A program made the translations under genes and the position numbers. Below, piece by piece: positions 1-64,000 of a stretch of DNA of 64,000 nt (its first letter is position 1; each line of letters opens with the position of its first letter). Origin of the DNA: Clostridium sp. AT4 (GTDB lineage Bacteria > Bacillota > Clostridia > Lachnospirales > Lachnospiraceae); the NCBI RefSeq assembly GCF_001517625.2, contig NZ_LN999828.1, forward strand, positions 822,303 through 886,302, read 5' to 3'. The notes under the pieces were generated by a model. It ran no database searches. It had not been told where the DNA came from and saw only the letters and a list, made by a program, of their open reading frames with translations.

Positions 1-27
1 GTGAAGAAAAAAAGAAAAGGCCGGTGA
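1..27 (+). CDS. 3' end of an upstream gene (partial)
   Basis: An open frame runs from the window edge to a TGA at 25-27 and encodes a very basic C-terminus (VKKKRKGR). The next gene starts with GTG at 24, so the two would overlap as GTGA, a common translational-coupling arrangement. Only eight codons are visible, so no function can be given and the frame could be fortuitous. Confidence 0.35.
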   Translation: MKKKRKGR

Positions 28-1850
28 GCCGCAGCAGAGAAGCCTTCAAAGCCCGCAGAAAGGAACGGGCCAGGGCCAAAAAGACAAAAAAGGGGTCTGT
101 AAAGGCTGTGGGAGCAGGGATGGCAGCAGCGGTTGTTATCAGTATCGGCGGATATATTTATCAGGCAGGAGCGTATACGGATACCTATTTCCCTAATACA
201 ACGGTCAACGGTATGGAGGTGGGGGGAAAGACGGCCGGGGAGGTAAAGGAGATGATCACCTCGGAAGCGGCCTCATATCGTCTGTTCCTGTCTATGCGCC
301 AGGGTGAAACGGCACAGATTTTTGGAAATGAGATCGGTCTTTTGGCAGAATTTGATGGAAGTCTGGAAGAAATCCTGCGTCAGCAGGATCCGTATTCATG
401 GCCGCTTTATCTGTTAAGAGGGCCTGAGTATGACATAAAGGCTCTTATAAGTTATGATGAAACGCAGCTGGCAGCAGCCGTTTCCAAACTTTCCCAGTCA
501 GATCCCGAAGCGGCAGAAGCGCCTGCAGACGCAGTGATCTCAGAATATGAGGAAGGAAAGGGGTATTCCATCCTGCCAGAGTCAGAAGGAGCACGTTTAA
601 ACCAGGAGCGGACTCTTAAGGCGGCAGAAGAAGCCATCTGCGGTCTTCTGCCTGAGCTGGATCTGGACCAGGCGGGCTGCTATGAAGCTCCGGCGGTGCG
701 CTCGGACGATCCGGTTTTAAGGAAACGCCTGGAACAGATGAATCGTTTTGCCTTCATGTCTGTGACCTATACCTTTGGAAGCCGCAGAGAGATCCTGGAC
801 GGAAAAACGATCAGCCAGTGGATTTCCTATGATGAAAATGATCAGCCAGTGATTGATGAGGAACAGCTGGCTGCCTATGTAAAGGCGCTTGGTTCGGAAT
901 ATAATACCGCCTATACCAAACGGAAATTTAAGACCAGCTACGGTCCAGAGGTAGAAGTGGCCGGAGTGTATGGATGGAGGATTGATGGAGCAGGAGAGAA
1001 GGCGCGGCTAAAGGAGGAGATTCTGGCCGGAGAGCCAGTGGAGAGGGAGCCTGTGTATCTGCAGACAGCTGCCAGCCGGGAGGGAAATGACTATGGAACT
1101 ACCTATGCGGAAGTAAACCTTACGGCTCAGCATCTGTTTTTTTATAAGGATGGGAAAAAAATCCTGGAATCTGATTTCGTATCAGGAAACCAGTCTAAGG
1201 GGTATACAACTCCTCCAGGCTTGTTCAGTCTTACATATAAGCAGAGAGATGCCGTGCTAAAGGGCGAGGGATATGCCAGCCCTGTAAAATTCTGGATGCC
1301 GTTTAACGGAGGTATCGGCTTTCACGATGCCAGCTGGCGTAATACCTTTGGCGGTACGATTTATAAGAAAAACGGTTCTCATGGCTGTGTGAATATGCCT
1401 TATGAAGCTGCAAAGACGCTGTATGAAAATGTATATAAGGGAATGCCTGTAATCTGTTATAATCTGGAAGGAACGGAACGCAGCACGGCAGGCAGTGCAT
1501 CAGGGAGAGCGGAGCCTCCTGCATCTGCAAGTCCGACTGCTGTTCCTGAAACAGTTCCCCAGACCGTCCCACAAACGCCTCCCGAGACAGAGCTTCCTGT
1601 TCAGACTGCTCCTTTGCAGCCCGCAGAAACAGTGCCCGAGACGCCGCAGGAAACGCAGCCGCCAAAGCCGTCTGAGGAAATATACGGATCGGGCAGTACG
1701 CAAAGCACTCAAAATCCGGAAACTGGCGCTGCCGGACCGGGAGTGACAGAATCGACAGGAAAACCTTCTTCAAATGAAGCGGATCCCGGTGCAGATACGC
1801 CCAAAACTACCTCGCCCAATGACGTTATCATACAGCCGGTAGGCAGATGA
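24..1850 (+). CDS. Membrane-anchored L,D-transpeptidase (YkuD) with peptidoglycan-binding region
   Basis: Probably forms 3-3 peptidoglycan cross-links or attaches proteins to the wall, on the outer face of the membrane. A lysine/arginine-rich cytoplasmic N-terminus is followed by one membrane segment (about residues 28-48). A long extracellular region (about 55-350) resembles the PG_binding_4 module that accompanies YkuD domains in clostridia. The YkuD domain (about 360-478) carries the expected signature: His434 in GFHD, then SHGCVN with His453 and catalytic Cys455. The last 130 residues are a Pro/Thr/Glu/Gln-rich tail of the kind that spans or binds the wall. The start is GTG; no in-frame ATG with a better ribosome site exists before the membrane segment. 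The gene appears to be the last of an operon entering from the left. Confidence 0.88.
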   Translation: MSRSREAFKARRKERARAKKTKKGSVKAVGAGMAAAVVISIGGYIYQAGAYTDTYFPNTTVNGMEVGGKTAGEVKEMITSEAASYRLFLSMRQGETAQIFGNEIGLLAEFDGSLEEILRQQDPYSWPLYLLRGPEYDIKALISYDETQLAAAVSKLSQSDPEAAEAPADAVISEYEEGKGYSILPESEGARLNQERTLKAAEEAICGLLPELDLDQAGCYEAPAVRSDDPVLRKRLEQMNRFAFMSVTYTFGSRREILDGKTISQWISYDENDQPVIDEEQLAAYVKALGSEYNTAYTKRKFKTSYGPEVEVAGVYGWRIDGAGEKARLKEEILAGEPVEREPVYLQTAASREGNDYGTTYAEVNLTAQHLFFYKDGKKILESDFVSGNQSKGYTTPPGLFSLTYKQRDAVLKGEGYASPVKFWMPFNGGIGFHDASWRNTFGGTIYKKNGSHGCVNMPYEAAKTLYENVYKGMPVICYNLEGTERSTAGSASGRAEPPASASPTAVPETVPQTVPQTPPETELPVQTAPLQPAETVPETPQETQPPKPSEEIYGSGSTQSTQNPETGAAGPGVTESTGKPSSNEADPGADTPKTTSPNDVIIQPVGR

Positions 1851-1955
1851 AACCATTCGCTCCCGAATCCGGCCATGTATGGGAAAAAGTGCAGAGAAAA
1901 GGGAAAAATCCTGATAAATCAAAGGGAAACGCGGCATATTGTGGCGGTATGTACA

Positions 1956-1984
1956 TTGACAAAAGCAGGAAATCATTCTATAAT
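1956..1984 (+). promoter_or_regulatory. Consensus sigma-A promoter for the DUF6465 gene
   Basis: TTGACA (1956-1961), a 17-nt spacer and TATAAT (1979-1984): a perfect match to the vegetative consensus. Predicted transcription starts near 1991, giving a leader of about 95 nt before the ATG at 2087. A perfect promoter suggests an abundantly expressed gene. Confidence 0.85.
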
Positions 1985-2040
1985 TTTCTTATTGCATCTG
2001 AGCATTTACATAAGAACGTTTGCGCCGGAGACAACCCGGT

Positions 2041-2063
2041 TGTATGGCCCAAGGGCCGTATAC
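2041..2063 (+). promoter_or_regulatory. Hairpin in the DUF6465 leader
   Basis: TGTATGGCCC - AA - GGGCCGTATACA forms a nearly perfect inverted repeat (GGCCC/GGGCC core with flanking TGTA/TACA) about 25 nt upstream of the start codon. No U-run follows, so it is not a terminator. It could stabilise the mRNA or act as a protein-binding site; its role is inferred only from symmetry. Confidence 0.5.
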
Positions 2064-2086
2064 ACACTACAGGGAGGTAGGATAGT

Positions 2087-2473
2087 ATGGCAACAAGAAA
2101 AAGTACAAGAGCCGTATCTGCACAGGCGAAGAAGGCAGTAAAAGAGGCAATTTCTGAAACAGCAGCAGTAAAGGAAGAGGTTAAGGAAGCAGTAAAAGAG
2201 GCTGCTGAGGAAGTAAAGGCCGTAGCTAAGAAGGCTCCGGTAAAGAAGCCGGCAGCCAGAAAAGCAGCAGAGCCAAGCGCAGCTGTACACTTCCAGTATA
2301 ATGGCAGAGATATTGCCGCAAAGGAAGTTTTGGCAGCCGCCATGGAGGACTTTAAGAAAAACCATCCGGATGAGGAGATCAAAGAGTTTGAACTCTACAT
2401 CGTAGCGGAGGAGAATGCTGCATATTATGTTGTAAACGGCATTCCTTCGGATGATTACAAGATTGTGCTGTAA
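2087..2473 (+). CDS. DUF6465 protein with histone H1-like Lys/Ala-rich N-terminus
   Basis: 128 residues. The first 65 are almost entirely Ala, Lys, Glu and Val with repeated AKKAV/EAV units, like bacterial histone H1-like or PHA granule-type tails. The rest (about 66-128) is a compact domain matching the DUF6465 family common in Lachnospiraceae. No enzymatic motif is visible. An AGGGAGGTAGGATAGT ribosome site and a perfect promoter indicate strong expression, and a terminator follows, so it is monocistronic. The basic tail suggests nucleic-acid binding, but this is inference; the family has no established function that I know of. Confidence 0.8.
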   Translation: MATRKSTRAVSAQAKKAVKEAISETAAVKEEVKEAVKEAAEEVKAVAKKAPVKKPAARKAAEPSAAVHFQYNGRDIAAKEVLAAAMEDFKKNHPDEEIKEFELYIVAEENAAYYVVNGIPSDDYKIVL

Positions 2474-2497
2474 AACAGACAGACACGGATTTTTAAG

Positions 2498-2528
2498 ACC
2501 GGACCCCAAAATGGAGCCCGGTTTTTTT
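2498..2528 (+). terminator. Rho-independent terminator after DUF6465
   Basis: Arms ACCGGACCCCA (2498-2508) and TGGAGCCCGGT (2512-2522) pair over 11 positions with wobble or single mismatches, followed by a run of seven T. Confidence 0.85.
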
Positions 2529-2549
2529 AATAAAATATAAGGAGAACGA

Positions 2550-4070
2550 ATGATGATCACATTGCCCGAAGCCTTTAAGAAGCGTATGAAAGAACTGTTT
2601 AAGGATGAATATGAGGCTTTTGAAGCCAGCTATGAAAAAGAACGGGTTCAGGGCCTGCGTTTTAACAGCTTAAAATCGGTGGAGGGACGGAAGATAGGCT
2701 GGGAAAAAGAAGCTGTACCGGGGCTGGCCGCCTTAATGGAGAACCGGCTGGGAACTTCTCTTACGCCGATTCCCTGGGTGAAGGAGGGGTACTACTATGA
2801 GGCGCAGGCCCGTCCGGGCAGACATCCGTTCCATGAAGCCGGTGTGTACTATATACAGGAACCCAGCGCCATGGCTGTGACAGAGCTTTTGGATCCTCAG
2901 CCCGGAGAGCGTATTTTGGATCTGTGCGCTGCTCCGGGCGGAAAATCCAGTCATATAGCATCACGGTTAAAGGGAAAAGGCTTCCTTCTTTCCAATGAAA
3001 TCCATCCGGCCAGGGCAAAGATCCTTTCCCAAAATATGGAACGTATGGGCGTTTCAAATGGCGTAGTGGTAAATGAGGAGCCTTCCCGTCTGGCGGCGGT
3101 GTTTCCGGAATTTTTTGATGGTATTGTGGTAGACGCGCCCTGCTCCGGAGAGGGTATGTTCAGAAAGGATGAGGAAGCCGCAGAACAGTGGAGCGAAGAG
3201 CATGTAAAAATGTGTGCGGCCCGTCAGGAACAGATTTTGGCTCAGGCGGCCAGGATGATAAAACCGGGGGGACGGATCGTGTATTCTACCTGTACCTTCG
3301 CCCCGGAGGAAAATGAAGGTACGGTATTAAATTTTTTGAAGTGTCATGAGGATTTTTATCTTGAACAAACAGAAGGATGCGAGAAATTTTCTCATGGAAA
3401 GCCGGAATGGGCAGGGTTTGGAGATGCTGAGGAAAAATCACACGAGGAAGAGGCTGCAATATACCATCTGGAACGTACATTCCGTCTTCTGCCCCATTGT
3501 CTGGAAGGAGAGGGACATTTTATAGCGGTAATAAGGCGCAGAGAGGAAATTGAACGTAAAGAAGCAAAAAGAACGTATCCTGCTTATCTGGACCGCAGAA
3601 GGAACAGGGATGTATTTTCTCTGTTGGAAGCATTTTTAAAGGAAAGCCTTGCTGATGGAAGCTCTTATCTGAACCGGGCAGAATATGTGATGTTTGGAGA
3701 TCAGCTTTATCTTCTGCCGGGTGAGATGCCGGATCTGAAAGGATTGAAGGTGCTACGGCCGGGACTCCATATGGGTACCGTGAAAAAGAACCGGTTTGAA
3801 CCATCCCATGCACTGGCCTTATCGCTGCTTCCGGAGGAGGCAAAAAGGGTGTACAGGATGGAGGCGGACGGAGAAGAAACTGCCGCTTATTTAAGAGGAG
3901 AGGCACTTTCCTGCCGGATGGAGAGCTGGCCGGGCAATGAGAAAGGCTGGGTTTTGATGTGTGCAGAAGACTGGAGCCTAGGCTGGAGCAAGCTTTCCGG
4001 GGGCTGTCTTAAGAATCATTATCCCAAAGGCCTCAGACGGATGCAGGCGTCTGCGCACCCTCAGAAATAA
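2550..4070 (+). CDS. rsmF: RsmF/RsmB-type rRNA cytosine-C5 methyltransferase
   Basis: S-adenosylmethionine-dependent m5C methylation of rRNA, in the NOL1/NOP2/Sun family. The SAM-binding motif DLCAAPGGK spans residues 124-132. The two catalytic cysteines are Cys198 in DAPCSGEGMF and Cys248 in YSTCTF. The GEGMFRK sequence and the long C-terminal extension (about 320-506) with a PUA-like region (KGLKVLRPGL) fit the RsmF branch rather than RsmB. The C-terminal NHYPKGLRR is also typical of RsmF. An AAGGAG site precedes the ATG at 2550; a second ATG directly follows, so the start is uncertain by one codon. The 3' end overlaps the convergent pseudouridine synthase gene by 38 bp. Confidence 0.88.
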   Translation: MMITLPEAFKKRMKELFKDEYEAFEASYEKERVQGLRFNSLKSVEGRKIGWEKEAVPGLAALMENRLGTSLTPIPWVKEGYYYEAQARPGRHPFHEAGVYYIQEPSAMAVTELLDPQPGERILDLCAAPGGKSSHIASRLKGKGFLLSNEIHPARAKILSQNMERMGVSNGVVVNEEPSRLAAVFPEFFDGIVVDAPCSGEGMFRKDEEAAEQWSEEHVKMCAARQEQILAQAARMIKPGGRIVYSTCTFAPEENEGTVLNFLKCHEDFYLEQTEGCEKFSHGKPEWAGFGDAEEKSHEEEAAIYHLERTFRLLPHCLEGEGHFIAVIRRREEIERKEAKRTYPAYLDRRRNRDVFSLLEAFLKESLADGSSYLNRAEYVMFGDQLYLLPGEMPDLKGLKVLRPGLHMGTVKKNRFEPSHALALSLLPEEAKRVYRMEADGEETAAYLRGEALSCRMESWPGNEKGWVLMCAEDWSLGWSKLSGGCLKNHYPKGLRRMQASAHPQK

Positions 4071-4953
4071 GGGAAGCCATGTCATCCGGAAGCGGTGCGA
4101 AAAAGGTCATGGGTTCTTTGGTAAGAGGATGGATAAAGTCAAGACGGAAGGAGTGGAGCGGCTGCCGGTTTATAAAGCGGTAATCAGGATGGTAGAGAAA
4201 ATCTCCGGGAAGAGGGTGGCCGATATGGGCCATATGAACCCGTATCTGGTGGGTTCTTCCCGTGTCCAGTCTCAGGCTGATATAGGAAAGACCATTTTTG
4301 CTGTTGTAGGAAAGCTTTGTAAAATGGGTACAGGCATATTCGCCGTTTTCAAAGTCTGTCTGGCGCATGATGGTAGAGCCGGGAACCCTTGCGATGGGGA
4401 CTGTGATGGTTCCTTCGGGGGGAAGGTTTCCGCAGACAACTGCCCGGTATTCCCGGCGGATCTGCCGCTTTACCATCTGATCGGAAAGGATACAGGCGCT
4501 TAACATATGCTTTGCAATGATTAAAAGTCCTGAAGTATCACGGTCCAGTCGGTTAATGGCCCGATAGACGATGGGTTCGCCCTTGGACTGATAGTACCAG
4601 GCTACGGCATTTGCCAGAGTGTGTTCAAAATGGCCCTGGGAAGGATGGATAGGGACGCCCGGAGCCTTATTTATGACCAAAATATCCTCATCCTCATAGA
4701 CAATGGAAAGGGGGAGCGGGGAAGGGATGATGTGTTCAGAACTTTCTTCCTCTATAAGCGTGACGCAAAGAAGCTCTTTTTCCTTTAATATATGGGTTGT
4801 ATAGGCTGTTTCTCCTTTGATGGTAAGTCCAAGAGACGTATTTCTCAGATGGACGATCAAACGGTGGGAATAGCCTCTTGTCCTTAAAAATTCTTCTATG
4901 GTCCGGCCGGCGTCCGCACCGGAAATAAGATAGGACAGACTTCGTTTTATCAT
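4033..4953 (-). CDS. RluA-family 23S rRNA pseudouridine synthase
   Basis: Isomerises uridine to pseudouridine in rRNA. An S4-like RNA-binding segment (about residues 12-60) precedes the catalytic domain. The RluA signature NRLDRDTSG contains the catalytic Asp137, and motif-III-like RLDTGRTHQIRVHMAHIGHPL lies near the C-terminus (the last motif is about 60 residues from the end). The 306-residue length is normal for RluD/RluC-type enzymes. The exact target uridines cannot be told. Ribosome site AAAGG precedes the ATG; a second in-frame start is not needed. It is transcribed away from the carboxypeptidase gene, leaving a 158-bp divergent intergenic region. Confidence 0.88.
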   Translation of the reverse strand: MIKRSLSYLISGADAGRTIEEFLRTRGYSHRLIVHLRNTSLGLTIKGETAYTTHILKEKELLCVTLIEEESSEHIIPSPLPLSIVYEDEDILVINKAPGVPIHPSQGHFEHTLANAVAWYYQSKGEPIVYRAINRLDRDTSGLLIIAKHMLSACILSDQMVKRQIRREYRAVVCGNLPPEGTITVPIARVPGSTIMRQTDFENGEYACTHFTKLSYNSKNGLSYISLRLDTGRTHQIRVHMAHIGHPLPGDFLYHPDYRFINRQPLHSFRLDFIHPLTKEPMTFFAPLPDDMASLISEGAQTPASV

Positions 4954-5111
4954 GCATTCAATCCTTTCTGTCGGGTTTGTATTATTTTGTTTGGGAAAGC
5001 TGTGTTTCCAGATGCACTGATGGTATCATAACAGAAGGCGTATGCAGATGCAAGAATATGTAAAGGATTTTGCGAATAGGATAGGAGGAAGGAACCGGGG
5101 AAAGTGGCGGC

Positions 5112-6476
5112 ATGAGGATAAAAAAGGAAAAAACGCAGCAGCGGGGCTGTATCAGACGGATCCTGGCAGGACTGTGCCTGGCGGGACAGCTGGGACTTGC
5201 GGCAGGGCTGTGTCCGGAAATCGGGCAGATACAGCGGTCTGGGATCATACAGGAAAAAGGGGTTATGTATACGGCTGCATCCGGTGGGGCAGCGGCGTCA
5301 TATGAGGCGGCAGCGCTGCCAAAAGAGCAGAACGATCCAAAGCTTTCCCTGCACGCGCAGTCTGCTGTTCTCATGGACGGCCTTACCGGACGGATCCTTT
5401 ATGGGAAAAATGAGAATGATATCCGCCCTATGGCCAGTACGACTAAGATTATGACCTGTATTCTGGCATTGGAGGCCGGAGGACTGGATGAGTTTGCAGA
5501 AGCTTCGTCTAATGCTGCAGCCCAGCCACAGGTCAGACTGGGGGTAAAAAAGGGGGAGCGCTATCAGATCAGAGATCTCCTTTATGCTCTGATGCTGGAA
5601 TCCTATAATGATGCGGCAGTGATGATCGCAGAAAAAACAGCAGGCTCCACAGAGGAATTCAGCCGCAGAATGAATGAAAAAGCTGAGAGCTTAGGATGCA
5701 GGGATACCTGGTTTATCACTCCCAATGGTCTTGATAAAAAGGAAGAGGATGAAAACGGTACAGAGCGGATCCATTCTACCACAGCGGCAGACCTGGCTCA
5801 GATCCTGCGTTACTGCATTACACAGTCTCCCCAAAAAGAGGAGTTTTTAAAGATTACCAGGACGTCAGATTATTATTTTACAGATGAATCGGGAAAAAGG
5901 GCCTTTTCCTGCAGAAACCACAATGCCCTTCTTACCATGATGGACGGTGCGCTCACAGGAAAGACCGGATTTACAGGAGGCGCAGGATATTGCTATACAG
6001 GGGCTCTTTTTCGGGACGGACGCTTGTATATCATCTCGCTTTTAGGCTGCGGCTGGCCGCCCCATAAAACATATAAGTGGGCAGATGCCAGAAGGCTGTT
6101 TTCATATGGTCTGGAGCAATATGAGCTTACGGATATTTTTAAACCGGAACCGGAGCATACGATCTGTACAGAGGGCGGAATCTGCTGGGGTGAAAATCCC
6201 GAAGGAGTTCTTCATGCTGTGATGAAGCAGGAGGAAACGGACAGCCGTCTTGAAATCCTATTAAATAAGGAAGAAAAGGAAGAGATCAGACGGGAAGTTA
6301 CGCTTCCAGAACGTATCTTTGCGCCTGTAAAGAAGGGAGAACTCCTGGGAAACATTCAGTACAGTCTGGGTGACCGCAAGCTGGGGGAGTATGGCCTGTA
6401 TGCAGACAGGGATATAGAAGCGCTTACAGTGCCGGCAGCCTGGAAACATATTTGCGGGATGTTTTTTATTTTTTAA
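5112..6476 (+). CDS. D-alanyl-D-alanine carboxypeptidase (peptidase S11)
   Basis: Penicillin-binding protein 5-type enzyme that trims the terminal D-Ala of peptidoglycan stem peptides outside the cell. All three active-site motifs are present: S109-T-T-K112, S164-Y-N166 and K284-T-G286. The N-terminus is basic with a hydrophobic stretch (about residues 17-35) that acts as signal peptide or anchor. After the catalytic domain comes the usual PBP5-like C-terminal domain (about 370-440), ending in a short hydrophobic segment (HICGMFFIF) that may bind the membrane. The AGGAGG at about 5081 is too far upstream to be the ribosome site, so the start is less certain than the product. Confidence 0.87.
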   Translation: MRIKKEKTQQRGCIRRILAGLCLAGQLGLAAGLCPEIGQIQRSGIIQEKGVMYTAASGGAAASYEAAALPKEQNDPKLSLHAQSAVLMDGLTGRILYGKNENDIRPMASTTKIMTCILALEAGGLDEFAEASSNAAAQPQVRLGVKKGERYQIRDLLYALMLESYNDAAVMIAEKTAGSTEEFSRRMNEKAESLGCRDTWFITPNGLDKKEEDENGTERIHSTTAADLAQILRYCITQSPQKEEFLKITRTSDYYFTDESGKRAFSCRNHNALLTMMDGALTGKTGFTGGAGYCYTGALFRDGRLYIISLLGCGWPPHKTYKWADARRLFSYGLEQYELTDIFKPEPEHTICTEGGICWGENPEGVLHAVMKQEETDSRLEILLNKEEKEEIRREVTLPERIFAPVKKGELLGNIQYSLGDRKLGEYGLYADRDIEALTVPAAWKHICGMFFIF

Positions 6477-6523
6477 ACTTTTCTTACAATTCAGCTGCAT
6501 TATGTGAAGTTTTTGCGTTGCAG

Positions 6524-6553
6524 TTGACATAGAGCAATATTTGTCATTATAAT
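6524..6553 (+). promoter_or_regulatory. Promoter for the glucosaminidase-like gene
   Basis: TTGACA (6524-6529), 18-nt spacer, TATAAT (6548-6553). Both hexamers match consensus exactly. Start of transcription is expected near 6560, about 65 nt before the ATG. Confidence 0.8.
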
Positions 6554-6624
6554 AAAGAAAATGCCGTAAAAGGGTTTCTTGACACAGTCTTTTATGAAAA
6601 ACAGGACAGGAGATACATATACAC

Positions 6625-8928
6625 ATGAAGGTTAAAAAATACAAAAGGGGTCTTGCGGTAATGCTGGGTCTGGCACTTGCTGTCCAGCTTCCGGGAGCAG
6701 TTCCGTTTCATCCGATGGATACCTATGCTTATACGGGAGCAGCCACAGTGAAGGCCTCCTCTTTAAACGTTCGCAGCGGGGCCGGAACCGGTTATCAGGC
6801 CATAGGCCGTCTGGCTGCGGGAGCATCCATTCAGGTTTTGGGAGAACAGCGGGGGACGGATGGGAAGACCTGGTATCAGATCCGTTTTTCCGGTACCGGA
6901 GGTACAGAACAGACGGGATATGTATCTGCTGAATATGTGCGTCTGCCTGTATCCTATACGACGGATTCGGACTTTGAAGCAAAACTGAGCGCGGAGGGCT
7001 TTCCGGAAAGCTATAAAAATGGCCTGCGCCAGCTCCATGCCCAGTATCCGAACTGGGTGTTCAAGGCCAAAAAAACAGGGCTGGACTGGAACACGGTAAT
7101 TGAAAATGAAGCCCTCCTGGGCCGGAATCTGGTTTCATCCGGGAGCATTTCCTCCTGGAAATCCGTAGAGAGCGGGGCCTATAACTGGGATAACAGTACA
7201 TGGACCGGCTTTGACGGCAGCAACTGGGTGGCAGCTTCTGAGGATATCATCAGGTACTATATGGATCCCAGAAACTTTCTGGACGATACCTATGTATTCC
7301 AGTTCCTTTCCCATGAATATAACTCCTCCACTCAGACAAGAGACGGGCTTGCGAAAATGGTAGAGGGCAGCTTTCTTTCCGGTACTACGGATTCCACAGG
7401 AACAGGAAGCAGCACAGGGAGTACAGGCGCTTCTGGCCCGTCCGGTTCTTCTGGCAGCTCAGGCGGTGTTTCCAAGGATGGCCCCGGGCGCAGCCAGGGA
7501 AAGGATCAGGATGTAAATCATGGCCCCGGCGTATCGGGAAGCAGCAGAAACTCAGGCAGTCCGGCAGGAAGTACGGGAGAGGTAAGCTTAGAGGCGCCCC
7601 ATGCTTCTGTAACACCCAGAAACCATAATCTTGTCATGACCGGTATTGGCGTAGGGGAAGCGCCGGGAAGCAGTTCTCAAAATACGGGTGCACCTTCCGG
7701 TTCGTCCGGTTCTAACGCTCCGTCTTCTTCCGGCAGTCCAAACACAGGAGGACCCGGCGTATCATCGGGAAGCGGTGGAAGTGACTCAAATGTAAGTGTG
7801 GGACAGGCGCCGGAAAGCGGCGGACAGGCCTCTGGTACGGGTTCTTCCCAGACATCCGGTCCATCCGGCAGTTCTTCCTCTCAGAATGCAGGCTCTTCCA
7901 GCGGCCCCTCTTCCTCAGGAAGCTCATCCGGAACTCCCTCTTCCAATACGGGTTCAGGAAGTAAGCTGTATGTGGATATTATTATGGATGCGGCAGCGCA
8001 GTCGGGAGTAAGTCCCTATGTGCTGGCAGCCATGATTCTTCAGGAGCAGGGAACAAACGGCGGCTCCCCACTGATTTCCGGCAATTATTCCGGCTATCCG
8101 GGATATTATAACTTCTTTAATGTAGAAGCATATCAGTCCGGCTCCATGTCCGCCATACAGACAGGCCTTCGCTATGCGTCTCAGTCCGGTTCCTACGGAC
8201 GCCCGTGGAACACAGTGGAAAAATCAATTATCGGAGGCGCCCAAAATTACGGGGATAATTATGTAAAAGCAGGACAGAATACGTTTTATCTGAAAAAGTT
8301 TAACGTACAGGGTTCCAATCTGTATAAGCACCAGTATATGACAAATATCCAGGGTGCAGCCTCTGAGGCGGAGCGGCTGTCCAAGGCATACAGCAGCGTA
8401 AAGGATTCTGCTCTTGAGTTTCAGATCCCGGTTTACAACAATATGCCGGAAACAGCCTGTGCAGCTCCGGTAGGCGACGGAAGCCCGAACAATAAGCTTT
8501 CCAGCCTGAGCGCTGAGGGCTACAGTCTGACGCCTTCCTTTGGAAAGGATACAGAAAGTTACAATCTGATCGTAAATACGTCTGTTTCCAGCATTCAGGT
8601 TAATGCAGCTGCCGCTGATTCAAAAGCGTCTGTTTCGGGAGCAGGAAGTATTCCGTTAAATGGATCAACCACAGATATTGCGATTACGGTAACTGCTGAA
8701 AATGGAAGCGCAAGAACCTATACGATCCATGTGGTAAAGCAGGACGGAGGGCCTGTATCCTCTGGCTCATCAGGAAGTGCAGGCTCGCCTTCTAGCCCCG
8801 GTTCCTCTGAAGGCCCGGGAGGAGGAAACGGTTCGTCCGGCCCCGGTTCATCAGGAGGTTCCGGAAATTCGGGAGGAGGAAACACTCCCGGTGGCAGCAA
8901 TGTGACAATTGTGGGCGTAAGCCCTTAA
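6625..8928 (+). CDS. Secreted SH3b / glucosaminidase-like / cadherin-like cell-wall protein
   Basis: Likely a secreted beta-N-acetylglucosaminidase-type autolysin. Order of parts: signal peptide (1-about 35); bacterial SH3b domain (about 38-108, with SSLNVRSGAGTGY); first part of the glucosaminidase-like region (about 115-252, with LGRNLV and YYMDPRNFL); a Gly/Ser/Pro-rich stretch of about 190 residues (about 253-443); second part (about 445-605, VSPYVLAAMILQEQG and NFFNVEAY, where the Glu in LQEQG is a good catalytic candidate); a cadherin-like beta-sandwich (about 625-710, PF12733-like); and a Gly/Ser-rich tail. No LPXTG or membrane segment ends the protein. It precedes the cohesin-like gene by 59 bp and may be cotranscribed with it. 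Confidence 0.82.
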   Translation: MKVKKYKRGLAVMLGLALAVQLPGAVPFHPMDTYAYTGAATVKASSLNVRSGAGTGYQAIGRLAAGASIQVLGEQRGTDGKTWYQIRFSGTGGTEQTGYVSAEYVRLPVSYTTDSDFEAKLSAEGFPESYKNGLRQLHAQYPNWVFKAKKTGLDWNTVIENEALLGRNLVSSGSISSWKSVESGAYNWDNSTWTGFDGSNWVAASEDIIRYYMDPRNFLDDTYVFQFLSHEYNSSTQTRDGLAKMVEGSFLSGTTDSTGTGSSTGSTGASGPSGSSGSSGGVSKDGPGRSQGKDQDVNHGPGVSGSSRNSGSPAGSTGEVSLEAPHASVTPRNHNLVMTGIGVGEAPGSSSQNTGAPSGSSGSNAPSSSGSPNTGGPGVSSGSGGSDSNVSVGQAPESGGQASGTGSSQTSGPSGSSSSQNAGSSSGPSSSGSSSGTPSSNTGSGSKLYVDIIMDAAAQSGVSPYVLAAMILQEQGTNGGSPLISGNYSGYPGYYNFFNVEAYQSGSMSAIQTGLRYASQSGSYGRPWNTVEKSIIGGAQNYGDNYVKAGQNTFYLKKFNVQGSNLYKHQYMTNIQGAASEAERLSKAYSSVKDSALEFQIPVYNNMPETACAAPVGDGSPNNKLSSLSAEGYSLTPSFGKDTESYNLIVNTSVSSIQVNAAAADSKASVSGAGSIPLNGSTTDIAITVTAENGSARTYTIHVVKQDGGPVSSGSSGSAGSPSSPGSSEGPGGGNGSSGPGSSGGSGNSGGGNTPGGSNVTIVGVSP

Positions 8929-8987
8929 GCCGCAGGATAAGCGCAGGAAACTGCGATGGAAAAGAAATGAAATAAGAGAAAGCAGGA

Positions 8988-10550
8988 ATGATCATGATAA
9001 AACGAATAAAACAAGGAGCGGCGGCGCTGCTTCTCATGTGTGTGATGACGGTGCTGCTGCCATGGTGCGGCATCACAGCCTTCGCCGCAACGGCGCGGAT
9101 CGCATTTTCCGATCCGTCTGCAGCTGCAGGCAGTGAATTTACTGTCAGAATGAAGATATCAGGCAGTGAACCCTTATCTACGGCAGATGTGATGCTTTCC
9201 TATGATGCAGCCAGCCTGGAATTTATCGAGGGAACCAATACGGACGGCGGAAACGGAGCTCTCCGGGTTCATGGAGATGCAGGAGCAGGCGGCGCCTCCA
9301 CACTGGCCTATGAGCTGAAATTTAAGGCGCTTACTGCAGGCACCTCCCAGATCACGGTTAAAGAGCAGGAAGTTTATGACGCGAATTCCAAGCTTGTTAC
9401 AGTGGATCAGCAGGGACAGTCGAAGGTGACAGTGACCGCAGAGGAGGGGGCTTCTGATAATGCTTCTTTGAAATCCTTAAAGGTGTCCCCCGGCACCCTT
9501 TCTCCGGAGTTTTCAGCAGATGTGGACACTTACAGCGTGAAAGTGGGTACGGATGTTGATCAGCTGATCGTCAGCGCAGAAACGGCAGACAGCAAGGCGG
9601 CTACGCAGGTTTCAGGAGCAGAAGGCCTTCAAATGGGTGAAAACCGCGTCACGGTAAAGGTTACTGCACAGGACGGACAGGCCTCAAAAGAATATGTGAT
9701 CGTAGTTACTAAAGAAGAAGGCGGAGCATCTGCGGACAGCCAGACCTCTTCTGCAAATGAAGCCTTTGAGATGCATGTTTCCAGACGTTCCTTTACTGTG
9801 ATGGAGCCGGATGATACGGTAGAGGTGCCGGAAGGACTGGTTTCTACCACCATTACCATTGACGATCATAAGGTGACCGGATGGGTATGGGGCGATGAGG
9901 CAGAGCATGAATACTGCGTAATTTATGCCATGAATGAGGATGGAGAAAAGGGACTGTACCGATACGATTTAAAGAGTTCTGAGCGTACCATCCAGCGATA
10001 TTTTGCTGACAGCTCATCTACCGCGGTATCTGCGGAGACATACGAGCTTTTAGCCGGACAGTATGATTCCCTCAGAAAGGATTATAATCTGTTCCGTACC
10101 CTGCTGATCGCAGTGATCGTGATTGCTCTTGTATTGGTTGTTCTTCTTATTGTGTCCCTGACAGGAAAGAAAGACAGAGGAAGAAGAGAACGGATTTCTG
10201 AGCGGAAGGATGAGACAGGGTCCAGACCGCAGAAGGAAGAGGCACCATTACACAGCCGGAAAGAAGAAAGAGAGAAGCTGATCCCGGATCCGTTTGAAGA
10301 GGAAGAAGCGGAAGAGATGGAGTATATCGTTGAGGAAGATCAGGGTGACACATCGGAAGAAGAACCGGCTTCCAAGGAGGAGGACGACTTCTTTGACACC
10401 ATAGATCTTTCCTTTGAGGATGAGGAAGAAGAACCGGAACATGAAACGGCAGAGCCTGAGCCTAAGGCTCCCATCCGTCAGCTCCATCCGCGTCTGTCAT
10501 CGGAGGAAAAGCGGGAAGATGGCGATGATTTTGAAATTTTTGATCTGTAA
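8988..10550 (+). CDS. Cohesin-like and cadherin-like domain membrane protein
   Basis: 520 residues. A signal peptide (1-about 30) is followed by a cohesin-type domain (about 31-150: ARIAFSDPSAAAGSEFTV ... SYDAASLEF ... TLAYELKFKA). Next come a cadherin-like beta-sandwich (about 158-243, related to the one in the preceding gene), a less defined extracellular part (about 255-365), one membrane segment (about 371-392) and a strongly acidic cytoplasmic tail of about 125 residues. No dockerin is seen nearby, so the cohesin domain need not mean a cellulosome; it may bind another surface protein or glycan. The ATG at 8988 follows AGCAGGA; an in-frame ATG two codons later is equally possible. Confidence 0.75.
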   Translation: MIMIKRIKQGAAALLLMCVMTVLLPWCGITAFAATARIAFSDPSAAAGSEFTVRMKISGSEPLSTADVMLSYDAASLEFIEGTNTDGGNGALRVHGDAGAGGASTLAYELKFKALTAGTSQITVKEQEVYDANSKLVTVDQQGQSKVTVTAEEGASDNASLKSLKVSPGTLSPEFSADVDTYSVKVGTDVDQLIVSAETADSKAATQVSGAEGLQMGENRVTVKVTAQDGQASKEYVIVVTKEEGGASADSQTSSANEAFEMHVSRRSFTVMEPDDTVEVPEGLVSTTITIDDHKVTGWVWGDEAEHEYCVIYAMNEDGEKGLYRYDLKSSERTIQRYFADSSSTAVSAETYELLAGQYDSLRKDYNLFRTLLIAVIVIALVLVVLLIVSLTGKKDRGRRERISERKDETGSRPQKEEAPLHSRKEEREKLIPDPFEEEEAEEMEYIVEEDQGDTSEEEPASKEEDDFFDTIDLSFEDEEEEPEHETAEPEPKAPIRQLHPRLSSEEKREDGDDFEIFDL

Positions 10551-10559
10551 ATAGGATTT

Positions 10560-10604
10560 AGCCCCAAATGTAAGGATATGTCTTTACTTTTGGGGCTGTT
10601 TTTA
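10560..10604 (+). terminator. Rho-independent terminator
   Basis: AGCCCCAAA pairs with TTTGGGGCT, and the stem continues inward through GTAA/TTAC. A T-run follows. It separates the cohesin-like gene from the flavodiiron gene. Confidence 0.88.
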
Positions 10605-10647
10605 TCGGAAACCGGTTTAAAAATCCTTCTGTTCGGCAAATAATACA

Positions 10648-10676
10648 ATGACATTTAAAACAATTTGTGCTATACT
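10648..10676 (+). promoter_or_regulatory. Promoter for the flavodiiron protein gene
   Basis: ATGACA (10648-10653), 17-nt spacer, TATACT (10671-10676). Transcription would start near 10683, about 50 nt before the ATG. Confidence 0.7.
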
Positions 10677-10731
10677 GCCTACGGATTAAATTTGTGTATA
10701 TTTTAACGTCCATTGGAAAGGAAGATTAGAG

Positions 10732-11934
10732 ATGTACTGTATTAAAAAGATTAAAGATGATTTATTCTGGGTTGGCGGGACAGACCGCCGTCTGACTTTG
10801 TTTGAAAATGCATTTCCAATCCCCAGAGGAGTTTCTTACAACGCATACGTTTTAAAAGATGAAAAAACGGTTCTCTTTGACACGGTAGACAACGCCATCG
10901 GCGACCAGCTGTTTGAAAATCTGGAAGCTGTACTGGAAGGCCGTACGCTGGATTATGTAATTGTGAATCATATGGAGCCGGATCATGCGTCCACGCTGTC
11001 AGAGGTAGTAAGACGTTATCCGGAAGTAAAGATCGTATGCAATGCCAAGACAGTTGCTATTATCAAGCAGTTCTTTGATTTTGACATTGATTCCCGGGCA
11101 GTGATCGTAAAGGAAAACGATACCTTCTGCACCGGAAAGCACACGTATACATTTGTTATGGCTCCTATGGTTCACTGGCCGGAGGTTATGGTTACCTACG
11201 ATATGACAGACAAGATACTGTTTTCCGCAGACGCCTTTGGTACCTTTGGCGCTATGAATGGAAATATTTTTGCGGATGAAGTGAATTTTGAGCGTGATTG
11301 GCTGGATGACGCCAGAAGATATTATACAAATATCGTAGGAAAGTTTGGTGCTTCCGTTCAGACGCTGTTAAAAAAGGCTGCCGGACTGGATATCCAGATG
11401 ATCTGCCCGCTCCACGGCCCTGTATGGCGTGAGAATATCAGCTGGTATGTGGACAAATATCTTACCTGGAGTAGCTACGCGCCTGAGGAAAGGGCAGTTA
11501 TGATCGCCTACGGATCTATTTACGGAAATACAGAGAATGCGGCCAATATTCTTGCCTGCAGACTGGCGGACAGAGGCGTCCGCAATATTGCGGTTTATGA
11601 CGTTTCCTCTACTCATCCGTCCGTTCTGGTAAGCGAAGCCTTCCGCTGCAGCCATCTGGTATTTGCTTCCGTAACCTATAACGGCGGCATTTTCACAAAT
11701 ATGGAGCGGGTGCTGGGCGACTTAAAAGCACATGCGCTTCAGAACCGCACCGTAGCCCTAATGGAAAATGGTTCCTGGGGCCTCATCGCTGCAAAGCAGA
11801 TGAAGGAAATCATTTCTACGATGAAAAACATGGAGATCCTGGAGCCCTCCTTAAGCATCAAATCCAGCTTAAAGAAGGGACAGGAGGCAGAAATAGATGC
11901 GATTGCAGATGCGATTGCAGCTTCTGTTCTCTAA
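10732..11934 (+). CDS. fprA: Flavodiiron protein (A-type flavoprotein, O2/NO reductase)
   Basis: Cytoplasmic enzyme that reduces O2 to water (or NO to N2O) in anaerobes. The beta-lactamase-like domain (about 1-250) keeps all diiron ligands: His80, Glu82, Asp84 and His85 in NHMEPDHAS, His148 in MVHWPEV, Asp167 in SADAFG, and His228 in PLHGPVW. The flavodoxin domain (about 255-400) starts with the FMN-binding AYGSIYGNTENAA. The 400-residue length is that of class A enzymes with no rubredoxin or reductase fusion, so electrons must come from a separate rubredoxin or similar donor. It has its own promoter and ends 7 bp from the convergent asparagine-synthetase-like gene. Confidence 0.93.
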   Translation: MYCIKKIKDDLFWVGGTDRRLTLFENAFPIPRGVSYNAYVLKDEKTVLFDTVDNAIGDQLFENLEAVLEGRTLDYVIVNHMEPDHASTLSEVVRRYPEVKIVCNAKTVAIIKQFFDFDIDSRAVIVKENDTFCTGKHTYTFVMAPMVHWPEVMVTYDMTDKILFSADAFGTFGAMNGNIFADEVNFERDWLDDARRYYTNIVGKFGASVQTLLKKAAGLDIQMICPLHGPVWRENISWYVDKYLTWSSYAPEERAVMIAYGSIYGNTENAANILACRLADRGVRNIAVYDVSSTHPSVLVSEAFRCSHLVFASVTYNGGIFTNMERVLGDLKAHALQNRTVALMENGSWGLIAAKQMKEIISTMKNMEILEPSLSIKSSLKKGQEAEIDAIADAIAASVL

Positions 11935-11941
11935 TCCATCG

Positions 11942-13792
11942 TCATAGCTTAAGGGTTATGCGGTAATGACTCAGCCAGAAGTTGATCTGGATCAGATAAG
12001 CCATCATCTGCGGGCCTGCCATGAGCTGGCCGTACCAGGGCTTTCCATAGTCAGAGGTCATCTGAAGGAAACGTTCCGTCTTTTCTCTGTCTAAAAATTC
12101 CATAACAGGGGAAGAGGGATCATGGATTATTTCACGCACCTGTTCTGCGAGCAGAGCTTCATAGTGTGTATCATATGTTTTGGGATAGGGGGATTTTCTG
12201 CGCCATAATACTTCTTCGGGAAGCAGTCCCTTGGAGACATGGCGCAGGAGACCCTTTGCCGTATGATCCTTTGCCTTCAGTTCCCAGGGCACATTCCAGA
12301 GATATTCAATAATCCTGTGGTCGGCAAAAGGAACTCTGGCTTTTAAGCCGGAAAAATCAGCGGCCCGATCCATGCGTTCTAAAAGAGTACGCATAAACCA
12401 GTTCAGATTCAGCCAGACAATTTCCCGTTGTCTGGCTTCTTTTTTTGTATCCTCTTTGCAGACGGGGAGATGGGACAGGGAAAAATCGCAGGCGCTTTGT
12501 ACATATTCCTCCATATGGAGCAGTTTAATTATTTCATCCTTCAGCAGCGCCTTTCTGGGCGACAGATCCATCGTCCAGGGAAAGCCGTGAAATTTAAGGC
12601 AGTCTTCTTTATAAAACCAGGGATAACCTCCGAAGATCTCATCGGCACATTCACCTGTGAGCGCCACGGAGCTGGTATTTTTTACCATGGAGCAAAAGTG
12701 CAGAAGGGAGGCGTCGATATCTCCCATGGCCGGCAGATCGTGAGCTAAAACGGAATCTGTAAGGCGGCTGGCTAAAACAGTACTGCTGCATTCCAGATAA
12801 TGATGATCGGTATGAAGGCAGCGGACCATCTGTTCTGCATAAGGACGGTCCCTGGAGGGCTGGAAATCGTTGGACTGAAAGCAGGCGTCATTTTCCGTAA
12901 AGTCAAAGGAGAAGGTGGTAAGGGTCTTTCCGACCGCTGCACATTTCCTGGCGCAGACGGCAGATACCAGGCTGGAATCCAGCCCGCCGGATAAAAAGGT
13001 GCATACCGGTTCAGCAGAGTCCAGCTGACGGCTGATAGCATCGGTGACTAAGAAGGAGGTTTTTTCTACGGTCTTTTCCCAGGAGTCACCGTGGGGATGG
13101 CTTTCCAGCGTCCAGTAGGGTTTTTCCGTTTTTCTTTCCGGCGTAAGGATCAGGACATGGCCGGGAAGCACCTCACGGATGCCGCAGAAAATACCGCAGC
13201 CTGAGGATCTGGCAGGCCCAAGGGAGAAAATTTCGTTTGCGCCTGTAAGATCCAGTTCCGGTTTGATTTCGGGCAGAGAAAGGAGGGAGCGGATACGGGA
13301 GGAAAAGGCCAGCTCACCGTCTTTAAGAACGGTGTAAAACAGCGGTTTTGAACCGATCCTGTCTCGAAAGAGAAGAAGCGTCTGACAGGCTGTATCACAG
13401 ATGGCAAAGGCAAAAATACCGTTAAGCCGTTTTACAAAATCCATTCCCCATTCCAGATAACTTTCCAGAAGGATTTCTTTATCTGAGGAGGATTGAAAGG
13501 AGTGCCCCAGATGTTTCAGTTCTGTCCGAAGCTCGTTGGAATTGTAAAGTTCTCCGCAGAAAGCCACGGCCACAATGCCTGAACCAAAGGCTTTTGAGAT
13601 AAGGCTGCTTGCGGTTTCTGGCTCCGACGGCCCGGTTTCTGAAAGGCAAATGCAGGAAGAGAGCCACAGCCTTGTCTGGCCCTTTCCGTTTTTCTTCAGG
13701 GAATCTCCCATAGCGTTCAGGCGCTCCTGAAAATAAGCTCTGTTGTTTAAGTACACCCCTTCCGGGTGGAAAAAACCTGCAATTTTGTACAT
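11942..13792 (-). CDS. Asparagine synthetase-like protein without the Cys2 nucleophile
   Basis: Class II glutamine amidotransferase fold (about 1-225) plus asparagine synthetase domain (about 240-600). The synthetase pyrophosphate-binding loop SGGLDSS (268-274) and the TGECADEIFGGYPWF stretch are intact, so aspartate adenylation looks possible. Normal AsnB proteins begin MCGI, with Cys2 freed by methionine removal; this one begins MYKIAGFF, with Tyr2 and Lys3. The start is well fixed by GGAGGACAGAGA just upstream, and no in-frame start with MCG exists. It may use free ammonia, or act on another carboxylate. Its 3' end lies 7 bp from the flavodiiron gene. Confidence 0.82.
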   Translation of the reverse strand: MYKIAGFFHPEGVYLNNRAYFQERLNAMGDSLKKNGKGQTRLWLSSCICLSETGPSEPETASSLISKAFGSGIVAVAFCGELYNSNELRTELKHLGHSFQSSSDKEILLESYLEWGMDFVKRLNGIFAFAICDTACQTLLLFRDRIGSKPLFYTVLKDGELAFSSRIRSLLSLPEIKPELDLTGANEIFSLGPARSSGCGIFCGIREVLPGHVLILTPERKTEKPYWTLESHPHGDSWEKTVEKTSFLVTDAISRQLDSAEPVCTFLSGGLDSSLVSAVCARKCAAVGKTLTTFSFDFTENDACFQSNDFQPSRDRPYAEQMVRCLHTDHHYLECSSTVLASRLTDSVLAHDLPAMGDIDASLLHFCSMVKNTSSVALTGECADEIFGGYPWFYKEDCLKFHGFPWTMDLSPRKALLKDEIIKLLHMEEYVQSACDFSLSHLPVCKEDTKKEARQREIVWLNLNWFMRTLLERMDRAADFSGLKARVPFADHRIIEYLWNVPWELKAKDHTAKGLLRHVSKGLLPEEVLWRRKSPYPKTYDTHYEALLAEQVREIIHDPSSPVMEFLDREKTERFLQMTSDYGKPWYGQLMAGPQMMAYLIQINFWLSHYRITLKL

Positions 13793-13889
13793 TCTCTGTC
13801 CTCCGGGCAGGAAATAATTTCAGTAATCATAATATGCAATATACGGCTGCAAATTGACAGAAAACGGGAAAAACGAGAGAATGAAAGTC

Positions 13890-13918
13890 TTGATTTTCAA
13901 CCCGGAAACTGATATGCT
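13890..13918 (+). promoter_or_regulatory. Possible promoter for the MobA-MobB gene
   Basis: TTGATT (13890-13895), 17-nt spacer, TATGCT (13913-13918), about 60 nt before the chosen ATG. Each hexamer has imperfect consensus, so support is moderate. A separate TTGACA at 13854-13859 lacks a good -10. Confidence 0.5.
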
Positions 13919-13980
13919 TAATCATCATAGTGCCTGATCGCTGGCTTTTTAGCTGGCAGCCGGGGATAGGAGACGAAATT

Positions 13981-15099
13981 ATGAAATGGGGCTGTGTTCT
14001 TTTAAAAGGCGGCAGAGGAAGCCGTATGGGATACAGAGATAAGTCAGAGCTCATATGGAGAGGACAAACCTTCGGTTTTCGGATCAGACAGGAGCTGGAG
14101 CAGCTTGGTATACCCTGTTTTCTTTCAGAGGCAGAAAAAAGCAGCCCAAGTGAAGATGCCGGAAACAAAATGGCTCTGTGGAACCCTGTTTTGGATCAGA
14201 TTCAGCAGGCAGGTCCCATGGGAGGGATTGTGTCCTGTCTTAAGGCCTGTCTTTTAAAGGACAGTTCCATGGAAGGCCTGTTTTTTGTGTCCTGCGATCT
14301 GCCATTTTTCAGAAAGGAAATGGCTGTCCGTCTGGTAGCTGCTTTTAAAGAGGGAGATGACGGGGTTATGTGGCGCACACGGGACGGACGGCTCCATCCC
14401 GTCTGCGCTTTTTACGCCAAAAGCGCCCTTCCGGTGATTGAATCCTGCCTGAATGAGGGGGAGTTCCGGATGAGGACGCTGTGCAGCAGACTGCGTATGC
14501 GTATTCTGGATACAGAAAAGGAACACATTCCCGATACCTGGTTTATGAATATAAACCGTCCGGAGGCGTATGAAGCGCTGGAAGATAGAAAAAGGCCTGC
14601 AGTATTGGCGGTAAGCGGCAGTAAAAATACGGGAAAAACGACGCTTACAGAAGCACTTGTAAGAGAACTCTCCAAACGTGGGGTGAAAGTCGCCGTGATC
14701 AAGCATGACGGTCACGATTTTACCCCGGATGTTCCCGGAACGGACAGCCATCGCATGAAGGCTGCCGGGGCTTTTGGAACGGTTGTTTATTCAGAAAAGA
14801 GGTTTTGCGTGGTCAAAGAAGAAACAAAGCAGGCAGAAGATTTCATTGCCTGTTTTTCAGAGGCGGATCTGATCCTTTTGGAGGGGCAGAAACATTCATC
14901 CTATCCCAAGCTTGAGACCATGCGCAGAGTCATTTCAACAGAGCCTGTATGCAGACAGGAGACCGTACTGGCTTATGTAACAGATTTTGGAGGCGGAGGG
15001 ATACAGGGAAAATGGGATGAGACGCCGGTGTATCCATTTCAGGATATGGATCGGATTTTAGAACTTGTTATAAAGGTTATGGATGGTTGCAAAGGATAA
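13981..15099 (+). CDS. mobAB: MobA-MobB fusion: molybdopterin-guanine dinucleotide biosynthesis
   Basis: The N-terminal half (about 1-200) is a MobA-type guanylyltransferase, which attaches GMP to molybdopterin. It starts VLLKGGRGSRMG, the nucleotide-binding motif, and carries the later SCDLPF. The C-terminal half (about 206-372) is MobB, a GTP-binding adaptor, with P-loop GSKNTGKTT (Lys219) and IKHDGH. The ATG at 13981 has AGGAGACGAAATT before it; a longer reading from GTG at 13930 adds 17 residues that do not belong to the family. No other cofactor genes are in the window, so the synthesis pathway must lie elsewhere. The 372-residue length equals MobA plus MobB. Confidence 0.85.
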   Translation: MKWGCVLLKGGRGSRMGYRDKSELIWRGQTFGFRIRQELEQLGIPCFLSEAEKSSPSEDAGNKMALWNPVLDQIQQAGPMGGIVSCLKACLLKDSSMEGLFFVSCDLPFFRKEMAVRLVAAFKEGDDGVMWRTRDGRLHPVCAFYAKSALPVIESCLNEGEFRMRTLCSRLRMRILDTEKEHIPDTWFMNINRPEAYEALEDRKRPAVLAVSGSKNTGKTTLTEALVRELSKRGVKVAVIKHDGHDFTPDVPGTDSHRMKAAGAFGTVVYSEKRFCVVKEETKQAEDFIACFSEADLILLEGQKHSSYPKLETMRRVISTEPVCRQETVLAYVTDFGGGGIQGKWDETPVYPFQDMDRILELVIKVMDGCKG

Positions 15100-15124
15100 A
15101 ATCATAAGAAAAGGAGAGAACGAT

Positions 15125-16150
15125 ATGCTGTCATTTGAAAGTGATTATACAGAAGGGGCCCATGAGGCCATTTTAAAACGTCTGGCGGAGACAAACCGGG
15201 AGCAGACTCCGGGGTATGGAGCTGATCCCTACTGTGAAGCTGCAAAGGAAAAGATTGCCGGAGCCTGCCGCTGCCCGCAGGCAGATATCTATTTTCTTAC
15301 AGGGGGGACTCAGACCAACCAGACGGTGATCGATTCTCTTTTAAAGAACTATGAGGGTGTGATCGCTGCCCAGACGGGTCATGTGAATGTCCACGAGGCA
15401 GGGGCAATCGAGTTTACAGGCCATAAGGTTCAGGCTCTGCCTCAGAAAAACGGAAAGATAGAGCCGGAGACGTTACGGGCATATATGGAGGCGTTTTATA
15501 AGGATCCATCCCATGACCATATGGTATTTCCGGGCATGGTCTACATTTCCCATCCGACAGAGTTTGGAACTCTTTATACGAAAGCAGAACTGACAGCTCT
15601 GTCTGAAATCTGCGGCGAGTACGGGCTTCCTCTGTTTTTAGACGGAGCCCGCCTGGGATATGGCCTGATGAGCCTGGATACGGATGTGACGTTAGAGGAT
15701 ATCGCCAGACTCTGTGATGTGTTTTATATCGGAGGCACGAAGGTAGGAGCACTGTTTGGGGAGGCTGTGGTATTTACAAAAAAGAATGCTCCCAGACAGT
15801 TTGTTACCTTAATAAAGCAGCATGGAGCGCTGCTTGCAAAAGGGCGTCTTCTGGGGCTGCAGTTTGATACTCTGTTTACAGATGGGCTGTACTTTGAAAT
15901 TAGCCGCCATGCCATTCAAATGGCAGAGCGTTTAAAGAAAGGACTTCGTGAAAAGGGCTGTAAGTTCCTTATTGATTCACCTACAAACCAGCAGTTTGTG
16001 GTACTGGATCAGGATACGATCCGGCGGCTGGAAGAACAGGTGGCGTTCAGCATCTGGGAGCCGGTAGATGAAAACCATACGGCTGTGCGTTTTGCCACCA
16101 GCTGGGCTACGACGCCGGAGATGGTGGACGCGCTTTTGGAGCTGCTTTAA
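15125..16150 (+). CDS. ltaE: Low-specificity L-threonine aldolase (PLP-dependent)
   Basis: Cleaves threonine or allo-threonine to glycine and acetaldehyde in the cytoplasm. It belongs to the beta-eliminating lyase/aldolase fold-type I family: the PLP lysine is Lys206 in YIGGTKVGALFGE, and LFLDGARLGYGLM supplies the Asp and Arg that contact the cofactor. 341 residues is normal. The chosen ATG has AAGGAGAGAACGAT in front; an in-frame ATG at 15083 sits inside the preceding gene and lacks a ribosome site. The gene starts 25 bp after the MobA-MobB stop and may be cotranscribed. Confidence 0.87.
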   Translation: MLSFESDYTEGAHEAILKRLAETNREQTPGYGADPYCEAAKEKIAGACRCPQADIYFLTGGTQTNQTVIDSLLKNYEGVIAAQTGHVNVHEAGAIEFTGHKVQALPQKNGKIEPETLRAYMEAFYKDPSHDHMVFPGMVYISHPTEFGTLYTKAELTALSEICGEYGLPLFLDGARLGYGLMSLDTDVTLEDIARLCDVFYIGGTKVGALFGEAVVFTKKNAPRQFVTLIKQHGALLAKGRLLGLQFDTLFTDGLYFEISRHAIQMAERLKKGLREKGCKFLIDSPTNQQFVVLDQDTIRRLEEQVAFSIWEPVDENHTAVRFATSWATTPEMVDALLELL

Positions 16151-16194
16151 AGAACAGGAGCAGGGCAGGAATAAAATATCTGCAGAAATGAAGG

Positions 16195-16242
16195 GATCCG
16201 TCAGGAGCCAGAAGTTAGTGGTTCTTGACGGATCTTTATTTT
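16195..16242 (+). terminator. Strong terminator after the threonine aldolase
   Basis: A 16-bp stem (16195-16210 with 16219-16234, two G-U pairs) around an 8-nt loop, followed by TTTATTTT. The right arm includes the -35 box of the next promoter. Confidence 0.85.
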
Positions 16243-16253
16243 CCTGTTATAGT
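16225..16253 (+). promoter_or_regulatory. Promoter of the GntR-mcsA-mcsB-clpC operon
   Basis: TTGACG (16225-16230), 17-nt spacer, TATAGT (16248-16253) with an upstream TG (extended -10). The -35 lies inside the right arm of the preceding terminator. Transcription would start near 16260. Confidence 0.7.
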
Positions 16254-16266
16254 AAAGACGGCAGGT

Positions 16267-16294
16267 GTTATATTGCCTGTAGAACAGATATAAC
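16267..16294 (+). promoter_or_regulatory. Inverted repeat, candidate operator of the GntR regulator
   Basis: GTTATAT (16267-16273) and ATATAAC (16288-16294) are perfect complements, and inside them CTGT (16277-16280) and ACAG (16284-16287) also pair around AGA. A three-base TGC on the left arm breaks strict symmetry. It lies just downstream of the predicted start point, where bound repressor would block transcription. No CtsR-type direct repeat was found in this region. Confidence 0.5.
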
Positions 16295-16358
16295 GTTGAT
16301 GCTCAGGCTGCGGCAGGTCCGTTCCGATTAGAGTCATAGAACGAAAGATGGTGTGCGT

Positions 16359-16754
16359 ATGGTATTAAAGATTGATTTTAACAGCGACGAGGCGATTTAT
16401 ATCCAGCTTCGCAATCAGATCATCATGGGGATCGCTACAGATATGATACGGGAGGGGGATACGCTGCCCTCGGTGCGTCAGATGGCCGATCATATCGGCA
16501 TCAATATGCATACAGTAAATAAGGCATATTCCGTTTTGCGCCAGGAGGGGTTTGTAAAGCTGGACCGGAGAAAGGGCGCTGTTGTCTGTCTGGATATTGA
16601 TAAACTTCAGGCCATTGAGGAGATGCGCCAGAATCTGGATGTGGTTTTGGCCTGTGGTATCTGCCGGGATATTTCCCGGCGGGAAGTCCATGAGCTGGTA
16701 GATCAGATTTATGACCGGTATACAAGACCTTGTGCAGACGAAGAAGACCTGTAA
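16359..16754 (+). CDS. GntR-family regulator, YtrA type, in the ctsR position
   Basis: 131 residues: a winged helix-turn-helix (about 5-72: IYIQLRNQIIMGIA ... LPSVRQMADHIGINMHTVNKAY) followed by a short helical tail (about 78-131), the architecture of the YtrA subfamily of GntR repressors. In most Firmicutes the first gene before mcsA-mcsB-clpC is ctsR; here this gene takes that place, 29 bp before mcsA. It may therefore repress the stress operon, but no direct evidence is visible beyond position and a nearby inverted repeat. A GTG two codons upstream (16353) is an alternative start. Confidence 0.85.
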   Translation: MVLKIDFNSDEAIYIQLRNQIIMGIATDMIREGDTLPSVRQMADHIGINMHTVNKAYSVLRQEGFVKLDRRKGAVVCLDIDKLQAIEEMRQNLDVVLACGICRDISRREVHELVDQIYDRYTRPCADEEDL

Positions 16755-16783
16755 ATGGGCAGGAGCCCGGATGGAGGAGCAGT

Positions 16784-17455
16784 ATGTTATGTGAAAAATG
16801 TAAGATACGGGAAGCAAATATAAAATATACGGAAATTATTAATGGAGTGAAGACAGAGCACAATCTTTGTTCTCACTGTGCCAGGGAAATGGATTTTGGA
16901 CAGTATGGCGCTGTGCTCGACGGGGAATTTCCTCTGGGAAGGCTTCTTTCCGGCCTTTTAGGGCTGGAAGAAGATGAAGAGGATACAGATGAGAGGGCGG
17001 CAGTGGTCTGCCCTACCTGCGGCACCAGTTTTGACGATTTTGTGGAAAACAGCCGGTTTGGCTGTCCGGACTGTTATGGGGTGTTTGACCTTTTTATAAA
17101 TGACAAGATCAAACAGCTTCAGGGAAGTGAAAACCATAAGGGAAAGCATCCAAAATTCAGGAGCAAATTTGAAAAAGAGCACCTGGATGCGTTAAAAGCG
17201 CCGGAAGAACCCATAAAAGGGCAAACAACTTCGGAAGATAACCGTATCGATACTGATCCCGGGAAAGAAAAAACGGCTGTGTCTGCAGAGGAAAGCCTTC
17301 AGGTGGTGCGTCTGCAGAAAGCCTTAAAGGAAGCTGTTTCTAAGGAGGATTATGAGAGCGCGGCCCGGTATAGGGATGAGATCCGTGCTTTAAAAGCAAA
17401 GGCAGCCGAAGGCCGGGATGAGAAGGGAGGCAGGACAGATGAGCCGATGGTATGA
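16784..17455 (+). CDS. mcsA: McsA-like zinc-binding activator of McsB
   Basis: In Bacillus, McsA activates the arginine kinase McsB. This 223-residue protein has four CxxC pairs: CEKC at the start, CSHC, then CPTC and CPDC around residues 73-103. It ends with a UVR (UvrB/UvrC) motif (about 170-205, LQKALKEAVSKEDYESAARY and the following residues), the usual McsA layout. The ATG at 16784 has GGAGGAG at the right spacing; the reading frame is open further upstream, but that part overlaps the GntR gene and is unlike the family. It overlaps mcsB by 17 bp. Confidence 0.87.
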   Translation: MLCEKCKIREANIKYTEIINGVKTEHNLCSHCAREMDFGQYGAVLDGEFPLGRLLSGLLGLEEDEEDTDERAAVVCPTCGTSFDDFVENSRFGCPDCYGVFDLFINDKIKQLQGSENHKGKHPKFRSKFEKEHLDALKAPEEPIKGQTTSEDNRIDTDPGKEKTAVSAEESLQVVRLQKALKEAVSKEDYESAARYRDEIRALKAKAAEGRDEKGGRTDEPMV

Positions 17456-18479
17456 AGGAATCCGTGAGGAAAGCTCCAATATCATTTACAGCCGGATCCG
17501 TCTTGCCAGAAACTGGGATGAATATGTGTTTCCCTCCCGGTTAAGTGAGCAGGCGGCCTCTCAGGTGACAGAGCAGTTAAGAGAGGGGCTTAAAGAGGCG
17601 AAGACTGGAGAGCATCCCCTTTTGTGGAATGATCTGGCAGCTATGAACGGAGCGCAAAAGCAGGCTTTAAGGGAACGGCGTATTTTGAACCGCACAGCAG
17701 TGGAGAAGAATGGTTCAGGCGGCCTGTATTTATCAGAGGATGAGAGCTGCAGCCTGCTTTTAGGGGCAGACGATCATATCCGCATCCAGTTTCTCGCGCC
17801 TGGGCTGGATTTGGAGGATTTGTGGAAGAAAGCAGACCAGATGGATGATTTTATCAATGAGCGTTTTTCCTATGCATTTGATGAAAAATACGGTTATCTT
17901 ACTACTTTCCCCACCAATGTAGGAACCGGCTTAAAGGCCTGTGTAGTGCTCCATCTGCCTATGCTGTCTCAGGTACGCAAATTTCAGAGCATCGTAGGCG
18001 ACATGGGAAGGCTTGGGACGGCGATACGGGGGCTTTACGGGGAAGGAAGCGAAAATTACGGAAATATGTATGAGCTGTCCAATCAGAGAAGCCTGGGACA
18101 GTCGGAGCGGGAAATCATCGAGCAGGTGGCAAAGGCAGCCGCTCAGTTAAACAATCAGGAGCTTCGGGTTAGGAATGCTGCTTTAAATGCCAGACGGCTG
18201 GAGCGGGAGGATGAAACCTGGAAGTCTTACGGCATTTTAAAATATGCCAGAAGGATCACGGAAAAGGATGCCAGGATCTTTTTGTCCCAGCTTATGGCGG
18301 GAGAGGAAGACGGCGTTATTTCCTTTGAAAAGGAGAGAAGCTTATACAGCCTGATGATCGGCATCAAACCGGCCAATCTGGCGTTGTGGGCCAGTCGGCC
18401 TCTGGATAAGGAGGAGGCCGACTGTGTGCGTGCCGCATACATCAGGGAACGGCTTCCCAGGATGATCGAAAGCGCATAA
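17439..18479 (+). CDS. mcsB: Protein arginine kinase McsB
   Basis: Phosphorylates arginine residues on damaged or regulatory proteins, marking them for ClpCP. It belongs to the ATP:guanido phosphotransferase family: SSNIIYSRIRLARNW near residue 12, VVLHLPMLSQV, and the GDMGRLGTAIRGLYGEGSE segment near 200. 346 residues is standard. GGGAGG precedes the ATG at 17439. An in-frame ATG 21 bp upstream lacks a ribosome site. It is coupled to mcsA by overlap and lies 16 bp before clpC. Confidence 0.92.
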   Translation: MSRWYEGIREESSNIIYSRIRLARNWDEYVFPSRLSEQAASQVTEQLREGLKEAKTGEHPLLWNDLAAMNGAQKQALRERRILNRTAVEKNGSGGLYLSEDESCSLLLGADDHIRIQFLAPGLDLEDLWKKADQMDDFINERFSYAFDEKYGYLTTFPTNVGTGLKACVVLHLPMLSQVRKFQSIVGDMGRLGTAIRGLYGEGSENYGNMYELSNQRSLGQSEREIIEQVAKAAAQLNNQELRVRNAALNARRLEREDETWKSYGILKYARRITEKDARIFLSQLMAGEEDGVISFEKERSLYSLMIGIKPANLALWASRPLDKEEADCVRAAYIRERLPRMIESA

Positions 18480-18495
18480 GGAGGACATAAAAGTT

Positions 18496-21009
18496 ATGGA
18501 ACGATATACACCACAGGCAAAGGAAGCCTTAAGCCTGGCAGTTGGCGTGGCAGAGAGCTTAAACCACGGCTATGTGGGTACGGAGCATCTTCTCATTGGT
18601 CTTTTGCAGGAAGGAACCGGCGTGGCAGCCAAGGTACTGGAGGAAAATGGAGTGGAAGAGGATAAGGTAGTGGAGCTGGTGAGCCAGCTCATTGCTCCCA
18701 ATCCTACCCTTCAGACAGCAGATACAGCTGCCTATACTCCCAGAGCCCGCCGCGTGATCGAAAACAGCTATCGGGAGGCTGTGCGGTTTAAGGCAGCCCA
18801 GATCGGTACGGAGCATCTGCTCATTGCGATCCTGCGGGAGGGAGACTGCGTTGCCAGCCGCCTTTTAAATACCATGGGCGTCAGTGTGCAGAAGATATAT
18901 ATTGATCTTCTGGCTGCCATGGGCGAGGATGCTCCCACTGTAAAGGAGGAGATGCAGAGCTCCAGAGCCGGACGGCGGGGAAATGCCACACCTACCCTTG
19001 ACAGCTACAGCCGCAATCTTACAAAGATGGCTGAAGAGGGAAGGCTAGACCCGGTGATCGGCCGTGAAAATGAGATCCGCCGGGTGATCCAGATCTTAAG
19101 CCGCCGCACAAAAAACAATCCCTGCCTCATCGGAGAGCCGGGAGTGGGAAAAACGGCAGTAGCAGAAGGACTGGCTCAGATGATCGCAGCAGGAGACGTG
19201 CCGGAAACCATTGCGGGTAAGCGGGTGATGACCCTGGATCTGTCCGGCATGGTGGCTGGCTCTAAATACAGAGGTGAGTTTGAGGAGCGGATCAAAAAGG
19301 TAATTGCCGAAGTGGTAGACTCAAAGGACGTGATCCTCTTTATTGATGAAATCCATACGATCATTGGCGCCGGAGGAGCAGAAGGAGCCATGGATGCTTC
19401 CAATATTTTAAAACCTTCTCTGGCAAGAGGGGAGCTTCAGCTCATTGGAGCCACCACGATCAATGAGTATCGAAAGTATATTGAAAAGGACTCTGCTCTG
19501 GAACGCCGTTTCCAGCCTGTTACCATCGACGAACCCAGCGAGGAGGAATCCGTTGCTATCTTAAAGGGGCTCAGAAGCCGTTATGAAGATCATCATAAGG
19601 TAGAGATCACAGATGATGCCCTGGAGGCTGCGGTAAAGCTGTCCAGCCGGTACATCAATGACCGCTTCCTGCCGGATAAGGCCATTGACCTGATTGACGA
19701 GGCTTCTTCCAGAGTACGGCTTATGAACTATACCCGTCCGGACAAGGTCAAAGCGTTAGAGGCTCAGATTGAAAAGCTGGAGGATGAAAAAGAGGCTGCT
19801 GTCCGGGAGGAGGCTTATGAAAAGGCATGGGAGATCAAGAAAAAACAGGAAAAGCTGAGGGAAAAGATCGCTGCCCTTTTAGAGAAATGGCAGAAGGAAA
19901 AGGAAACACGCAGACTGATCGTCAGTGAAAATGAGATTGCAGATGTAGTGGCAGGCTGGACCAGGATTCCGGTGAAAAAGCTGGCAGAGGAAGAGTCGGA
20001 GCGCCTTAAAAATCTGGAAGGTATTCTCCATGAGCGGGTAGTGGGGCAGGAGGAAGCCGTAACTGCCGTATCAAAGGCCATCCGCAGAGGCCGTGTGGGA
20101 TTAAAAGATCCCAAACGTCCCATTGGCTCCTTTTTATTCCTTGGCCCGACAGGTGTGGGAAAGACAGAGCTTTCCAAGGCTCTGGCAGAGGCTATGTTCG
20201 GTACAGAGACAGCCCTGATCAGGGTAGATATGTCCGAATATATGGAGAAACACAGTGTTTCCAAGATGATCGGTTCTCCGCCAGGATATGTTGGATATGA
20301 GGAGGGCGGACAGCTCAGCGAAAAGGTACGCAGGAATCCCTATTCCGTGATCCTTTTTGATGAGATTGAAAAGGCGCATCCGGATGTATTTAATATTCTC
20401 TTACAGGTTCTGGACGACGGTCATATCACAGATGCCCAGGGACGGAAGATCGACTTTAAAAATACCATTATCATCATGACCTCCAACGCAGGGGCAGAAA
20501 ATATCATTTCCCCCAAGCGTCTGGGCTTTGGAACTGCCACAGATGCAAAGGCCGACTATGCCTTTATGAAAGGCCGTGTGATGGATGAGGTGAAGCATCT
20601 GTTTAAGCCGGAATTTTTAAACCGCATTGATGAGATCATCGTGTTCCACCAGTTAAACAGAGAACATATGAAGGGGATTGCAGATATTATGCTGCAGGGT
20701 ATTATAAAGCGCAGCAGAGAACAGCTGGGGATTACTCTGTCTGTAGATACGGCGGCCAGAGATTATCTGATCGATAAGGGCTATGATGACAAATACGGCG
20801 CAAGGCCTTTAAGACGTACGATCCAGAACCTTCTTGAGGATAAGCTGGCAGAGGCTGTGCTGGATCATAAGGTGCGAAAAAATGCTCTGGTAGAGGTAGG
20901 ACTTGAGGGAGAGGATCTGAGCTTTTCCGTAAAAAAGAAAGCTGTACCGCGGAAAAAGTCCGCTTCCGGCGAAATAGAAAAGCAGGTTTTAGAAAATAAG
21001 GCAAAGTAA
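18496..21009 (+). CDS. clpC: ClpC, AAA+ unfoldase of the ClpCP protease
   Basis: Unfolds and feeds substrates, including arginine-phosphorylated proteins, to ClpP. Order: two Clp N repeats (about 1-145); AAA1 with Walker A GEPGVGKT (213-220) and Walker B-type LFIDEIHT; a middle coiled-coil/UVR region (about 415-460) specific to ClpC rather than ClpA; AAA2 with GPTGVGKT (Lys556); and a C-terminal D2-small domain. ClpP is not in the window. An 837-residue length fits the family (about 810-850). The ribosome site is AAGGAGGACATAAAAGTT. The gene ends the four-gene operon. Confidence 0.96.
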
Positions 21010-21017
21010 GAAAAAAT

Positions 21018-21049
21018 AACTGGTTATTTTGAACCGGTTGTTGTATAAT
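21018..21049 (+). promoter_or_regulatory. Short hairpin and -10 box between clpC and the next gene
   Basis: AACTGGTT (21018-21025) can pair with AACCGGTT (21032-21039), without a T-run; it overlaps an exact TATAAT (21044-21049). No convincing -35 is present at 16-18 nt. It may be a regulated promoter for the following gene. Confidence 0.3.
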
Positions 21050-21137
21050 CGGAGTACAGAATATCCCTGTGAGACAGGGAGTGGAGAATGGCAGTCCGCC
21101 TTATGGGACGGGACTGAATGAACAGGAGGATAAAAAG

Positions 21138-21554
21138 ATGCCGGTTGTTGAAGAACTGATCCGCACAGAGCAGGATGGCACCATCAGTTTTGGTAATTAC
21201 ACATTGGGACAGAAAGCGAAGAAGTCCGATTTTGAATATCAGGGAGATGTTTACAAGGTAAAGACCTTCTATGAGATCACAAAGCTGGAGCGCAATGATC
21301 TGTTTGTATATGAATCCGTTCCGGGTACAGTTGCAGAACATTTCCTTGTGTCAGATGAAGGTGTGGAGTTTTCGGTAGAGGGCGCTAAGGATGCCCAGAT
21401 CACTGTACAGCTGGAGGATGACACAGACTACGAGGTGTATGTAGACGGAGTGGCTGTAGGCAGCATGAAGACCAACATGAGCGGAAAGCTCAGTGTCAGT
21501 GTAGAGTTGGAAGAGGGAACGGCTGTAAAGGTAAAGGCCGTAAAGAGAGCGTAA
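21138..21554 (+). CDS. Conserved hypothetical protein, 138 residues
   Basis: Recognised as a small acidic protein conserved in Lachnospiraceae; it has been labelled endosialidase-like in some annotations, a name this sequence does not support. It has no signal peptide and no catalytic motif. The C-terminal half (about 80-138) reads as an all-beta fold with alternating hydrophobic and charged residues. AGGAGGATAAAAAG before the ATG is an excellent ribosome site; an in-frame ATG 69 bp upstream gives a non-conserved N-terminus. A terminator follows, so it is probably a single-gene unit. Confidence 0.75.
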   Translation: MPVVEELIRTEQDGTISFGNYTLGQKAKKSDFEYQGDVYKVKTFYEITKLERNDLFVYESVPGTVAEHFLVSDEGVEFSVEGAKDAQITVQLEDDTDYEVYVDGVAVGSMKTNMSGKLSVSVELEEGTAVKVKAVKRA

Positions 21555-21590
21555 GGATGGATTCTGTCTGAGAAAACAGACGGAACATTA

Positions 21591-21616
21591 GGAGGCCGGA
21601 GACGGCCTCCTTTTTT
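21591..21616 (+). terminator. Rho-independent terminator
   Basis: GGAGGCCG - GAGA - CGGCCTCC, an 8-bp perfect GC-rich stem with a tetraloop and six T. Confidence 0.93.
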
Positions 21617-21659
21617 CAGAATTCCGCTGTCAGCGGATCAAAGAACAGGGAGTAAACAA

Positions 21660-23048
21660 ATGGCAAAAGCAAAGACAACTGCATTTTTCTGCAGTGAATG
21701 CGGATATGAATCTTCCAAATGGATGGGTCAGTGTCCGGCTTGTAAGGCATGGAATACCTTGGTGGAGGAACCGACGGCAGGATCAGCACGGTCTGCATCC
21801 CCCTCTGGCCGTCTGTCTGCCGTAAGCGGGATCGGTGCAGGCAAGAGGGAGAAAGCTGCCCTCTTATCAGAGATATCCTTAGAAGAAGAGGATCGGATTT
21901 CCACAGGCTTTAAGGAGCTGGATCGTGTGCTGGGAGACGGGATCGTAGCCGGTTCTCTGATACTGGTGGGAGGAGATCCGGGAATCGGGAAATCCACTCT
22001 TTTATTACAGGTCTGCCGTCAGCTGGCAGCAGATGGAAAAAAAGTGCTCTATATATCAGGAGAAGAGTCCTTAAAGCAGATCAAGATGCGGGCCTGCCGG
22101 ATCGGAAGCGTAACAGGAGATCTGCGTTTTTTGTGCGAGACAAATCTGGACCGGATCAGTCAGGCCATTGATCTGGAAAAGCCCCAGATTGTGGTGATCG
22201 ATTCCATCCAGACCATGTACCGGGAGGAGATTTCCTCTGCTCCCGGAAGCGTCAGCCAGGTAAAAGAATCCACAGGCCTTTTGATGCAGATTGCAAAGAG
22301 CCGGGGCATTGCCATCTTTGTAGTAGGCCATGTGACAAAGGAGGGGGTGGTGGCAGGCCCTAGAGTGTTGGAGCATATGGTGGATACGGTGCTCTATTTT
22401 GAAGGAGACCGGAACGCAGTCTATCGGGTTTTAAGAAGTGTAAAGAACCGTTTTGGTTCTACCAATGAAATCGGTGTATTTGAGATGCGGGAGGAAGGCC
22501 TCATGGAGGTGGAGAATCCTTCAGAATATATGTTGGACGGCCGGCCGGAAAATGCTTCCGGGGCAGTGGTTTCCTGCTCTTTGGAAGGAAGCCGTCCCAT
22601 CCTTTTAGAGGTTCAGGCTCTGGTAGCTGAAACAAATTTCGGCATGCCAAGACGCACGGCGGCAGGAACGGACTATAACCGTGTGAATCTTCTCATGGCA
22701 GTGCTTGAGAAACGGTGCCGATACGAGATGTCCCGTCTGGACGCCTATGTCAATATCGCAGGCGGTATGCGGATGAATGAGCCGGCGTTAGATCTTGCCA
22801 TTGTAATGGCTCTTATGTCCAGCTATAAGGACCGGCCGGTGGATCCGGGTATGCTTATATTTGGAGAAGTGGGGCTTTCCGGGGAGGTCCGGGCGGTTTC
22901 ACAGGCGGACAAACGGGCAGCCGAGGCAGCCAGGATGGGCTTTACTTCCTGTGTGATTCCAAAGGTCTGTCTCGATAAGATGAAGCCCATAAAAGGGCTT
23001 AAGATGATCGGGGTGTCCAATGTGCGGGAGGCGATCGGGCTTTTGTAG
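21660..23048 (+). CDS. radA: DNA repair protein RadA (Sms)
   Basis: Helicase-like RecA-family protein that processes recombination intermediates. Features in order: zinc finger with CSEC and CPAC near residues 11-28; RecA-like core with Walker A GDPGIGKST (about 102-110); the RadA signature KNRFGSTNEIG (about 260); and a C-terminal Lon protease-like (inactive) domain (about 300-462). 462 residues is typical. In many Firmicutes radA follows clpC; here one small gene and a terminator intervene. A modest AGGGAG ribosome site precedes the ATG. Confidence 0.95.
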   Translation: MAKAKTTAFFCSECGYESSKWMGQCPACKAWNTLVEEPTAGSARSASPSGRLSAVSGIGAGKREKAALLSEISLEEEDRISTGFKELDRVLGDGIVAGSLILVGGDPGIGKSTLLLQVCRQLAADGKKVLYISGEESLKQIKMRACRIGSVTGDLRFLCETNLDRISQAIDLEKPQIVVIDSIQTMYREEISSAPGSVSQVKESTGLLMQIAKSRGIAIFVVGHVTKEGVVAGPRVLEHMVDTVLYFEGDRNAVYRVLRSVKNRFGSTNEIGVFEMREEGLMEVENPSEYMLDGRPENASGAVVSCSLEGSRPILLEVQALVAETNFGMPRRTAAGTDYNRVNLLMAVLEKRCRYEMSRLDAYVNIAGGMRMNEPALDLAIVMALMSSYKDRPVDPGMLIFGEVGLSGEVRAVSQADKRAAEAARMGFTSCVIPKVCLDKMKPIKGLKMIGVSNVREAIGLL

Positions 23049-23335
23049 GGGTGAAATCATATGGATAACGTTCGAACGAAATTCTGATTCAGACTTCTTT
23101 TTCATACGTTGCTAACCGACATTTTACAGATCCCCAAAATACACAAAATAATCCAACGTTATTTTGACGAACCTATTTTAAAGGATGGTTTTCTTTTTGG
23201 TTTTGTTCTGGTAAACTATGTTTATCAGAAAGGAATGGAAGAAGATGTCCGATGGGAAGAATCAGATTAGTATAAATATAGAAAATTTCCCGATTGGAGG
23301 CTTGGAATGAATGAGCTGAGTATTAGCACAATCTG
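23049..23335. other. Gene-free stretch after radA
   Basis: AT-rich sequence with no open frame above about 20 codons that has family character. A short frame with a good ribosome site (ATG near 23246, MSDGKNQISINIENFPIGG then LE and stop) may be a broken start. A 10-bp palindrome CGTTCGAACG lies at 23069-23078. Nothing else recognisable. Confidence 0.5.
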
Positions 23336-23594
23336 ATGCTCATTATCGGAGAGGGTACGTTGTGTTTGATGGATGGCGCAGATGCGGCAATTCGTTCTGG
23401 TGGAAACATTTAGAGAAGTATGTATTCGTTTGGATATCGGCTTCCTGTTGCAGAAACAGCTGGATGCTTATATTAGAATCAACGAAGCCCTGGCATTGTA
23501 TTTGACTCAAATATGCAATCTCAGCTTATTCGAATTTCATCTTCGAATAAGGGTGATTCTGGATAGTTACGTTATAATAAGCAGAAAAGGATGA
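23336..23594 (+). pseudogene. Possible gene remnant with a frameshift
   Basis: A frame from ATG 23336 (MLIIGEGTLCLMDGADAAIR ... GNI, stop at 23411) is continued almost seamlessly in another frame by FREVCIRLDIGFLLQKQ and LDAYIRINEALALYL. The two parts join at about 23405-23412 as if one base had been lost or gained. Composition is AT-rich like the following Uma2 gene. I do not recognise the family; it could be unrelated noise. Confidence 0.28.
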
Positions 23595-23601
23595 TGTGTA
23601 A

Positions 23602-24141
23602 ATGGACGCAATAAAACAAATATCCTATACAATAAAGGATATCTACAATCTTCCAGAGGGTAAACGGGCAGAGTTAATTAACGGACAGATTTATATGATG
23701 GCTCCACCAAGCACAAAACATCAAAAACTTATAAGTGCTTTGCATGGGAAAATTTATAATTATATTGAATCACATAATGGAAACTGTGAAATTATTCCTG
23801 CGCCATTTGCTGTGTTTCTAAAAGACAATGATGAAAATGAATCCTATGTAGAGCCGGATATATCTGTAATCTGTGATCCTGATAAGATAGATGATAAAGG
23901 CTGTCATGGATCGCCGGACTGGATTATAGAAATAGTTTCATCTTCAAGCAGGAAAATGGACTATTCCAGAAAGCAATTTTTATATTTGGAAGCAGGTGTC
24001 CTGGAATATTGGATTGTTGATCCTATAAAAGAAACTATTTTAATTTACAGGCAATCTGAGGATTGGGTTCCGTTATTTGCCAGGTTTGGCGAGAAAGTAA
24101 AGTCAGGAATTTATGATGATCTGGAAATAGTAATTGTATAA
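23602..24141 (+). CDS. Uma2-family (DUF820) endonuclease-like protein
   Basis: 179 residues of the PD-(D/E)XK nuclease-fold family DUF820/Uma2, found in many stand-alone copies in cyanobacteria and clostridia with unknown biological role. The diagnostic core is EPDISVICDPDK (about 91-102), GSPDWIIEIVS (about 111-121) and the later YLEAGVLEYWIVDP. The conserved Asp of EPD and Glu of IEIVS fit the metal-binding site. It is more AT-rich than the flanking housekeeping genes and directly follows a decayed stretch, which suggests horizontal arrival. Ribosome site: AAAAGGATGATGTGTAA. Confidence 0.8.
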   Translation: MDAIKQISYTIKDIYNLPEGKRAELINGQIYMMAPPSTKHQKLISALHGKIYNYIESHNGNCEIIPAPFAVFLKDNDENESYVEPDISVICDPDKIDDKGCHGSPDWIIEIVSSSSRKMDYSRKQFLYLEAGVLEYWIVDPIKETILIYRQSEDWVPLFARFGEKVKSGIYDDLEIVIV

Positions 24142-24168
24142 TCTAAAAAAAATAATTTAAAAAAACTG

Positions 24169-24197
24169 TTGACACTTTCCTGATGGTATGGTATTAT
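24169..24197 (+). promoter_or_regulatory. Promoter of tRNA-Trp
   Basis: TTGACA (24169-24174), 17-nt spacer, TATTAT (24192-24197); an overlapping exact TATAAT at 24195-24200 would give a 20-nt spacer. Located 40 nt before the mature tRNA. Confidence 0.75.
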
Positions 24198-24236
24198 AAT
24201 TGAGGTTCGAGAGAACAGCAAAACAAACAACCAAAT

Positions 24237-24307
24237 AGGGGAATAGTTCAATGGTAGAGCAGCGGTCTCCAAAACCGTAGATGGGGGTTCGAGCCCCTCT
24301 TCCCCTG
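24237..24307 (+). tRNA. tRNA-Trp (anticodon CCA)
   Basis: Cloverleaf read by eye. The acceptor arms AGGGGAA/TTCCCCT (7 bp) have G as discriminator. The D-arm is GTTC/GAGC, and the anticodon arm GCGGT-CTCCAAA-ACCGT carries CCA. The T-arm has loop TTCGAGC. 71 nt, and the CCA end is not encoded (CTGA follows). It is a single-gene transcript with its own promoter and terminator. Confidence 0.95.
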
Positions 24308-24344
24308 CTGACTATTTGAAAAAATAGCCCAACCCGCAAGAAGT

Positions 24345-24374
24345 CCGGAGTACTGTAGAGTATTCCGGTTTTTT
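24345..24374 (+). terminator. Terminator after tRNA-Trp
   Basis: CCGGAGTACT - GTAG - AGTATTCCGG (10 bp, one G-U) followed by six T. Confidence 0.88.
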
Positions 24375-24415
24375 GTATTTAAACAAGGAAATCGGAACAG
24401 GAGATACAGAAATTT

Positions 24416-25555
24416 ATGAATAAGAAGGAATGTAATGAGATCAAAAAACTTTTTACCCCTGCAAACTGTGCCATCAGCCGGATCTGCGGCTGCTATGTAG
24501 ATTCAGAGAAAAACAAAAAGACAGAATTAAAGGAAGCCTTCCTTTCTTTGCCGGAGGAGGAGGCATTTAAGTATTTTACCATTTTCAGAAACGGGCTTTC
24601 GGGAACAGTGGGGAAAAATCTTTTAAATATGGAGTTTCCTTTACATACGGAATCAGAAGGGGGCACCCAGAACTTTCTTTTAAAGCTGAGAGACAGTGAA
24701 TTAAAGGATGAGGCGCTCATCGAGGAGTTTTATGATAAGATTATTGCCAATTTTGATTACGGTGAGAATTATTATATCATTCTCATCCACTGTGCCTATG
24801 ATATTCCTGCAAAGGCCACAGACGGTTCGGAGATGTTTGACGCGTCTGATTATGTATATGAGTTTATCCAGTGTACCATCTGTCCTGTGAAGCTTTCAAA
24901 GGCAGGGCTCTGTTATAATTCCATGACAAATGCCATTGAAAACCGCATCCGGGACTGGCTGGTGGAGGCGCCCATCAACAGCTTCCTGTTCCCGGCTTTC
25001 AATGACCGGAATACAGATATTCACAGTCTGCTCTTTTATGCCAAAAATCCGGAGCAGCTGCCGGACAGCCTGATTGACGAGGTATTAGGCTGCGGGATTC
25101 CCATGTCGGCCAAGAGCCAGAAGGAAACTTTTCAGGCGATCGTGGAGGAAACACTGGGAGAAAACTGTGATTTTGAAACCGTAAAAAATATCCATGAAAA
25201 TTTAAGCGAACTGGTAGAGGAGACAAAGGACGAGCCAGTGCCTTTGACTCTGGATAAGTACCAGGTAAAGAAGCTCCTTGAAAATAACGGCGCATCGCCG
25301 GAGAAGCTTGAGGAGTTTGAGGAGCGCTATAAGGATGTGGAAAATACGCCGGAAACAAGCTTTGTGGCAGCTAATGTGGTAAACACAAAGACATTTGAAA
25401 TAAAAACACCGGACGTGACCATCAAGGTGGCTCCGGATAAGACGTATTTGGTGGAAAACAGGATGATCGACGGACGCCCCTGCATTGTCATTGCCATCAA
25501 TGAGCATGTGGAAATCAACGGTATTTCCTGTCGTCCCATTGCAGTACAGAAATAG
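24416..25555 (+). CDS. DUF4317 protein
   Basis: 379-residue cytoplasmic protein of the DUF4317 family, widespread in Lachnospiraceae and related gut clostridia with no known function. It starts with the family hallmark KLFTPANCAISRICGCYVD, then LKEAFLSLPEEEAFKYF and SGTVGKNLLN. No signal peptide, membrane segment or catalytic motif is evident; the C-terminal third has a beta-rich look (VTIKVAPDKTYLVENRMIDG). The ribosome site ACAGGAGATACAGAAATTT is acceptable. It follows the tRNA terminator, and no clear promoter was found in the 40-bp gap. Confidence 0.85.
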   Translation: MNKKECNEIKKLFTPANCAISRICGCYVDSEKNKKTELKEAFLSLPEEEAFKYFTIFRNGLSGTVGKNLLNMEFPLHTESEGGTQNFLLKLRDSELKDEALIEEFYDKIIANFDYGENYYIILIHCAYDIPAKATDGSEMFDASDYVYEFIQCTICPVKLSKAGLCYNSMTNAIENRIRDWLVEAPINSFLFPAFNDRNTDIHSLLFYAKNPEQLPDSLIDEVLGCGIPMSAKSQKETFQAIVEETLGENCDFETVKNIHENLSELVEETKDEPVPLTLDKYQVKKLLENNGASPEKLEEFEERYKDVENTPETSFVAANVVNTKTFEIKTPDVTIKVAPDKTYLVENRMIDGRPCIVIAINEHVEINGISCRPIAVQK

Positions 25556-25604
25556 GCTTTCTGCACACCCAAAGTAAGGCAGTCTATGCACACTTTATGC
25601 TGTA

Positions 25605-25633
25605 TGGACAAAAAAAGTAATAGTTGCTATAAT
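25605..25633 (+). promoter_or_regulatory. Promoter of the NUMOD1-like gene
   Basis: TGGACA (25605-25610), 17-nt spacer, TATAAT (25628-25633) with an extended TGC in front. Strong by both elements. Confidence 0.82.
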
Positions 25634-25672
25634 GACTACAGCCATATTACAAAAGGAAGGGTGAACTTACAG

Positions 25673-26095
25673 ATGAGTCGTACAATTAAAGCAGGTCATG
25701 TATATCGACAGTATTCCCGCGACGGAATGTTTATTGCAGATTATAAAAGCTCCCGTCTGGCTTACGAAGCGACAGGCGTATCGTTAGGTTCTATCGCCAG
25801 AGCTGCCCATGGAGAGCGTAAAACAGGAGGCGGTTATCTGTGGCGGGTTGTTCCTGAAAATACTCCCGAAGATCCGATCAGCGTAGATCTTACCAGCCGG
25901 ATCGGCTACCATGACAAGCGTCCGCTGATCCAGATGACGTTAGACGGCGAACCGGTTGCTGAATTTATTTCTATTGCTCATGCCAGCCGAAGTCTGGGCA
26001 TCAGCAGAAGAAGCCTTTCCTGTGCTCTTACCGGAGCACAGAAAACGGCCGGAGGCTTTATCTGGAAGGAAAAAGAATCAGAAGAAAACAAATAA
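25673..26095 (+). CDS. Small protein made of two NUMOD1-like DNA-binding repeats
   Basis: 140 residues. Two tandem units, about 11-58 and 83-134, each have a short beta part, then a helix-turn-helix-like stretch (SSRLAYEATGVSLGSIARAA in the first, IAHASRSLGISRRSLSCAL in the second) and a closing G-G-aromatic-x-W (GGYLW, GGFIW). This is the NUMOD1/IENR1 pattern usually found at the tail of HNH or GIY-YIG homing endonucleases. No nuclease domain is present in this gene or its neighbours. It may be a stand-alone DNA-binding protein. An in-frame GTG at 25661 is an alternative start, but the ATG sits at a better distance from GGAAGG. Confidence 0.72.
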   Translation: MSRTIKAGHVYRQYSRDGMFIADYKSSRLAYEATGVSLGSIARAAHGERKTGGGYLWRVVPENTPEDPISVDLTSRIGYHDKRPLIQMTLDGEPVAEFISIAHASRSLGISRRSLSCALTGAQKTAGGFIWKEKESEENK

Positions 26096-26152
26096 AATTG
26101 TATAATATATATAAAACACAGCGCAAAATACGGGCATAATCTGAAAAAGTGC

Positions 26153-26181
26153 TGGAAAAATCCCCTTTCCTATAGTACAAT
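26153..26181 (+). promoter_or_regulatory. Possible promoter of the first phosphofructokinase gene
   Basis: TGGAAA (26153-26158), 17-nt spacer, TACAAT (26176-26181). Moderate matches. If correct, transcription starts near 26188 and the leader is about 80 nt. Confidence 0.45.
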
Positions 26182-26266
26182 AAGGACACGAGGCAGACAG
26201 CCGGGACGGTTAAAGATTCCCCTTCGTCTGTAAGGTTGTCTGTCCATGAACAGGAAAGGGGATTTT
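26157..26266 (+). promoter_or_regulatory. Structured leader with the ribosome site in an inverted repeat
   Basis: AAAATCCCCTTTCC (26157-26170) is the exact reverse complement of GGAAAGGGGATTTT (26253-26266), which contains the ribosome site of the phosphofructokinase gene at 26270. Between them, 26192-26202 pairs with 26234-26244 (11 bp, two G-U). Its loop carries GATTCCCCTT (26214-26223), which could also pair with the ribosome site. This looks like a leader able to hide translation initiation. No known riboswitch class was recognised. Confidence 0.5.
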
Positions 26267-26269
26267 GTT

Positions 26270-27508
26270 ATGGGAAAAAAACGCAATATTATCGTAGGAC
26301 AGTCTGGAGGCCCCACGGCTGTGATCAATTCCAGCCTTGCAGGTGTATACAAGACTGCAAAGGAGAGAGGCTTCCATAAGGTTTACGGTATGCTTCACGG
26401 CATTGAAGGTTTTTTGGATGAGATGTATGTGGATTTGTCCACGCAGATTCATTCGGATATGGATATTGAGCTGTTAAAGCGTACTCCGTCTGCCTTTTTA
26501 GGTTCCTGCCGTTTTAAGCTGCCGGAGATCCATGAAAATCCCGAAATCTATGAAAAGATCTTTTCCATTATGAATAAACTGGAGATCGAAGTATTTATCT
26601 ACATCGGCGGAAATGATTCTATGGATACCATCAAAAAGCTTTCCGATTATGCGATCGTAAAGGGACATGAGCAGAAGTTTTTAGGTGTTCCAAAGACCAT
26701 TGACAATGATCTGGCGCTTACAGACCATACCCCTGGCTTTGGAAGCGCGGCTAAATATATTGCAGCCTCCACAAAAGAAGTGATCCGGGATGCCATGGGC
26801 CTTTCCTACAAGCGGAAAATGATTACTATCATGGAAATCATGGGACGGAATGCAGGCTGGCTGACAGGTGCTACGGCGCTTGCAAAGACAGAGGACTGCT
26901 GCGGTCCCGATCTGATCTACCTTCCGGAGATTCCCTTTGATGTAGACCGGTTTCCGAAAAAATGCAGTGACCTGCTGGAAAAGAAGCCTTCCATTGTAAT
27001 TGCAGTTTCTGAGGGCATCAAGGTACCGGACGGACGGTATGTATGCCAGCTGGCCGGAGGAAGCGATTATGTAGATGCCTTTGGTCACAGACAGCTGGCC
27101 GGAACCGCAGGCTATCTGGCCAGTTTCCTGGCCGCCAAGACAGGCTGCAAGACCAGAGCTGTAGAGCTTTCTACCCTCCAGCGCAGCGCTTCCCATATGG
27201 CCTCACGCGTGGATATCAATGAAGCCTTTATGGTGGGAGGCGCCGCGGTAAAAGCGGCAGACGAAGGGGATTCCGGGCGTATGGTTGTTATCGACCGGGT
27301 ATCGGATGACCCCTATATGAGCGCGGCAGGAATTTATGATGTGCATAAGATTGCAAATAATGAAAAGCTGGTTCCCAGATCCTGGGTAAACCGGGAGGGG
27401 AATTATGTAACCAGAGAATTTATTGACTACGTAGAGCCTCTGATCCAGGGCGATTATCAGCCATTTATGGTAAACGGGCTTCCCCAGCATCTGGTGCTGA
27501 AACGGTAG
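26270..27508 (+). CDS. pfp: 6-phosphofructokinase, diphosphate-type (paralogue 1)
   Basis: Phosphorylates fructose-6-phosphate in glycolysis. The donor-specificity residues point to diphosphate: E. coli ATP enzymes have Gly104 and Gly124 (GGDGS, PGTIDND), while here the motifs are GGNDS (113-117, Asp116 at the Gly104 position) and PKTIDND (Lys at the Gly124 position). MGRNAGWL and the C-terminal basic region match the family. 412 residues. The ATG at 26270 has the ribosome site GGAAAGGGG; an ATG 24 bp upstream is in frame but has no site. The enzyme is reversible, so it could serve both glycolysis and gluconeogenesis. Confidence 0.9.
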   Translation: MGKKRNIIVGQSGGPTAVINSSLAGVYKTAKERGFHKVYGMLHGIEGFLDEMYVDLSTQIHSDMDIELLKRTPSAFLGSCRFKLPEIHENPEIYEKIFSIMNKLEIEVFIYIGGNDSMDTIKKLSDYAIVKGHEQKFLGVPKTIDNDLALTDHTPGFGSAAKYIAASTKEVIRDAMGLSYKRKMITIMEIMGRNAGWLTGATALAKTEDCCGPDLIYLPEIPFDVDRFPKKCSDLLEKKPSIVIAVSEGIKVPDGRYVCQLAGGSDYVDAFGHRQLAGTAGYLASFLAAKTGCKTRAVELSTLQRSASHMASRVDINEAFMVGGAAVKAADEGDSGRMVVIDRVSDDPYMSAAGIYDVHKIANNEKLVPRSWVNREGNYVTREFIDYVEPLIQGDYQPFMVNGLPQHLVLKR

Positions 27509-27514
27509 GTAAAT

Positions 27515-28204
27515 ATGAGACAGTGGAAAAAATGGGCGGTTTTCATCGGAACGGCCGTATGTCTGGTTCTTGGTTCGGTATATCTGTATACTCTGTTCCG
27601 ACCCGGTTTATGGATGCAGGAAACGTTTCTGTACCGTCAAAAGGACGGGAGCTTTACAGGAGCGGATGGAGAGACGGATTATAAAATGCAGATCCGCCGC
27701 CAGGACAGGGCTGCATGGATTGAGTTTTCTGTTAATGAAACAAAGAAGCTTTATGAAGTCAGATGGGATCCTGATAACTCCAGAGGGAAGATTTTTGAAG
27801 ACGGGGCTCTGGTTTTCGAGGGGGAAGCCCATCTGGTGGGAGATACCTGGCTTTTAACGGGGGATGGAGAAGAAGTATACTTTGATATGCAGATAAAAAA
27901 CGGTATATCTACGGAGCATTCCGATGAGGAGCTTTTTCCTGATTACAGCTGTATCTACCGCTGGGCGGTGAATGAGAACTGTCAGAAACGGGGAAGGGTG
28001 GAAGTATTGCCTGTGATCGCTTTTTTGGGTGTACTGCTGGCTCTGGATACTGCATTCCCGGATCTGCTTTTTAAATTTCAGTACGGCCTTGCAGTAGAAG
28101 GCGGAGAACCCAGCGAGTTTTATCGCATGGGGCAGTTTATAGGAAGAATCGCTATGGTTTTGGGAATCATTGTGGGGGTAGCGGCCAGTTTTCATGCACC
28201 CTGA
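27515..28204 (+). CDS. Hypothetical membrane protein, beta-rich extracytoplasmic domain
   Basis: 229 residues. An N-terminal membrane segment (about 9-28) is followed by an apparently extracytoplasmic, beta-rich domain (about 35-135, FSVNETKKLYEVRWD, EDGALVFEGEAHLVGDTW). Two hydrophobic stretches then follow (about 165-182 and 210-226). The C-terminal part (FPDLLFKFQYGLAVEGGEPS, YRMGQFIGRIAMVLGIIVG) resembles the small DUF6199 membrane domain. I do not recognise the whole protein. It begins 6 bp after phosphofructokinase 1, and a similar-looking membrane gene follows, suggesting one operon. Confidence 0.65.
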   Translation: MRQWKKWAVFIGTAVCLVLGSVYLYTLFRPGLWMQETFLYRQKDGSFTGADGETDYKMQIRRQDRAAWIEFSVNETKKLYEVRWDPDNSRGKIFEDGALVFEGEAHLVGDTWLLTGDGEEVYFDMQIKNGISTEHSDEELFPDYSCIYRWAVNENCQKRGRVEVLPVIAFLGVLLALDTAFPDLLFKFQYGLAVEGGEPSEFYRMGQFIGRIAMVLGIIVGVAASFHAP

Positions 28205-28235
28205 TCCCGGTAAAAGGAACAAAGGAGGGACTGGT

Positions 28236-28898
28236 ATGAACGAATGGAACAAAGAAATTCAAAATGAAAATGAGCTTCAGGTTGTGATTTCTGTTTCCAA
28301 AGCAGAGGAGCTGGGAAAATGGCTGGGAATACTGTTCTGGATGGTAATTCCCAGTATAGCAGGCGCTGTACTGAGCAATCAGGCGGTGGCAGCCTGGCTG
28401 CCTTTTTTGTATCTGCCGGGGCGGATCATCAGTATGGTTACGCTGTGCGCGTATGGCTATATACTTTTAAAGCTGTCTTCTGAAAGCAGCCGCTACCGTA
28501 TGGCAGCGATTTGCTGTCTGGCATCCGTTGCAGTGGATGCAGGAAGCTCTCTGGTTCCGGAGGGCGCTGCTATGGCTTCGCTGATCGGACTGCTTTCCTT
28601 CCCTGTGATGATCCTGGCATTTTACGGGGAATATTCCGAGTATATGGGCCATTCCGAAGTAATCTGTGCGCTGGATGAAGAGATGGCTGTAAAATGGAAA
28701 CGGCTCTGGAAGTGGTTTGTGTATTCATTTGGATTAATGATAAGCTCCGTTCTTCTGGTGATGTTAAACGGGATGCTGGGAATTACGGCGCTTTTGGTAG
28801 GTACCATCGGAACACTGATCGTAAGCGTTATGAAGCTGACCTGCCTGTACCGCACTGCAAAAATATTCCGGGAATATGCAACGGAGAGCAGCAGATAA
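28236..28898 (+). CDS. Hypothetical polytopic membrane protein
   Basis: 220 residues with about six hydrophobic segments (roughly 26-44, 52-66, 70-83, 92-108, 114-130, 160-195). A cytoplasmic N-terminus and an acidic loop (SEVICALDEEMAVKWKRLWK) lie between segments. No known motif was found. AAGGAGGGACTGGT is an excellent ribosome site for the ATG at 28236; an in-frame ATG 42 bp upstream lies inside the preceding gene. The 31-bp gap suggests cotranscription with the preceding gene. Confidence 0.6.
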   Translation: MNEWNKEIQNENELQVVISVSKAEELGKWLGILFWMVIPSIAGAVLSNQAVAAWLPFLYLPGRIISMVTLCAYGYILLKLSSESSRYRMAAICCLASVAVDAGSSLVPEGAAMASLIGLLSFPVMILAFYGEYSEYMGHSEVICALDEEMAVKWKRLWKWFVYSFGLMISSVLLVMLNGMLGITALLVGTIGTLIVSVMKLTCLYRTAKIFREYATESSR

Positions 28899-29110
28899 CG
28901 GGGGAGCAAAAAAGACGAAAACGTTTGCAAAACTCTCACGAAAATTTCTGTTATCTCTGATTGTATTTAAATGAGAACAAAATGTATTTTCTAAAAACAG
29001 GAAATGTAATTTGCAATTATGACGGACAAAATGAGAGCTGTGAGATAAAAATATATAAAATACACAAAAAACATCAGAAATTCATGAATGTCTCGGAGGC
29101 AGAATAAAAT

Positions 29111-29139
29111 TTGACATGAAAGTGTAATAGTGATATAAC
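29111..29139 (+). promoter_or_regulatory. Promoter of the HPr-like gene
   Basis: TTGACA (29111-29116), 17-nt spacer, TATAAC (29134-29139). The rest of the 292-bp gap to the preceding gene is AT-rich and contains nothing else I recognise. Confidence 0.8.
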
Positions 29140-29190
29140 TATACAACGAAATAGAATAACACACTTTGATACAAAAAGGAGTCTTTGAAA

Positions 29191-29436
29191 ATGAAAGAAA
29201 AGAAAATTCTGCTGACATCCATTGAGGAGGCAAAGCGCTTTGTAACGGAGGCTTCCAGGTGTGACTTTGATGTTGATGTATTTTATAATCGTTTTACAAT
29301 TGATGCAAAGTCCATCCTTGGTGTATTAAGCCTGGATCTTGCAAGAGTTCTGACCGTACAGATGAATGGTGAAAATGAAGAATTTGAAGCATATCTGGAA
29401 ACCATTTCTCCGGATTCCTGCACAACAGCTGCATAA
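29191..29436 (+). CDS. HPr-like protein lacking the phosphorylatable histidine
   Basis: 81 residues with the HPr fold pattern. The stretch KSILGVLSLDL (Ser41) aligns with the HPr Ser46 regulatory site (KSIMGVMSL). The PTS active-site histidine (normally in GIHARPAT) is absent and the whole protein contains no histidine. Thus it cannot carry the PEP-derived phosphate, but could be phosphorylated on Ser like the Bacillus protein Crh, which acts as a CcpA partner. That role is inference. AAAAAGGAG is a good ribosome site for the ATG; a TTG two codons upstream is in frame but unlikely. Confidence 0.72.
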   Translation: MKEKKILLTSIEEAKRFVTEASRCDFDVDVFYNRFTIDAKSILGVLSLDLARVLTVQMNGENEEFEAYLETISPDSCTTAA

Positions 29437-29471
29437 ATTTTATTTTTCTTTTAACGGAACCTGTGACAGGG

Positions 29472-29510
29472 GACGGACTGCGAACATAAGTTTGCAATCC
29501 GTCTTTTTTT
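29472..29510 (+). terminator. Terminator after the HPr-like gene
   Basis: GACGGACTGCGAAC (29472-29485) pairs with GTTTGCAATCCGTC (29490-29503) over 14 bp with two G-U, followed by seven T. Confidence 0.92.
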
Positions 29511-29576
29511 GTGATATGCTGAAAGCAATCAGAGGAAAAGGGAGCATCTGCTCCAGAGGCCGACAGGAGGGAGAAA

Positions 29577-32024
29577 ATGGCACAGAGGGAAGCTCTGTCT
29601 CAGGTACGGATTTCCGTGAGGAATCTGGTGGAATTTGTGATGCGGTCAGGCGATCTGGATGACCGCAGGATGGCAGGAGCAAAAAAGGAGGCTATGCAGG
29701 CCGGAAGCCGTCTGCACCGGAAGATCCAGCGCAGGATGGGCTCGGATTATCAGGCAGAGGTAAGCTTAAAGCATACAGTAAAAGAGGATTCGTTTGAGCT
29801 TCTCATTGAGGGACGGGCCGATGGGATCATCACAGAGCCCGGCGGAGTGACCATTGATGAGATCAAATGTATTTATATGGATCCGGGAAGGCTGGAGGAG
29901 CCGGATCCGGTCCATATGGCTCAGGCGCTTTGCTATGGAACTATATATGCCGTTCACCATGATCTGGAAGAAATTGGGATTCAGCTTACCTACTGCAATA
30001 TTGAGACGGAGGAGATCCGCCGGTTTAAGGAGGTTAAAACCAGAGAGGAACTGGAGGACTGGTTTAAAGGACTGATCCATGAGTATGTAAAATGGGCCAG
30101 GTATCTGTACCATCACAGGATGCGCAGACAGGAGTGCTTAAAGACTCTGCAATTTCCCTATGCGTATCGGGAAGGCCAGAAGGAACTGGCTGCCTGTGTG
30201 TACCGCTCTGTGGCAGAGGGGAGAAACCTCTATATCCAGGCGCCTACCGGAGTGGGAAAGACGCTTTCTACCGTATTTCCCAGCTTAAAGGCCATGGGAG
30301 AAGGCTATGGGGAAAAGCTGTTTTATCTCACTGCCAGAACCATTACGCGCAGCGTGGCAGAGGAGGCCTTTGATATCCTGAGAGGAGAGAAAGAGCTGTA
30401 TTTTAACACAGTAACTATTACGGCAAAGGAAAAGCTCTGCGTGCTGGAAAAGCCAAGCTGCAATCCCTATGACTGTCCCAGGGCAAAAGGCCATTTTGAC
30501 CGGGTCAATGACGCGGTTTATGAGATCATTCATGAGGAAGAGGGGATTACCAGAGAAAAGGTATTACGGTATGCGGAGCGGTTTCAGGTATGTCCCTTTG
30601 AGTTCTGTCTGGATATCAGCAGCTGGACAGACGGGATTATCTGCGATTACAATTATGTGTTTGATCCCAATGTGCGGCTGAAACGTTATTTTGCTGAGGG
30701 GGAGCAGACGGGCTCTTACCTGTTTTTGGTGGATGAGGCCCACAATCTGGTGCCGAGAGCCAGGGAAATGTACAGCGCAGCCGTTGTGAAGGAGGATCTT
30801 CTTTTAGCAAAAAGAATCCTGAAGGGACTTCCCGGAGCGGCAAAGACAGTCTCACTTCTGGACGCCTGCAATAAGCGCATGCTGGAGCTGAAGAGAGCTT
30901 ACGGGACAGGAAAAGAGGAAGAAGGGATCAGCCACAGGAGAGTTTTAGGCGTAGATTATGAGCTTTTGGGTGATGTGAAGCTGCTTGCCCTGGAGCTGAT
31001 GGCCATGTTTGGAGAGCTGGAAGCTTTTATGAATGAAAACGGAGAATTTACGGACCGGGATCTGGTGCTGGAGCTCTATTTTAAGGTTCGTGATTTTTTG
31101 AATATCCATGACCGTTTAGATGACCGCTACAGGATCTACGCAAGGCTTTTGGAGGATGGAAGCTTTATGGTAAAGCTCATGTGCATGGATCCGTCAGAAT
31201 GTCTGCGCCGGTGTCTGGATCAGAGTGAAAGTACGGTGTTTTTTTCGGCTACCCTGCTGCCGGTTCAATATTATAAGGAGCTTTTAAGCGGTGATCCGCA
31301 GGAATATGCGATCTATGCCAAATCGCCGTTTTCACCTGAAAACCGTCTGGTGCTTGCGGCGTCGGATGTGAGCAGCCGTTACAGCAGGCGGGGACGGAGC
31401 CAGTACGAGCGGATTGCAGACTATCTGGAAGTCATTATCCGGGAACGGAAGGGCAATTATATGGTATTTTTTCCGTCCTATCAGTTTCAGGAGCAGGTGG
31501 AGGCTATCCTTTTGGAGCGGGAAAGGACAGGCTCTCTGGGCTTTGACCGCATTTGCCAGTCAAACCGGATGACAGAGGAGGAGAGAGAGGCGTTCTTAGA
31601 GCAGTTTGAAGCGAAACGCAGCCGGTCTTTTGCCGCGCTCTGCGTAATGGGAGGTATCTTTTCTGAGGGAATTGATTTAAAGGAGGAGCGCCTGATCGGG
31701 GCGGTTATCGTGGGAACGGGACTTCCTCAGGTAAACACGGAGCAGGAGATTTTAAAAGAATATTTTGACGAGAGAGAGGGAAATGGGTTTGATTATGCAT
31801 ACCAGTATCCGGGCATGAATAAGGTCATGCAGGCGGCCGGGCGGGTGATCCGCACGGTGAATGACAAAGGAGTGATCGCTCTTTTGGACGACCGTTTTCT
31901 GCGCCCGGAGTATGTAGCCCTTTTTCCGAGGGAATGGGGGACCTATACCGTAGTAAACCGCGGAAATGTATCCCAGGCCCTGAGAGAATTTTGGGAAAAA
32001 TTTCCGCGGCAGGAGGAAATGTAA
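29577..32024 (+). CDS. Nuclease-helicase fusion, XPD/DinG-type with N-terminal Cas4-like domain
   Basis: 815 residues. The N-terminal 180 form a PD-(D/E)XK nuclease domain of RecB/Cas4 type (IEGRADGII, then TIDEIK, giving the Asp and Glu-x-Lys). The rest is a superfamily 2 helicase of the XPD/DinG group: Walker A APTGVGKT (Lys228), DEAH (386-389) and an iron-sulfur cluster domain with Cys288, Cys295, Cys300 and Cys339. It ends with the helicase C domain (GRVIRTVNDKG). It probably unwinds and trims DNA in repair. This fusion is a known clostridial type, and no CRISPR array or cas gene is near. ACAGGAGGGAGAAA is the ribosome site. Confidence 0.87.
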   Translation: MAQREALSQVRISVRNLVEFVMRSGDLDDRRMAGAKKEAMQAGSRLHRKIQRRMGSDYQAEVSLKHTVKEDSFELLIEGRADGIITEPGGVTIDEIKCIYMDPGRLEEPDPVHMAQALCYGTIYAVHHDLEEIGIQLTYCNIETEEIRRFKEVKTREELEDWFKGLIHEYVKWARYLYHHRMRRQECLKTLQFPYAYREGQKELAACVYRSVAEGRNLYIQAPTGVGKTLSTVFPSLKAMGEGYGEKLFYLTARTITRSVAEEAFDILRGEKELYFNTVTITAKEKLCVLEKPSCNPYDCPRAKGHFDRVNDAVYEIIHEEEGITREKVLRYAERFQVCPFEFCLDISSWTDGIICDYNYVFDPNVRLKRYFAEGEQTGSYLFLVDEAHNLVPRAREMYSAAVVKEDLLLAKRILKGLPGAAKTVSLLDACNKRMLELKRAYGTGKEEEGISHRRVLGVDYELLGDVKLLALELMAMFGELEAFMNENGEFTDRDLVLELYFKVRDFLNIHDRLDDRYRIYARLLEDGSFMVKLMCMDPSECLRRCLDQSESTVFFSATLLPVQYYKELLSGDPQEYAIYAKSPFSPENRLVLAASDVSSRYSRRGRSQYERIADYLEVIIRERKGNYMVFFPSYQFQEQVEAILLERERTGSLGFDRICQSNRMTEEEREAFLEQFEAKRSRSFAALCVMGGIFSEGIDLKEERLIGAVIVGTGLPQVNTEQEILKEYFDEREGNGFDYAYQYPGMNKVMQAAGRVIRTVNDKGVIALLDDRFLRPEYVALFPREWGTYTVVNRGNVSQALREFWEKFPRQEEM

Positions 32025-32034
32025 GCTTCTTTTG

Positions 32035-32910
32035 CTACAGCATTTCCATAAAGTGTTTGGCAGCCTGGGATACAGGCAGGTTTTCGTTGTAGGCTACTAC
32101 CATCTGTCTGGCAGGAAGTGTTTCGGACAGCTTAAGGATAAATAAATCCTTATCCTGCTCCGGGATGCAGAAGTCCGGCACAAAGGCGATCCCCAGGCCG
32201 ATCCGAGCCAGATCAATGAGAAGGTCATTGCTGGAAAGCTCGATTTCAGGCACCAGATCCAGACGGTTTTTCTGAAAGATCTGATGGAGAAATTCGCTGG
32301 TTGTGCTTTTTCTGTCTAACATCATAATAGGGTAGTCAAGGAGCTGGTTTAGGGACACTGATTTTCCCTCCAGGTCAAAGGCCTGGCGGTTAGCTACGAA
32401 TACATCGTGAAATTCATTGATCACCCGTGTGTGCAGGCTGCCTGACAGGGCAGAATTGGGATAATTTGCCACAATAAAATCGCACTGTCCGTTTTCCAGC
32501 ACCTTGGCACATTCAATGGAAGTGTGGTTCGTAACCTTGATGTGAATATTGGGAAACTCCTTGTGAAAACGGTTCAGATACGTTACCAGATAGTAGCGGC
32601 AGATCGTGTCGCTGGCCCCAATGCGCAGCTGACCTCCATTCAGGGTATGGGCCTCCAAAAGCTGGTTTTCCCCTTTTCGGATCAGGTTCATGGCCGGTTC
32701 GATATGTTTTAAAAGAATTTCGCCTTCAGGTGTGAGCTGTACCCGCTTGGTGCTTCGGATGAAAAGGGGCTGGTTCAGCTTTTTTTCCAGGACTTTAATG
32801 GACTGGCTGACAGCAGACTGCGAGATAAAGAGCTGCTTGGAAGCCTCTGAAAAGCTGAGTGTGGCGGCAACGTGGTAAAACACCTTATATAATTCATAAT
32901 TTATATCCAT
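32035..32910 (-). CDS. LysR-family transcriptional regulator
   Basis: 291 residues. N-terminal helix-turn-helix (about 3-60, FSEASKQLFISQSAVSQSIKV) and a periplasmic-binding-like effector domain (about 90-290). The sequence (GGQLRIGASDTICRYYLVTY) resembles the CysL/CbbR group. The effector is unknown. LysR proteins often control a divergent neighbour, which here is the sigma-like gene. AAGGAGGACTTAATA is an excellent ribosome site. It faces the helicase gene, 10 bp between stops. Confidence 0.9.
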   Translation of the reverse strand: MDINYELYKVFYHVAATLSFSEASKQLFISQSAVSQSIKVLEKKLNQPLFIRSTKRVQLTPEGEILLKHIEPAMNLIRKGENQLLEAHTLNGGQLRIGASDTICRYYLVTYLNRFHKEFPNIHIKVTNHTSIECAKVLENGQCDFIVANYPNSALSGSLHTRVINEFHDVFVANRQAFDLEGKSVSLNQLLDYPIMMLDRKSTTSEFLHQIFQKNRLDLVPEIELSSNDLLIDLARIGLGIAFVPDFCIPEQDKDLFILKLSETLPARQMVVAYNENLPVSQAAKHFMEML

Positions 32911-32970
32911 TATTAAGTCCTCCTTATAACTGTATCTATATTAACAGCTTTGTGAGGCTTTGTAAAGTGG

Positions 32971-32999
32971 TTGACTTGGCGGCGGGGATGGATTATTCT
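32971..32999 (+). promoter_or_regulatory. Promoter of the sigma-like gene
   Basis: TTGACT (32971-32976), 17-nt spacer, TATTCT (32994-32999), in the divergent region between the LysR gene and the sigma-like gene. Confidence 0.6.
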
Positions 33000-33040
33000 T
33001 ATAGAGATGTTATTTTAATGAAAAAGGAATGTAGATATTC

Positions 33041-33691
33041 ATGGCAGAAAATTTTTATGAAATGTATCTGGAGGAGATGGAGTTAATCCGACCTCTGGAT
33101 CAGGAAGAGGAAAAGAGAGTCCTGGCGGCAGCTGCCAGGGCAGATAAAGAGGCAGGAAACCGTCTGGTAGAAGGGAATCTGGCTAGGGCGCTGGCTGTTG
33201 CAAAGGAATATGAGGGAAAAGAGCTTCCAATTTCCGATCTTGTCCAGGAGGCCAATATGGCTCTTATGATGGCTGTCACAGAGTATGACGGAAGCCAGGA
33301 GTGGCCGGACTTTGCAGAAACGAAGATCCGTCAGGCGGTTGAGGCGGCCTTGCTGGAACAAAGGAGCGAGGCGGAGATTGAGGAAACGATGGCAGCCAGA
33401 GTGAATGTGCTTCAGACCGTATCCCAGGTCATGGCAAAGGAGCTGGGCAGGGAGGCTACCGTAGAGGAACTGGCGGAAAAGATGAAGATGACGCCGGATG
33501 AGATCAAGGATATCATGAAGCTGGCGCTGGACGCCCTGACGGTAAACGGGGAAGGTACGGCGGCTTCTGACGGGGAGGCAGAGGAAGATACAGAACCGGC
33601 TCCTGCTCTCCGCAGAGACGGATATGGAAGAAGCGGCCGTCCATCCCTGGGCTATGATCCTATGAGAGACGGCTGGGATTTAAACAGTTAG
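33041..33691 (+). CDS. Sigma-70-like protein without region 4
   Basis: 216 residues. It starts like a primary sigma factor (region 1.2/2: YLEEMELIRPLDQEEE, then NLARALAVAKEY, DLVQEANMALMMAV). A region-3-like helix pair follows (about 121-170, TVSQVMAKELGREATVEELAEKM). It then ends in a low-complexity tail (EEDTEPAPALRRDGYGRSGRP). Region 4, which binds the -35 box, is missing, and the DNA-melting aromatic residues of region 2.3-2.4 are not evident. It may bind RNA polymerase without acting as an ordinary sigma factor. Similar truncated proteins are common in Lachnospiraceae. Confidence 0.75.
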   Translation: MAENFYEMYLEEMELIRPLDQEEEKRVLAAAARADKEAGNRLVEGNLARALAVAKEYEGKELPISDLVQEANMALMMAVTEYDGSQEWPDFAETKIRQAVEAALLEQRSEAEIEETMAARVNVLQTVSQVMAKELGREATVEELAEKMKMTPDEIKDIMKLALDALTVNGEGTAASDGEAEEDTEPAPALRRDGYGRSGRPSLGYDPMRDGWDLNS

Positions 33692-33700
33692 GAGAAGGGC

Positions 33701-34306
33701 ATGAAATTATACTTAATACGCCATGGACAGACAGACTGGAATATTGAGCGCAGGATTCAGGGACAGCAGGACATCCCCTTAAATGAAACCGGACGTGCCC
33801 AGGCCGCCTGCCTCACAAAGGCCATGAAGGATAAAAAGCTGACCGCCATTTATACAAGCCCTCAGATCAGGGCCTATGCCACGGCTCAGGCAGCAGCAGG
33901 AGAGAATCCTGTTCCTATCATCCCTTTGCCGGAGCTGATGGAGATTAACTACGGAGACTGGGAAGGGAAGACAGCACAGGAGCTGCTTGAACGAGACGGG
34001 GATCGCTATAAAGCCTGGTGGGATCGCCCGGCAGAGGTGGCTCCCCCCGGAGGGGAAACCGTGATACAGGTAGATGACCGCTGCCTGAAAGCCTGGGAGT
34101 TCATTAAAAGCCAGATAACCGGCGATACGGCCATTGTATCCCATGGAGGGCTGCTGGCCCATTTTATGGAGCAGCTTTTAAAGGGGAGCGGCGAAGAAGG
34201 CGGGGAGCGGGTTGTGCATAATGCAAGCATTACTACCTTTGAGTATGCCCCGGAGACGGGAAGAATAGTTTTGGTCGATTTTGACCGGTGCGATCATTTG
34301 GATTAA
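33701..34306 (+). CDS. Histidine phosphatase family protein (phosphoglycerate mutase-like)
   Basis: 201 residues. The N-terminal LIRHGQTDWN contains the catalytic RHG; MEINYGDWEGKT and VSHGGLLAHF provide the acid and second histidine. Such proteins are metabolite phosphatases or cobalamin-pathway CobC enzymes; substrate cannot be decided here. It lies 9 bp after the sigma-like gene and is probably cotranscribed with it. TTAGGAGAAGGGC is the ribosome site. Confidence 0.87.
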   Translation: MKLYLIRHGQTDWNIERRIQGQQDIPLNETGRAQAACLTKAMKDKKLTAIYTSPQIRAYATAQAAAGENPVPIIPLPELMEINYGDWEGKTAQELLERDGDRYKAWWDRPAEVAPPGGETVIQVDDRCLKAWEFIKSQITGDTAIVSHGGLLAHFMEQLLKGSGEEGGERVVHNASITTFEYAPETGRIVLVDFDRCDHLD

Positions 34307-34329
34307 AACATTTTATATTGTTTCAGTAG

Positions 34330-34365
34330 AAAAGCTCTGTGCTGTGTCTGCAGCATGGAGCTTTT
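34330..34365 (+). terminator. Terminator-like hairpin after the phosphatase gene
   Basis: AAAAGCTCTGTGCTG (34330-34344) pairs with CAGCATGGAGCTTTT (34351-34365) with two imperfect positions. The T-run is only the tail of the stem, so termination strength is uncertain; A/T symmetry would allow both directions. Confidence 0.6.
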
Positions 34366-34508
34366 GACATGGTGCAGCTGAGGCGGAAACTATGTAGCGC
34401 GAAAGGGATTTCCGGGTGGGACAGATTGTAAGGAAAACGTAAAACAGGCTCCGGAAAAAGGGAGTATAATAAAAATAAAAAAGGTATTGTCAGGAGGGAG
34501 TGTGTTTT

Positions 34509-35984
34509 ATGAAAAAGCCGGTTTTTAGAGCAGAGCTGGCAGCGATGGCTTTGATTTTTGTCGGATTATCGGCAGGATGTGCAGGCCAGAGGCCGGGACG
34601 GGAAACAGAAATGGAATATAGCTCTGCTCCTGATATGGAACAGGGGAAAATGGACGAAATAGTGGAAATGGATGATGCGGGCAGGGAGGAGTCTGCTCAT
34701 GGTGAGCTGCCCCTGAATGATTCGGCTTCCGTCCGCGTACTGGAGGATCTGGGAGCAGAGGCCAGCCTGCTTTCCGAACCATTTTATCTGGCCGGGGACA
34801 GCGGAATCAGCTGCATGGTTTATATCGACCCGGATGAAGGGGAGAGCTTTATGGATTCCCATAGGATTCAGCTCTTTTTTTCAGATGACAGAGAGAATGC
34901 TTCGGCTGTGGCAGAGTTTGTGCTGGAGCCGGGAAAGGACAAATACGAAATGGTCATCAATGTCCGTCCGTATGCAGACGGGGTACTGGAACGGGAAACA
35001 GAGGAGCCGGCCTGTGCTGCTTTTATAACAGATGAACAGGCAGGTACGCGGATTGAAGTAGAAAGTGAGGGAGCATATGGAGGTACTTATTATTCTTCCT
35101 GCAATTATGAGGAAATAGGACTGTCAGAGCGGTTTTATACGCGTACAGAACTTGCATGTCTGCCTTCAGAGAATCTTTCTCTTTTACGAAACACCATTTA
35201 CGCACACCATGGGAGAAAATTCAAAACAGATAGCCTGAATGAATATTTCCAGCAGAAAATCTGGTACAGGGGCAGGATAGAGCCGGAAGCATTTGCAGAG
35301 GAGCTGCTTACAGACACAGAGCGGGCCAATGTGCAGCTGATCCGGGAACTGGAGAATATTCCTTTTGAGGAGCGGGTAAAGGAGGGCTATAGAGGCCCTG
35401 AGGGTATATCAGAGGCACCCTATCTTCCCTTTCTTTTAAATCAGAGGGAAGGTGAGTCATCACCTCTCACAGGAACCCATGTTTCCAGAGATACAGGCAT
35501 TTCCTTTGATATGGCGCAGGCGGAAGATCGGGGAACGTATTTTACAGCGCCCGGAGTTATTTCCTGTCCTGTAACTGTTACGCAGGAACAGATGAAAGCG
35601 GTGCAGGAGGGAGGGCAGGAAGAGGTAACGGTGGATGAACTCACTGGTAAGACAAAGATATTGGAGATGGAAAATCAAATTCTTGTATTTCATGAAAAAG
35701 GGGAAACAGCTGCAGACCCAGGCTGGAATCCCTATATAGGCATTGACTATGATTATGAAAGAGGTGTTTATAAGTTGTGGCAGGACAGCGATGATACGAT
35801 TATGAAGCCGGTTTATAAAGGAGAGATACGGATTGCCAAAGGCGCTGTCTGCGGCGGCCATGTGTCGCTGCTTTTGGCATCCGCTCAGCCCAGAGAGCTG
35901 AGCCTGTCTGAAGAAGAATGGGGAAACTGGATTCTCTATGACAGCAAAGGAACCATATTGGCTGTATATTATTTGGGAGATTAA
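34509..35984 (+). CDS. Secreted lipoprotein with YARHG domain
   Basis: 491 residues. The signal peptide ends with lipobox LSAGC (cysteine about residue 22-23), giving a lipid-anchored surface protein. The YARHG domain (about 220-295) contains YAHHGRKFK and RYxE-type flanks; this domain is found in extracellular proteins of Firmicutes and Bacteroidetes, function unknown. The rest (about 30-210 and 300-491) shows no recognised domain. The ATG at 34509 follows AGGAGGGAG; an in-frame GTG at 34500 is too close to that site. An exact TATAAT lies at 34465-34470, but no matching -35 was found. Confidence 0.8.
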   Translation: MKKPVFRAELAAMALIFVGLSAGCAGQRPGRETEMEYSSAPDMEQGKMDEIVEMDDAGREESAHGELPLNDSASVRVLEDLGAEASLLSEPFYLAGDSGISCMVYIDPDEGESFMDSHRIQLFFSDDRENASAVAEFVLEPGKDKYEMVINVRPYADGVLERETEEPACAAFITDEQAGTRIEVESEGAYGGTYYSSCNYEEIGLSERFYTRTELACLPSENLSLLRNTIYAHHGRKFKTDSLNEYFQQKIWYRGRIEPEAFAEELLTDTERANVQLIRELENIPFEERVKEGYRGPEGISEAPYLPFLLNQREGESSPLTGTHVSRDTGISFDMAQAEDRGTYFTAPGVISCPVTVTQEQMKAVQEGGQEEVTVDELTGKTKILEMENQILVFHEKGETAADPGWNPYIGIDYDYERGVYKLWQDSDDTIMKPVYKGEIRIAKGAVCGGHVSLLLASAQPRELSLSEEEWGNWILYDSKGTILAVYYLGD

Positions 35985-36060
35985 TGGAAGTATTTGTCGA
36001 AATGACTCTATTATGTTAAAAAAAAGACGAGATGTTTGTAAAAAAATGCCTGTTTCTATC

Positions 36061-36089
36061 TTGAAAATTACAAATATTGGTATTAATAT
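36061..36089 (+). promoter_or_regulatory. Promoter of the second phosphofructokinase gene
   Basis: TTGAAA (36061-36066), 17-nt spacer, TAATAT (36084-36089). Predicted start is near 36096, just before the cre-like palindrome at 36101. Confidence 0.6.
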
Positions 36090-36100
36090 AGCAATATGAT

Positions 36101-36114
36101 TGTAAGCGCTTACA
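36101..36114 (+). promoter_or_regulatory. cre-like operator (CcpA/LacI family), perfect palindrome
   Basis: TGTAAGCGCTTACA is a perfect 14-bp palindrome and matches the cre consensus TGWNANCGNTNWCA at every fixed position. It lies directly downstream of the predicted transcription start of the phosphofructokinase gene, where bound CcpA (or another LacI-type protein) would repress by blocking polymerase. The first phosphofructokinase gene has no such site. Confidence 0.8.
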
Positions 36115-36177
36115 AAATGAGAAGGCCGGAAAACGGCTGGTTTCTGAGTGAGGAAGATTCTTTAGGAGGTATCCATT

Positions 36178-37425
36178 ATGAATGAGGTAAGAGGCAATGT
36201 GATCGTAGGCCAGTCCGGAGGGCCAACTGCAGTAATCAATTCCAGTCTGGCTGGTGTTTATAAGACTGCCAGGGACAGAGGGGCTAAAAAGGTTTACGGC
36301 ATGCTCCATGGGATTCAGGGACTTTTGCAGGAGAGATATGTAGATCTGTCGGAGCATATTAAAAATGATCTGGACATTGAGCTGTTAAAGCGTACGCCTT
36401 CCGCCTATTTGGGCTCCTGCCGCTTCAAGCTTCCGGAGATTTCAGAGGACAGAGCGATTTATGACAGGATTTTTGAAATTCTGGATGGCCTGGAAGTGGA
36501 ATATTTCTTTTACATCGGCGGAAATGATTCCATGGATACCATAAAGAAGCTTTCTGACTATGCTCTTTTAAATGGAAGCAAGATCCGGTTTATGGGTGTT
36601 CCAAAGACCATTGACAATGACCTTGCGGCTACGGATCATACTCCGGGCTACGGAAGCGCTGCAAAGTATATCGGTTCCATTACAAAGGAAGTGATCCGTG
36701 ACGGCCTGGTATATGACCAGCAGAATGTAACGATTTTAGAGATCATGGGACGCAATGCAGGCTGGCTCACCGGCGCAGCTGCCCTTGCAAAGTGCGAGGA
36801 CTGTGAAGGCCCGGATATGATCTTCCTTCCGGAGGTTACCTTTGATGTAGATGAATTTATGCACAAGGTAGCAGAGCTTCACAAGAAGAAAAAGTCGGTT
36901 GTGGTAGCTGTATCTGAGGGGGTAAAGACAGCAGACGGCCGTTATGTCTGTGAGCTTACGGACGGAATTGAATTTGTAGACGCCTTCGGCCATAAGCAGC
37001 TTACAGGAACGGCCCGTTTCCTGGCAGAGAAGATCAACCGTGAGGTGGGATGCAAGACAAGAGCCATTGAGTTTAACTCTCTCCAAAGATGCGCTTCCCA
37101 TATAGTATCCCGGGTAGATATCACAGAGGCATATCAGGTAGGCGGAGCTGCCGTTAAGGAAGCCTTTGAGGGTGAAACGGGCAAGATGATCATTTTAAAG
37201 AGAGTGTCAGATGATCCTTATATTTGTGTCACAGACATTTATGACGTACATAAGGTGGCAAATGTAGAAAAGAAGGTGCCGAGGGAGTGGATCAATGAGG
37301 CCGGCGATTATGTGACAGATGAGTTTGTCAATTATATCCGCCCGCTGATCCAGGCGGAGCTTACGCCTATTATGACAGATGGGCTTCCAAGACACCTGTA
37401 TTATACAGATGTGGAGAAAAAATAG
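36178..37425 (+). CDS. pfp: 6-phosphofructokinase, diphosphate-type (paralogue 2)
   Basis: 415 residues, clearly homologous along its full length to the enzyme at 26270 (same IVGQSGGPTAVINSSLAGVY start, same GRNAGWL). The Gly104-position Asp (Asp117 in GGNDS, 114-118) and the PKTIDND lysine mark diphosphate use. TTAGGAGGTATCCATT is the ribosome site. Unlike paralogue 1, it has a cre-like operator in its promoter, so the two appear to be expressed under different sugar conditions. A long terminator hairpin follows. Confidence 0.9.
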   Translation: MNEVRGNVIVGQSGGPTAVINSSLAGVYKTARDRGAKKVYGMLHGIQGLLQERYVDLSEHIKNDLDIELLKRTPSAYLGSCRFKLPEISEDRAIYDRIFEILDGLEVEYFFYIGGNDSMDTIKKLSDYALLNGSKIRFMGVPKTIDNDLAATDHTPGYGSAAKYIGSITKEVIRDGLVYDQQNVTILEIMGRNAGWLTGAAALAKCEDCEGPDMIFLPEVTFDVDEFMHKVAELHKKKKSVVVAVSEGVKTADGRYVCELTDGIEFVDAFGHKQLTGTARFLAEKINREVGCKTRAIEFNSLQRCASHIVSRVDITEAYQVGGAAVKEAFEGETGKMIILKRVSDDPYICVTDIYDVHKVANVEKKVPREWINEAGDYVTDEFVNYIRPLIQAELTPIMTDGLPRHLYYTDVEKK

Positions 37426-37437
37426 AAAAAAACGGTA

Positions 37438-37483
37438 AAAATGCCGGACAGCGGGAACTGGAAAATCCTGCTGTCCGGCATTT
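37438..37483. terminator. Bidirectional terminator between convergent genes
   Basis: AAATGCCGGACAGCGGGA (37438-37455) pairs with TCCTGCTGTCCGGCATTT (37466-37483), 18 bp with one mismatch. It lies between phosphofructokinase 2 and the convergent DUF1846 gene, with A-run on one side and T-run on the other. Confidence 0.85.
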
Positions 37484-37510
37484 AGTTTGTTCAGAATGGA
37501 TCTGTTTCTC

Positions 37511-38989
37511 TTAGTGATACAGCTTCTTGTGCTCGTATACCGGTTCGGAGGTCAGATTCATGCCAAGTTTTTTAAAGGTTTTGATATCCACATTGGAGAG
37601 CATGACGGAGGTGTGTACCTGGCAGCCCTGAAGCTTGGGAAGCTGTCCCAGGGCTTTTTTTGCAACCGGATCCGTGGCAGCGCTCATGGACAGGGCAATG
37701 AGAACCTCGTCAGTATGGAGACGGGGATTTTTGCTTCCGAGATAGGTAGTCTTTAAGGTCTGAATGGGCTCAATGGCAGAGGGTGCGATCAGGTGGGTAT
37801 CATGGGGGATTTCTCCCAGTACCTTGATGGCATTTAACAGGACTGCGGCGGAAGCGCCTAACAGGCTGCTGGTTTTTCCTGTGACAATGGTTCCGTCTTC
37901 CAGCTCAATGGCTGCTGCAGGAGCATTTAATGCCTGGGCACGTTCCAGACAGGGCGTTACCACCTTTCGATCCTCCGGCTTTATTTTGGCCTGCTTCATA
38001 AGGAGGTTCAGCTTGTAGACTTCCTCGGAATTTCCCTCCTCCTTGGCCAGATGGTTGATGGCCTGATAATAGCGGCGGATGATCTCCTGGTTGGATGCTT
38101 CTCTGCAGGCTTCATCGTCAAAGATGCAGAAGCCAGCCATATTTACACCCATATCGGTGGGGGATTTATAGGGGCTGCTTCCGTAGATGCCCTCAAAGAT
38201 TGCATTCAGTACCGGGAAAATATCTACATCACGGTTGTAGTTGACGGTTGTTTCTCCATAAGCTTCCAGATGGAAGGGATCGATCATATTTACATCATTC
38301 AAATCAGCGGTAGCTGCTTCATAAGCCAGATTCACCGGATGCTTTAAGGGGAGATTCCAGATGGGGAAGGTCTCAAATTTGGCATATCCGGCCTTTACGC
38401 CCCGCTTATTTTCATGATAAAGCTGGGACAGGCAGGTAGCCATCTTGCCGCTGCCCGGTCCGGGAGCAGTCACAATGACCAGAGGACGGCTGGTTTCGAT
38501 ATAATCATTTTTTCCATAGCCCTGGTCGCTGACGATCAGAGGGATATTGCTGGGATAGCCCTCGATGCAGTAATGGCGGTATACCTGGATTCCCATATGC
38601 TCCAGCTTGGCCTTAAAGATATCTGCGCTCGCCTGGCCCTGATACAGGTTGATCACAACGCTTCCCACATAAAGGCCTTTATCCTGAAACTCCTGAATCA
38701 GGCGCAGTACATCCACATCATAGGTGATCCCCAGATCCTGGCGTACCTTATTTTTCTCTATATCAGAGGCGCTGATCACAATGACGATCTCAGCCTGGTC
38801 GGCCAGCTGAAGGAGCATCCGAAGCTTGCTGTCAGGTGCGAAGCCGGGAAGAACCCTGGAGGCGTGGTAGTCATCAAACAGCTTTCCTCCAAATTCCAGA
38901 TAAAGCTTATCACCAAACTGGCCGATCCGTTCTCTGATGTGTTCCGACTGCATGGAAAGGTACTTATCATTGTCAAATCCGATCTTCAT
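37511..38989 (-). CDS. DUF1846 protein
   Basis: 492 residues of the DUF1846 family, found in many Firmicutes. Crystal structures of family members exist, but as far as I know no function is established. The start MKIGFDNDKYLSMQSEHI and the long DLGITYDVDVLRLI segment are characteristic. A Rossmann-like nucleotide site may lie near VTAPGPGSGKMATCLSQLYH (P-loop-like GPGSGK). No signal peptide. The ribosome site is GGGAGAACGAAAG. It is transcribed divergently from purL, with its own extended -10 promoter. Confidence 0.88.
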   Translation of the reverse strand: MKIGFDNDKYLSMQSEHIRERIGQFGDKLYLEFGGKLFDDYHASRVLPGFAPDSKLRMLLQLADQAEIVIVISASDIEKNKVRQDLGITYDVDVLRLIQEFQDKGLYVGSVVINLYQGQASADIFKAKLEHMGIQVYRHYCIEGYPSNIPLIVSDQGYGKNDYIETSRPLVIVTAPGPGSGKMATCLSQLYHENKRGVKAGYAKFETFPIWNLPLKHPVNLAYEAATADLNDVNMIDPFHLEAYGETTVNYNRDVDIFPVLNAIFEGIYGSSPYKSPTDMGVNMAGFCIFDDEACREASNQEIIRRYYQAINHLAKEEGNSEEVYKLNLLMKQAKIKPEDRKVVTPCLERAQALNAPAAAIELEDGTIVTGKTSSLLGASAAVLLNAIKVLGEIPHDTHLIAPSAIEPIQTLKTTYLGSKNPRLHTDEVLIALSMSAATDPVAKKALGQLPKLQGCQVHTSVMLSNVDIKTFKKLGMNLTSEPVYEHKKLYH

Positions 38990-39054
38990 GTCTTTCGTTC
39001 TCCCAATATTTTATTCTTTATAATCCGCAGCAGACAGCGGATCAACTGTTTCCT

Positions 39055-39063
39055 AGTATAGCA
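39055..39063 (-). promoter_or_regulatory. Extended -10 promoter of the DUF1846 gene
   Basis: On the minus strand the sequence reads TGCTATACT, an extended -10. A weak -35 (CTGGCA) lies 18 nt upstream. A small hairpin (ATCCGC...GCGGAT, 39023-39042) lies in the leader. Confidence 0.55.
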
Positions 39064-39188
39064 TAGTTCGGGCTAGTGTGCCAGAGTGTGTTTTTAAAAA
39101 TGGAAATTCGGCACGAAGACTTCTGATATGTTGGAAAGCAGCGGAATATTTATAAGTATAAAAAATAACAGTAATTAAATATATTAAC

Positions 39189-39218
39189 TTTACTAATTTA
39201 TACCACCTGTGTTATGAT
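39189..39218 (+). promoter_or_regulatory. Promoter of purL
   Basis: TTTACT (39189-39194), 18-nt spacer, TATGAT (39213-39218) with upstream TGT giving an extended -10. The leader to the ATG is about 75 nt. Confidence 0.6.
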
Positions 39219-39299
39219 ATAGGCAGATCAATGGTAATGTATGATTCTGTATTCTGATTTTACAGAGTGCAGGTATGGCGAACCACAGGAGGTTTTTAA

Positions 39300-42200
39300 A
39301 TGAGCGTAAGACGAATTTTCGTAGAGAAGAAGCCAGACTATGCGGTAAAGGCTGGTGAGCTGAGAGAAGAACTGGAAAGCTATCTGGATATAAAAGGGGT
39401 AAAAAATGTGCGGGTTCTGATCCGCTATGATATTGAAAATCTGTCAGAGGAAACCTATAAAAAGGCTCTTGTGACGATTTTTTCAGAGCCTCCGGTAGAT
39501 GAGGTATACGAGGAGGAGTTTCCGAAAAATCCCGGCGATCTCGTATTTTCCGTAGAATACCTGCCGGGTCAGTTCGATCAGAGAGCCGATTCCGCAGAGC
39601 AGTGTGTAAAGCTGCTAAAGGAAGATGAGGAGCCGGTGATCCGCACTGCTACAACTTATGTGATCACTGCGCCTTTGACCCAGGCACAGGAGGAGGCAAT
39701 CCGCCATTTCTGTATCAATCCGGTGGACAGCCGTCAGGCTGAGGAAACCAAGCCGAAGACCCTGGTGACTGAATTTGAGGTGCCGGAGGATATTAAGAGC
39801 TTTGATGGCTTTGCCCATGCATCCAAAGAGGATTTGAAGGAACTTTACGGTACACTGAATCTGGCCATGACCTTTAAGGATTTTCTTCATATCCAGAAGT
39901 ATTACGCAGAGGAAGAGCACAGAGATCCTACCGTGACAGAGATCCGTGTGTTGGACACCTACTGGTCCGACCACTGCCGTCATACCACATTTTCTACAGA
40001 GCTTAAAAATGTGACCTTTACAGAGGGAGAGTATAGAAAACCAATCGAGGATACGTATCATCAGTATCTGGCAGACAGAGAGGTAATTTATAAAGGAAGA
40101 GATGACAAGTATGTCTGCCTGATGGATCTTGCGCTGATGGCCATGAAGAAGTTAAGAAGCGAGGGAAAGCTGGAGGATATGGAGATATCCGACGAGATTA
40201 ATGCCTGCAGCATCGTGGTTCCCGTTGAAATCGATGGCGTAACGGAAGAGTGGCTGGTGAATTTTAAAAATGAAACTCACAACCACCCCACAGAAATCGA
40301 ACCCTTTGGCGGCGCTGCTACCTGTCTGGGAGGAGCAATCCGCGATCCGCTGTCTGGACGTACCTATGTATATCAGGCCATGCGCGTAACCGGAGCAGCC
40401 GATCCCACCAGGCCATTAAATGAGACCTTAAAGGGAAAACTGCCTCAGAGAAAAATCGTAAACAGCGCGGCCCAGGGATATTCCTCCTACGGCAATCAGA
40501 TCGGACTTGCAACCGGTTATGTAAAGGAATTGTACCATCCAGGCTATGTGGCAAAGCGTATGGAGATCGGCGCTGTTATGGGCGCTGCCCCCAGAAAATA
40601 TGTGATCCGCGAAAATTCTGATCCGGGAGATATTATTATCCTGTTAGGAGGAAGAACCGGCCGTGACGGCATCGGCGGTGCAACGGGTTCCTCCAAGGTT
40701 CACACAACCGCCTCCATCGAGGTCTGCGGCGCTGAGGTACAGAAGGGAAATGCTCCCACAGAGCGGAAGATCCAGAGAATGTTCCGCCGCCCGGAGGTCA
40801 GCTCCATGATCAAGAAATGCAATGATTTCGGAGCTGGCGGCGTATCCGTTGCCATCGGTGAGCTGGCAGCGGGTCTTCAGATTGATCTGGATCGTGTTCC
40901 TAAGAAATATGCCGGCCTGGACGGCACAGAGATTGCCATTTCCGAGTCCCAGGAGCGTATGGCAGTAGTGGTAGATCCGAAGGATGTGGAGCAGTTTCTG
41001 GCATATGCGGCAGAGGAAAATCTGGAGGCTGTAACCGTAGCTACAGTAACGGAAAGTCCAAGACTTGTGATGAACTGGCGTGGAAAAACCATTGTAGATA
41101 TCAGCCGTGCCTTCCTTGATACAAATGGAGCACATCAGGAGGCAGATGTTACCCTGGAGGTTCCGGGTCGTGAGGGAAGCCTCTTTGAGCGCAGAGAGGT
41201 AGGAGATGTTAAGAAGGAATGGCTTACGATGCTTTCCGGCCTGAATGTATGCTCTCAGAAGGGCCTGGTAGAGCGGTTTGACGGTTCCATCGGTGCTGGA
41301 TCTGTATTTATGCCTTATGGAGGTAAATATCAGCTTACCGAAACTCAGGCCATGGTAGCCAAGCTTCCGGTATTAAAGGGACATACGGATACGGTAACCA
41401 TGATGAGCTACGGCTTTGACCCCTACCTGTCCAGCTGGAGCCCCTATCACGGAGCCGTATATGCAGTTGTGTCCTCTGTTGCAAAGATCGTGGCAGCAGG
41501 CGGCGATTACAGAAAGATCCGCTTTACCTTCCAGGAGTATTTCCGCCGGATGAGTGAGGAACCATCCAGATGGAGTCAGCCTTTTGCGGCCCTCCTTGGC
41601 GCATACAGCGCACAGATGGGCTTTGGACTTCCTTCCATCGGAGGAAAGGACAGTATGTCAGGAACCTTTGACGATGAAACAGGTGAAATCAATGTTCCGC
41701 CTACGCTGGTTTCCTTTGCAGTCGATGTAAACAGCAGCAAAAATATCATTACACCGGAGTTTAAGAAGGCCGGAAGCCGGATTGTGGTATTTAAGGCGCC
41801 AAGAGACCAGTATGATCTGCCGGATTACGGTCAGATCATGGAAGGTTACCACAAGATTTTTGAGGACATTAAGGCTGGAAAAATTCTGTCTGCCTACGCA
41901 GTGGAGGGCCATGGAGCCGCTGAGGCAGTGAGCAAGATGGCCTTTGGAAATAAACTTGGCGTAAAGATCGAGCACAATGTAGACCCAAGAGATTTCTTTG
42001 CCGCTGCATGGGGCGATATTGTCTGCGAGGTAGCAGAGGGCAAGATGGGAGAGCTGTCCATTCCATATACCGTGATCGGTGAAGTGACTGACCAGGGCGT
42101 ATTTGAGTACGGAAACGTACATATTTCCATGGACGAGGCATTAAAGGCCTGGACAGGTACGTTAGAGGCGGTATTCCCGACGGTAACAGGAAAGGAAAAG

Positions 42201-43076
42201 ACAGGCGAAGAGGCCAGAGTAGAAGAAAAGCTCTACCATACAGACGCAGTGTATATCTGTGACCACAAGATCGGACAGCCAACCGTATTTATCCCCGTAT
42301 TTCCAGGCACCAACTGCGAATATGACAGCACAAAGGCCTTTGAACGGGCCGGTGCAAAGGTTGTGACAAGAGTATTCAAGAACCTGAGCCCGGAGGATAT
42401 CCGTCAGTCTGTAGAGGAGTATAAGAAGGAAATTGCAAAGGCTCAGATCGTCATGTTCCCTGGCGGATTTTCCGCAGGTGATGAACCGGAGGGCTCTGCT
42501 AAATTCTTTGCGACCGTATTCCGCAATGCAGTAATCAAGGAAGAGGTTGAGAAGCTTTTAAACGAGAGGGACGGCCTGATGCTGGGTATCTGCAACGGCT
42601 TCCAGGCGCTCATTAAGCTGGGTCTTGTACCGGAGGGAACCATCACGGAGCAGAAGGCAGATTCTCCTACGCTGGCTATGAATACCATCGGACGCCACAT
42701 TTCCAAGATGGTTTACACAAAGGTAGTTACCAACAAATCCCCATGGCTGGCAGGAGCCGAACTTGGCGGCGTGTACTGCAATCCTGCTTCCCACGGCGAG
42801 GGACGTTTTGTAGCAAATGACGCATGGCTTCACCGCCTGATCGCAAACGGGCAGGTTGCCACCCAGTATGTGGACGACAAGGGAAATGTAACCATGGACG
42901 AATACTGGAATCCAAACGGTTCCTACATGGCAATCGAGGGCATCACCAGCCCGGACGGCCGTATCCTCGGCAAGATGGCCCACTCTGAGAGACGGGGCGA
43001 GGCAGTAGCGGTCAATATCTACGGCGAACAGGATATGAAGATCTTTGAGTCTGGTGTGAAGTATTTTAAGATCTGA
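39300..43076 (+). CDS. purL: Phosphoribosylformylglycinamidine synthase, single-chain
   Basis: Fourth step of purine synthesis, converting FGAR to FGAM with glutamine and ATP in the cytoplasm. This is the large fused form (1258 residues) with N-terminal domain, two FGAM synthase ATP-binding halves (VLDTYWSDHCRHTTFSTE near 220; SIGGKDSMSGTF near 780) and a C-terminal glutaminase with Cys1098 in GICNGFQ, His1165 and Glu1167 in SHGEGR. Many Gram-positives use the three-part PurS-PurQ-PurL complex; the large form is usual in Lachnospiraceae and other clostridia. CACAGGAGGTTTTTAA is the ribosome site. No other purine gene is adjacent. Confidence 0.95.
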   Translation: MSVRRIFVEKKPDYAVKAGELREELESYLDIKGVKNVRVLIRYDIENLSEETYKKALVTIFSEPPVDEVYEEEFPKNPGDLVFSVEYLPGQFDQRADSAEQCVKLLKEDEEPVIRTATTYVITAPLTQAQEEAIRHFCINPVDSRQAEETKPKTLVTEFEVPEDIKSFDGFAHASKEDLKELYGTLNLAMTFKDFLHIQKYYAEEEHRDPTVTEIRVLDTYWSDHCRHTTFSTELKNVTFTEGEYRKPIEDTYHQYLADREVIYKGRDDKYVCLMDLALMAMKKLRSEGKLEDMEISDEINACSIVVPVEIDGVTEEWLVNFKNETHNHPTEIEPFGGAATCLGGAIRDPLSGRTYVYQAMRVTGAADPTRPLNETLKGKLPQRKIVNSAAQGYSSYGNQIGLATGYVKELYHPGYVAKRMEIGAVMGAAPRKYVIRENSDPGDIIILLGGRTGRDGIGGATGSSKVHTTASIEVCGAEVQKGNAPTERKIQRMFRRPEVSSMIKKCNDFGAGGVSVAIGELAAGLQIDLDRVPKKYAGLDGTEIAISESQERMAVVVDPKDVEQFLAYAAEENLEAVTVATVTESPRLVMNWRGKTIVDISRAFLDTNGAHQEADVTLEVPGREGSLFERREVGDVKKEWLTMLSGLNVCSQKGLVERFDGSIGAGSVFMPYGGKYQLTETQAMVAKLPVLKGHTDTVTMMSYGFDPYLSSWSPYHGAVYAVVSSVAKIVAAGGDYRKIRFTFQEYFRRMSEEPSRWSQPFAALLGAYSAQMGFGLPSIGGKDSMSGTFDDETGEINVPPTLVSFAVDVNSSKNIITPEFKKAGSRIVVFKAPRDQYDLPDYGQIMEGYHKIFEDIKAGKILSAYAVEGHGAAEAVSKMAFGNKLGVKIEHNVDPRDFFAAAWGDIVCEVAEGKMGELSIPYTVIGEVTDQGVFEYGNVHISMDEALKAWTGTLEAVFPTVTGKEKTGEEARVEEKLYHTDAVYICDHKIGQPTVFIPVFPGTNCEYDSTKAFERAGAKVVTRVFKNLSPEDIRQSVEEYKKEIAKAQIVMFPGGFSAGDEPEGSAKFFATVFRNAVIKEEVEKLLNERDGLMLGICNGFQALIKLGLVPEGTITEQKADSPTLAMNTIGRHISKMVYTKVVTNKSPWLAGAELGGVYCNPASHGEGRFVANDAWLHRLIANGQVATQYVDDKGNVTMDEYWNPNGSYMAIEGITSPDGRILGKMAHSERRGEAVAVNIYGEQDMKIFESGVKYFKI

Positions 43077-43109
43077 TAGAGATGGATAAGGGAAGATAGA
43101 ATTTGAGTG

Positions 43110-43160
43110 AAAAGACGGCACCTGGGAGTGGTTTTTGGAATCCTGGGGGGCTGTCTTTTT
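43110..43160 (+). terminator. Terminator-like hairpin after purL
   Basis: AAAAGACGGCACC and GGGGGGCTGTCTTTTT form an imperfect long stem with internal TGGGA/TCCTG, ending in five T. It lies between purL and the restriction island. Confidence 0.7.
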
Positions 43161-43193
43161 GCGTGGGTATATATGGATTTTGCGGTTAGGGCA

Positions 43194-43202
43194 TGGTATA
43201 AT
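43194..43202 (+). promoter_or_regulatory. Extended -10 promoter of the restriction-modification locus
   Basis: TGGTATAAT: exact -10 preceded by TG. No convincing -35 at 16-18 nt, which extended -10 promoters can tolerate. 42 bp upstream of hsdM. Confidence 0.55.
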
Positions 43203-43244
43203 TGTATGCTATAAGCGAGATAAAAAGCAGAATGGAGAAAAGGA

Positions 43245-44780
43245 ATGGTAACAGGAGCAATAAAAAATAAAGTAGATAAAATCTGGGATGATATAGCAGC
43301 AGGAGGAATTACAAATCCGATTACTGTAATTGAACAGCTTACATATTTGATGTTTATTCGATCTCTGGATGAAAAAGAGTTGGAAAATGAGGAATTTGCC
43401 AATATGATGGGAGAGTCTGGAGATTATATTTTTCCACAGACAGAGTCAGGGCAGTCTATGCGCTGGAGCAAATTTAAGGATAAAGATCCAAGAGATATTT
43501 TTGATATCGTATCTCAAAGGGTGTTTCCTGCAATAAAGAAAATGAAACATGGTAAATTGCCGGATTTTAATATGGCAGGTGACCTAGTAGAAGTGAATGA
43601 AGCAGATCAATATTCCAATAGCGAAAATACTGCATTTTCCAGATATATGGAAGATGCAATGTTCCTTATTCCGACTCCACAGGTATTGCAGAAGATCGTT
43701 ACAGGATTGGAAGACTTGTATACACATGATATTGCAGACGGTGATATGCAGGGGGATTTATATGAATATATGCTTGGAAAATTAGCATCTGCAGGACGTA
43801 ATGGACAATTTCGAACGCCAAGGCACATAATAGATATGATAGTTGAATTAGTTGAACCTACTCCGGATGATACTATTTGTGATCCGGCCTGCGGAACAGC
43901 TGGTTTTCTGGTAGCTTCAGCTAAATATATCAGAGAACATTACGAGGATACAATGACCAGTGACCAGTGGGATGCCTATGCCAGCACCATGTTTTCCGGA
44001 TTTGATACAGACCGAACGATGTTACGAATATCTGCAATGAACCTGATGCTGCATTCGATCAGTAATCCGGATGTGGATTATAAGGACAGTGTTTCAAAAC
44101 AGAATGATATCAGTTCCAAGTATACAGTATGTCTGGCAAATCCTCCCTTTAAGGGAACCATAGACGCAGAAAGCATCAATGATAATTTAAAAGCGGTTAC
44201 AAATACCAAGAAGACAGAGCTGTTGTTTTTGGCGTTATTTCTCCGTTTGCTGAAAAAGGGCGGAAGATGTGCCTGTATTGTACCAGATGGCGTATTGTTT
44301 GGCAGCAGTAATGCTCATAAGTCCATAAGAAAAGAAATCATTGAAAATCATCAGCTTCAGGCAGTTATATCTATGCCTTCCGGTGTTTTCAAACCATATG
44401 CGGGAGTTTCAACAGCAGTGCTTGTATTTACAAAGACAGGAGCTGGTGGGACGGAAAATGTCTGGTTTTATGACATGAAAGCAGACGGATACAGCTTGGA
44501 TGATAAGAGAAGTGAGATCCAGGATAATGACATTCCTGATATTATTGAGAGATTCCATAATCTGGAAAAAGAGGCCGGCAGGGAAAGAACAGAGCAGAGC
44601 TTTTTTGTTCCAAAACAGGAGATTGTAGATAATGATTATGATTTATCAATCAATAAATATAAGAAAGTTGAATACGTGCCGGTAAATTATCCGCCAACCC
44701 ATGAAATTATGGCTGAATTGAGGAGACTGGAAAAAGAAATAGCCGAGGAAATGGCTGAGTTGGAGAAACTGCTTTTGTAG
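43245..44780 (+). CDS. hsdM: Type I restriction-modification methyltransferase subunit HsdM
   Basis: N6-adenine methylase of a type I system; works as HsdM2-HsdS and with HsdR for cutting. 511 residues. The N-terminal helical domain (about 5-160) is followed by the methylase with SAM motif DPACGTAGFL (from Asp213) and catalytic NPPF (299-302). The C-terminal helices (ending ELRRLEKEIAEEMAELEKLLL) contact the specificity subunit. AAAAGGA precedes the ATG. Base composition is visibly richer in A+T than purL next door, which fits an island acquired separately. It is 19 bp from the first specificity gene part. Confidence 0.95.
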   Translation: MVTGAIKNKVDKIWDDIAAGGITNPITVIEQLTYLMFIRSLDEKELENEEFANMMGESGDYIFPQTESGQSMRWSKFKDKDPRDIFDIVSQRVFPAIKKMKHGKLPDFNMAGDLVEVNEADQYSNSENTAFSRYMEDAMFLIPTPQVLQKIVTGLEDLYTHDIADGDMQGDLYEYMLGKLASAGRNGQFRTPRHIIDMIVELVEPTPDDTICDPACGTAGFLVASAKYIREHYEDTMTSDQWDAYASTMFSGFDTDRTMLRISAMNLMLHSISNPDVDYKDSVSKQNDISSKYTVCLANPPFKGTIDAESINDNLKAVTNTKKTELLFLALFLRLLKKGGRCACIVPDGVLFGSSNAHKSIRKEIIENHQLQAVISMPSGVFKPYAGVSTAVLVFTKTGAGGTENVWFYDMKADGYSLDDKRSEIQDNDIPDIIERFHNLEKEAGRERTEQSFFVPKQEIVDNDYDLSINKYKKVEYVPVNYPPTHEIMAELRRLEKEIAEEMAELEKLLL

Positions 44781-44799
44781 GCAGGGGAAGAGGTGCAGA

Positions 44800-45393
44800 A
44801 TGGTTGATAAGATTCAGAAGTGCAAGGATGAAATTGTGACGCGAAAACGAATTCAATTAGGAACGTTCATTAGCGAATATTCTGTCCGTAATAAAAATGA
44901 TTTGAATATTCCTGTATACAGTGTTACAAATAGCCAAGGTTTTTGCAAGGAGTATTTTGGAAAAGAGATAGCCAGTAAGGATAAGACAACGTATAAAATA
45001 GTGCCATATGGTTATTTTGCATATAATCCTTCTCGAATCAATGTTGGTTCAATTGATTGGCAGAGATGTGAGGAACAGGTAATTGTTAGTCCGCTTTATA
45101 ATGTATTTTCCGTTTCGGATAGTATTGATCGTCAGTTTTTGTATTATTTTTTGAAAAGTGATATTGGCCGTCAAATAATTCAAGCAAAAGCTACTGGTAG
45201 CGTTCGAGATAATCTTAAAATTAATATGCTGAAAGAAATGACAATACCAGATATATGTTTAGAGGAGCAGAAAAGGTGTGCAAATATTTTGGATAAACTA
45301 CAGAAGATTATTGAATTTCGCAAACAGCAACTTAATGAATTGAATAATCTTATCCAATCCCGACTTTGCGGTGAGATGGAGGTGCCAGCATGA
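44800..45393 (+). CDS. HsdS 5' half (one target-recognition domain)
   Basis: 197 residues with only one target-recognition domain (about 15-150) plus the conserved central helix (EEQKRCANILDKLQKIIEFR, QLNELNNLIQSR). Full HsdS proteins have two TRDs and about 400 residues. After SR the frame runs into a short unrelated tail, LCGEMEVPA, and stops. The missing half is found at 48264-48884, in the same reading frame. It might still function as a half subunit that dimerises, as is known for artificial or natural half-HsdS proteins. Its stop overlaps the start of the next hsdS by 4 bp (ATGA). Confidence 0.83.
   Translation: MVDKIQKCKDEIVTRKRIQLGTFISEYSVRNKNDLNIPVYSVTNSQGFCKEYFGKEIASKDKTTYKIVPYGYFAYNPSRINVGSIDWQRCEEQVIVSPLYNVFSVSDSIDRQFLYYFLKSDIGRQIIQAKATGSVRDNLKINMLKEMTIPDICLEEQKRCANILDKLQKIIEFRKQQLNELNNLIQSRLCGEMEVPA
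45353..45363 (+). repeat. Direct repeat, left copy (hsdS break point)
   Basis: TCCAATCCCGA, identical to 48253-48263 and in the same reading frame (codons for Q-S-R). It lies at the end of the central conserved helix of the HsdS half and marks the left edge of the 2.9-kb cassette. Confidence 0.75.
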
Positions 45394-46496
45394 GTGCAAT
45401 ATATAAAAAGTTGGAAGAAGTGTGCGAAATCCTCGATTCTCGTCGTGTACCGATTACAGCAAAGAATCGCAAGACTGGTATTTATCCGTATTACGGAGCA
45501 AATGGGTTGCAGGATTATGTAGCAGAATACATATTTGACGATGAATTGGTGCTTCTTGCAGAAGATGGGGGTAACTTCGGATCCAAAGAGCGACCGATTG
45601 CATATCGTGTTTCTGGAAAGTGCTGGGTAAATAACCACGCACATGTATTGAAAGCCAAGCCGCTTGTGAATGCAGATTATCTTTGCTATGCACTTATGTT
45701 TTATGACACAGAGGGATTGGTCAATGGTGCAACACGACAGAAGTTAACGCAGACGGCAATGCGTCAAATGATGATTCCATACCGTAACATGACTGAACAG
45801 TTGCAAATTGCTGATGAAATCAACCAAGTTATAAGGTTGATAGACAAACGAAAAGAGGAATTGAGTCTTCTTGATCAGCTCGTCAAGTCCCGATTTGTCG
45901 AATTGTTTGGGGATCCTGTATCGAATCCATACAGTTTACCAGAAGATACATTACCTAATTTAGGAAAATTCGGTCGAGGAGTATCTAAACACAGACCAAG
46001 AAATGATATTAAGTTGTTAGGTGGTAAATATCCATTGATTCAGACAGGAGATGTTGCAAACGCTGGATTATATATTACATCTTATAGTAGCACATATTCG
46101 GAACTAGGGTTAAAGCAGAGTAAAATGTGGGAAAAGGGTACTCTTTGTATTACGATCGCTGCCAATATAGCAAAGACGGCTATACTGGAATTTGATGCCT
46201 GTTTTCCTGATAGTGTGGTTGGATTTATTGGGAACGAGAGGACAAATAATATTTTTATTCATTATTGGTTTTCTTTTTTTCAAGCAATCCTTGAATCTCA
46301 GGCTCCAGAGTCTGCTCAGAAGAATATAAACCTGAAAACTCTTAGTGAATTAAAGGTGATTGTGCCAGAAAAAAAGAAACAGGATCAGTTTGCTGCCTTT
46401 GTTGCCCAGACCGACAAATCGAAACTGGCAGTGGAAAAGAGCCTGAAACAGTTAGAAATTTTGAAAAAATCACTTATGCAGCAGTATTTTAGCTGA
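45390..46496 (+). CDS. hsdS: Type I restriction-modification specificity subunit HsdS
   Basis: 368 residues with two target-recognition domains: TRD1 about 5-140 and TRD2 about 190-335, separated by a conserved helix (DEINQVIRLIDKRKEELSLL ... SRFVELFG) and closed by a second helix (QTDKSKLAVEKSLKQLEILK). It determines the DNA sequence recognised by HsdM and HsdR. TRD sequences differ from those in the split copy, so it should have a different target. It starts by an ATGA overlap with the half-HsdS, and lies inside the cassette. Confidence 0.88.
   Translation: MSAIYKKLEEVCEILDSRRVPITAKNRKTGIYPYYGANGLQDYVAEYIFDDELVLLAEDGGNFGSKERPIAYRVSGKCWVNNHAHVLKAKPLVNADYLCYALMFYDTEGLVNGATRQKLTQTAMRQMMIPYRNMTEQLQIADEINQVIRLIDKRKEELSLLDQLVKSRFVELFGDPVSNPYSLPEDTLPNLGKFGRGVSKHRPRNDIKLLGGKYPLIQTGDVANAGLYITSYSSTYSELGLKQSKMWEKGTLCITIAANIAKTAILEFDACFPDSVVGFIGNERTNNIFIHYWFSFFQAILESQAPESAQKNINLKTLSELKVIVPEKKKQDQFAAFVAQTDKSKLAVEKSLKQLEILKKSLMQQYFS
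45888..45910 (+). repeat. Imperfect direct repeat in central HsdS region (copy 2)
   Basis: TCCCGATTTGTCGAATTGTT followed by TGG, 19 of 23 positions identical to 48258-48280 in the same frame (S-R-F-x-E-x-F-G). A possible exchange point for the second recognition domain. Confidence 0.6.
46407..46424 (+). repeat. 18-bp direct repeat in HsdS tail (left copy)
   Basis: CAGACCGACAAATCGAAA, identical to 48795-48812 and in the same frame (Q-T-D-K-S-K). It lies after the second target-recognition domain. Confidence 0.8.
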
Positions 46497-46513
46497 TTAT
46501 TGGGGAGGGATTT

Positions 46514-46807
46514 ATGGAAAAAACAGGAATTAAACAGCAGGTAATTCATGAGATACAGAATCTGGCCCAAAAATATGAAGTCAGAAAAGTGATTTTATTT
46601 GGATCCAGGGCCAGGGGAGATTTTAGAGAAAAAAGTGATATTGATTTGGCGGTCAAAGGCGGTGACTTTACTCGATTTTCTATTGATGTAAATGAAGACA
46701 CATCAACCCTTTTAAAATTTGATATCATTAATTTGGATGAAAAAATACAAGAGGAACTTATAGAGTCGATTCAAAAAGAGGGAAGGGTATTATATGAAAA
46801 AATTTGA
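46514..46807 (+). CDS. MntA-like minimal nucleotidyltransferase (antitoxin type)
   Basis: 97 residues. The MNT signature GSx10DxD is exact: Gly30-Ser31 then Asp42-Ile-Asp44 in GSRARGDFREKSDID. In MntA/HepT modules this enzyme adds AMP to a tyrosine of the HEPN toxin and neutralises it. It overlaps the HEPN gene by 14 bp, the usual close pairing. TTGGGGAGGGATTT is its ribosome site. It sits within the specificity cassette, 17 bp after the second hsdS. Confidence 0.87.
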   Translation: MEKTGIKQQVIHEIQNLAQKYEVRKVILFGSRARGDFREKSDIDLAVKGGDFTRFSIDVNEDTSTLLKFDIINLDEKIQEELIESIQKEGRVLYEKI

Positions 46808-47198
46808 ACATTTTAAATCAAATTTAAGGGTATTAGCTCTGGCAGAGAAAGAGAATCTGTCCAATGAGTTTATCATTGGAGGGATTATTGACAAATTTTT
46901 TATTCAGTTTGAGCTTGGATGGAAGGTATTAAAAGAATTACTGAGCTATGAAGGGCAGAGTATTTCCGCCAGCGGATCTCCTAAAATGATATTAAAAACA
47001 GCATTTACCATTTATGATTTTATCGATGAAGATATTTGGTTGGGGATGCTAAAGTCAAGAAATGATATGACGCATATTTATGATGCATTAGCGGCCAGAC
47101 GCCTGGTTGATATGATTTTAAAGCAATATATCCCGGAATTTCAAAAGATGGAAAAGGGAATAGAGCTGTTTTATAAGGATGAAATAGACAATATGTAA
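46794..47198 (+). CDS. HEPN protein (HepT-like toxin / HI0074 family)
   Basis: 134 residues, all-helical. It contains the RX4HXY motif (Arg89, His94, Tyr96 in RNDMTHIYD), diagnostic of HepT-type RNases whose Tyr is the site of AMP addition by the MNT partner. The HI0074-type N-terminus (FIIGGIIDKFFIQFELGWKV) also fits. It probably cleaves RNA or tRNA when unmodified, acting as the toxin. It is coupled to the MntA-like gene by overlap and followed, after 56 bp, by the recombinase gene. Confidence 0.85.
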   Translation: MKKFEHFKSNLRVLALAEKENLSNEFIIGGIIDKFFIQFELGWKVLKELLSYEGQSISASGSPKMILKTAFTIYDFIDEDIWLGMLKSRNDMTHIYDALAARRLVDMILKQYIPEFQKMEKGIELFYKDEIDNM

Positions 47199-47254
47199 AA
47201 TGGGGCGAAAAGCTGGAGAAGGATGTTGGTATACAAGTAAAGGAGTGTACCACA

Positions 47255-48250
47255 ATGAAAGAACAGCTGATTACTGAGATTACCCGCCAAATGCTTCCAT
47301 ATCTGGATAATTATCAGATGGAACAATTACAGGAGACATTATCGCACTGTTTTTGGGGAGTGCAGGTTTCGCCGGAAGAAGAGACAGATCAGATAAAAGA
47401 GAAAGAAACAAATTCTGAGTTGTTGGATATGTTCATTTCAGCAAAACGTGTAGAGGGATGTAGTGAAAAGACATTAAAATACTATCAAGCATCAATCATG
47501 AGGCTTTTTTCAACGGTAGATATTCCGGCAATTCGTATGAGAACGGATGACTTAAGAGGATATTTATCGGAATATCAGCAGACCAGTCAGTGCAGTAAAA
47601 GTAATATTGATAATATTCGCCGTATCCTTTCCAGTTTTTTTGCATGGTTAGAGGATGAGAATTATATATTGAAAAGTCCGGTACGCCGGATTCATAAGAT
47701 AAAATCAAACCAGCCGGTAAAAGAAACGTACACAGATGAATCTCTGGAAATCATGAGGGATCAATGCGGGTGTTTGAGGGATCTGGCATTGATTGATTTG
47801 CTGTCATCAACGGGGATGCGAGTAGGTGAACTGGTACGATTAAACAGATCTGACATAGATTTTGAAAATCGGGAATGCGTTGTATTTGGTAAGGGAAGCA
47901 AAGAACGTCCCGTATATTTTGATGCAAGAACGAAAATTCATTTGAAAAATTATCTTGATAGTCGAACAGATAAAAATCCTGCGCTGTTTGTGTCTTTGAT
48001 TCAACCATTTAAGCGGTTAGAAATCAGTGGAGTTGAGATACGTCTGCGTAATTTGGGAAGGAAACTGGGAATTACAAAAGTACATCCTCATAAGTTCCGG
48101 CGAACACTGGCAACACGTGCTATTGACAAGGGAATGCCGATTGAACAGGTACAAAGATTGCTTGGACATGCTAAGATAGATACCACAATGCAGTACGCAA
48201 TGGTAAATCAAAATAATGTTAAAATCTCTCATAGAAAGTATATAGGGTGA
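47255..48250 (+). CDS. Tyrosine recombinase (XerC/D-like integrase)
   Basis: 331 residues. The SAM-like core-binding domain (about 50-145) and catalytic domain (about 160-331) carry Arg189 (TGMRVGEL), Lys in FGKGSKERP, His279-x-x-Arg282 (HKFR), His305 (LLGHAKIDTTMQYA) and the nucleophile Tyr314. Such recombinases beside hsdS genes are known to invert or shuffle specificity segments in other bacteria. Here its stop is followed after 2 bp by the right copy of the 11-bp repeat, as an integrase next to its attachment site. AAAGGAG is the ribosome site. No phage structural genes are near. Confidence 0.92.
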   Translation: MKEQLITEITRQMLPYLDNYQMEQLQETLSHCFWGVQVSPEEETDQIKEKETNSELLDMFISAKRVEGCSEKTLKYYQASIMRLFSTVDIPAIRMRTDDLRGYLSEYQQTSQCSKSNIDNIRRILSSFFAWLEDENYILKSPVRRIHKIKSNQPVKETYTDESLEIMRDQCGCLRDLALIDLLSSTGMRVGELVRLNRSDIDFENRECVVFGKGSKERPVYFDARTKIHLKNYLDSRTDKNPALFVSLIQPFKRLEISGVEIRLRNLGRKLGITKVHPHKFRRTLATRAIDKGMPIEQVQRLLGHAKIDTTMQYAMVNQNNVKISHRKYIG

Positions 48251-48252
48251 TT

Positions 48253-48263
48253 TCCAATCCCGA
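48253..48263 (+). repeat. Direct repeat, right copy (hsdS break point)
   Basis: TCCAATCCCGA, the partner of 45353-45363, located 2 bp after the recombinase stop codon. Same frame (codons for Q-S-R). Candidate recombination or attachment site. Confidence 0.75.
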
Positions 48264-48280
48264 TTTATAGAGATGTTTGG
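48258..48280 (+). repeat. Imperfect direct repeat in HsdS fragment (copy 3)
   Basis: TCCCGATTTATAGAGATGTT followed by TGG, 19 of 23 positions identical to 45888-45910. Confidence 0.6.
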
Positions 48281-48884
48281 TTCAGGTAGATATCCAACGG
48301 TAATAGCCTCAGAAGTTTGTGATTTTATAACTAAAGGAACAACACCACCTACAGGAGAAATCACTGAAAAATATGAAATTGGAATGATTCCGTATTTGAA
48401 AGTGTATAACTTAAGTTTTACTGGAGAATTGTTGTTTGATAATATGCCGCAATATATTTCGGCTGATACCCATAATAAGCAGTTAGCACGTTCCAAAGTT
48501 TTACCTAATGACGTGCTAATGAATATTGTTGGCCCACCATTAGGAAAATTTTCTCTTGTTACTGATGAATTTTCTGAATGGAATATAAATCAAGCAATTG
48601 CAATTTTCAGAGCCAAAGACAGGGTTCTTCCAAGATACCTTATGGCAGCACTTATGCAACCGAATGTATTACGGCCTTTTTTGGAACAAGCAGTTGGTAT
48701 TCGACAACTCAATCTGAGTCTTGAACAATGCAGAAATCTCGAATTTCCATTGCCTCCGATAGAAGAACAAAGAGCTTTTGTGGAGCTTTCGGAACAGACC
48801 GACAAATCGAAATATCTATTTTACTGCTTAGAATATATACGCAATAATTTCAACGCAATGCTAGAATTTTATATGGGGGGATAA
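48273..48884 (+). pseudogene. HsdS 3' fragment (second recognition domain)
   Basis: 203 residues starting inside the conserved central motif (SRFIEMFG begins just before the ATG) and continuing through one target-recognition domain (about 5-165) and the closing helix (EQTDKSKYLFYCLEYI). There is no ribosome site, and an in-frame stop (48243-48245) lies upstream, so it is probably silent. Joined to 44800-45363 at the shared repeat it would give a 394-codon HsdS. The C-terminal helix differs from that of the complete hsdS (YLFYCLEYIRNNFNAMLEF). Confidence 0.82.
48795..48812 (+). repeat. 18-bp direct repeat in HsdS tail (right copy)
   Basis: Second copy of the sequence at 46407-46424, in the same frame. 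Confidence 0.8.
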
Positions 48885-48891
48885 ATCAGAG

Positions 48892-51800
48892 ATGGCAAAT
48901 TTTGAATTTTTAAAGAACCAAAAAGAATATATATTATTTGCAAACGCTGCGATAGAAGCAGAAAAGGTTTATGCGACTTCTCCGGCCATGTCAGCTGTTG
49001 GGAGCAGAAAAGCGTTGGAATTAGCTGTGAAATGGGTGTATTCTGCGGACGATTCTATGCAGATGCCGTATAAGGATAATCTGCAGTCACTGATCCATGA
49101 GCCCAGCTTTCGGTTTTCGGTCGATTATCATACCTGGGGTAAGCTTCCATTTATTGTAAAATTAGGTAATCTTGCAGTACATACAGAACGCAGTGTCAGT
49201 GCCGGTGATGCCCTTATGTCGCTGCGTAGCTTATTTGAGTTTATTGAATGGGTGGATTACTGCTATGGGCTTAACTATGAAGAACGGTATTTCAGAGAGG
49301 AAGAGATTCCAAGAGAAAGGGTGATTGTTGATGCCAGGAAGATAAAAGAGCAGGAGAGTCTTCTTGGGGAAAAAGATGCAGAAATAGAGAAGCTTCGCAA
49401 GAAAATTGCATCTATGTCAGAACAGTTCACTGCTTCCAAGGAACAGAATCAGCAGAGCCGAAGCTTTGAACCGGAGGATATTTCCGAATTTTTAACCAGA
49501 AAGAGATTCATAGATGTTGATTTGAAACAGTTAGGATGGAAATTTGATGGAAGTGATGCCGATGTATGGGAAGAGTATGAAGTGGATGGTATGGCAGGAG
49601 TCCTTGGGCAAAAGGGATACGTTGATTATGTGCTGTTTGGAAAAGACGGTTTGCCATTGGCTGTGATTGAAGCAAAACGGACCAGCAAAGACCCGAATAT
49701 TGGACGAAAACAGGCGATGTTGTATGCGGATTGCTTACAGAGAAAATTTGGCCGGAGACCCATGATGTTTACCACAAATGGATTTGAGACCTATTTTTGG
49801 GATGATCAGACGAGTCCGCAGAGACGGGTGAGTGAGGTGTTTGGAAAAGAGGATCTTCAGCGTCTTATGAACCGCAGAACGGAAAGAAAGCCATTAAACG
49901 AGATTCCGATTAATGATAAAATTACAGACAGATATTATCAAAAAGAAGCAATCCGGGCAGTATGCGGTCATATTGAGCAGGGATTCCGGAAAAATCTCCT
50001 TGTCATGGCAACTGGCACCGGAAAAACAAGAACCGCCTCCAGTCTGACGGATGTATTAAGCCGGGGCGGATATGTGACAAATGTTTTATTTCTGGCAGAC
50101 AGAACTGCTTTGGTGAAACAGGCAAAGGATGATTTTAAAAACTATCTTCCCGATATGTCTCTTTGTAATCTGTGTTCAAGTAAGGATGATAAAACAGCCA
50201 GGATTGTATTTTCTACTTATCCGACCATGCTGAATGCCATTGATGAATGTAAGACAAAGGATGGGCTTCCGCTATTTACGCCCACGCATTTTGATCTGAT
50301 TATTGTTGATGAAAGTCACAGGTCGATTTTTAAGAAATACAGGGCTATTTTTGAATATTTTGACGCATATTTAGTAGGGCTTACGGCGACTCCAAGGACA
50401 GATGTAGACAGGAATACATATGACTTTTTTGAAATGGAGGATGGCGTCCCCACGTATGCATACGATTATGAAACGGCTGTAAATGAGGATCATGTGCTTG
50501 TTCCGTATTATAACTATGAGGTCAAAACAAAATTTCTGGAAGAGGGAATTACGTATGATGATTTATCAAAAGAGGATAAGGAAAGATATGAGGACGACTT
50601 TGCTGAGGACGGATATATTCCGGACTTTATTCCTTCTGCCGAACTGAATCAGTTTGTCTTTAATGAAAATACGGTAGATATGGTACTGCAGGATTTAATG
50701 GAGCGGGGCATTAAGGTTCAGGGCGGAGATCTCATTGGAAAAACGATTATTTTTGCTCAAAATAAAAAACATGCAGAATTTATCTTGGAACGGTTTAATC
50801 AATTATATCCTCAGCATAAAGGAACATTTGCACAGCGGGTTATCTGTGATGATGCCTATGCGCAAACCATCATAGATGATTTTAAACAGCCGGATAAGGA
50901 GCCGAGAATTGCCGTGTCGGTTGATATGATGGATACGGGTATTGATGTTCCGGAGTGTGTAAATCTTGTATTTTTTAAGAAGATCCGCTCAAAAACAAAG
51001 TTCTGGCAGATGATTGGCCGCGGCACCCGATTAGCGCCTTACTTAAATTGTGTCGATGGTATAAACGGTGAATATACCGGAAAGAAATATTTCATAATTT
51101 TTGATTATTGCGGAAATTTTGAATATTTCAGACAGAAGCCGAATGGAATGGAAGGAAATGATACAAAATCGCTTTCAGAAAATATATTTGGAAAAAAAGT
51201 GCGGCTGGCTGCTGCCATGCAGGAAAGCACATTTGCAGAGGAGTGTTACCAGGAGTGGAGAAAGGAGCTGGTAACAGAATGCAATGCCCAGGTTCTGGCC
51301 CTTAACACAGAGCTTGTATCTGTGCGGCTCAGGCGTGAATATGTAGAGAAATATCGTAAGCTGGGAAGCTTTACCTATATAAGTGAAGGGGCAAAGGGAG
51401 AGTTGATTGACCATATTGCACCATTGGTGTATATGAATGACCCGGATGAATATGCAAAGCGTTTTGATAATTTTATATATGGAATGATGATTGCATGTTT
51501 GGAAGCGATGCCGTCTTTCAAATATGCCAGAAAACAGCTATGTGAGATTGCAGCATCATTTGAAAAAAAGATAACCATTCCTCAAATTAAAGCCAAACTT
51601 TCAATTATCAGGGAAGTTAATACAGACTCCTATTGGGAAGCGAATGATATTTTGGTTTTTGAGAAAACAAGGAGAGAACTTCGTGATTTAATGAAATTCC
51701 TCGTTGATGATGCAGAACCGAAAAAACGGATTATTACAAATCTCACAGATCCTGTGATTGATACGACAGAAGGGAAACAGCTGGATCCTGCATATGATTT

Positions 51801-52266
51801 TGAGGATTACAAAAAGAAGGTAAACCGCTATGTAAATGAACATGGCAATTCCATTGTGATTCATAAGCTTACACATAATATCCCGCTGACCGCAGGGGAT
51901 TATGAGGCGTTGGAGCGTGTGCTCACAGAAGAGCTTGGAAGTAAAGAGGATTATAAGCGGGAATATGGAGATACACCCTTTGGGCTTCTTATCAGAAAAA
52001 TTGCAAAGCTTGATCACGATGCGGCAATGGAGGCATTCTCCGCGTTTATCAATGATGCATCACTGAATCAGAAACAGATTGCATTTGTACGTAAGATTAT
52101 AAATCACATGGAGCAGAGCGGTTATATGGAAGACATTAAGGAGCTTATGAAGCCGCCTTTTGATAAGCCGATCAGCTTTGTTAAGCTGTTTGATGCCAAA
52201 ACAAGAACCGCGCTGATGAAAAAAATTATTGAAATTAAAGAAAATGCAGTTAATATTGTAGCTTAA
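48892..52266 (+). CDS. hsdR: Type I restriction endonuclease subunit HsdR
   Basis: Restriction and DNA translocation subunit, 1124 residues. It begins with a DUF4145-like domain (about 10-140), then a coiled coil (about 145-195). The HSDR_N nuclease follows (Asp245, Glu260-x-Lys262 in VIEAKRT), then the SF2 helicase: ATGTGKT (Walker A Lys378), DESH (473-476), GRGTRLAP. The last 350 residues form the C-terminal helical region that contacts HsdM. It is in the same orientation as hsdM, immediately after the silent HsdS piece. The leader GGGGGGATAAATCAG gives a modest ribosome site. Confidence 0.95.
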   Translation: MANFEFLKNQKEYILFANAAIEAEKVYATSPAMSAVGSRKALELAVKWVYSADDSMQMPYKDNLQSLIHEPSFRFSVDYHTWGKLPFIVKLGNLAVHTERSVSAGDALMSLRSLFEFIEWVDYCYGLNYEERYFREEEIPRERVIVDARKIKEQESLLGEKDAEIEKLRKKIASMSEQFTASKEQNQQSRSFEPEDISEFLTRKRFIDVDLKQLGWKFDGSDADVWEEYEVDGMAGVLGQKGYVDYVLFGKDGLPLAVIEAKRTSKDPNIGRKQAMLYADCLQRKFGRRPMMFTTNGFETYFWDDQTSPQRRVSEVFGKEDLQRLMNRRTERKPLNEIPINDKITDRYYQKEAIRAVCGHIEQGFRKNLLVMATGTGKTRTASSLTDVLSRGGYVTNVLFLADRTALVKQAKDDFKNYLPDMSLCNLCSSKDDKTARIVFSTYPTMLNAIDECKTKDGLPLFTPTHFDLIIVDESHRSIFKKYRAIFEYFDAYLVGLTATPRTDVDRNTYDFFEMEDGVPTYAYDYETAVNEDHVLVPYYNYEVKTKFLEEGITYDDLSKEDKERYEDDFAEDGYIPDFIPSAELNQFVFNENTVDMVLQDLMERGIKVQGGDLIGKTIIFAQNKKHAEFILERFNQLYPQHKGTFAQRVICDDAYAQTIIDDFKQPDKEPRIAVSVDMMDTGIDVPECVNLVFFKKIRSKTKFWQMIGRGTRLAPYLNCVDGINGEYTGKKYFIIFDYCGNFEYFRQKPNGMEGNDTKSLSENIFGKKVRLAAAMQESTFAEECYQEWRKELVTECNAQVLALNTELVSVRLRREYVEKYRKLGSFTYISEGAKGELIDHIAPLVYMNDPDEYAKRFDNFIYGMMIACLEAMPSFKYARKQLCEIAASFEKKITIPQIKAKLSIIREVNTDSYWEANDILVFEKTRRELRDLMKFLVDDAEPKKRIITNLTDPVIDTTEGKQLDPAYDFEDYKKKVNRYVNEHGNSIVIHKLTHNIPLTAGDYEALERVLTEELGSKEDYKREYGDTPFGLLIRKIAKLDHDAAMEAFSAFINDASLNQKQIAFVRKIINHMEQSGYMEDIKELMKPPFDKPISFVKLFDAKTRTALMKKIIEIKENAVNIVA

Positions 52267-52309
52267 GACAGGTTAGCCGAGAAGCTTTAGATAGAGAGGC
52301 AGATATCAA

Positions 52310-52631
52310 ATGGCAAAAATGACAGTTTATCACGGTGGTTACACACCGATTGAAATCCCGGAGATCCGTATTGGAAAAAACACAAAGGATTTTGGAAGTG
52401 GATTTTATTATTGACTGCAGGAACGGAAAGAAACATGCATATGATATTGTAATTGGGGCAATGGCAGATGATCAGATTTATAATTATATATCTGATTATC
52501 TGGATGGGAGCATTACAAGAGAACAGTTTTGGATATTGGCAAAATTTAAGTACCCAACGCATCGGATTAACTTCTGCACAAAAGAAGCGCTGAAATGTCT
52601 CGAATACAGAGGTTTTGAGGAGGTTTTATGA
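52310..52631 (+). pseudogene. Broken DUF3990 gene
   Basis: A start ATG at 52310 gives MAKMTVYHGGYTPIEIPEIR, then IGKNTKDFGSGFYY and a TGA at 52412. In another frame the C-terminal half of the same family resumes: DCRNGKKHAYDIVIGAMADD and ITREQFWILAKFKYP. DUF3990 starts with VYHGG and normally continues uninterrupted for about 160-170 residues, so the middle is deleted with a frameshift. DUF3990 belongs near ADP-ribosyltransferase-like toxins in the literature I recall, but no activity can remain here. Confidence 0.78.
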
Positions 52632-53092
52632 TGGAAAATCCAGGCAGAGAGTCGGCAAAGGATAACGATCTGTTTTTTACATGCAGCCTGATTGATTATA
52701 TTGCAAGAAAAACGAAAAATACAAGAGCAGATACCGTAAATGCATTAGGGAAAAAGAACCTTGCGAAAATCTATGATCTGGCGGATGTCTATCACTGTGA
52801 CAATATAGAGCGTGTGAGTGATGATTTTATCAGAGAAGCAGGAATCAAAATGGGAAATTTTGACAATGTAGCAGCTTGTGGATATGCCATTCCGTCCCAT
52901 TGGGATATTGGAAAGGTTTATAAAAGACTGATAAAGTCTGTGGCAGAGTGCGAGAAGATAGAAGTGACTGACGCCCTGATAAAGGTCTATAATTCATTTA
53001 TCAGCAGTAAAATTGATGATTACAACAGCAGTATGTATTATGAAAATCCCTCGTATCTGTTGGAATGTTATCTGGAAAATAAAGTAATCTGA
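52628..53092 (+). CDS. Conserved hypothetical protein associated with DUF3990
   Basis: 154 residues. It overlaps the stop of the broken DUF3990 gene by ATGA, showing former translational coupling. It starts like a small helical family (DLFFTCSLIDYIARKTKN) and has a later conserved part (GYAIPSHWDIGKVYKRLIKS). I recognise it as a partner gene seen beside DUF3990 but do not know its function; toxin-antitoxin pairing is a guess. With its partner broken it may be a relic. A terminator follows. Confidence 0.68.
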   Translation: MMENPGRESAKDNDLFFTCSLIDYIARKTKNTRADTVNALGKKNLAKIYDLADVYHCDNIERVSDDFIREAGIKMGNFDNVAACGYAIPSHWDIGKVYKRLIKSVAECEKIEVTDALIKVYNSFISSKIDDYNSSMYYENPSYLLECYLENKVI

Positions 53093-53099
53093 CCGTTTG

Positions 53100-53138
53100 G
53101 AGATGCCGGGAAGCCCAGGCGTCTCTTTTTATTTTTTT
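53100..53138 (+). terminator. Terminator at the right end of the island
   Basis: GAGATGCC and GGCGTCTC pair (8 bp, one G-U), with inner GGG/CCC, followed by TTTTTATTTTTTT. Confidence 0.85.
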
Positions 53139-53246
53139 AGACCGGGATTTTTGTCCAAAACATCAAGAAATCCATCCCTGTCCCGTAGTATACTAAGCTC
53201 CGCATTTATGTGGTTCTGCACACAATCAACAGAAGGCGGTGGCAAT

Positions 53247-54008
53247 ATGTACGGTATTCTTTTAAAATTCGGCTGGAGACGGCAGATCCAGTACCGGGCC
53301 GGGATGGCTCTCAGGCTGGTGGGAGATATGCTGAGGCTCTATATCAAAGGCTGTATCTGGCTGGCGCTCCTGAAAGACGGTTTTTCGGAGACAGCAGCTT
53401 ATACTCTGATCAGCCTTCTGATTCTGATCCTCACGGATACCAGGATCAGCGGAGAGCTGGCAGACCGGGTAAAAAGCGGAATGATCGCAGTAGATCTGAT
53501 CCGCCCTATTTCCTTAAAATGGTATTTTTTCTTTGATCAGCTAGGGGAGAATGTACTGCGCTTTCTGGCAGAAGGGTTAGTGCTGATTCCCTTTGCTTTC
53601 TGTCTTTGGAATCTGCCTCTGCCTTCGGTTTCTTCCATGTGCTTTGGTAGTCTGGCTGTGGTTTTCGCCGTGATTTTATGCTACAGCATCCAGTATACCA
53701 CCGGACTTCTGGTGTTCTGGATGAAGGACGGAACCTATACCCGGATGATTACAGACAGCCTGTTTACGCTGTTTTCCGGCCTGTCCATTCCTTTGTGGTT
53801 TTATCCTCGGTGGCTGGAGAAGTTCTGTGGTTATCTTCCTTTTCGCCTGACCGTTTATGAACCTGTCTGTATCTGGCTTGGCCGGTATACCCATGCAGAA
53901 TGCATCAGGCTGCTCATTTTGGAGCTTATCTGGATTTTGGCGGTAACGGTGCTTGAAAAATGGCTTTGGAACCGGATTGGAACGGTGCTTGAGATAGAGG
54001 GAGGATGA
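53247..54008 (+). CDS. ABC-2 type permease, first subunit
   Basis: 253 residues with six hydrophobic segments, resembling the ABC2_membrane_6 (PF06182) family that pairs as two permeases with one ATPase. The start MYGILLKFGWRRQIQYRAG is typical of the group. The ATG at 53247 has AAGGCGGTGGCAAT before it; the frame is open further upstream across the terminator of the previous gene, but that part is not family-like. The stop is 4 bp before the next permease. The transported substrate is unknown. Confidence 0.82.
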   Translation: MYGILLKFGWRRQIQYRAGMALRLVGDMLRLYIKGCIWLALLKDGFSETAAYTLISLLILILTDTRISGELADRVKSGMIAVDLIRPISLKWYFFFDQLGENVLRFLAEGLVLIPFAFCLWNLPLPSVSSMCFGSLAVVFAVILCYSIQYTTGLLVFWMKDGTYTRMITDSLFTLFSGLSIPLWFYPRWLEKFCGYLPFRLTVYEPVCIWLGRYTHAECIRLLILELIWILAVTVLEKWLWNRIGTVLEIEGG

Positions 54009-54012
54009 GAAA

Positions 54013-54804
54013 ATGGGAGTATACGGAGCGTTTCTTAAAAATGGTTTTCTGACACAGATGGCCCACAGGGGACAATATGCCATGCGGATGCTTGCAAAGA
54101 TTATGGGCTGGTCTACGGGAATGATTATGGTGCTGATCCTTTTGGAACGGTTCGGACAGATCGGAGGCTGGAACCGGGAAGAAATCCTTCTTCTTTATGC
54201 CTTTGATATTTTGTCCTACTCGGTTGCAGCGACCTTTTTTATGGGATCTTTTGGAAAACTGCACCGGCTGATCCGCCAGGGAGAACTGGATCTTGTGCTG
54301 ACAAAGCCGGCTGACCCGATGATATATCTGGCAGCTTCCCATGTAAGCGCCGGCTATACAAGCAATTATCTTATGGGCGGAGCTGTGCTTGTGATCTGCC
54401 TGATCCGGCTGGATATTGCCCTGACGCCCATTCATCTGTTCTGGCTGGCAGCGGATCTTTTGGGAGCATCTTTGATACAGGCGGCGGGCTTTGTATTTAC
54501 AGCGGTTCCTGCCTTCTGGATTGGGGAGAGCGAGGGCTTGTATCGCCTTCTCTATAAAAATCTGACGGAATTTATCCAGTATCCGCTGTCTGTTTATCAC
54601 CGGGGGATCCGGGAGCTGCTGACCTTTGTGCTCCCATATGCATTTATCAATTACTATCCCGTACAGTATTTCATTGACCGCCAGGAGGGAATCTGTCCGG
54701 GAATTCTGCGGTATCTGACACCCCTTGTAGGCTGCGGTGTGTTTTTGCTTTCCAGGCTGTTCTGGCGGCTGGGTCTGCGGGCCTACAGCGGGGCAGGCTC
54801 ATAA
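54013..54804 (+). CDS. ABC-2 type permease, second subunit
   Basis: 263 residues, six membrane segments, same PF06182-like family as the preceding gene. Motifs such as LIRQGELDLVLTKPADPM, a short amphipathic cytoplasmic segment, are conserved in this group. It follows the first permease by 4 bp and precedes the ATPase by 26 bp, so the three form one transporter. The ribosome site is GGGAGGATGAGAAA. Confidence 0.83.
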   Translation: MGVYGAFLKNGFLTQMAHRGQYAMRMLAKIMGWSTGMIMVLILLERFGQIGGWNREEILLLYAFDILSYSVAATFFMGSFGKLHRLIRQGELDLVLTKPADPMIYLAASHVSAGYTSNYLMGGAVLVICLIRLDIALTPIHLFWLAADLLGASLIQAAGFVFTAVPAFWIGESEGLYRLLYKNLTEFIQYPLSVYHRGIRELLTFVLPYAFINYYPVQYFIDRQEGICPGILRYLTPLVGCGVFLLSRLFWRLGLRAYSGAGS

Positions 54805-54830
54805 TCAAAACAGAAAGAGGGGAAAACAGA

Positions 54831-55658
54831 ATGGCATATATTGAGGCTGAAAATCTGCAGAAAACATTTAAGGTGTATGAGCGTCCAAAAGGCGCAGGGG
54901 CAGCCCTTCGGTCGCTGATACACAGAACCTATACAGAGAAACGGGCAGTGGATGGAATTTCATTTTTCATCCAAAAAGGGGAAATGGTGGGATATATAGG
55001 GCCAAATGGGGCAGGAAAATCCACTACGATTAAAATGCTTGGAGGGATTTTGGTTCCTGATGGAGGAAGCGTTCTGTGCGGCGGCCGTGTTCCCTGGAAG
55101 GAGAGAAAGGAAAATGCCCTTCACATGGGGGTGGTTTTCGGCCAGAGATCTCAGTTAAACTGGGAGCTTCCCATGGAGGATACCTTTGAATTGTACCGAA
55201 AGATGTACCGAATCCCGGAGTCAATCTATAAACGTAATGTAGAATGCTTTACAGAGCTGCTGGGAATGGAGGAATTCTTAAGAAAACCGGTGCGAAGCCT
55301 GAGCCTGGGGCAGAAGATGCGGGCAGAGCTGGCGGCGTCTCTGCTCCATGATCCGGAAGTGCTGTTTTTAGATGAACCCACAGTAGGACTGGATGTGGTG
55401 GCGAAGGACAGGATCCGGAAATTTTTAAAGGAGCTGAACCGGGAGAAGCAGACAACTATTCTCTTGACCAGCCATGATATGATGGATATAGATGAAATCT
55501 GCAGCCGGGTGATTCTGATCGATCACGGAAAGAAGATGCTGGATGAACCGCTGGAAGACTTTTACCAGATTGGACGACAGGTCTGCAGAAAGGAAAAAGC
55601 AGGGCTGGATGAGATGGTGCGGAGCCTGTATGAAAGCCCGGAGGGCAGCTATGAATGA
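54831..55658 (+). CDS. ABC transporter ATPase, ABC-2 exporter type
   Basis: 275 residues. Walker A GPNGAGKST, signature LSLGQKMR (the usual LSGGQ is degenerate here in form but common in this group as LSLGQ), Walker B VLFLDEPTVGLD and H-loop LTSHD. It powers the two permeases upstream. AGAAAGAGGGGAAAACAGA contains the ribosome site. The last 8 bp overlap the start of the AraC-type gene. Confidence 0.9.
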   Translation: MAYIEAENLQKTFKVYERPKGAGAALRSLIHRTYTEKRAVDGISFFIQKGEMVGYIGPNGAGKSTTIKMLGGILVPDGGSVLCGGRVPWKERKENALHMGVVFGQRSQLNWELPMEDTFELYRKMYRIPESIYKRNVECFTELLGMEEFLRKPVRSLSLGQKMRAELAASLLHDPEVLFLDEPTVGLDVVAKDRIRKFLKELNREKQTTILLTSHDMMDIDEICSRVILIDHGKKMLDEPLEDFYQIGRQVCRKEKAGLDEMVRSLYESPEGSYE

Positions 55659-57075
55659 AGAACAGGGATTAAAAAATGTAATTGATTATATAGAAGCGCA
55701 TATAAGAGAATCTCTTTCGGCAGAGGAGATCGCGTCAGCCTGCTATTATTCCAGATCCAACACAAAAGCTCTTTTTAAGAAAGTATTCCAGTATGGGATG
55801 ATGGAGTATGCAGCCAGACGGAAGCTGACTCAGGCAGCAGGGGAACTCTTATCCACCTCACAAAGCGTCTGCGAGATTGCCCTGGAATATGGCTTTGCAT
55901 CCCAGGAGGTATTTACAAGAGCATTTAAGAAAATGTGGCAGGAAACACCGGCCAGATTCAGAAAAAGACGCCGGTTCTGGCAGCTTTTTCCCAGACAGGA
56001 TTTTTTCTGTGATGACTGCGGCGTATTCAGACGGAGATTCTGTCTGGAGGATATGAGAAAGATGCTGGAACACAGGGAGCACACCTGGATTGTGTGCTTT
56101 GATATGGAGGCGCCGGGAATCCGCTATCTGAAAACCGTATTTGGCGGAGAAGGAGGGGAGCGTTTTGTGCTGGATTGCCTGCAGAGAATAGAAGGAGAAA
56201 TGAGAGAGGGAGATCATTTGTTCCGTATTGCAGGCGATAAGTTTGTGCTTCTGGCATCATCAGAGGCGTATGAGACGGTTTTGGATCAGGCAGAGCGGGT
56301 ATTCCGAAGAAATGGGGAAAAAGTGCATTATCAGGGGAATGCAGTGGAGCTGGCTATGTTTGGCGGACTTATAAGGCTGGATCAGGGGGATGCCAGGTCT
56401 GAGCGGCTTTTTGAGAAACTGGATGGTGTCCTTGGAAGGCGCTGGGAACTGACAAAGCGCAGACGGGTTCAGGAGGATACGGATAAGAGAGGAAGCAGAG
56501 GAAGCTGCCGCTTTGTATATCCTGAACAGGGATTTCCTACAGGAACCGTGTATCATGGATATGAAATCTGGAAAAATGAGTTATGGGATACAGATGGAAC
56601 GGATTCAGACCGTTTTTGGGGGTACGGGGCAGATATTAAAAGGGAAAGGGAGCATCTGTCATTTCCTTTAATGTGTATGAAAGAGGAAAACGACTGTTTT
56701 GAACAAAATGCTCCGCAGATTTTCTGGAAACTGGATCAGCCGGGTGGCCGAATGCTTTTTCCCAAGGGAGAAAACTGGTGCGTGTTTCAGGTCATGGGAT
56801 CGGAGGGGCTGGTTGTCCGGGAGCATTTTATGGTGATCCGTGGGCTGAAAACAGAAAAGACAGCGGATGGGTTCACGCTATCTTTTGAAAAATTATTTTT
56901 GGAGGCCGTGCGTACAAAAAACGGCTCATGGCTTCGGCTCAATGAAGGGGAGCTGAAGGAAACGGTTCATGATCTGGGGCTTGGAGCAGAGGAATACCGT
57001 AAAATCTGCCGTACAGAAAGAGAAATACGGACCAGATTTAAAAACAGTCCCCTATTTCAGACAAAGCTCCCGTAA
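55651..57075 (+). CDS. AraC-family regulator with degenerate GGDEF-like domain
   Basis: 474 residues. N-terminal AraC DNA-binding domain (about 6-105: AEEIASACYYSRSNTKALFK, then VCEIALEYGFASQEVFTRAF). A region follows (about 145-290) that resembles GGDEF: RIAGDKFVLLAS replaces R-GGDEF-x-hydrophobic, so it is unlikely to make c-di-GMP. Then a C-terminal part of about 180 residues with no recognised domain. AraC domains usually sit at the C-terminus; here it is at the N-terminus. It is coupled to the transporter ATPase by overlap, so it likely controls or senses transport. CCGGAGGGCAGCT is the ribosome site. Confidence 0.8.
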   Translation: MNEEQGLKNVIDYIEAHIRESLSAEEIASACYYSRSNTKALFKKVFQYGMMEYAARRKLTQAAGELLSTSQSVCEIALEYGFASQEVFTRAFKKMWQETPARFRKRRRFWQLFPRQDFFCDDCGVFRRRFCLEDMRKMLEHREHTWIVCFDMEAPGIRYLKTVFGGEGGERFVLDCLQRIEGEMREGDHLFRIAGDKFVLLASSEAYETVLDQAERVFRRNGEKVHYQGNAVELAMFGGLIRLDQGDARSERLFEKLDGVLGRRWELTKRRRVQEDTDKRGSRGSCRFVYPEQGFPTGTVYHGYEIWKNELWDTDGTDSDRFWGYGADIKREREHLSFPLMCMKEENDCFEQNAPQIFWKLDQPGGRMLFPKGENWCVFQVMGSEGLVVREHFMVIRGLKTEKTADGFTLSFEKLFLEAVRTKNGSWLRLNEGELKETVHDLGLGAEEYRKICRTEREIRTRFKNSPLFQTKLP

Positions 57076-57867
57076 ATATGCCTCCATTTCCTTTGGCGTC
57101 TGTACCATGTGATCCCACAATTCTGCATCCGCTGCATTCCATGGAGAAACAAGGAGGGTTGAAGCGCCGCATGTTTTGCCGGAATACAGGTCAAAATAGC
57201 CCTGGTCACCGATAAAAAGCATTTCCTTTGGAGAGAGATTAAACTGTCTGCCCCACTGTGCAATTCTCTGGGGAAAGGTATGGGGTTTGTCTGCGTCAAA
57301 GCACAGCTCTTCAAAACAGGAGTCATCAAAGCCAAGGTAATCTAAAAGCTCAATACAGTTAGTCTCCTGGGCGTTGGAGCAGAGAACCACATGGATTCCC
57401 TGCTTTTTTAATTCCTTAAGAAGGACAGGAAGAGCCGGATTCGGTACAGGCCCCCAGTATGGATCGATCAGATCGTTCCGCACCAGCCGGAACCGCTTCC
57501 AGAAGTCTTCTCCTTCCCAGCCGATTCTGCGGGCCAGATACATACCCAGGGTCCAGCCGTCGGAAATGTAGGAATAAAGCGTTCGATCCAGCCAGGGGGA
57601 GGGATCAGGCAGAAGAAGGGCTGCCGTGCCCGGTATATCAAAAAGATCTTCAGGAGTTTTTGGATGCTCTGCCTTCTGCTTGGGAACAAACTGCCCGCAT
57701 CGTAAGGAACTCTGGCCGGAGAGTACCTGTTTCATCTGCTCCTGAACCGGAAAAATCCAGTCTCTGTAAGGCGTGTCATGAAAAAAATGATCAATCATCC
57801 GCAGGTATACGCAGGAATCCAGATAAAGGGTTCCGTCAAGGTCAAAACAGATGAAGCGTGGTGTCAT
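57052..57867 (-). CDS. HAD-superfamily hydrolase
   Basis: 271 residues. Motif I FDLDGTLY (nucleophile Asp), motif III and IV near LFIGDQGYFDLYSG, with LCSNAQ as motif II. Likely a phosphatase for a small phosphorylated metabolite. It is the last gene of the minus-strand transport operon and lies 16 bp after the phosphodiesterase gene. Its 3' end overlaps the AraC-type gene by 24 bp on the opposite strand. Confidence 0.82.
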   Translation of the reverse strand: MTPRFICFDLDGTLYLDSCVYLRMIDHFFHDTPYRDWIFPVQEQMKQVLSGQSSLRCGQFVPKQKAEHPKTPEDLFDIPGTAALLLPDPSPWLDRTLYSYISDGWTLGMYLARRIGWEGEDFWKRFRLVRNDLIDPYWGPVPNPALPVLLKELKKQGIHVVLCSNAQETNCIELLDYLGFDDSCFEELCFDADKPHTFPQRIAQWGRQFNLSPKEMLFIGDQGYFDLYSGKTCGASTLLVSPWNAADAELWDHMVQTPKEMEAYLRELCLK

Positions 57868-57883
57868 AGGGCCCTCCTTCTTG

Positions 57884-59161
57884 TTACAGCCTTGTCATCC
57901 AGGTAAACGGGGTTCCGTCCATATGGTTTTCTGTAATACCTAAAAGACGCAGGAGCGTAGGTGCTTCATCCACCAGGTATCCGCCCTTTTGCACCTTTCC
58001 GGGGATTACATCCGGGCCGCTTAAGATAAAGGGCGGTTTGTCCCCTTTTTCCGGCAGATGGCCGTGGGTAGAAACAGAAAGCTTGTATTCGCGGATTTCA
58101 TCCACAGAAGTAAAGTACTCAGTGGCATTGGCTGTCTTATCAAAGGCTGTCCGATCCCCGGCTTCTACTACAAAGTCAAATTCTCCGGTCAGATGCAGGT
58201 CTGCCGCCTGTTCTTTTGTAAAAATCTGGGAAATACTTCCGGGATACTGGTCGCGGATTTTACAAAGGGTTTCATAGACCAGTTTAGGGTCTACATCCGG
58301 CTGGCGGTAGATCTGTGCGCTGAAGGCGCACTGGGCGGCATATATCTTCCAGGAGGTCACGGTTCCGTTTTCCTCTGTCAGAAAGCCCATATCGCGCAGC
58401 ACGGTATTTAAGTGGAACATCTGGTCGCAGTAGAGCTGGCCGTGATCCCCAAGGACGGCGATATTGGTATTCTCAAGGCCTCCTGTTTCATCCAGGGCGT
58501 CAAATACCCTGCCAAGCTGTTCATCTACAAAAGCAAAGGCATGATCCAGCTGTTCGCTTCGTACCCCCAGTTTGTGACGCTGATGATCCACATAGGATAA
58601 ATGCAGGAACATAAGGTCAGGCCGGTATTCTTTTATAATATCTACGGCACACTGGGCGGCAAATTCGTCCATCTGGGGCGTTTTCATCCAGCGGAGCATA
58701 TGCTTGTTGCGCTCAAAAATCTCTTTGGCCTTTGGGCTGTCTGCTAAGTCAAAGTAAGGAGTGGGGTCATCCTCTTCATGGGGAGCCCAGATTTCCGCAA
58801 TGTTGTAGTCTGCCCCGCAATCACCCATTACAGGCCAGGTAATGGCTGCAGTGGTCAGCCCGGCTGCTTTTGCATAGTCAATGAGAGTAGGCGTTTTGAT
58901 ATCCTTTCTGAACCAGTACCATTCCGGCCGGTCTTTTGACAGGGGTTGGAACTTTTCATTGTTGCAGATACCGTGGCGATCCGGCCAGCAGCCGGTGGAA
59001 ATGGTTACATGGCAGGGATAGGTAAGAGTGGGGTAGCAGCACAGGATATCCTCTGCCCAGGAGGCCTGCTTCATGATACGCCCCAGATTGGGAAGTTTTT
59101 TTAAACGTTCGATATCAGCGCTGATCAATGCATCGATGGAAATGACAAGTGTCCGGTTCAT
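57884..59161 (-). CDS. Alkaline-phosphatase-superfamily phosphodiesterase/pyrophosphatase
   Basis: 425 residues of the type I phosphodiesterase/nucleotide pyrophosphatase-like family. The metal and nucleophile residues are in SIDAL (Asp), YPTLTYPCH (nucleophile Thr), YVDHQRHK (Asp, His), LGDHGQ (Asp, His) and STHGH (His). No signal peptide, so it works inside the cell. It starts by an ATGA overlap with the gene before it (59158-59161), so it is translationally coupled. It probably splits an imported phosphodiester or phosphorylated compound. Confidence 0.88.
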   Translation of the reverse strand: MNRTLVISIDALISADIERLKKLPNLGRIMKQASWAEDILCCYPTLTYPCHVTISTGCWPDRHGICNNEKFQPLSKDRPEWYWFRKDIKTPTLIDYAKAAGLTTAAITWPVMGDCGADYNIAEIWAPHEEDDPTPYFDLADSPKAKEIFERNKHMLRWMKTPQMDEFAAQCAVDIIKEYRPDLMFLHLSYVDHQRHKLGVRSEQLDHAFAFVDEQLGRVFDALDETGGLENTNIAVLGDHGQLYCDQMFHLNTVLRDMGFLTEENGTVTSWKIYAAQCAFSAQIYRQPDVDPKLVYETLCKIRDQYPGSISQIFTKEQAADLHLTGEFDFVVEAGDRTAFDKTANATEYFTSVDEIREYKLSVSTHGHLPEKGDKPPFILSGPDVIPGKVQKGGYLVDEAPTLLRLLGITENHMDGTPFTWMTRL

Positions 59162-59736
59162 ATGTCTTCCTCTCCTTTCCGTCTTTCTGTAAGTTCTGCT
59201 TCCCAGCGGTCATTCTGACCAGCTGTACTGTCATTTAAAACGGCTTCCGGGAAAACGACAGCCGCCTGAGAGATAAAATGTTCATAGGAGCGGCCACGAT
59301 TCTGTCCTTCGATGGTATGCATGTCAAATACATAGTCCGGAAGGGGGAAGGGGACGCGGTCGCGGATCCGCCGCTTGGTCAGACTGGCCAGAGTGCTGGA
59401 ACCCCGTTCCTTGGGACAGCTGCACAGATAGCGGACTGCATGGACAAAAAACAGAGGGTAATCCATGCTGTCTGCTCCAAGCTTTTGGCTGGCGTGGTAC
59501 AGAGAAAGCACAACCGACGGTGCAGCCGGCTGTCCAAGCCCCACGTCCTCTGCGCTGATGACTAAAAGCCTCTGCCACAGATAGTCGCGAAGCTCCTCGC
59601 CGGACAGATAGAGCTCATAGGCAGCACGGGCCGCTTCCTCCGTTTTTCCCCTGCGGATGAATTTCTGCAGAGCTGAGATGATAATATCTGCCGGTTCTCC
59701 GCAGGGAGTAAGAATATGATGATAGAGAATCTCCAT
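59158..59736 (-). CDS. RarA/MgsA C-terminal-like protein, no AAA domain
   Basis: 192 residues. The sequence pattern DIIISALQKFIRRGKTEEAA and YLWQRLLVISAEDVGLG recalls the oligomerisation domain at the C-terminus of RarA (MgsA) clamp-loader-like ATPases (SALIKSIRGSDPDAAL and VIAASEDIG). No ATPase core precedes it. Such stand-alone copies exist in clostridia, but the reason for their place in a transport operon is not known. The ATG at 59736 has GAGGAACAAATTT; a TTG further upstream is in frame but overlaps the previous gene. Confidence 0.6.
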   Translation of the reverse strand: MEILYHHILTPCGEPADIIISALQKFIRRGKTEEAARAAYELYLSGEELRDYLWQRLLVISAEDVGLGQPAAPSVVLSLYHASQKLGADSMDYPLFFVHAVRYLCSCPKERGSSTLASLTKRRIRDRVPFPLPDYVFDMHTIEGQNRGRSYEHFISQAAVVFPEAVLNDSTAGQNDRWEAELTERRKGEEDI

Positions 59737-59774
59737 AAATTTGTTCCTCGTCTTTCTGACAGAAGGACGGAAAA

Positions 59775-61100
59775 TCAATTCAGTCCTACGGTCTGTTTTA
59801 AATTGTCCAGAGCAGTCTGCGGGTCTGTACCGTTTTCTGCAACCTCCTGCATCATAGTACGCACGGCGCTGGTAACGGCACTGGAGGTAGTGGTATCGTT
59901 GGTAAAGGCCGGCTCGTAGAAATAGCGGTCATTCTGCTCTACTGCGGCGGTAAGAAAATCATGTCCATCGGCAACGTAAGCTTTATATTCTTCGCTGTCA
60001 GCCACAGATTGGCGGATGGGAAGATAGCCGGTGCCTGCGGTTACCACAGCCAGATTGGCTTCTTTGGAGGTTAAAAACTTGATCAGCTCATAGGAAGCAT
60101 AGGCTTTTTCGGGATTTCCGGACTGGTTTAAGGCCGTGATGACATGACCGGCGCTTAAGTTGGCTGCCGTATCATCGCTTACCTGTGGGATGGGAGCGGT
60201 TGACCACTTAAGTTCCGGATTTTTGGCAGGAATATAGCTGGCTTCTACGCTGTCTCCTACATACATGGGGATCTGTTCGTTTGCAAAGGGCCCGGAGAAA
60301 AACATATCCTCACCCGCAGTCCTCCAGATACCGGATCCTACATTTTCCTTCCAGAGGTTTAATACCTTTAAAGCCGTTTCAGAATCCTCTTCTGCAAAGT
60401 AAATATTTCCTTCCGGATCTGTATACCGTCCGCCGTACTGCTTTACAAGGGTCATAAAGCTTCCGGCCAGATTGTCCCAGCCAAAGGCAGGAGCACCGGT
60501 GATCTCATGGATTTTTTTGCTGGTTTCGATCAGCTCGTCCCAGGTGGCGGGAACCGTTAAGCCGTTTTCCTCAAAAAAGGCGGTGTTGTAATAAAGCACT
60601 TCTGAGTAGGAGTGGATGGGAAGAGAATACGTTCCTTCCTTGGCATAGGTGGTTCCGCCGTTTCTCAAACCTTCAAATATATCTTCGTAGTCAGGCATTC
60701 CCACAGTTTCATCCTGGATGTAGGGGGTAAGATCTACGACTAGGTCGGTCTGAAGATAATCGGCCACATAGGGGCGCAGAGCCAGAGTTACATCCGGGGC
60801 AGTTTCTGCCTTAATGGCAGCGATTACATTGGAATATAAGTCGGAGCTGCTTCCGTTAAAGGTAGCGGTTACAGTGATCTGCTTTTCCTTTCCGACGGTA
60901 TCATTAAACTGGGCGATCAGCTTATCTAAAACCTCTGCATGGACAGGATTGGAAATAGAATGCCAGAACTGAAGCTCTACAGGCTTGGTGATTTTTGTGA
61001 CAATCCCATCAGATGTCTGGGAAGGCGCGGACTCAGAGCCGCAGGCAGCAAGAGACAGTGCAGCGGTTCCTGCTAAAAGAAGACAGGTCATGTTTTTCAT
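59775..61100 (-). CDS. Extracellular solute-binding lipoprotein (sugar ABC type, UgpB-like)
   Basis: 441 residues. Signal peptide with lipobox LAAC (cysteine about residue 20), followed by a family 1 binding protein fold (FWHSISNPVHAEVLDKLIAQ, AFGWDNLAGSFMTLVKQYGG). It captures a substrate outside the cell for the permeases of the same operon. UgpB/MalE similarity suggests a sugar or glycerol-phosphate compound. The ATG at 61100 has AAGGAGGAAAACAA; a longer frame of 24 extra residues is preceded by the 3' end of the permease gene and is not a signal peptide. Confidence 0.9.
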   Translation of the reverse strand: MKNMTCLLLAGTAALSLAACGSESAPSQTSDGIVTKITKPVELQFWHSISNPVHAEVLDKLIAQFNDTVGKEKQITVTATFNGSSSDLYSNVIAAIKAETAPDVTLALRPYVADYLQTDLVVDLTPYIQDETVGMPDYEDIFEGLRNGGTTYAKEGTYSLPIHSYSEVLYYNTAFFEENGLTVPATWDELIETSKKIHEITGAPAFGWDNLAGSFMTLVKQYGGRYTDPEGNIYFAEEDSETALKVLNLWKENVGSGIWRTAGEDMFFSGPFANEQIPMYVGDSVEASYIPAKNPELKWSTAPIPQVSDDTAANLSAGHVITALNQSGNPEKAYASYELIKFLTSKEANLAVVTAGTGYLPIRQSVADSEEYKAYVADGHDFLTAAVEQNDRYFYEPAFTNDTTTSSAVTSAVRTMMQEVAENGTDPQTALDNLKQTVGLN

Positions 61101-61137
61101 TTGTTTTCCTCCTTGGTTGGTTGACTTGAAATAAATA

Positions 61138-61959
61138 TTATCCTTTGATTCCTCCGCGGGATACTCCCTCAATGATCTGTTTGCGGAAGATCAGATAAAA
61201 AATCAGCATAGGCAAAAGGACAATGGTGGAACCGGCCATCTGCAGGTTGATCTGGGAGCTGACGGCATCTTTAAAATGTAAAAGACCGATTGCCATGACG
61301 CGGTGGGCGTCATCTTTGGATACCATCAGAGGCCAGATAAAGGAATTCCACTGGCTGATAAAGGTCAGGATGCCGATGGTGGCAATGGCATTTTTGTTAA
61401 TAGGCATCATAATGCGCCACAGATAGCGCCAGTCCGTACAGCCGTCGATTTTGGCGGCCTTATAAAGCACAGAAGGGGTTTGAAGAAAGTATTCCCGCAT
61501 CATGTAGATATAGAATCCACTGGCAATGGTCGGTATGATGATACCCTGGAAGGTATTGACCCAGTGGAGCTTGGAAACGGTGATAAAATTCTGGATGATC
61601 AAAAGCTCTGCCGGTATCATCATGGTGGCAAGACAGCAGAAGAAGAGGCTGGATTTTCCGGGAAACTCAAAAATCGTAAAGGCATAGGCGGCTAATACGG
61701 TGATGACCAGAGTAAGGAGCGTCCCCAGCCCGGCTACCAGGATGGAGTTAAAAAGGTACCGTCCAAAAGGCGCCATGGTGAAAGCTTCCGCATAATTTGC
61801 AAAGATAGCCTTTGCAGGAAAGAGCGTAGGCGGAATGGCAGTGGCTTCCGGAAGCGTCTTTAAGGAGGTGGCTAACATCCAGATAAAAGGAAACATCATA
61901 ACCAGTGCTCCGGCTGTTAAAAGGATCCAGACGGCTGCTTTTTTCAGTTTTTCTGTCAT
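61138..61959 (-). CDS. Carbohydrate ABC permease (MalG/UgpE-like)
   Basis: 273 residues, six membrane segments. The EAA loop KAAKIDGCTDWRYLWRIMMP contacts the ATPase. It pairs with the permease at 61975-62907. The gap between them is 15 bp. AAGGAGACGCCTC is the ribosome site. Confidence 0.92.
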   Translation of the reverse strand: MTEKLKKAAVWILLTAGALVMMFPFIWMLATSLKTLPEATAIPPTLFPAKAIFANYAEAFTMAPFGRYLFNSILVAGLGTLLTLVITVLAAYAFTIFEFPGKSSLFFCCLATMMIPAELLIIQNFITVSKLHWVNTFQGIIIPTIASGFYIYMMREYFLQTPSVLYKAAKIDGCTDWRYLWRIMMPINKNAIATIGILTFISQWNSFIWPLMVSKDDAHRVMAIGLLHFKDAVSSQINLQMAGSTIVLLPMLIFYLIFRKQIIEGVSRGGIKG

Positions 61960-61974
61960 GAGGCGTCTCCTTTC

Positions 61975-62907
61975 TTATACATAGTGAACGAATTTTTTCG
62001 ATACCCATTTCTGCAGGGCAGTCAGCGCCAGTATAATGATGAAAAAGATAATAGCGGCGGCTGATGCGTAGTGCACCTGAGAACGGTTGAAAAACATATC
62101 GTAGATATAGTAAACAATGGTAATGGCACTGTTTCCGGGGCCGGCCCCGTTTCCTCCGAACATGGAGTAAACTTCATTGTAGGTCTTAAAGGCGTGAATG
62201 ACCGATACAATGGTTACCATCCAGAAGGTAGAGGATAAAAGAGGCATGGTGATTCGGAAAAACACACGGGAAGGCGGAGTTTCGTCCATGCGTGCCGCCT
62301 GATAATACTGAGGATCGATCTTTTGAAGTCCTGCCAGAAACAGAACGATCTTAAAGGCCATTCCGTTCCAGATCGTAAAGATCGTGACGGAAATGGTAGT
62401 CAGATTGGGATCTGTAAGCCATTTCTGAGGCGGGAGGCCAAAAAAGCTTAAAACATGGTTGATGTAGCCATAGTCTGAGTGGAACAGCCACCGGAACACC
62501 AGGCCGATGGCAATGGTGGAGGTTACATAGGGAAGGAAGTAGATCGTCTGAAACAGCCCTTTTCCTTTGCCCAGAGAGTTGATAAACAGGGCGCTTCCCA
62601 GCGACAGGGCGATCGTAATAGGAACGCCGATAAAGGTGATGATCAGTGTGTTGCGTACCGCAGACCGAAAGGCTGGATCCTTTAACACATAGCGAAAAGA
62701 AGCAAGACCAAAGCCTTTTCCTACATCGGTCAGATAGACATAGCTTTCATAAAAGCCCATCCGCAGGGTCATTATAATAGGGAAAAATACAAATACAGCT
62801 AAAATAAGAGCTGCAGGAAGCAGATAAAAGTAAGCCTTCAGGCTGTATTCTGTATTTCCCAGCGGATTTTCAGGACGGGGCTTTCTGCAAAAACCTTTAA
62901 CTTTCAT
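61975..62907 (-). CDS. Carbohydrate ABC permease (MalF/UgpA-like)
   Basis: 310 residues, six membrane segments, EAA loop QAARMDETPPSRVFFRITMP. It overlaps the ATPase gene by 11 bp (62897-62907). It forms the membrane channel together with the MalG-like subunit. Confidence 0.92.
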   Translation of the reverse strand: MKVKGFCRKPRPENPLGNTEYSLKAYFYLLPAALILAVFVFFPIIMTLRMGFYESYVYLTDVGKGFGLASFRYVLKDPAFRSAVRNTLIITFIGVPITIALSLGSALFINSLGKGKGLFQTIYFLPYVTSTIAIGLVFRWLFHSDYGYINHVLSFFGLPPQKWLTDPNLTTISVTIFTIWNGMAFKIVLFLAGLQKIDPQYYQAARMDETPPSRVFFRITMPLLSSTFWMVTIVSVIHAFKTYNEVYSMFGGNGAGPGNSAITIVYYIYDMFFNRSQVHYASAAAIIFFIIILALTALQKWVSKKFVHYV

Positions 62908-63958
62908 AGGCTACCTCTGCATCGATCCGAGTTTCGTTTGCTTCATTAAACAGGTACAAAAGATCCTTGCGCTTTAAAGAGAGTTCGACCGTATCGCCGG
63001 TGCGGACCCGGTCTGTAATGCTTAAGAGCGCCTTGCCTTTTGCGCCTGTCAGGGTAAAACCGGCCAGTACATCACGGCCTCTCTGTTCCAAGGTTTCAAT
63101 TGTTACCCGTATTCCCGGTCCAGGCTCCCAGGCTTCCGGACGGATTCCTGTAAGTACGGTTCCGCTGGCGGTTGTGCGGATGGGAAGTGCATAGCTTTCT
63201 GAGAGGATCAGGCGTCCGTCTTTTATGGGAAAATGGAAAAAGTCAATGGGAGGATTTCCCATAAAGGATGCCACGAAACGGTTTACAGGCTGTAAGTACA
63301 TATCAATGGGAGCACACTGCTGCTGGATGATGCCCTTTTTCATCAGTACGATCTCGTCGGTGATGCTCATGGCTTCCTCCTGGTCATGGGTAACGAAAAT
63401 AGTGGTAACTCCCGTTTCCAGCTGGATGCGGCGGATTTCCTCCCGCATTTCCAGTCTGAGGCGCGCGTCCAGATTGGAGAGAGGTTCATCTAAAAGAAGG
63501 ATGTCCGGTTCTTTAATTAAAGCCCGTGCGATGGCAACCCTCTGCTGCTGGCCTCCTGAGAGCTGTCCCGGCTTTCTGGACAAAAGCTCCTCTACCTGCA
63601 CTAGCTTTGCCATCTGCTGCGTTTTTTGCTGGATGAGCTCTCTGTTTTCCTTGCGGTTTACCAGAGGAAAGGCGATATTCTGCGCAACTGTCATGTGGGG
63701 ATAAAGGGCATAATTCTGAAAAACAAGGCCGATTCCTCTTTTTTCCGGAGGAAGCTCTGTCACATCCCGGTCTCCGAAAAAGATCCTTCCGGAGGTGGGT
63801 TTTAATAAACCGGAGATGAGGTAAAGAAGGGTAGATTTGCCGCAGCCGCTGGGGCCTAAAAGTCCGGTGAGTTTTCCGTCTGAGATTGAAAAACTGCCGG
63901 TGTCAACGGCCTTTGTCCCGGAGAAATCCTTGACCAGGTCTACAAGTCGCAGTTCCAT
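62897..63958 (-). CDS. Sugar-type ABC ATPase (MalK/UgpC-like)
   Basis: 353 residues. Walker A GPSGCGKST, signature LSGGQQQR, Walker B LLLDEPLSNLD and H-loop VTHDQEEAM; the C-terminal TOBE-type regulatory domain (about 240-353) is present. It powers the two permeases downstream. It is the first visible gene of the minus-strand operon; the promoter probably lies beyond 63958, towards or past the window edge. GAGAGGAGTACAAA is the ribosome site. Confidence 0.93.
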   Translation of the reverse strand: MELRLVDLVKDFSGTKAVDTGSFSISDGKLTGLLGPSGCGKSTLLYLISGLLKPTSGRIFFGDRDVTELPPEKRGIGLVFQNYALYPHMTVAQNIAFPLVNRKENRELIQQKTQQMAKLVQVEELLSRKPGQLSGGQQQRVAIARALIKEPDILLLDEPLSNLDARLRLEMREEIRRIQLETGVTTIFVTHDQEEAMSITDEIVLMKKGIIQQQCAPIDMYLQPVNRFVASFMGNPPIDFFHFPIKDGRLILSESYALPIRTTASGTVLTGIRPEAWEPGPGIRVTIETLEQRGRDVLAGFTLTGAKGKALLSITDRVRTGDTVELSLKRKDLLYLFNEANETRIDAEVAYES

Positions 63959-64000
63959 TTTGTACTCCTCTCTGTTTGAAAAATGGTAAAATGTTGTATA

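Follow-up and report, generated by a model that had tools for sequence, protein, structure and literature searches.

The closest described systems

In human asparagine synthetase (ASNS), the reference for residue mapping throughout the present work, the glutamine pocket is built from Arg48, Val52, Asn74, Gly75, Glu76 and Asp96, and Glu414, an absolutely conserved residue of the synthetase domain, comes within 5 Å of this pocket (PMC6748925). Asn74, Glu76, Arg142 and Glu414 constitute the network gating the ammonia tunnel, of which Val141 is a residue; the enzyme is also able to use ammonia directly, with a kcat close to that with glutamine, and variants of the tunnel gate keep their ammonia activity (PMC11615228).

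The hydroxyamidotransferase TsnB9 (PDB 7ylz), the nearest solved relative of the protein described here (profile score 555 bits; TM 0.86/0.92; 29% identity in the structural alignment), keeps its Cys (MCGVAG), unlike our protein, and no hydroxamate pathway is apparent among the neighbours of our gene. AsnO, the mother-cell asparagine synthetase of Bacillus subtilis, is likewise described as AsnB-type and sporulation-linked; no report of Cys-less forms was found. β-lactam synthetase and the carbapenam synthetase CarA have the AsnB fold with a non-functional glutaminase domain; they share only weak sequence similarity with our protein (E about 1e-5), stand in a different context, and perform a ring closure where an attack by ammonia is proposed below. 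To our knowledge, loss of the glutaminase half in AsnB-type enzymes is known mainly from single cases. The amidotransferases acting on meso-diaminopimelate (mDAP), namely AsnB of B. subtilis and Listeria and LtsA, are AsnB-type enzymes with an acceptor other than aspartate, mDAP itself belonging to the pathway from which dipicolinate is also supplied. An extra loop is a further mark of these amidotransferases. The mDAP-amidating AsnB enzymes are devoid of the Asp-binding D and R (PMC8554201), the second of which is kept in our family. Finally, NAD synthetases may take their nitrogen from glutamine or from ammonia (PMC3376133), but their glutaminase domain is nitrilase-like and unrelated to the one considered here.

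The subject of the present analysis is a gene in a 64,000-nucleotide stretch of DNA (hereafter the window) from a gut bacterium of the genus Enterocloster, whose genome comprises 3.41 Mb in 7 contigs and whose nearest genus mate found was E. alcoholdehydrogenati. Judging from sequence and genomic context, its product is probably an AsnB-type amide synthetase turned ammonia-dependent. It is a member of a family of clostridial proteins associated with spore formation and with dipicolinate synthase, and is probably made in the mother cell.

Gene, reading frame and start codon

The gene and its start have the following features:

11942-13792, minus strand: AsnB-like protein of 616 amino acids starting MYKIAGFF, intact open reading frame, stop codon at 11942-11944
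13800-13804, minus strand: ribosome-binding site GGAGG, upstream of the ATG
13787-13789, minus strand: Tyr2 codon (TAC) in place of the catalytic Cys

An earlier sequence-only reading had described this frame, its MYKIAGFF start, a well-placed ribosome site and a Tyr instead of the catalytic Cys2; all of these hold, and the strand, left unstated there, is the minus one. The same reading had named an upstream start giving MCGI as one of the findings that would overturn it; only 9 open codons precede the ATG, with neither a further ATG nor MCGI among them. The codons of residues 2 and 3 are TAC (Tyr) and AAA (Lys), so that several base changes would be needed to obtain a Cys-Gly pair, and a one-base error as the source of the lost MCGI was rejected, no such change restoring it. 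Since, moreover, the missing glutaminase motif is absent from the other reading frames of the gene, and residues 1-120 align with the sister protein within one frame, an artefact is unlikely: sequencing error, hidden frameshift and upstream MCGI start are ruled out by codons, frames and alignment. The Enterocloster relatives having an intact N-terminus start with MCGI, and the Tyr2 substitution is thus derived.

Membership of the AsnB-type superfamily is supported by matches exceeding the curated cut-offs for both Asn_synthase (2e-77, residues 247-605) and GATase_7 (1e-30, covering residues 71-170 only) in Pfam, and by a score of 360 bits, against a cut-off of 267, with the NCBIfam asparagine synthase model. 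Pfam and fold searches returned AsnB-type domains only, an AsnA fold not being found.

What was lost in the glutaminase half

The N-terminal half carries the following features:

13148-13792, minus strand: class II glutaminase domain, N-terminal (residues about 1-215), degenerate active site, fold predicted to be kept
13583-13789, minus strand: most decayed stretch, residues 2-70 (positions of Cys2, RGPD and the Gln-binding Arg)
13556-13558, minus strand: Cys79 replacing Asn74 of human ASNS (glutamine pocket and gate), Asn in 146/146 relatives with Cys2
13349-13351, minus strand: Ser148 replacing a tunnel-lining hydrophobic residue (human Val141), by alignment

When the protein is compared with 75 relatives, 23 of 61 highly conserved positions are changed in the N-terminal domain; for the C-terminal domain the figure is 8 of 113, and most of the intact relatives show 0-4 changes in either domain. 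Tyr2 is accompanied by about 20 further losses of conserved residues in the glutaminase domain. The lost positions include Cys2, Gly3, the Arg and Asp of RGPD, the His/Arg of the glutamine site, the equivalent of human Asn74, and the conserved SE-K motif, with the reservation that residue mapping within 30-70 depends on the alignment, while positions 79, 148 and 484 lie in well aligned blocks. Of the residues that bind glutamine in human ASNS, Arg48 and Asn74 have no equivalent here; Gly75, Glu76 and Asp96 are present, as Gly80, Glu81 and Asp104. Over residues 2-70, identity to outgroups is 0.17-0.29 for the window protein and 0.44-0.52 for its sister; outside this stretch the drop in identity is far smaller. 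The expectation of a dead glutaminase half is thus supported well beyond Cys2, as the Gln-binding Arg, Asn74, RGPD and, on the synthetase side, Glu414 have all gone with it.

The synthetase half and the predicted fold

Along the C-terminal half the features are:

11945-13147, minus strand: ATP-pyrophosphatase/amide synthetase domain, C-terminal (residues about 216-616), conserved
12971-12991, minus strand: PP-loop SGGLDSS, residues 268-274
12638-12652, minus strand: E381-C-A-D384-E385, equivalents of human Glu364/Asp367/Glu368 in the synthetase site (roles: PMC6748925)
12341-12343, minus strand: Lys484 replacing Glu414, which faces the glutamine pocket from the synthetase side, by alignment
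12194-12196, minus strand: Lys533, equivalent of the human catalytic Lys466, by alignment

The PP-loop, which had been read as intact, is so indeed, and with the two-domain fold, the Glu364/Asp367/Glu368 cluster and the Lys466 equivalent, all found in the window protein, it makes up the likeness to AsnB and human ASNS (TIGR01536). What sets the protein apart from these enzymes is the missing Cys nucleophile, the missing Gln-binding Arg and Asn and Glu414, the divergence of residues 2-70, and the position of human Asp400, which appears unconserved in the family (Thr or Leu in the members compared, within an ambiguous alignment). The Asp-binding Arg403 is kept as R473. The domain is not unchanged: positions 260, 478, 479 and 484 are altered, D260 and M479 being lost along with other conserved synthetase-domain positions.

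In comparison with the sister protein, dN is 0.52 (dS 1.64) over residues 2-70 and 0.21 (dS 1.77) over residues 216-612, which gives a low dN/dS for the synthetase domain; dS is saturated, and these ratios are thus indicative only. The C-terminal domain has evolved faster on the window branch than on that of the sister (0.35 vs 0.15 changes per column; 0.45 vs 0.13 in another estimate), and both this rate and the loss of D260 and M479 might equally reflect a changed acceptor or the onset of decay.

An AlphaFold2 model of the protein is confident throughout (mean pLDDT 91, pTM 0.91) and aligns along its length with TsnB9, E. coli AsnB and human ASNS; Foldseek ranks TsnB9 first, in agreement with the family profile search, followed by E. 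coli AsnB, human ASNS, β-lactam synthetase and CarA. On the strength of the model and of these matches, the glutaminase fold appears to be retained as a scaffold.

Recurrent loss across the family

The question whether relatives share the substitution, raised by the sequence-only reading, proved decisive: most keep Cys2, and several separate lineages have lost it. A search of 299 Lachnospiraceae genomes gave 160 usable family members, many of them metagenome-assembled; Cys2 is present in 146, all of which keep Asn79 and Glu484, and absent in 14, all of which have lost both (Asn79 to Asp in 7). The residue replacing Cys2 is Ser in twelve (L032, L038, L041, L042, L116, L118, L144, L145, L152, L179, L183 and L184), one member (L034) has a shortened N-terminus, and Tyr2 is unique to the window protein; a Tyr common to the whole lineage is accordingly rejected. 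In the synthetase site of these 14 proteins, the PP-loop Asp and Ser, E381, D384, E385 and R473 are kept without exception, and Lys533 in 13, with Arg in the remaining one.

On a tree of the C-terminal domain (positions 260, 261, 478, 479 and 484 removed; quick search, SH-aLRT only), the loss of Cys2 takes 8 changes, at least 6 of them forced by well supported branches, and the window protein is sister to that of E. alcoholdehydrogenati (support 99) within the dpaAB-linked family tree. In L145 and L152 the losses among the glutaminase-side marks that were compared are confined to Cys2, Asn79 and Glu484; their retention of Arg54, His52 and Arg35 suggests, for these two lineages, an order of loss in which the nucleophile, the oxyanion/gate Asn and the facing Glu go first and the rest later. 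The best reading of this pattern is that a glutamine-dependent amide synthetase has been converted repeatedly into an ammonia-dependent one. The family would thus offer at least six natural repeats of glutaminase loss with close glutamine-dependent sisters, in which one could test the sequence of the losses, how the glutaminase site is coupled to the tunnel gate (Asn74/Glu414) and what it costs to give up channelled ammonia.

Two candidates for further losses, L155 and L191, were set aside as their frames are broken or truncated. In a Blautia sp. metagenome-assembled genome, the gene at L034 6001-7617 is without about the first 60 glutaminase residues, keeps the synthetase site and adjoins dpaAB. 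Single in-frame stops occur in the matched region of L161 (G067), L183 (G103), L130 (G285) and L181 (G297), possibly because the copies are decaying, or through the alignment or errors of assembly. A scan of plasmids returned only distant relatives, 33-40% identical; those on plasmids or secondary replicons of Paenibacillus cellulosilyticus (NZ_CP054613.1:103347-105137) and Burkholderia stagnalis (NZ_CP156686.1:1017712-1019493), both about 40% identical, rank above Streptomyces relatives.

Association with dipicolinate synthase and sporulation

Of 38 loci whose neighbouring genes were clustered, 10 have dpaA and dpaB, as named by NCBIfam, beside the family gene, and two distinct arrangements occur among them. 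Among the 299 Lachnospiraceae genomes, 78 have both the asn gene and dpaA, 12 asn only, 10 dpaA only and 199 neither (P 4e-47; odds ratio about 129), and the two genes lie within 3 kb of each other in 52 of the 78. If only genomes with spoIVA are counted, and dpaB is consulted where the case is unclear, the numbers are 79 with both, 10 with asn only, 8 with dpaA only and 97 with neither (P 3e-33). Both tests treat related genomes as independent, and the P values consequently overstate the evidence; the two arrangements and the persistence of the link among spore formers nevertheless support a real association. In the window genome, dpaB and dpaA (G000:C7:621936-623154) are not adjacent to the gene, and spoIVA is present. 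A literature search for dpaA/dpaB together with asparagine synthetase found nothing.

Upstream of the gene lies one further feature, found in a promoter scan based on a sigma-E/K consensus:

13829-13857, minus strand: candidate mother-cell sigma-E/K-like promoter TCAATTT-N14-CATATTAT, spaced from the ATG just as its counterparts are in several relatives

Alone this candidate is weak (shuffle P 0.1), and its weight comes from agreeing positions only: a sigma-E/K-like site whose -35 element lies 54-65 nt upstream of the start codon is found in the window and in L013, L016, L018, L022, L023, L025, L029, L032, L038 and L041, while none is found in the Enterocloster relatives L006 and L007, nor in L008. 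Taken together, these observations suggest that sporulating cells probably produce the protein in the mother cell. The close association with dpaAB also points to a further step in clostridial spore formation, of relevance to gut commensals. It is possible, although doubtful when taken as a whole, that the family represents a clostridial mother-cell amide synthetase working alongside dipicolinate synthase on a spore-specific acceptor, and that at least six of its lineages became ammonia-dependent as nucleophile, Asn74 and Glu414 were dismantled in the same order.

Source of nitrogen and nature of the acceptor

In the mechanism that we propose, the N-terminal domain would keep its fold and no longer bind or split glutamine, the entry of the internal ammonia tunnel having been dismantled along with the glutamine site; the C-terminal domain would activate a carboxylate with ATP, yielding an acyl-AMP and PPi, and free ammonia would attack the acyl-AMP directly at the synthetase site. 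Both the nitrogen source and the acyl-AMP chemistry are here inferred from residues; a protein that has lost the glutaminase pocket and the gate but kept its synthetase site would most simply use ammonia directly. The acceptor may be aspartate or another carboxylate such as mDAP: the acidic cluster for an amino-acid substrate and the Asp-binding Arg are kept, the Asp400 position apparently is not. Our search of the literature found no biochemical test or enzyme assay of any family member. Asparagine supply need not depend on this gene, as the genome carries a second AsnB (C7:1144200, 539 codons) that starts MCSIMGYC, has RGPD and retains its glutaminase residues. At locus L004 (G000:C5:256540-256659), a 475-codon frame also gives a weak match to Asn_synthase (24.8 bits).

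A different chemistry, in which the synthetase domain couples the carboxylate to some other amine or forms an amide within one molecule, as in the β-lactam and carbapenam synthetases, appears improbable. The structural kinship with β-lactam synthetase and CarA, the naming of the nearest solved relative as a hydroxyamidotransferase and not a classical AsnB, and the changes at positions 260, 478, 479 and 484 would all accord with it; yet the acidic cluster that holds the amino acid in ASNS is fully kept, the synthetase site is the same in the close sister, whose glutamine machinery is complete, and no biosynthetic cluster was recognised among the genes neighbouring the window gene.

We regard as still less probable a relaxed decay in which the gene is losing all function, the glutaminase half first. 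The faster window branch is what such decay would produce, and Cys2 is lost more often where the genome lacks dpaA than where it has it (4/10 vs 5/80, P 0.008, uncorrected for relatedness, with three of the four falling in one clade), but the 616-codon frame is intact, the C-terminal domain has a low dN/dS, the synthetase catalytic residues survive in the Cys-less proteins with the one Arg for Lys533, and the organism retains dpaAB and spoIVA.

Amidation with ammonia from the glutaminase of another protein, a partner or the organism's own canonical AsnB, docked at the dead domain, is very unlikely in spite of the glutaminase fold kept in the model and the other glutaminase-bearing enzymes of the genome: the gene's neighbours, a flavodiiron-type protein and a MobA-MobB fusion, include no glutaminase-only gene, the other GATase_7 matches over the cut-off sit in frames of 485-616 codons and look like complete enzymes of their own, and the loss of Glu484 and of tunnel residue 148 speaks against ammonia channelled by the old route. 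Of the three outcomes envisaged by the sequence-only reading (ammonia, nitrogen from another subunit, different chemistry), use of ammonia would thus fit best, given the intact synthetase site, the lack of a glutaminase-only neighbour and the length of the other GATase_7 frames.

Other features of the window

In a type I restriction-modification locus (45390-46496, 47255-48250 and 48273-48884), a tyrosine recombinase lies between two hsdS-like genes, as it does in phase-variable systems; no inverted repeats of note were found between the two hsdS genes. The window also contains a pair of closely similar 6-phosphofructokinase-like genes (26246-27508 and 36178-37425), about 9 kb apart.
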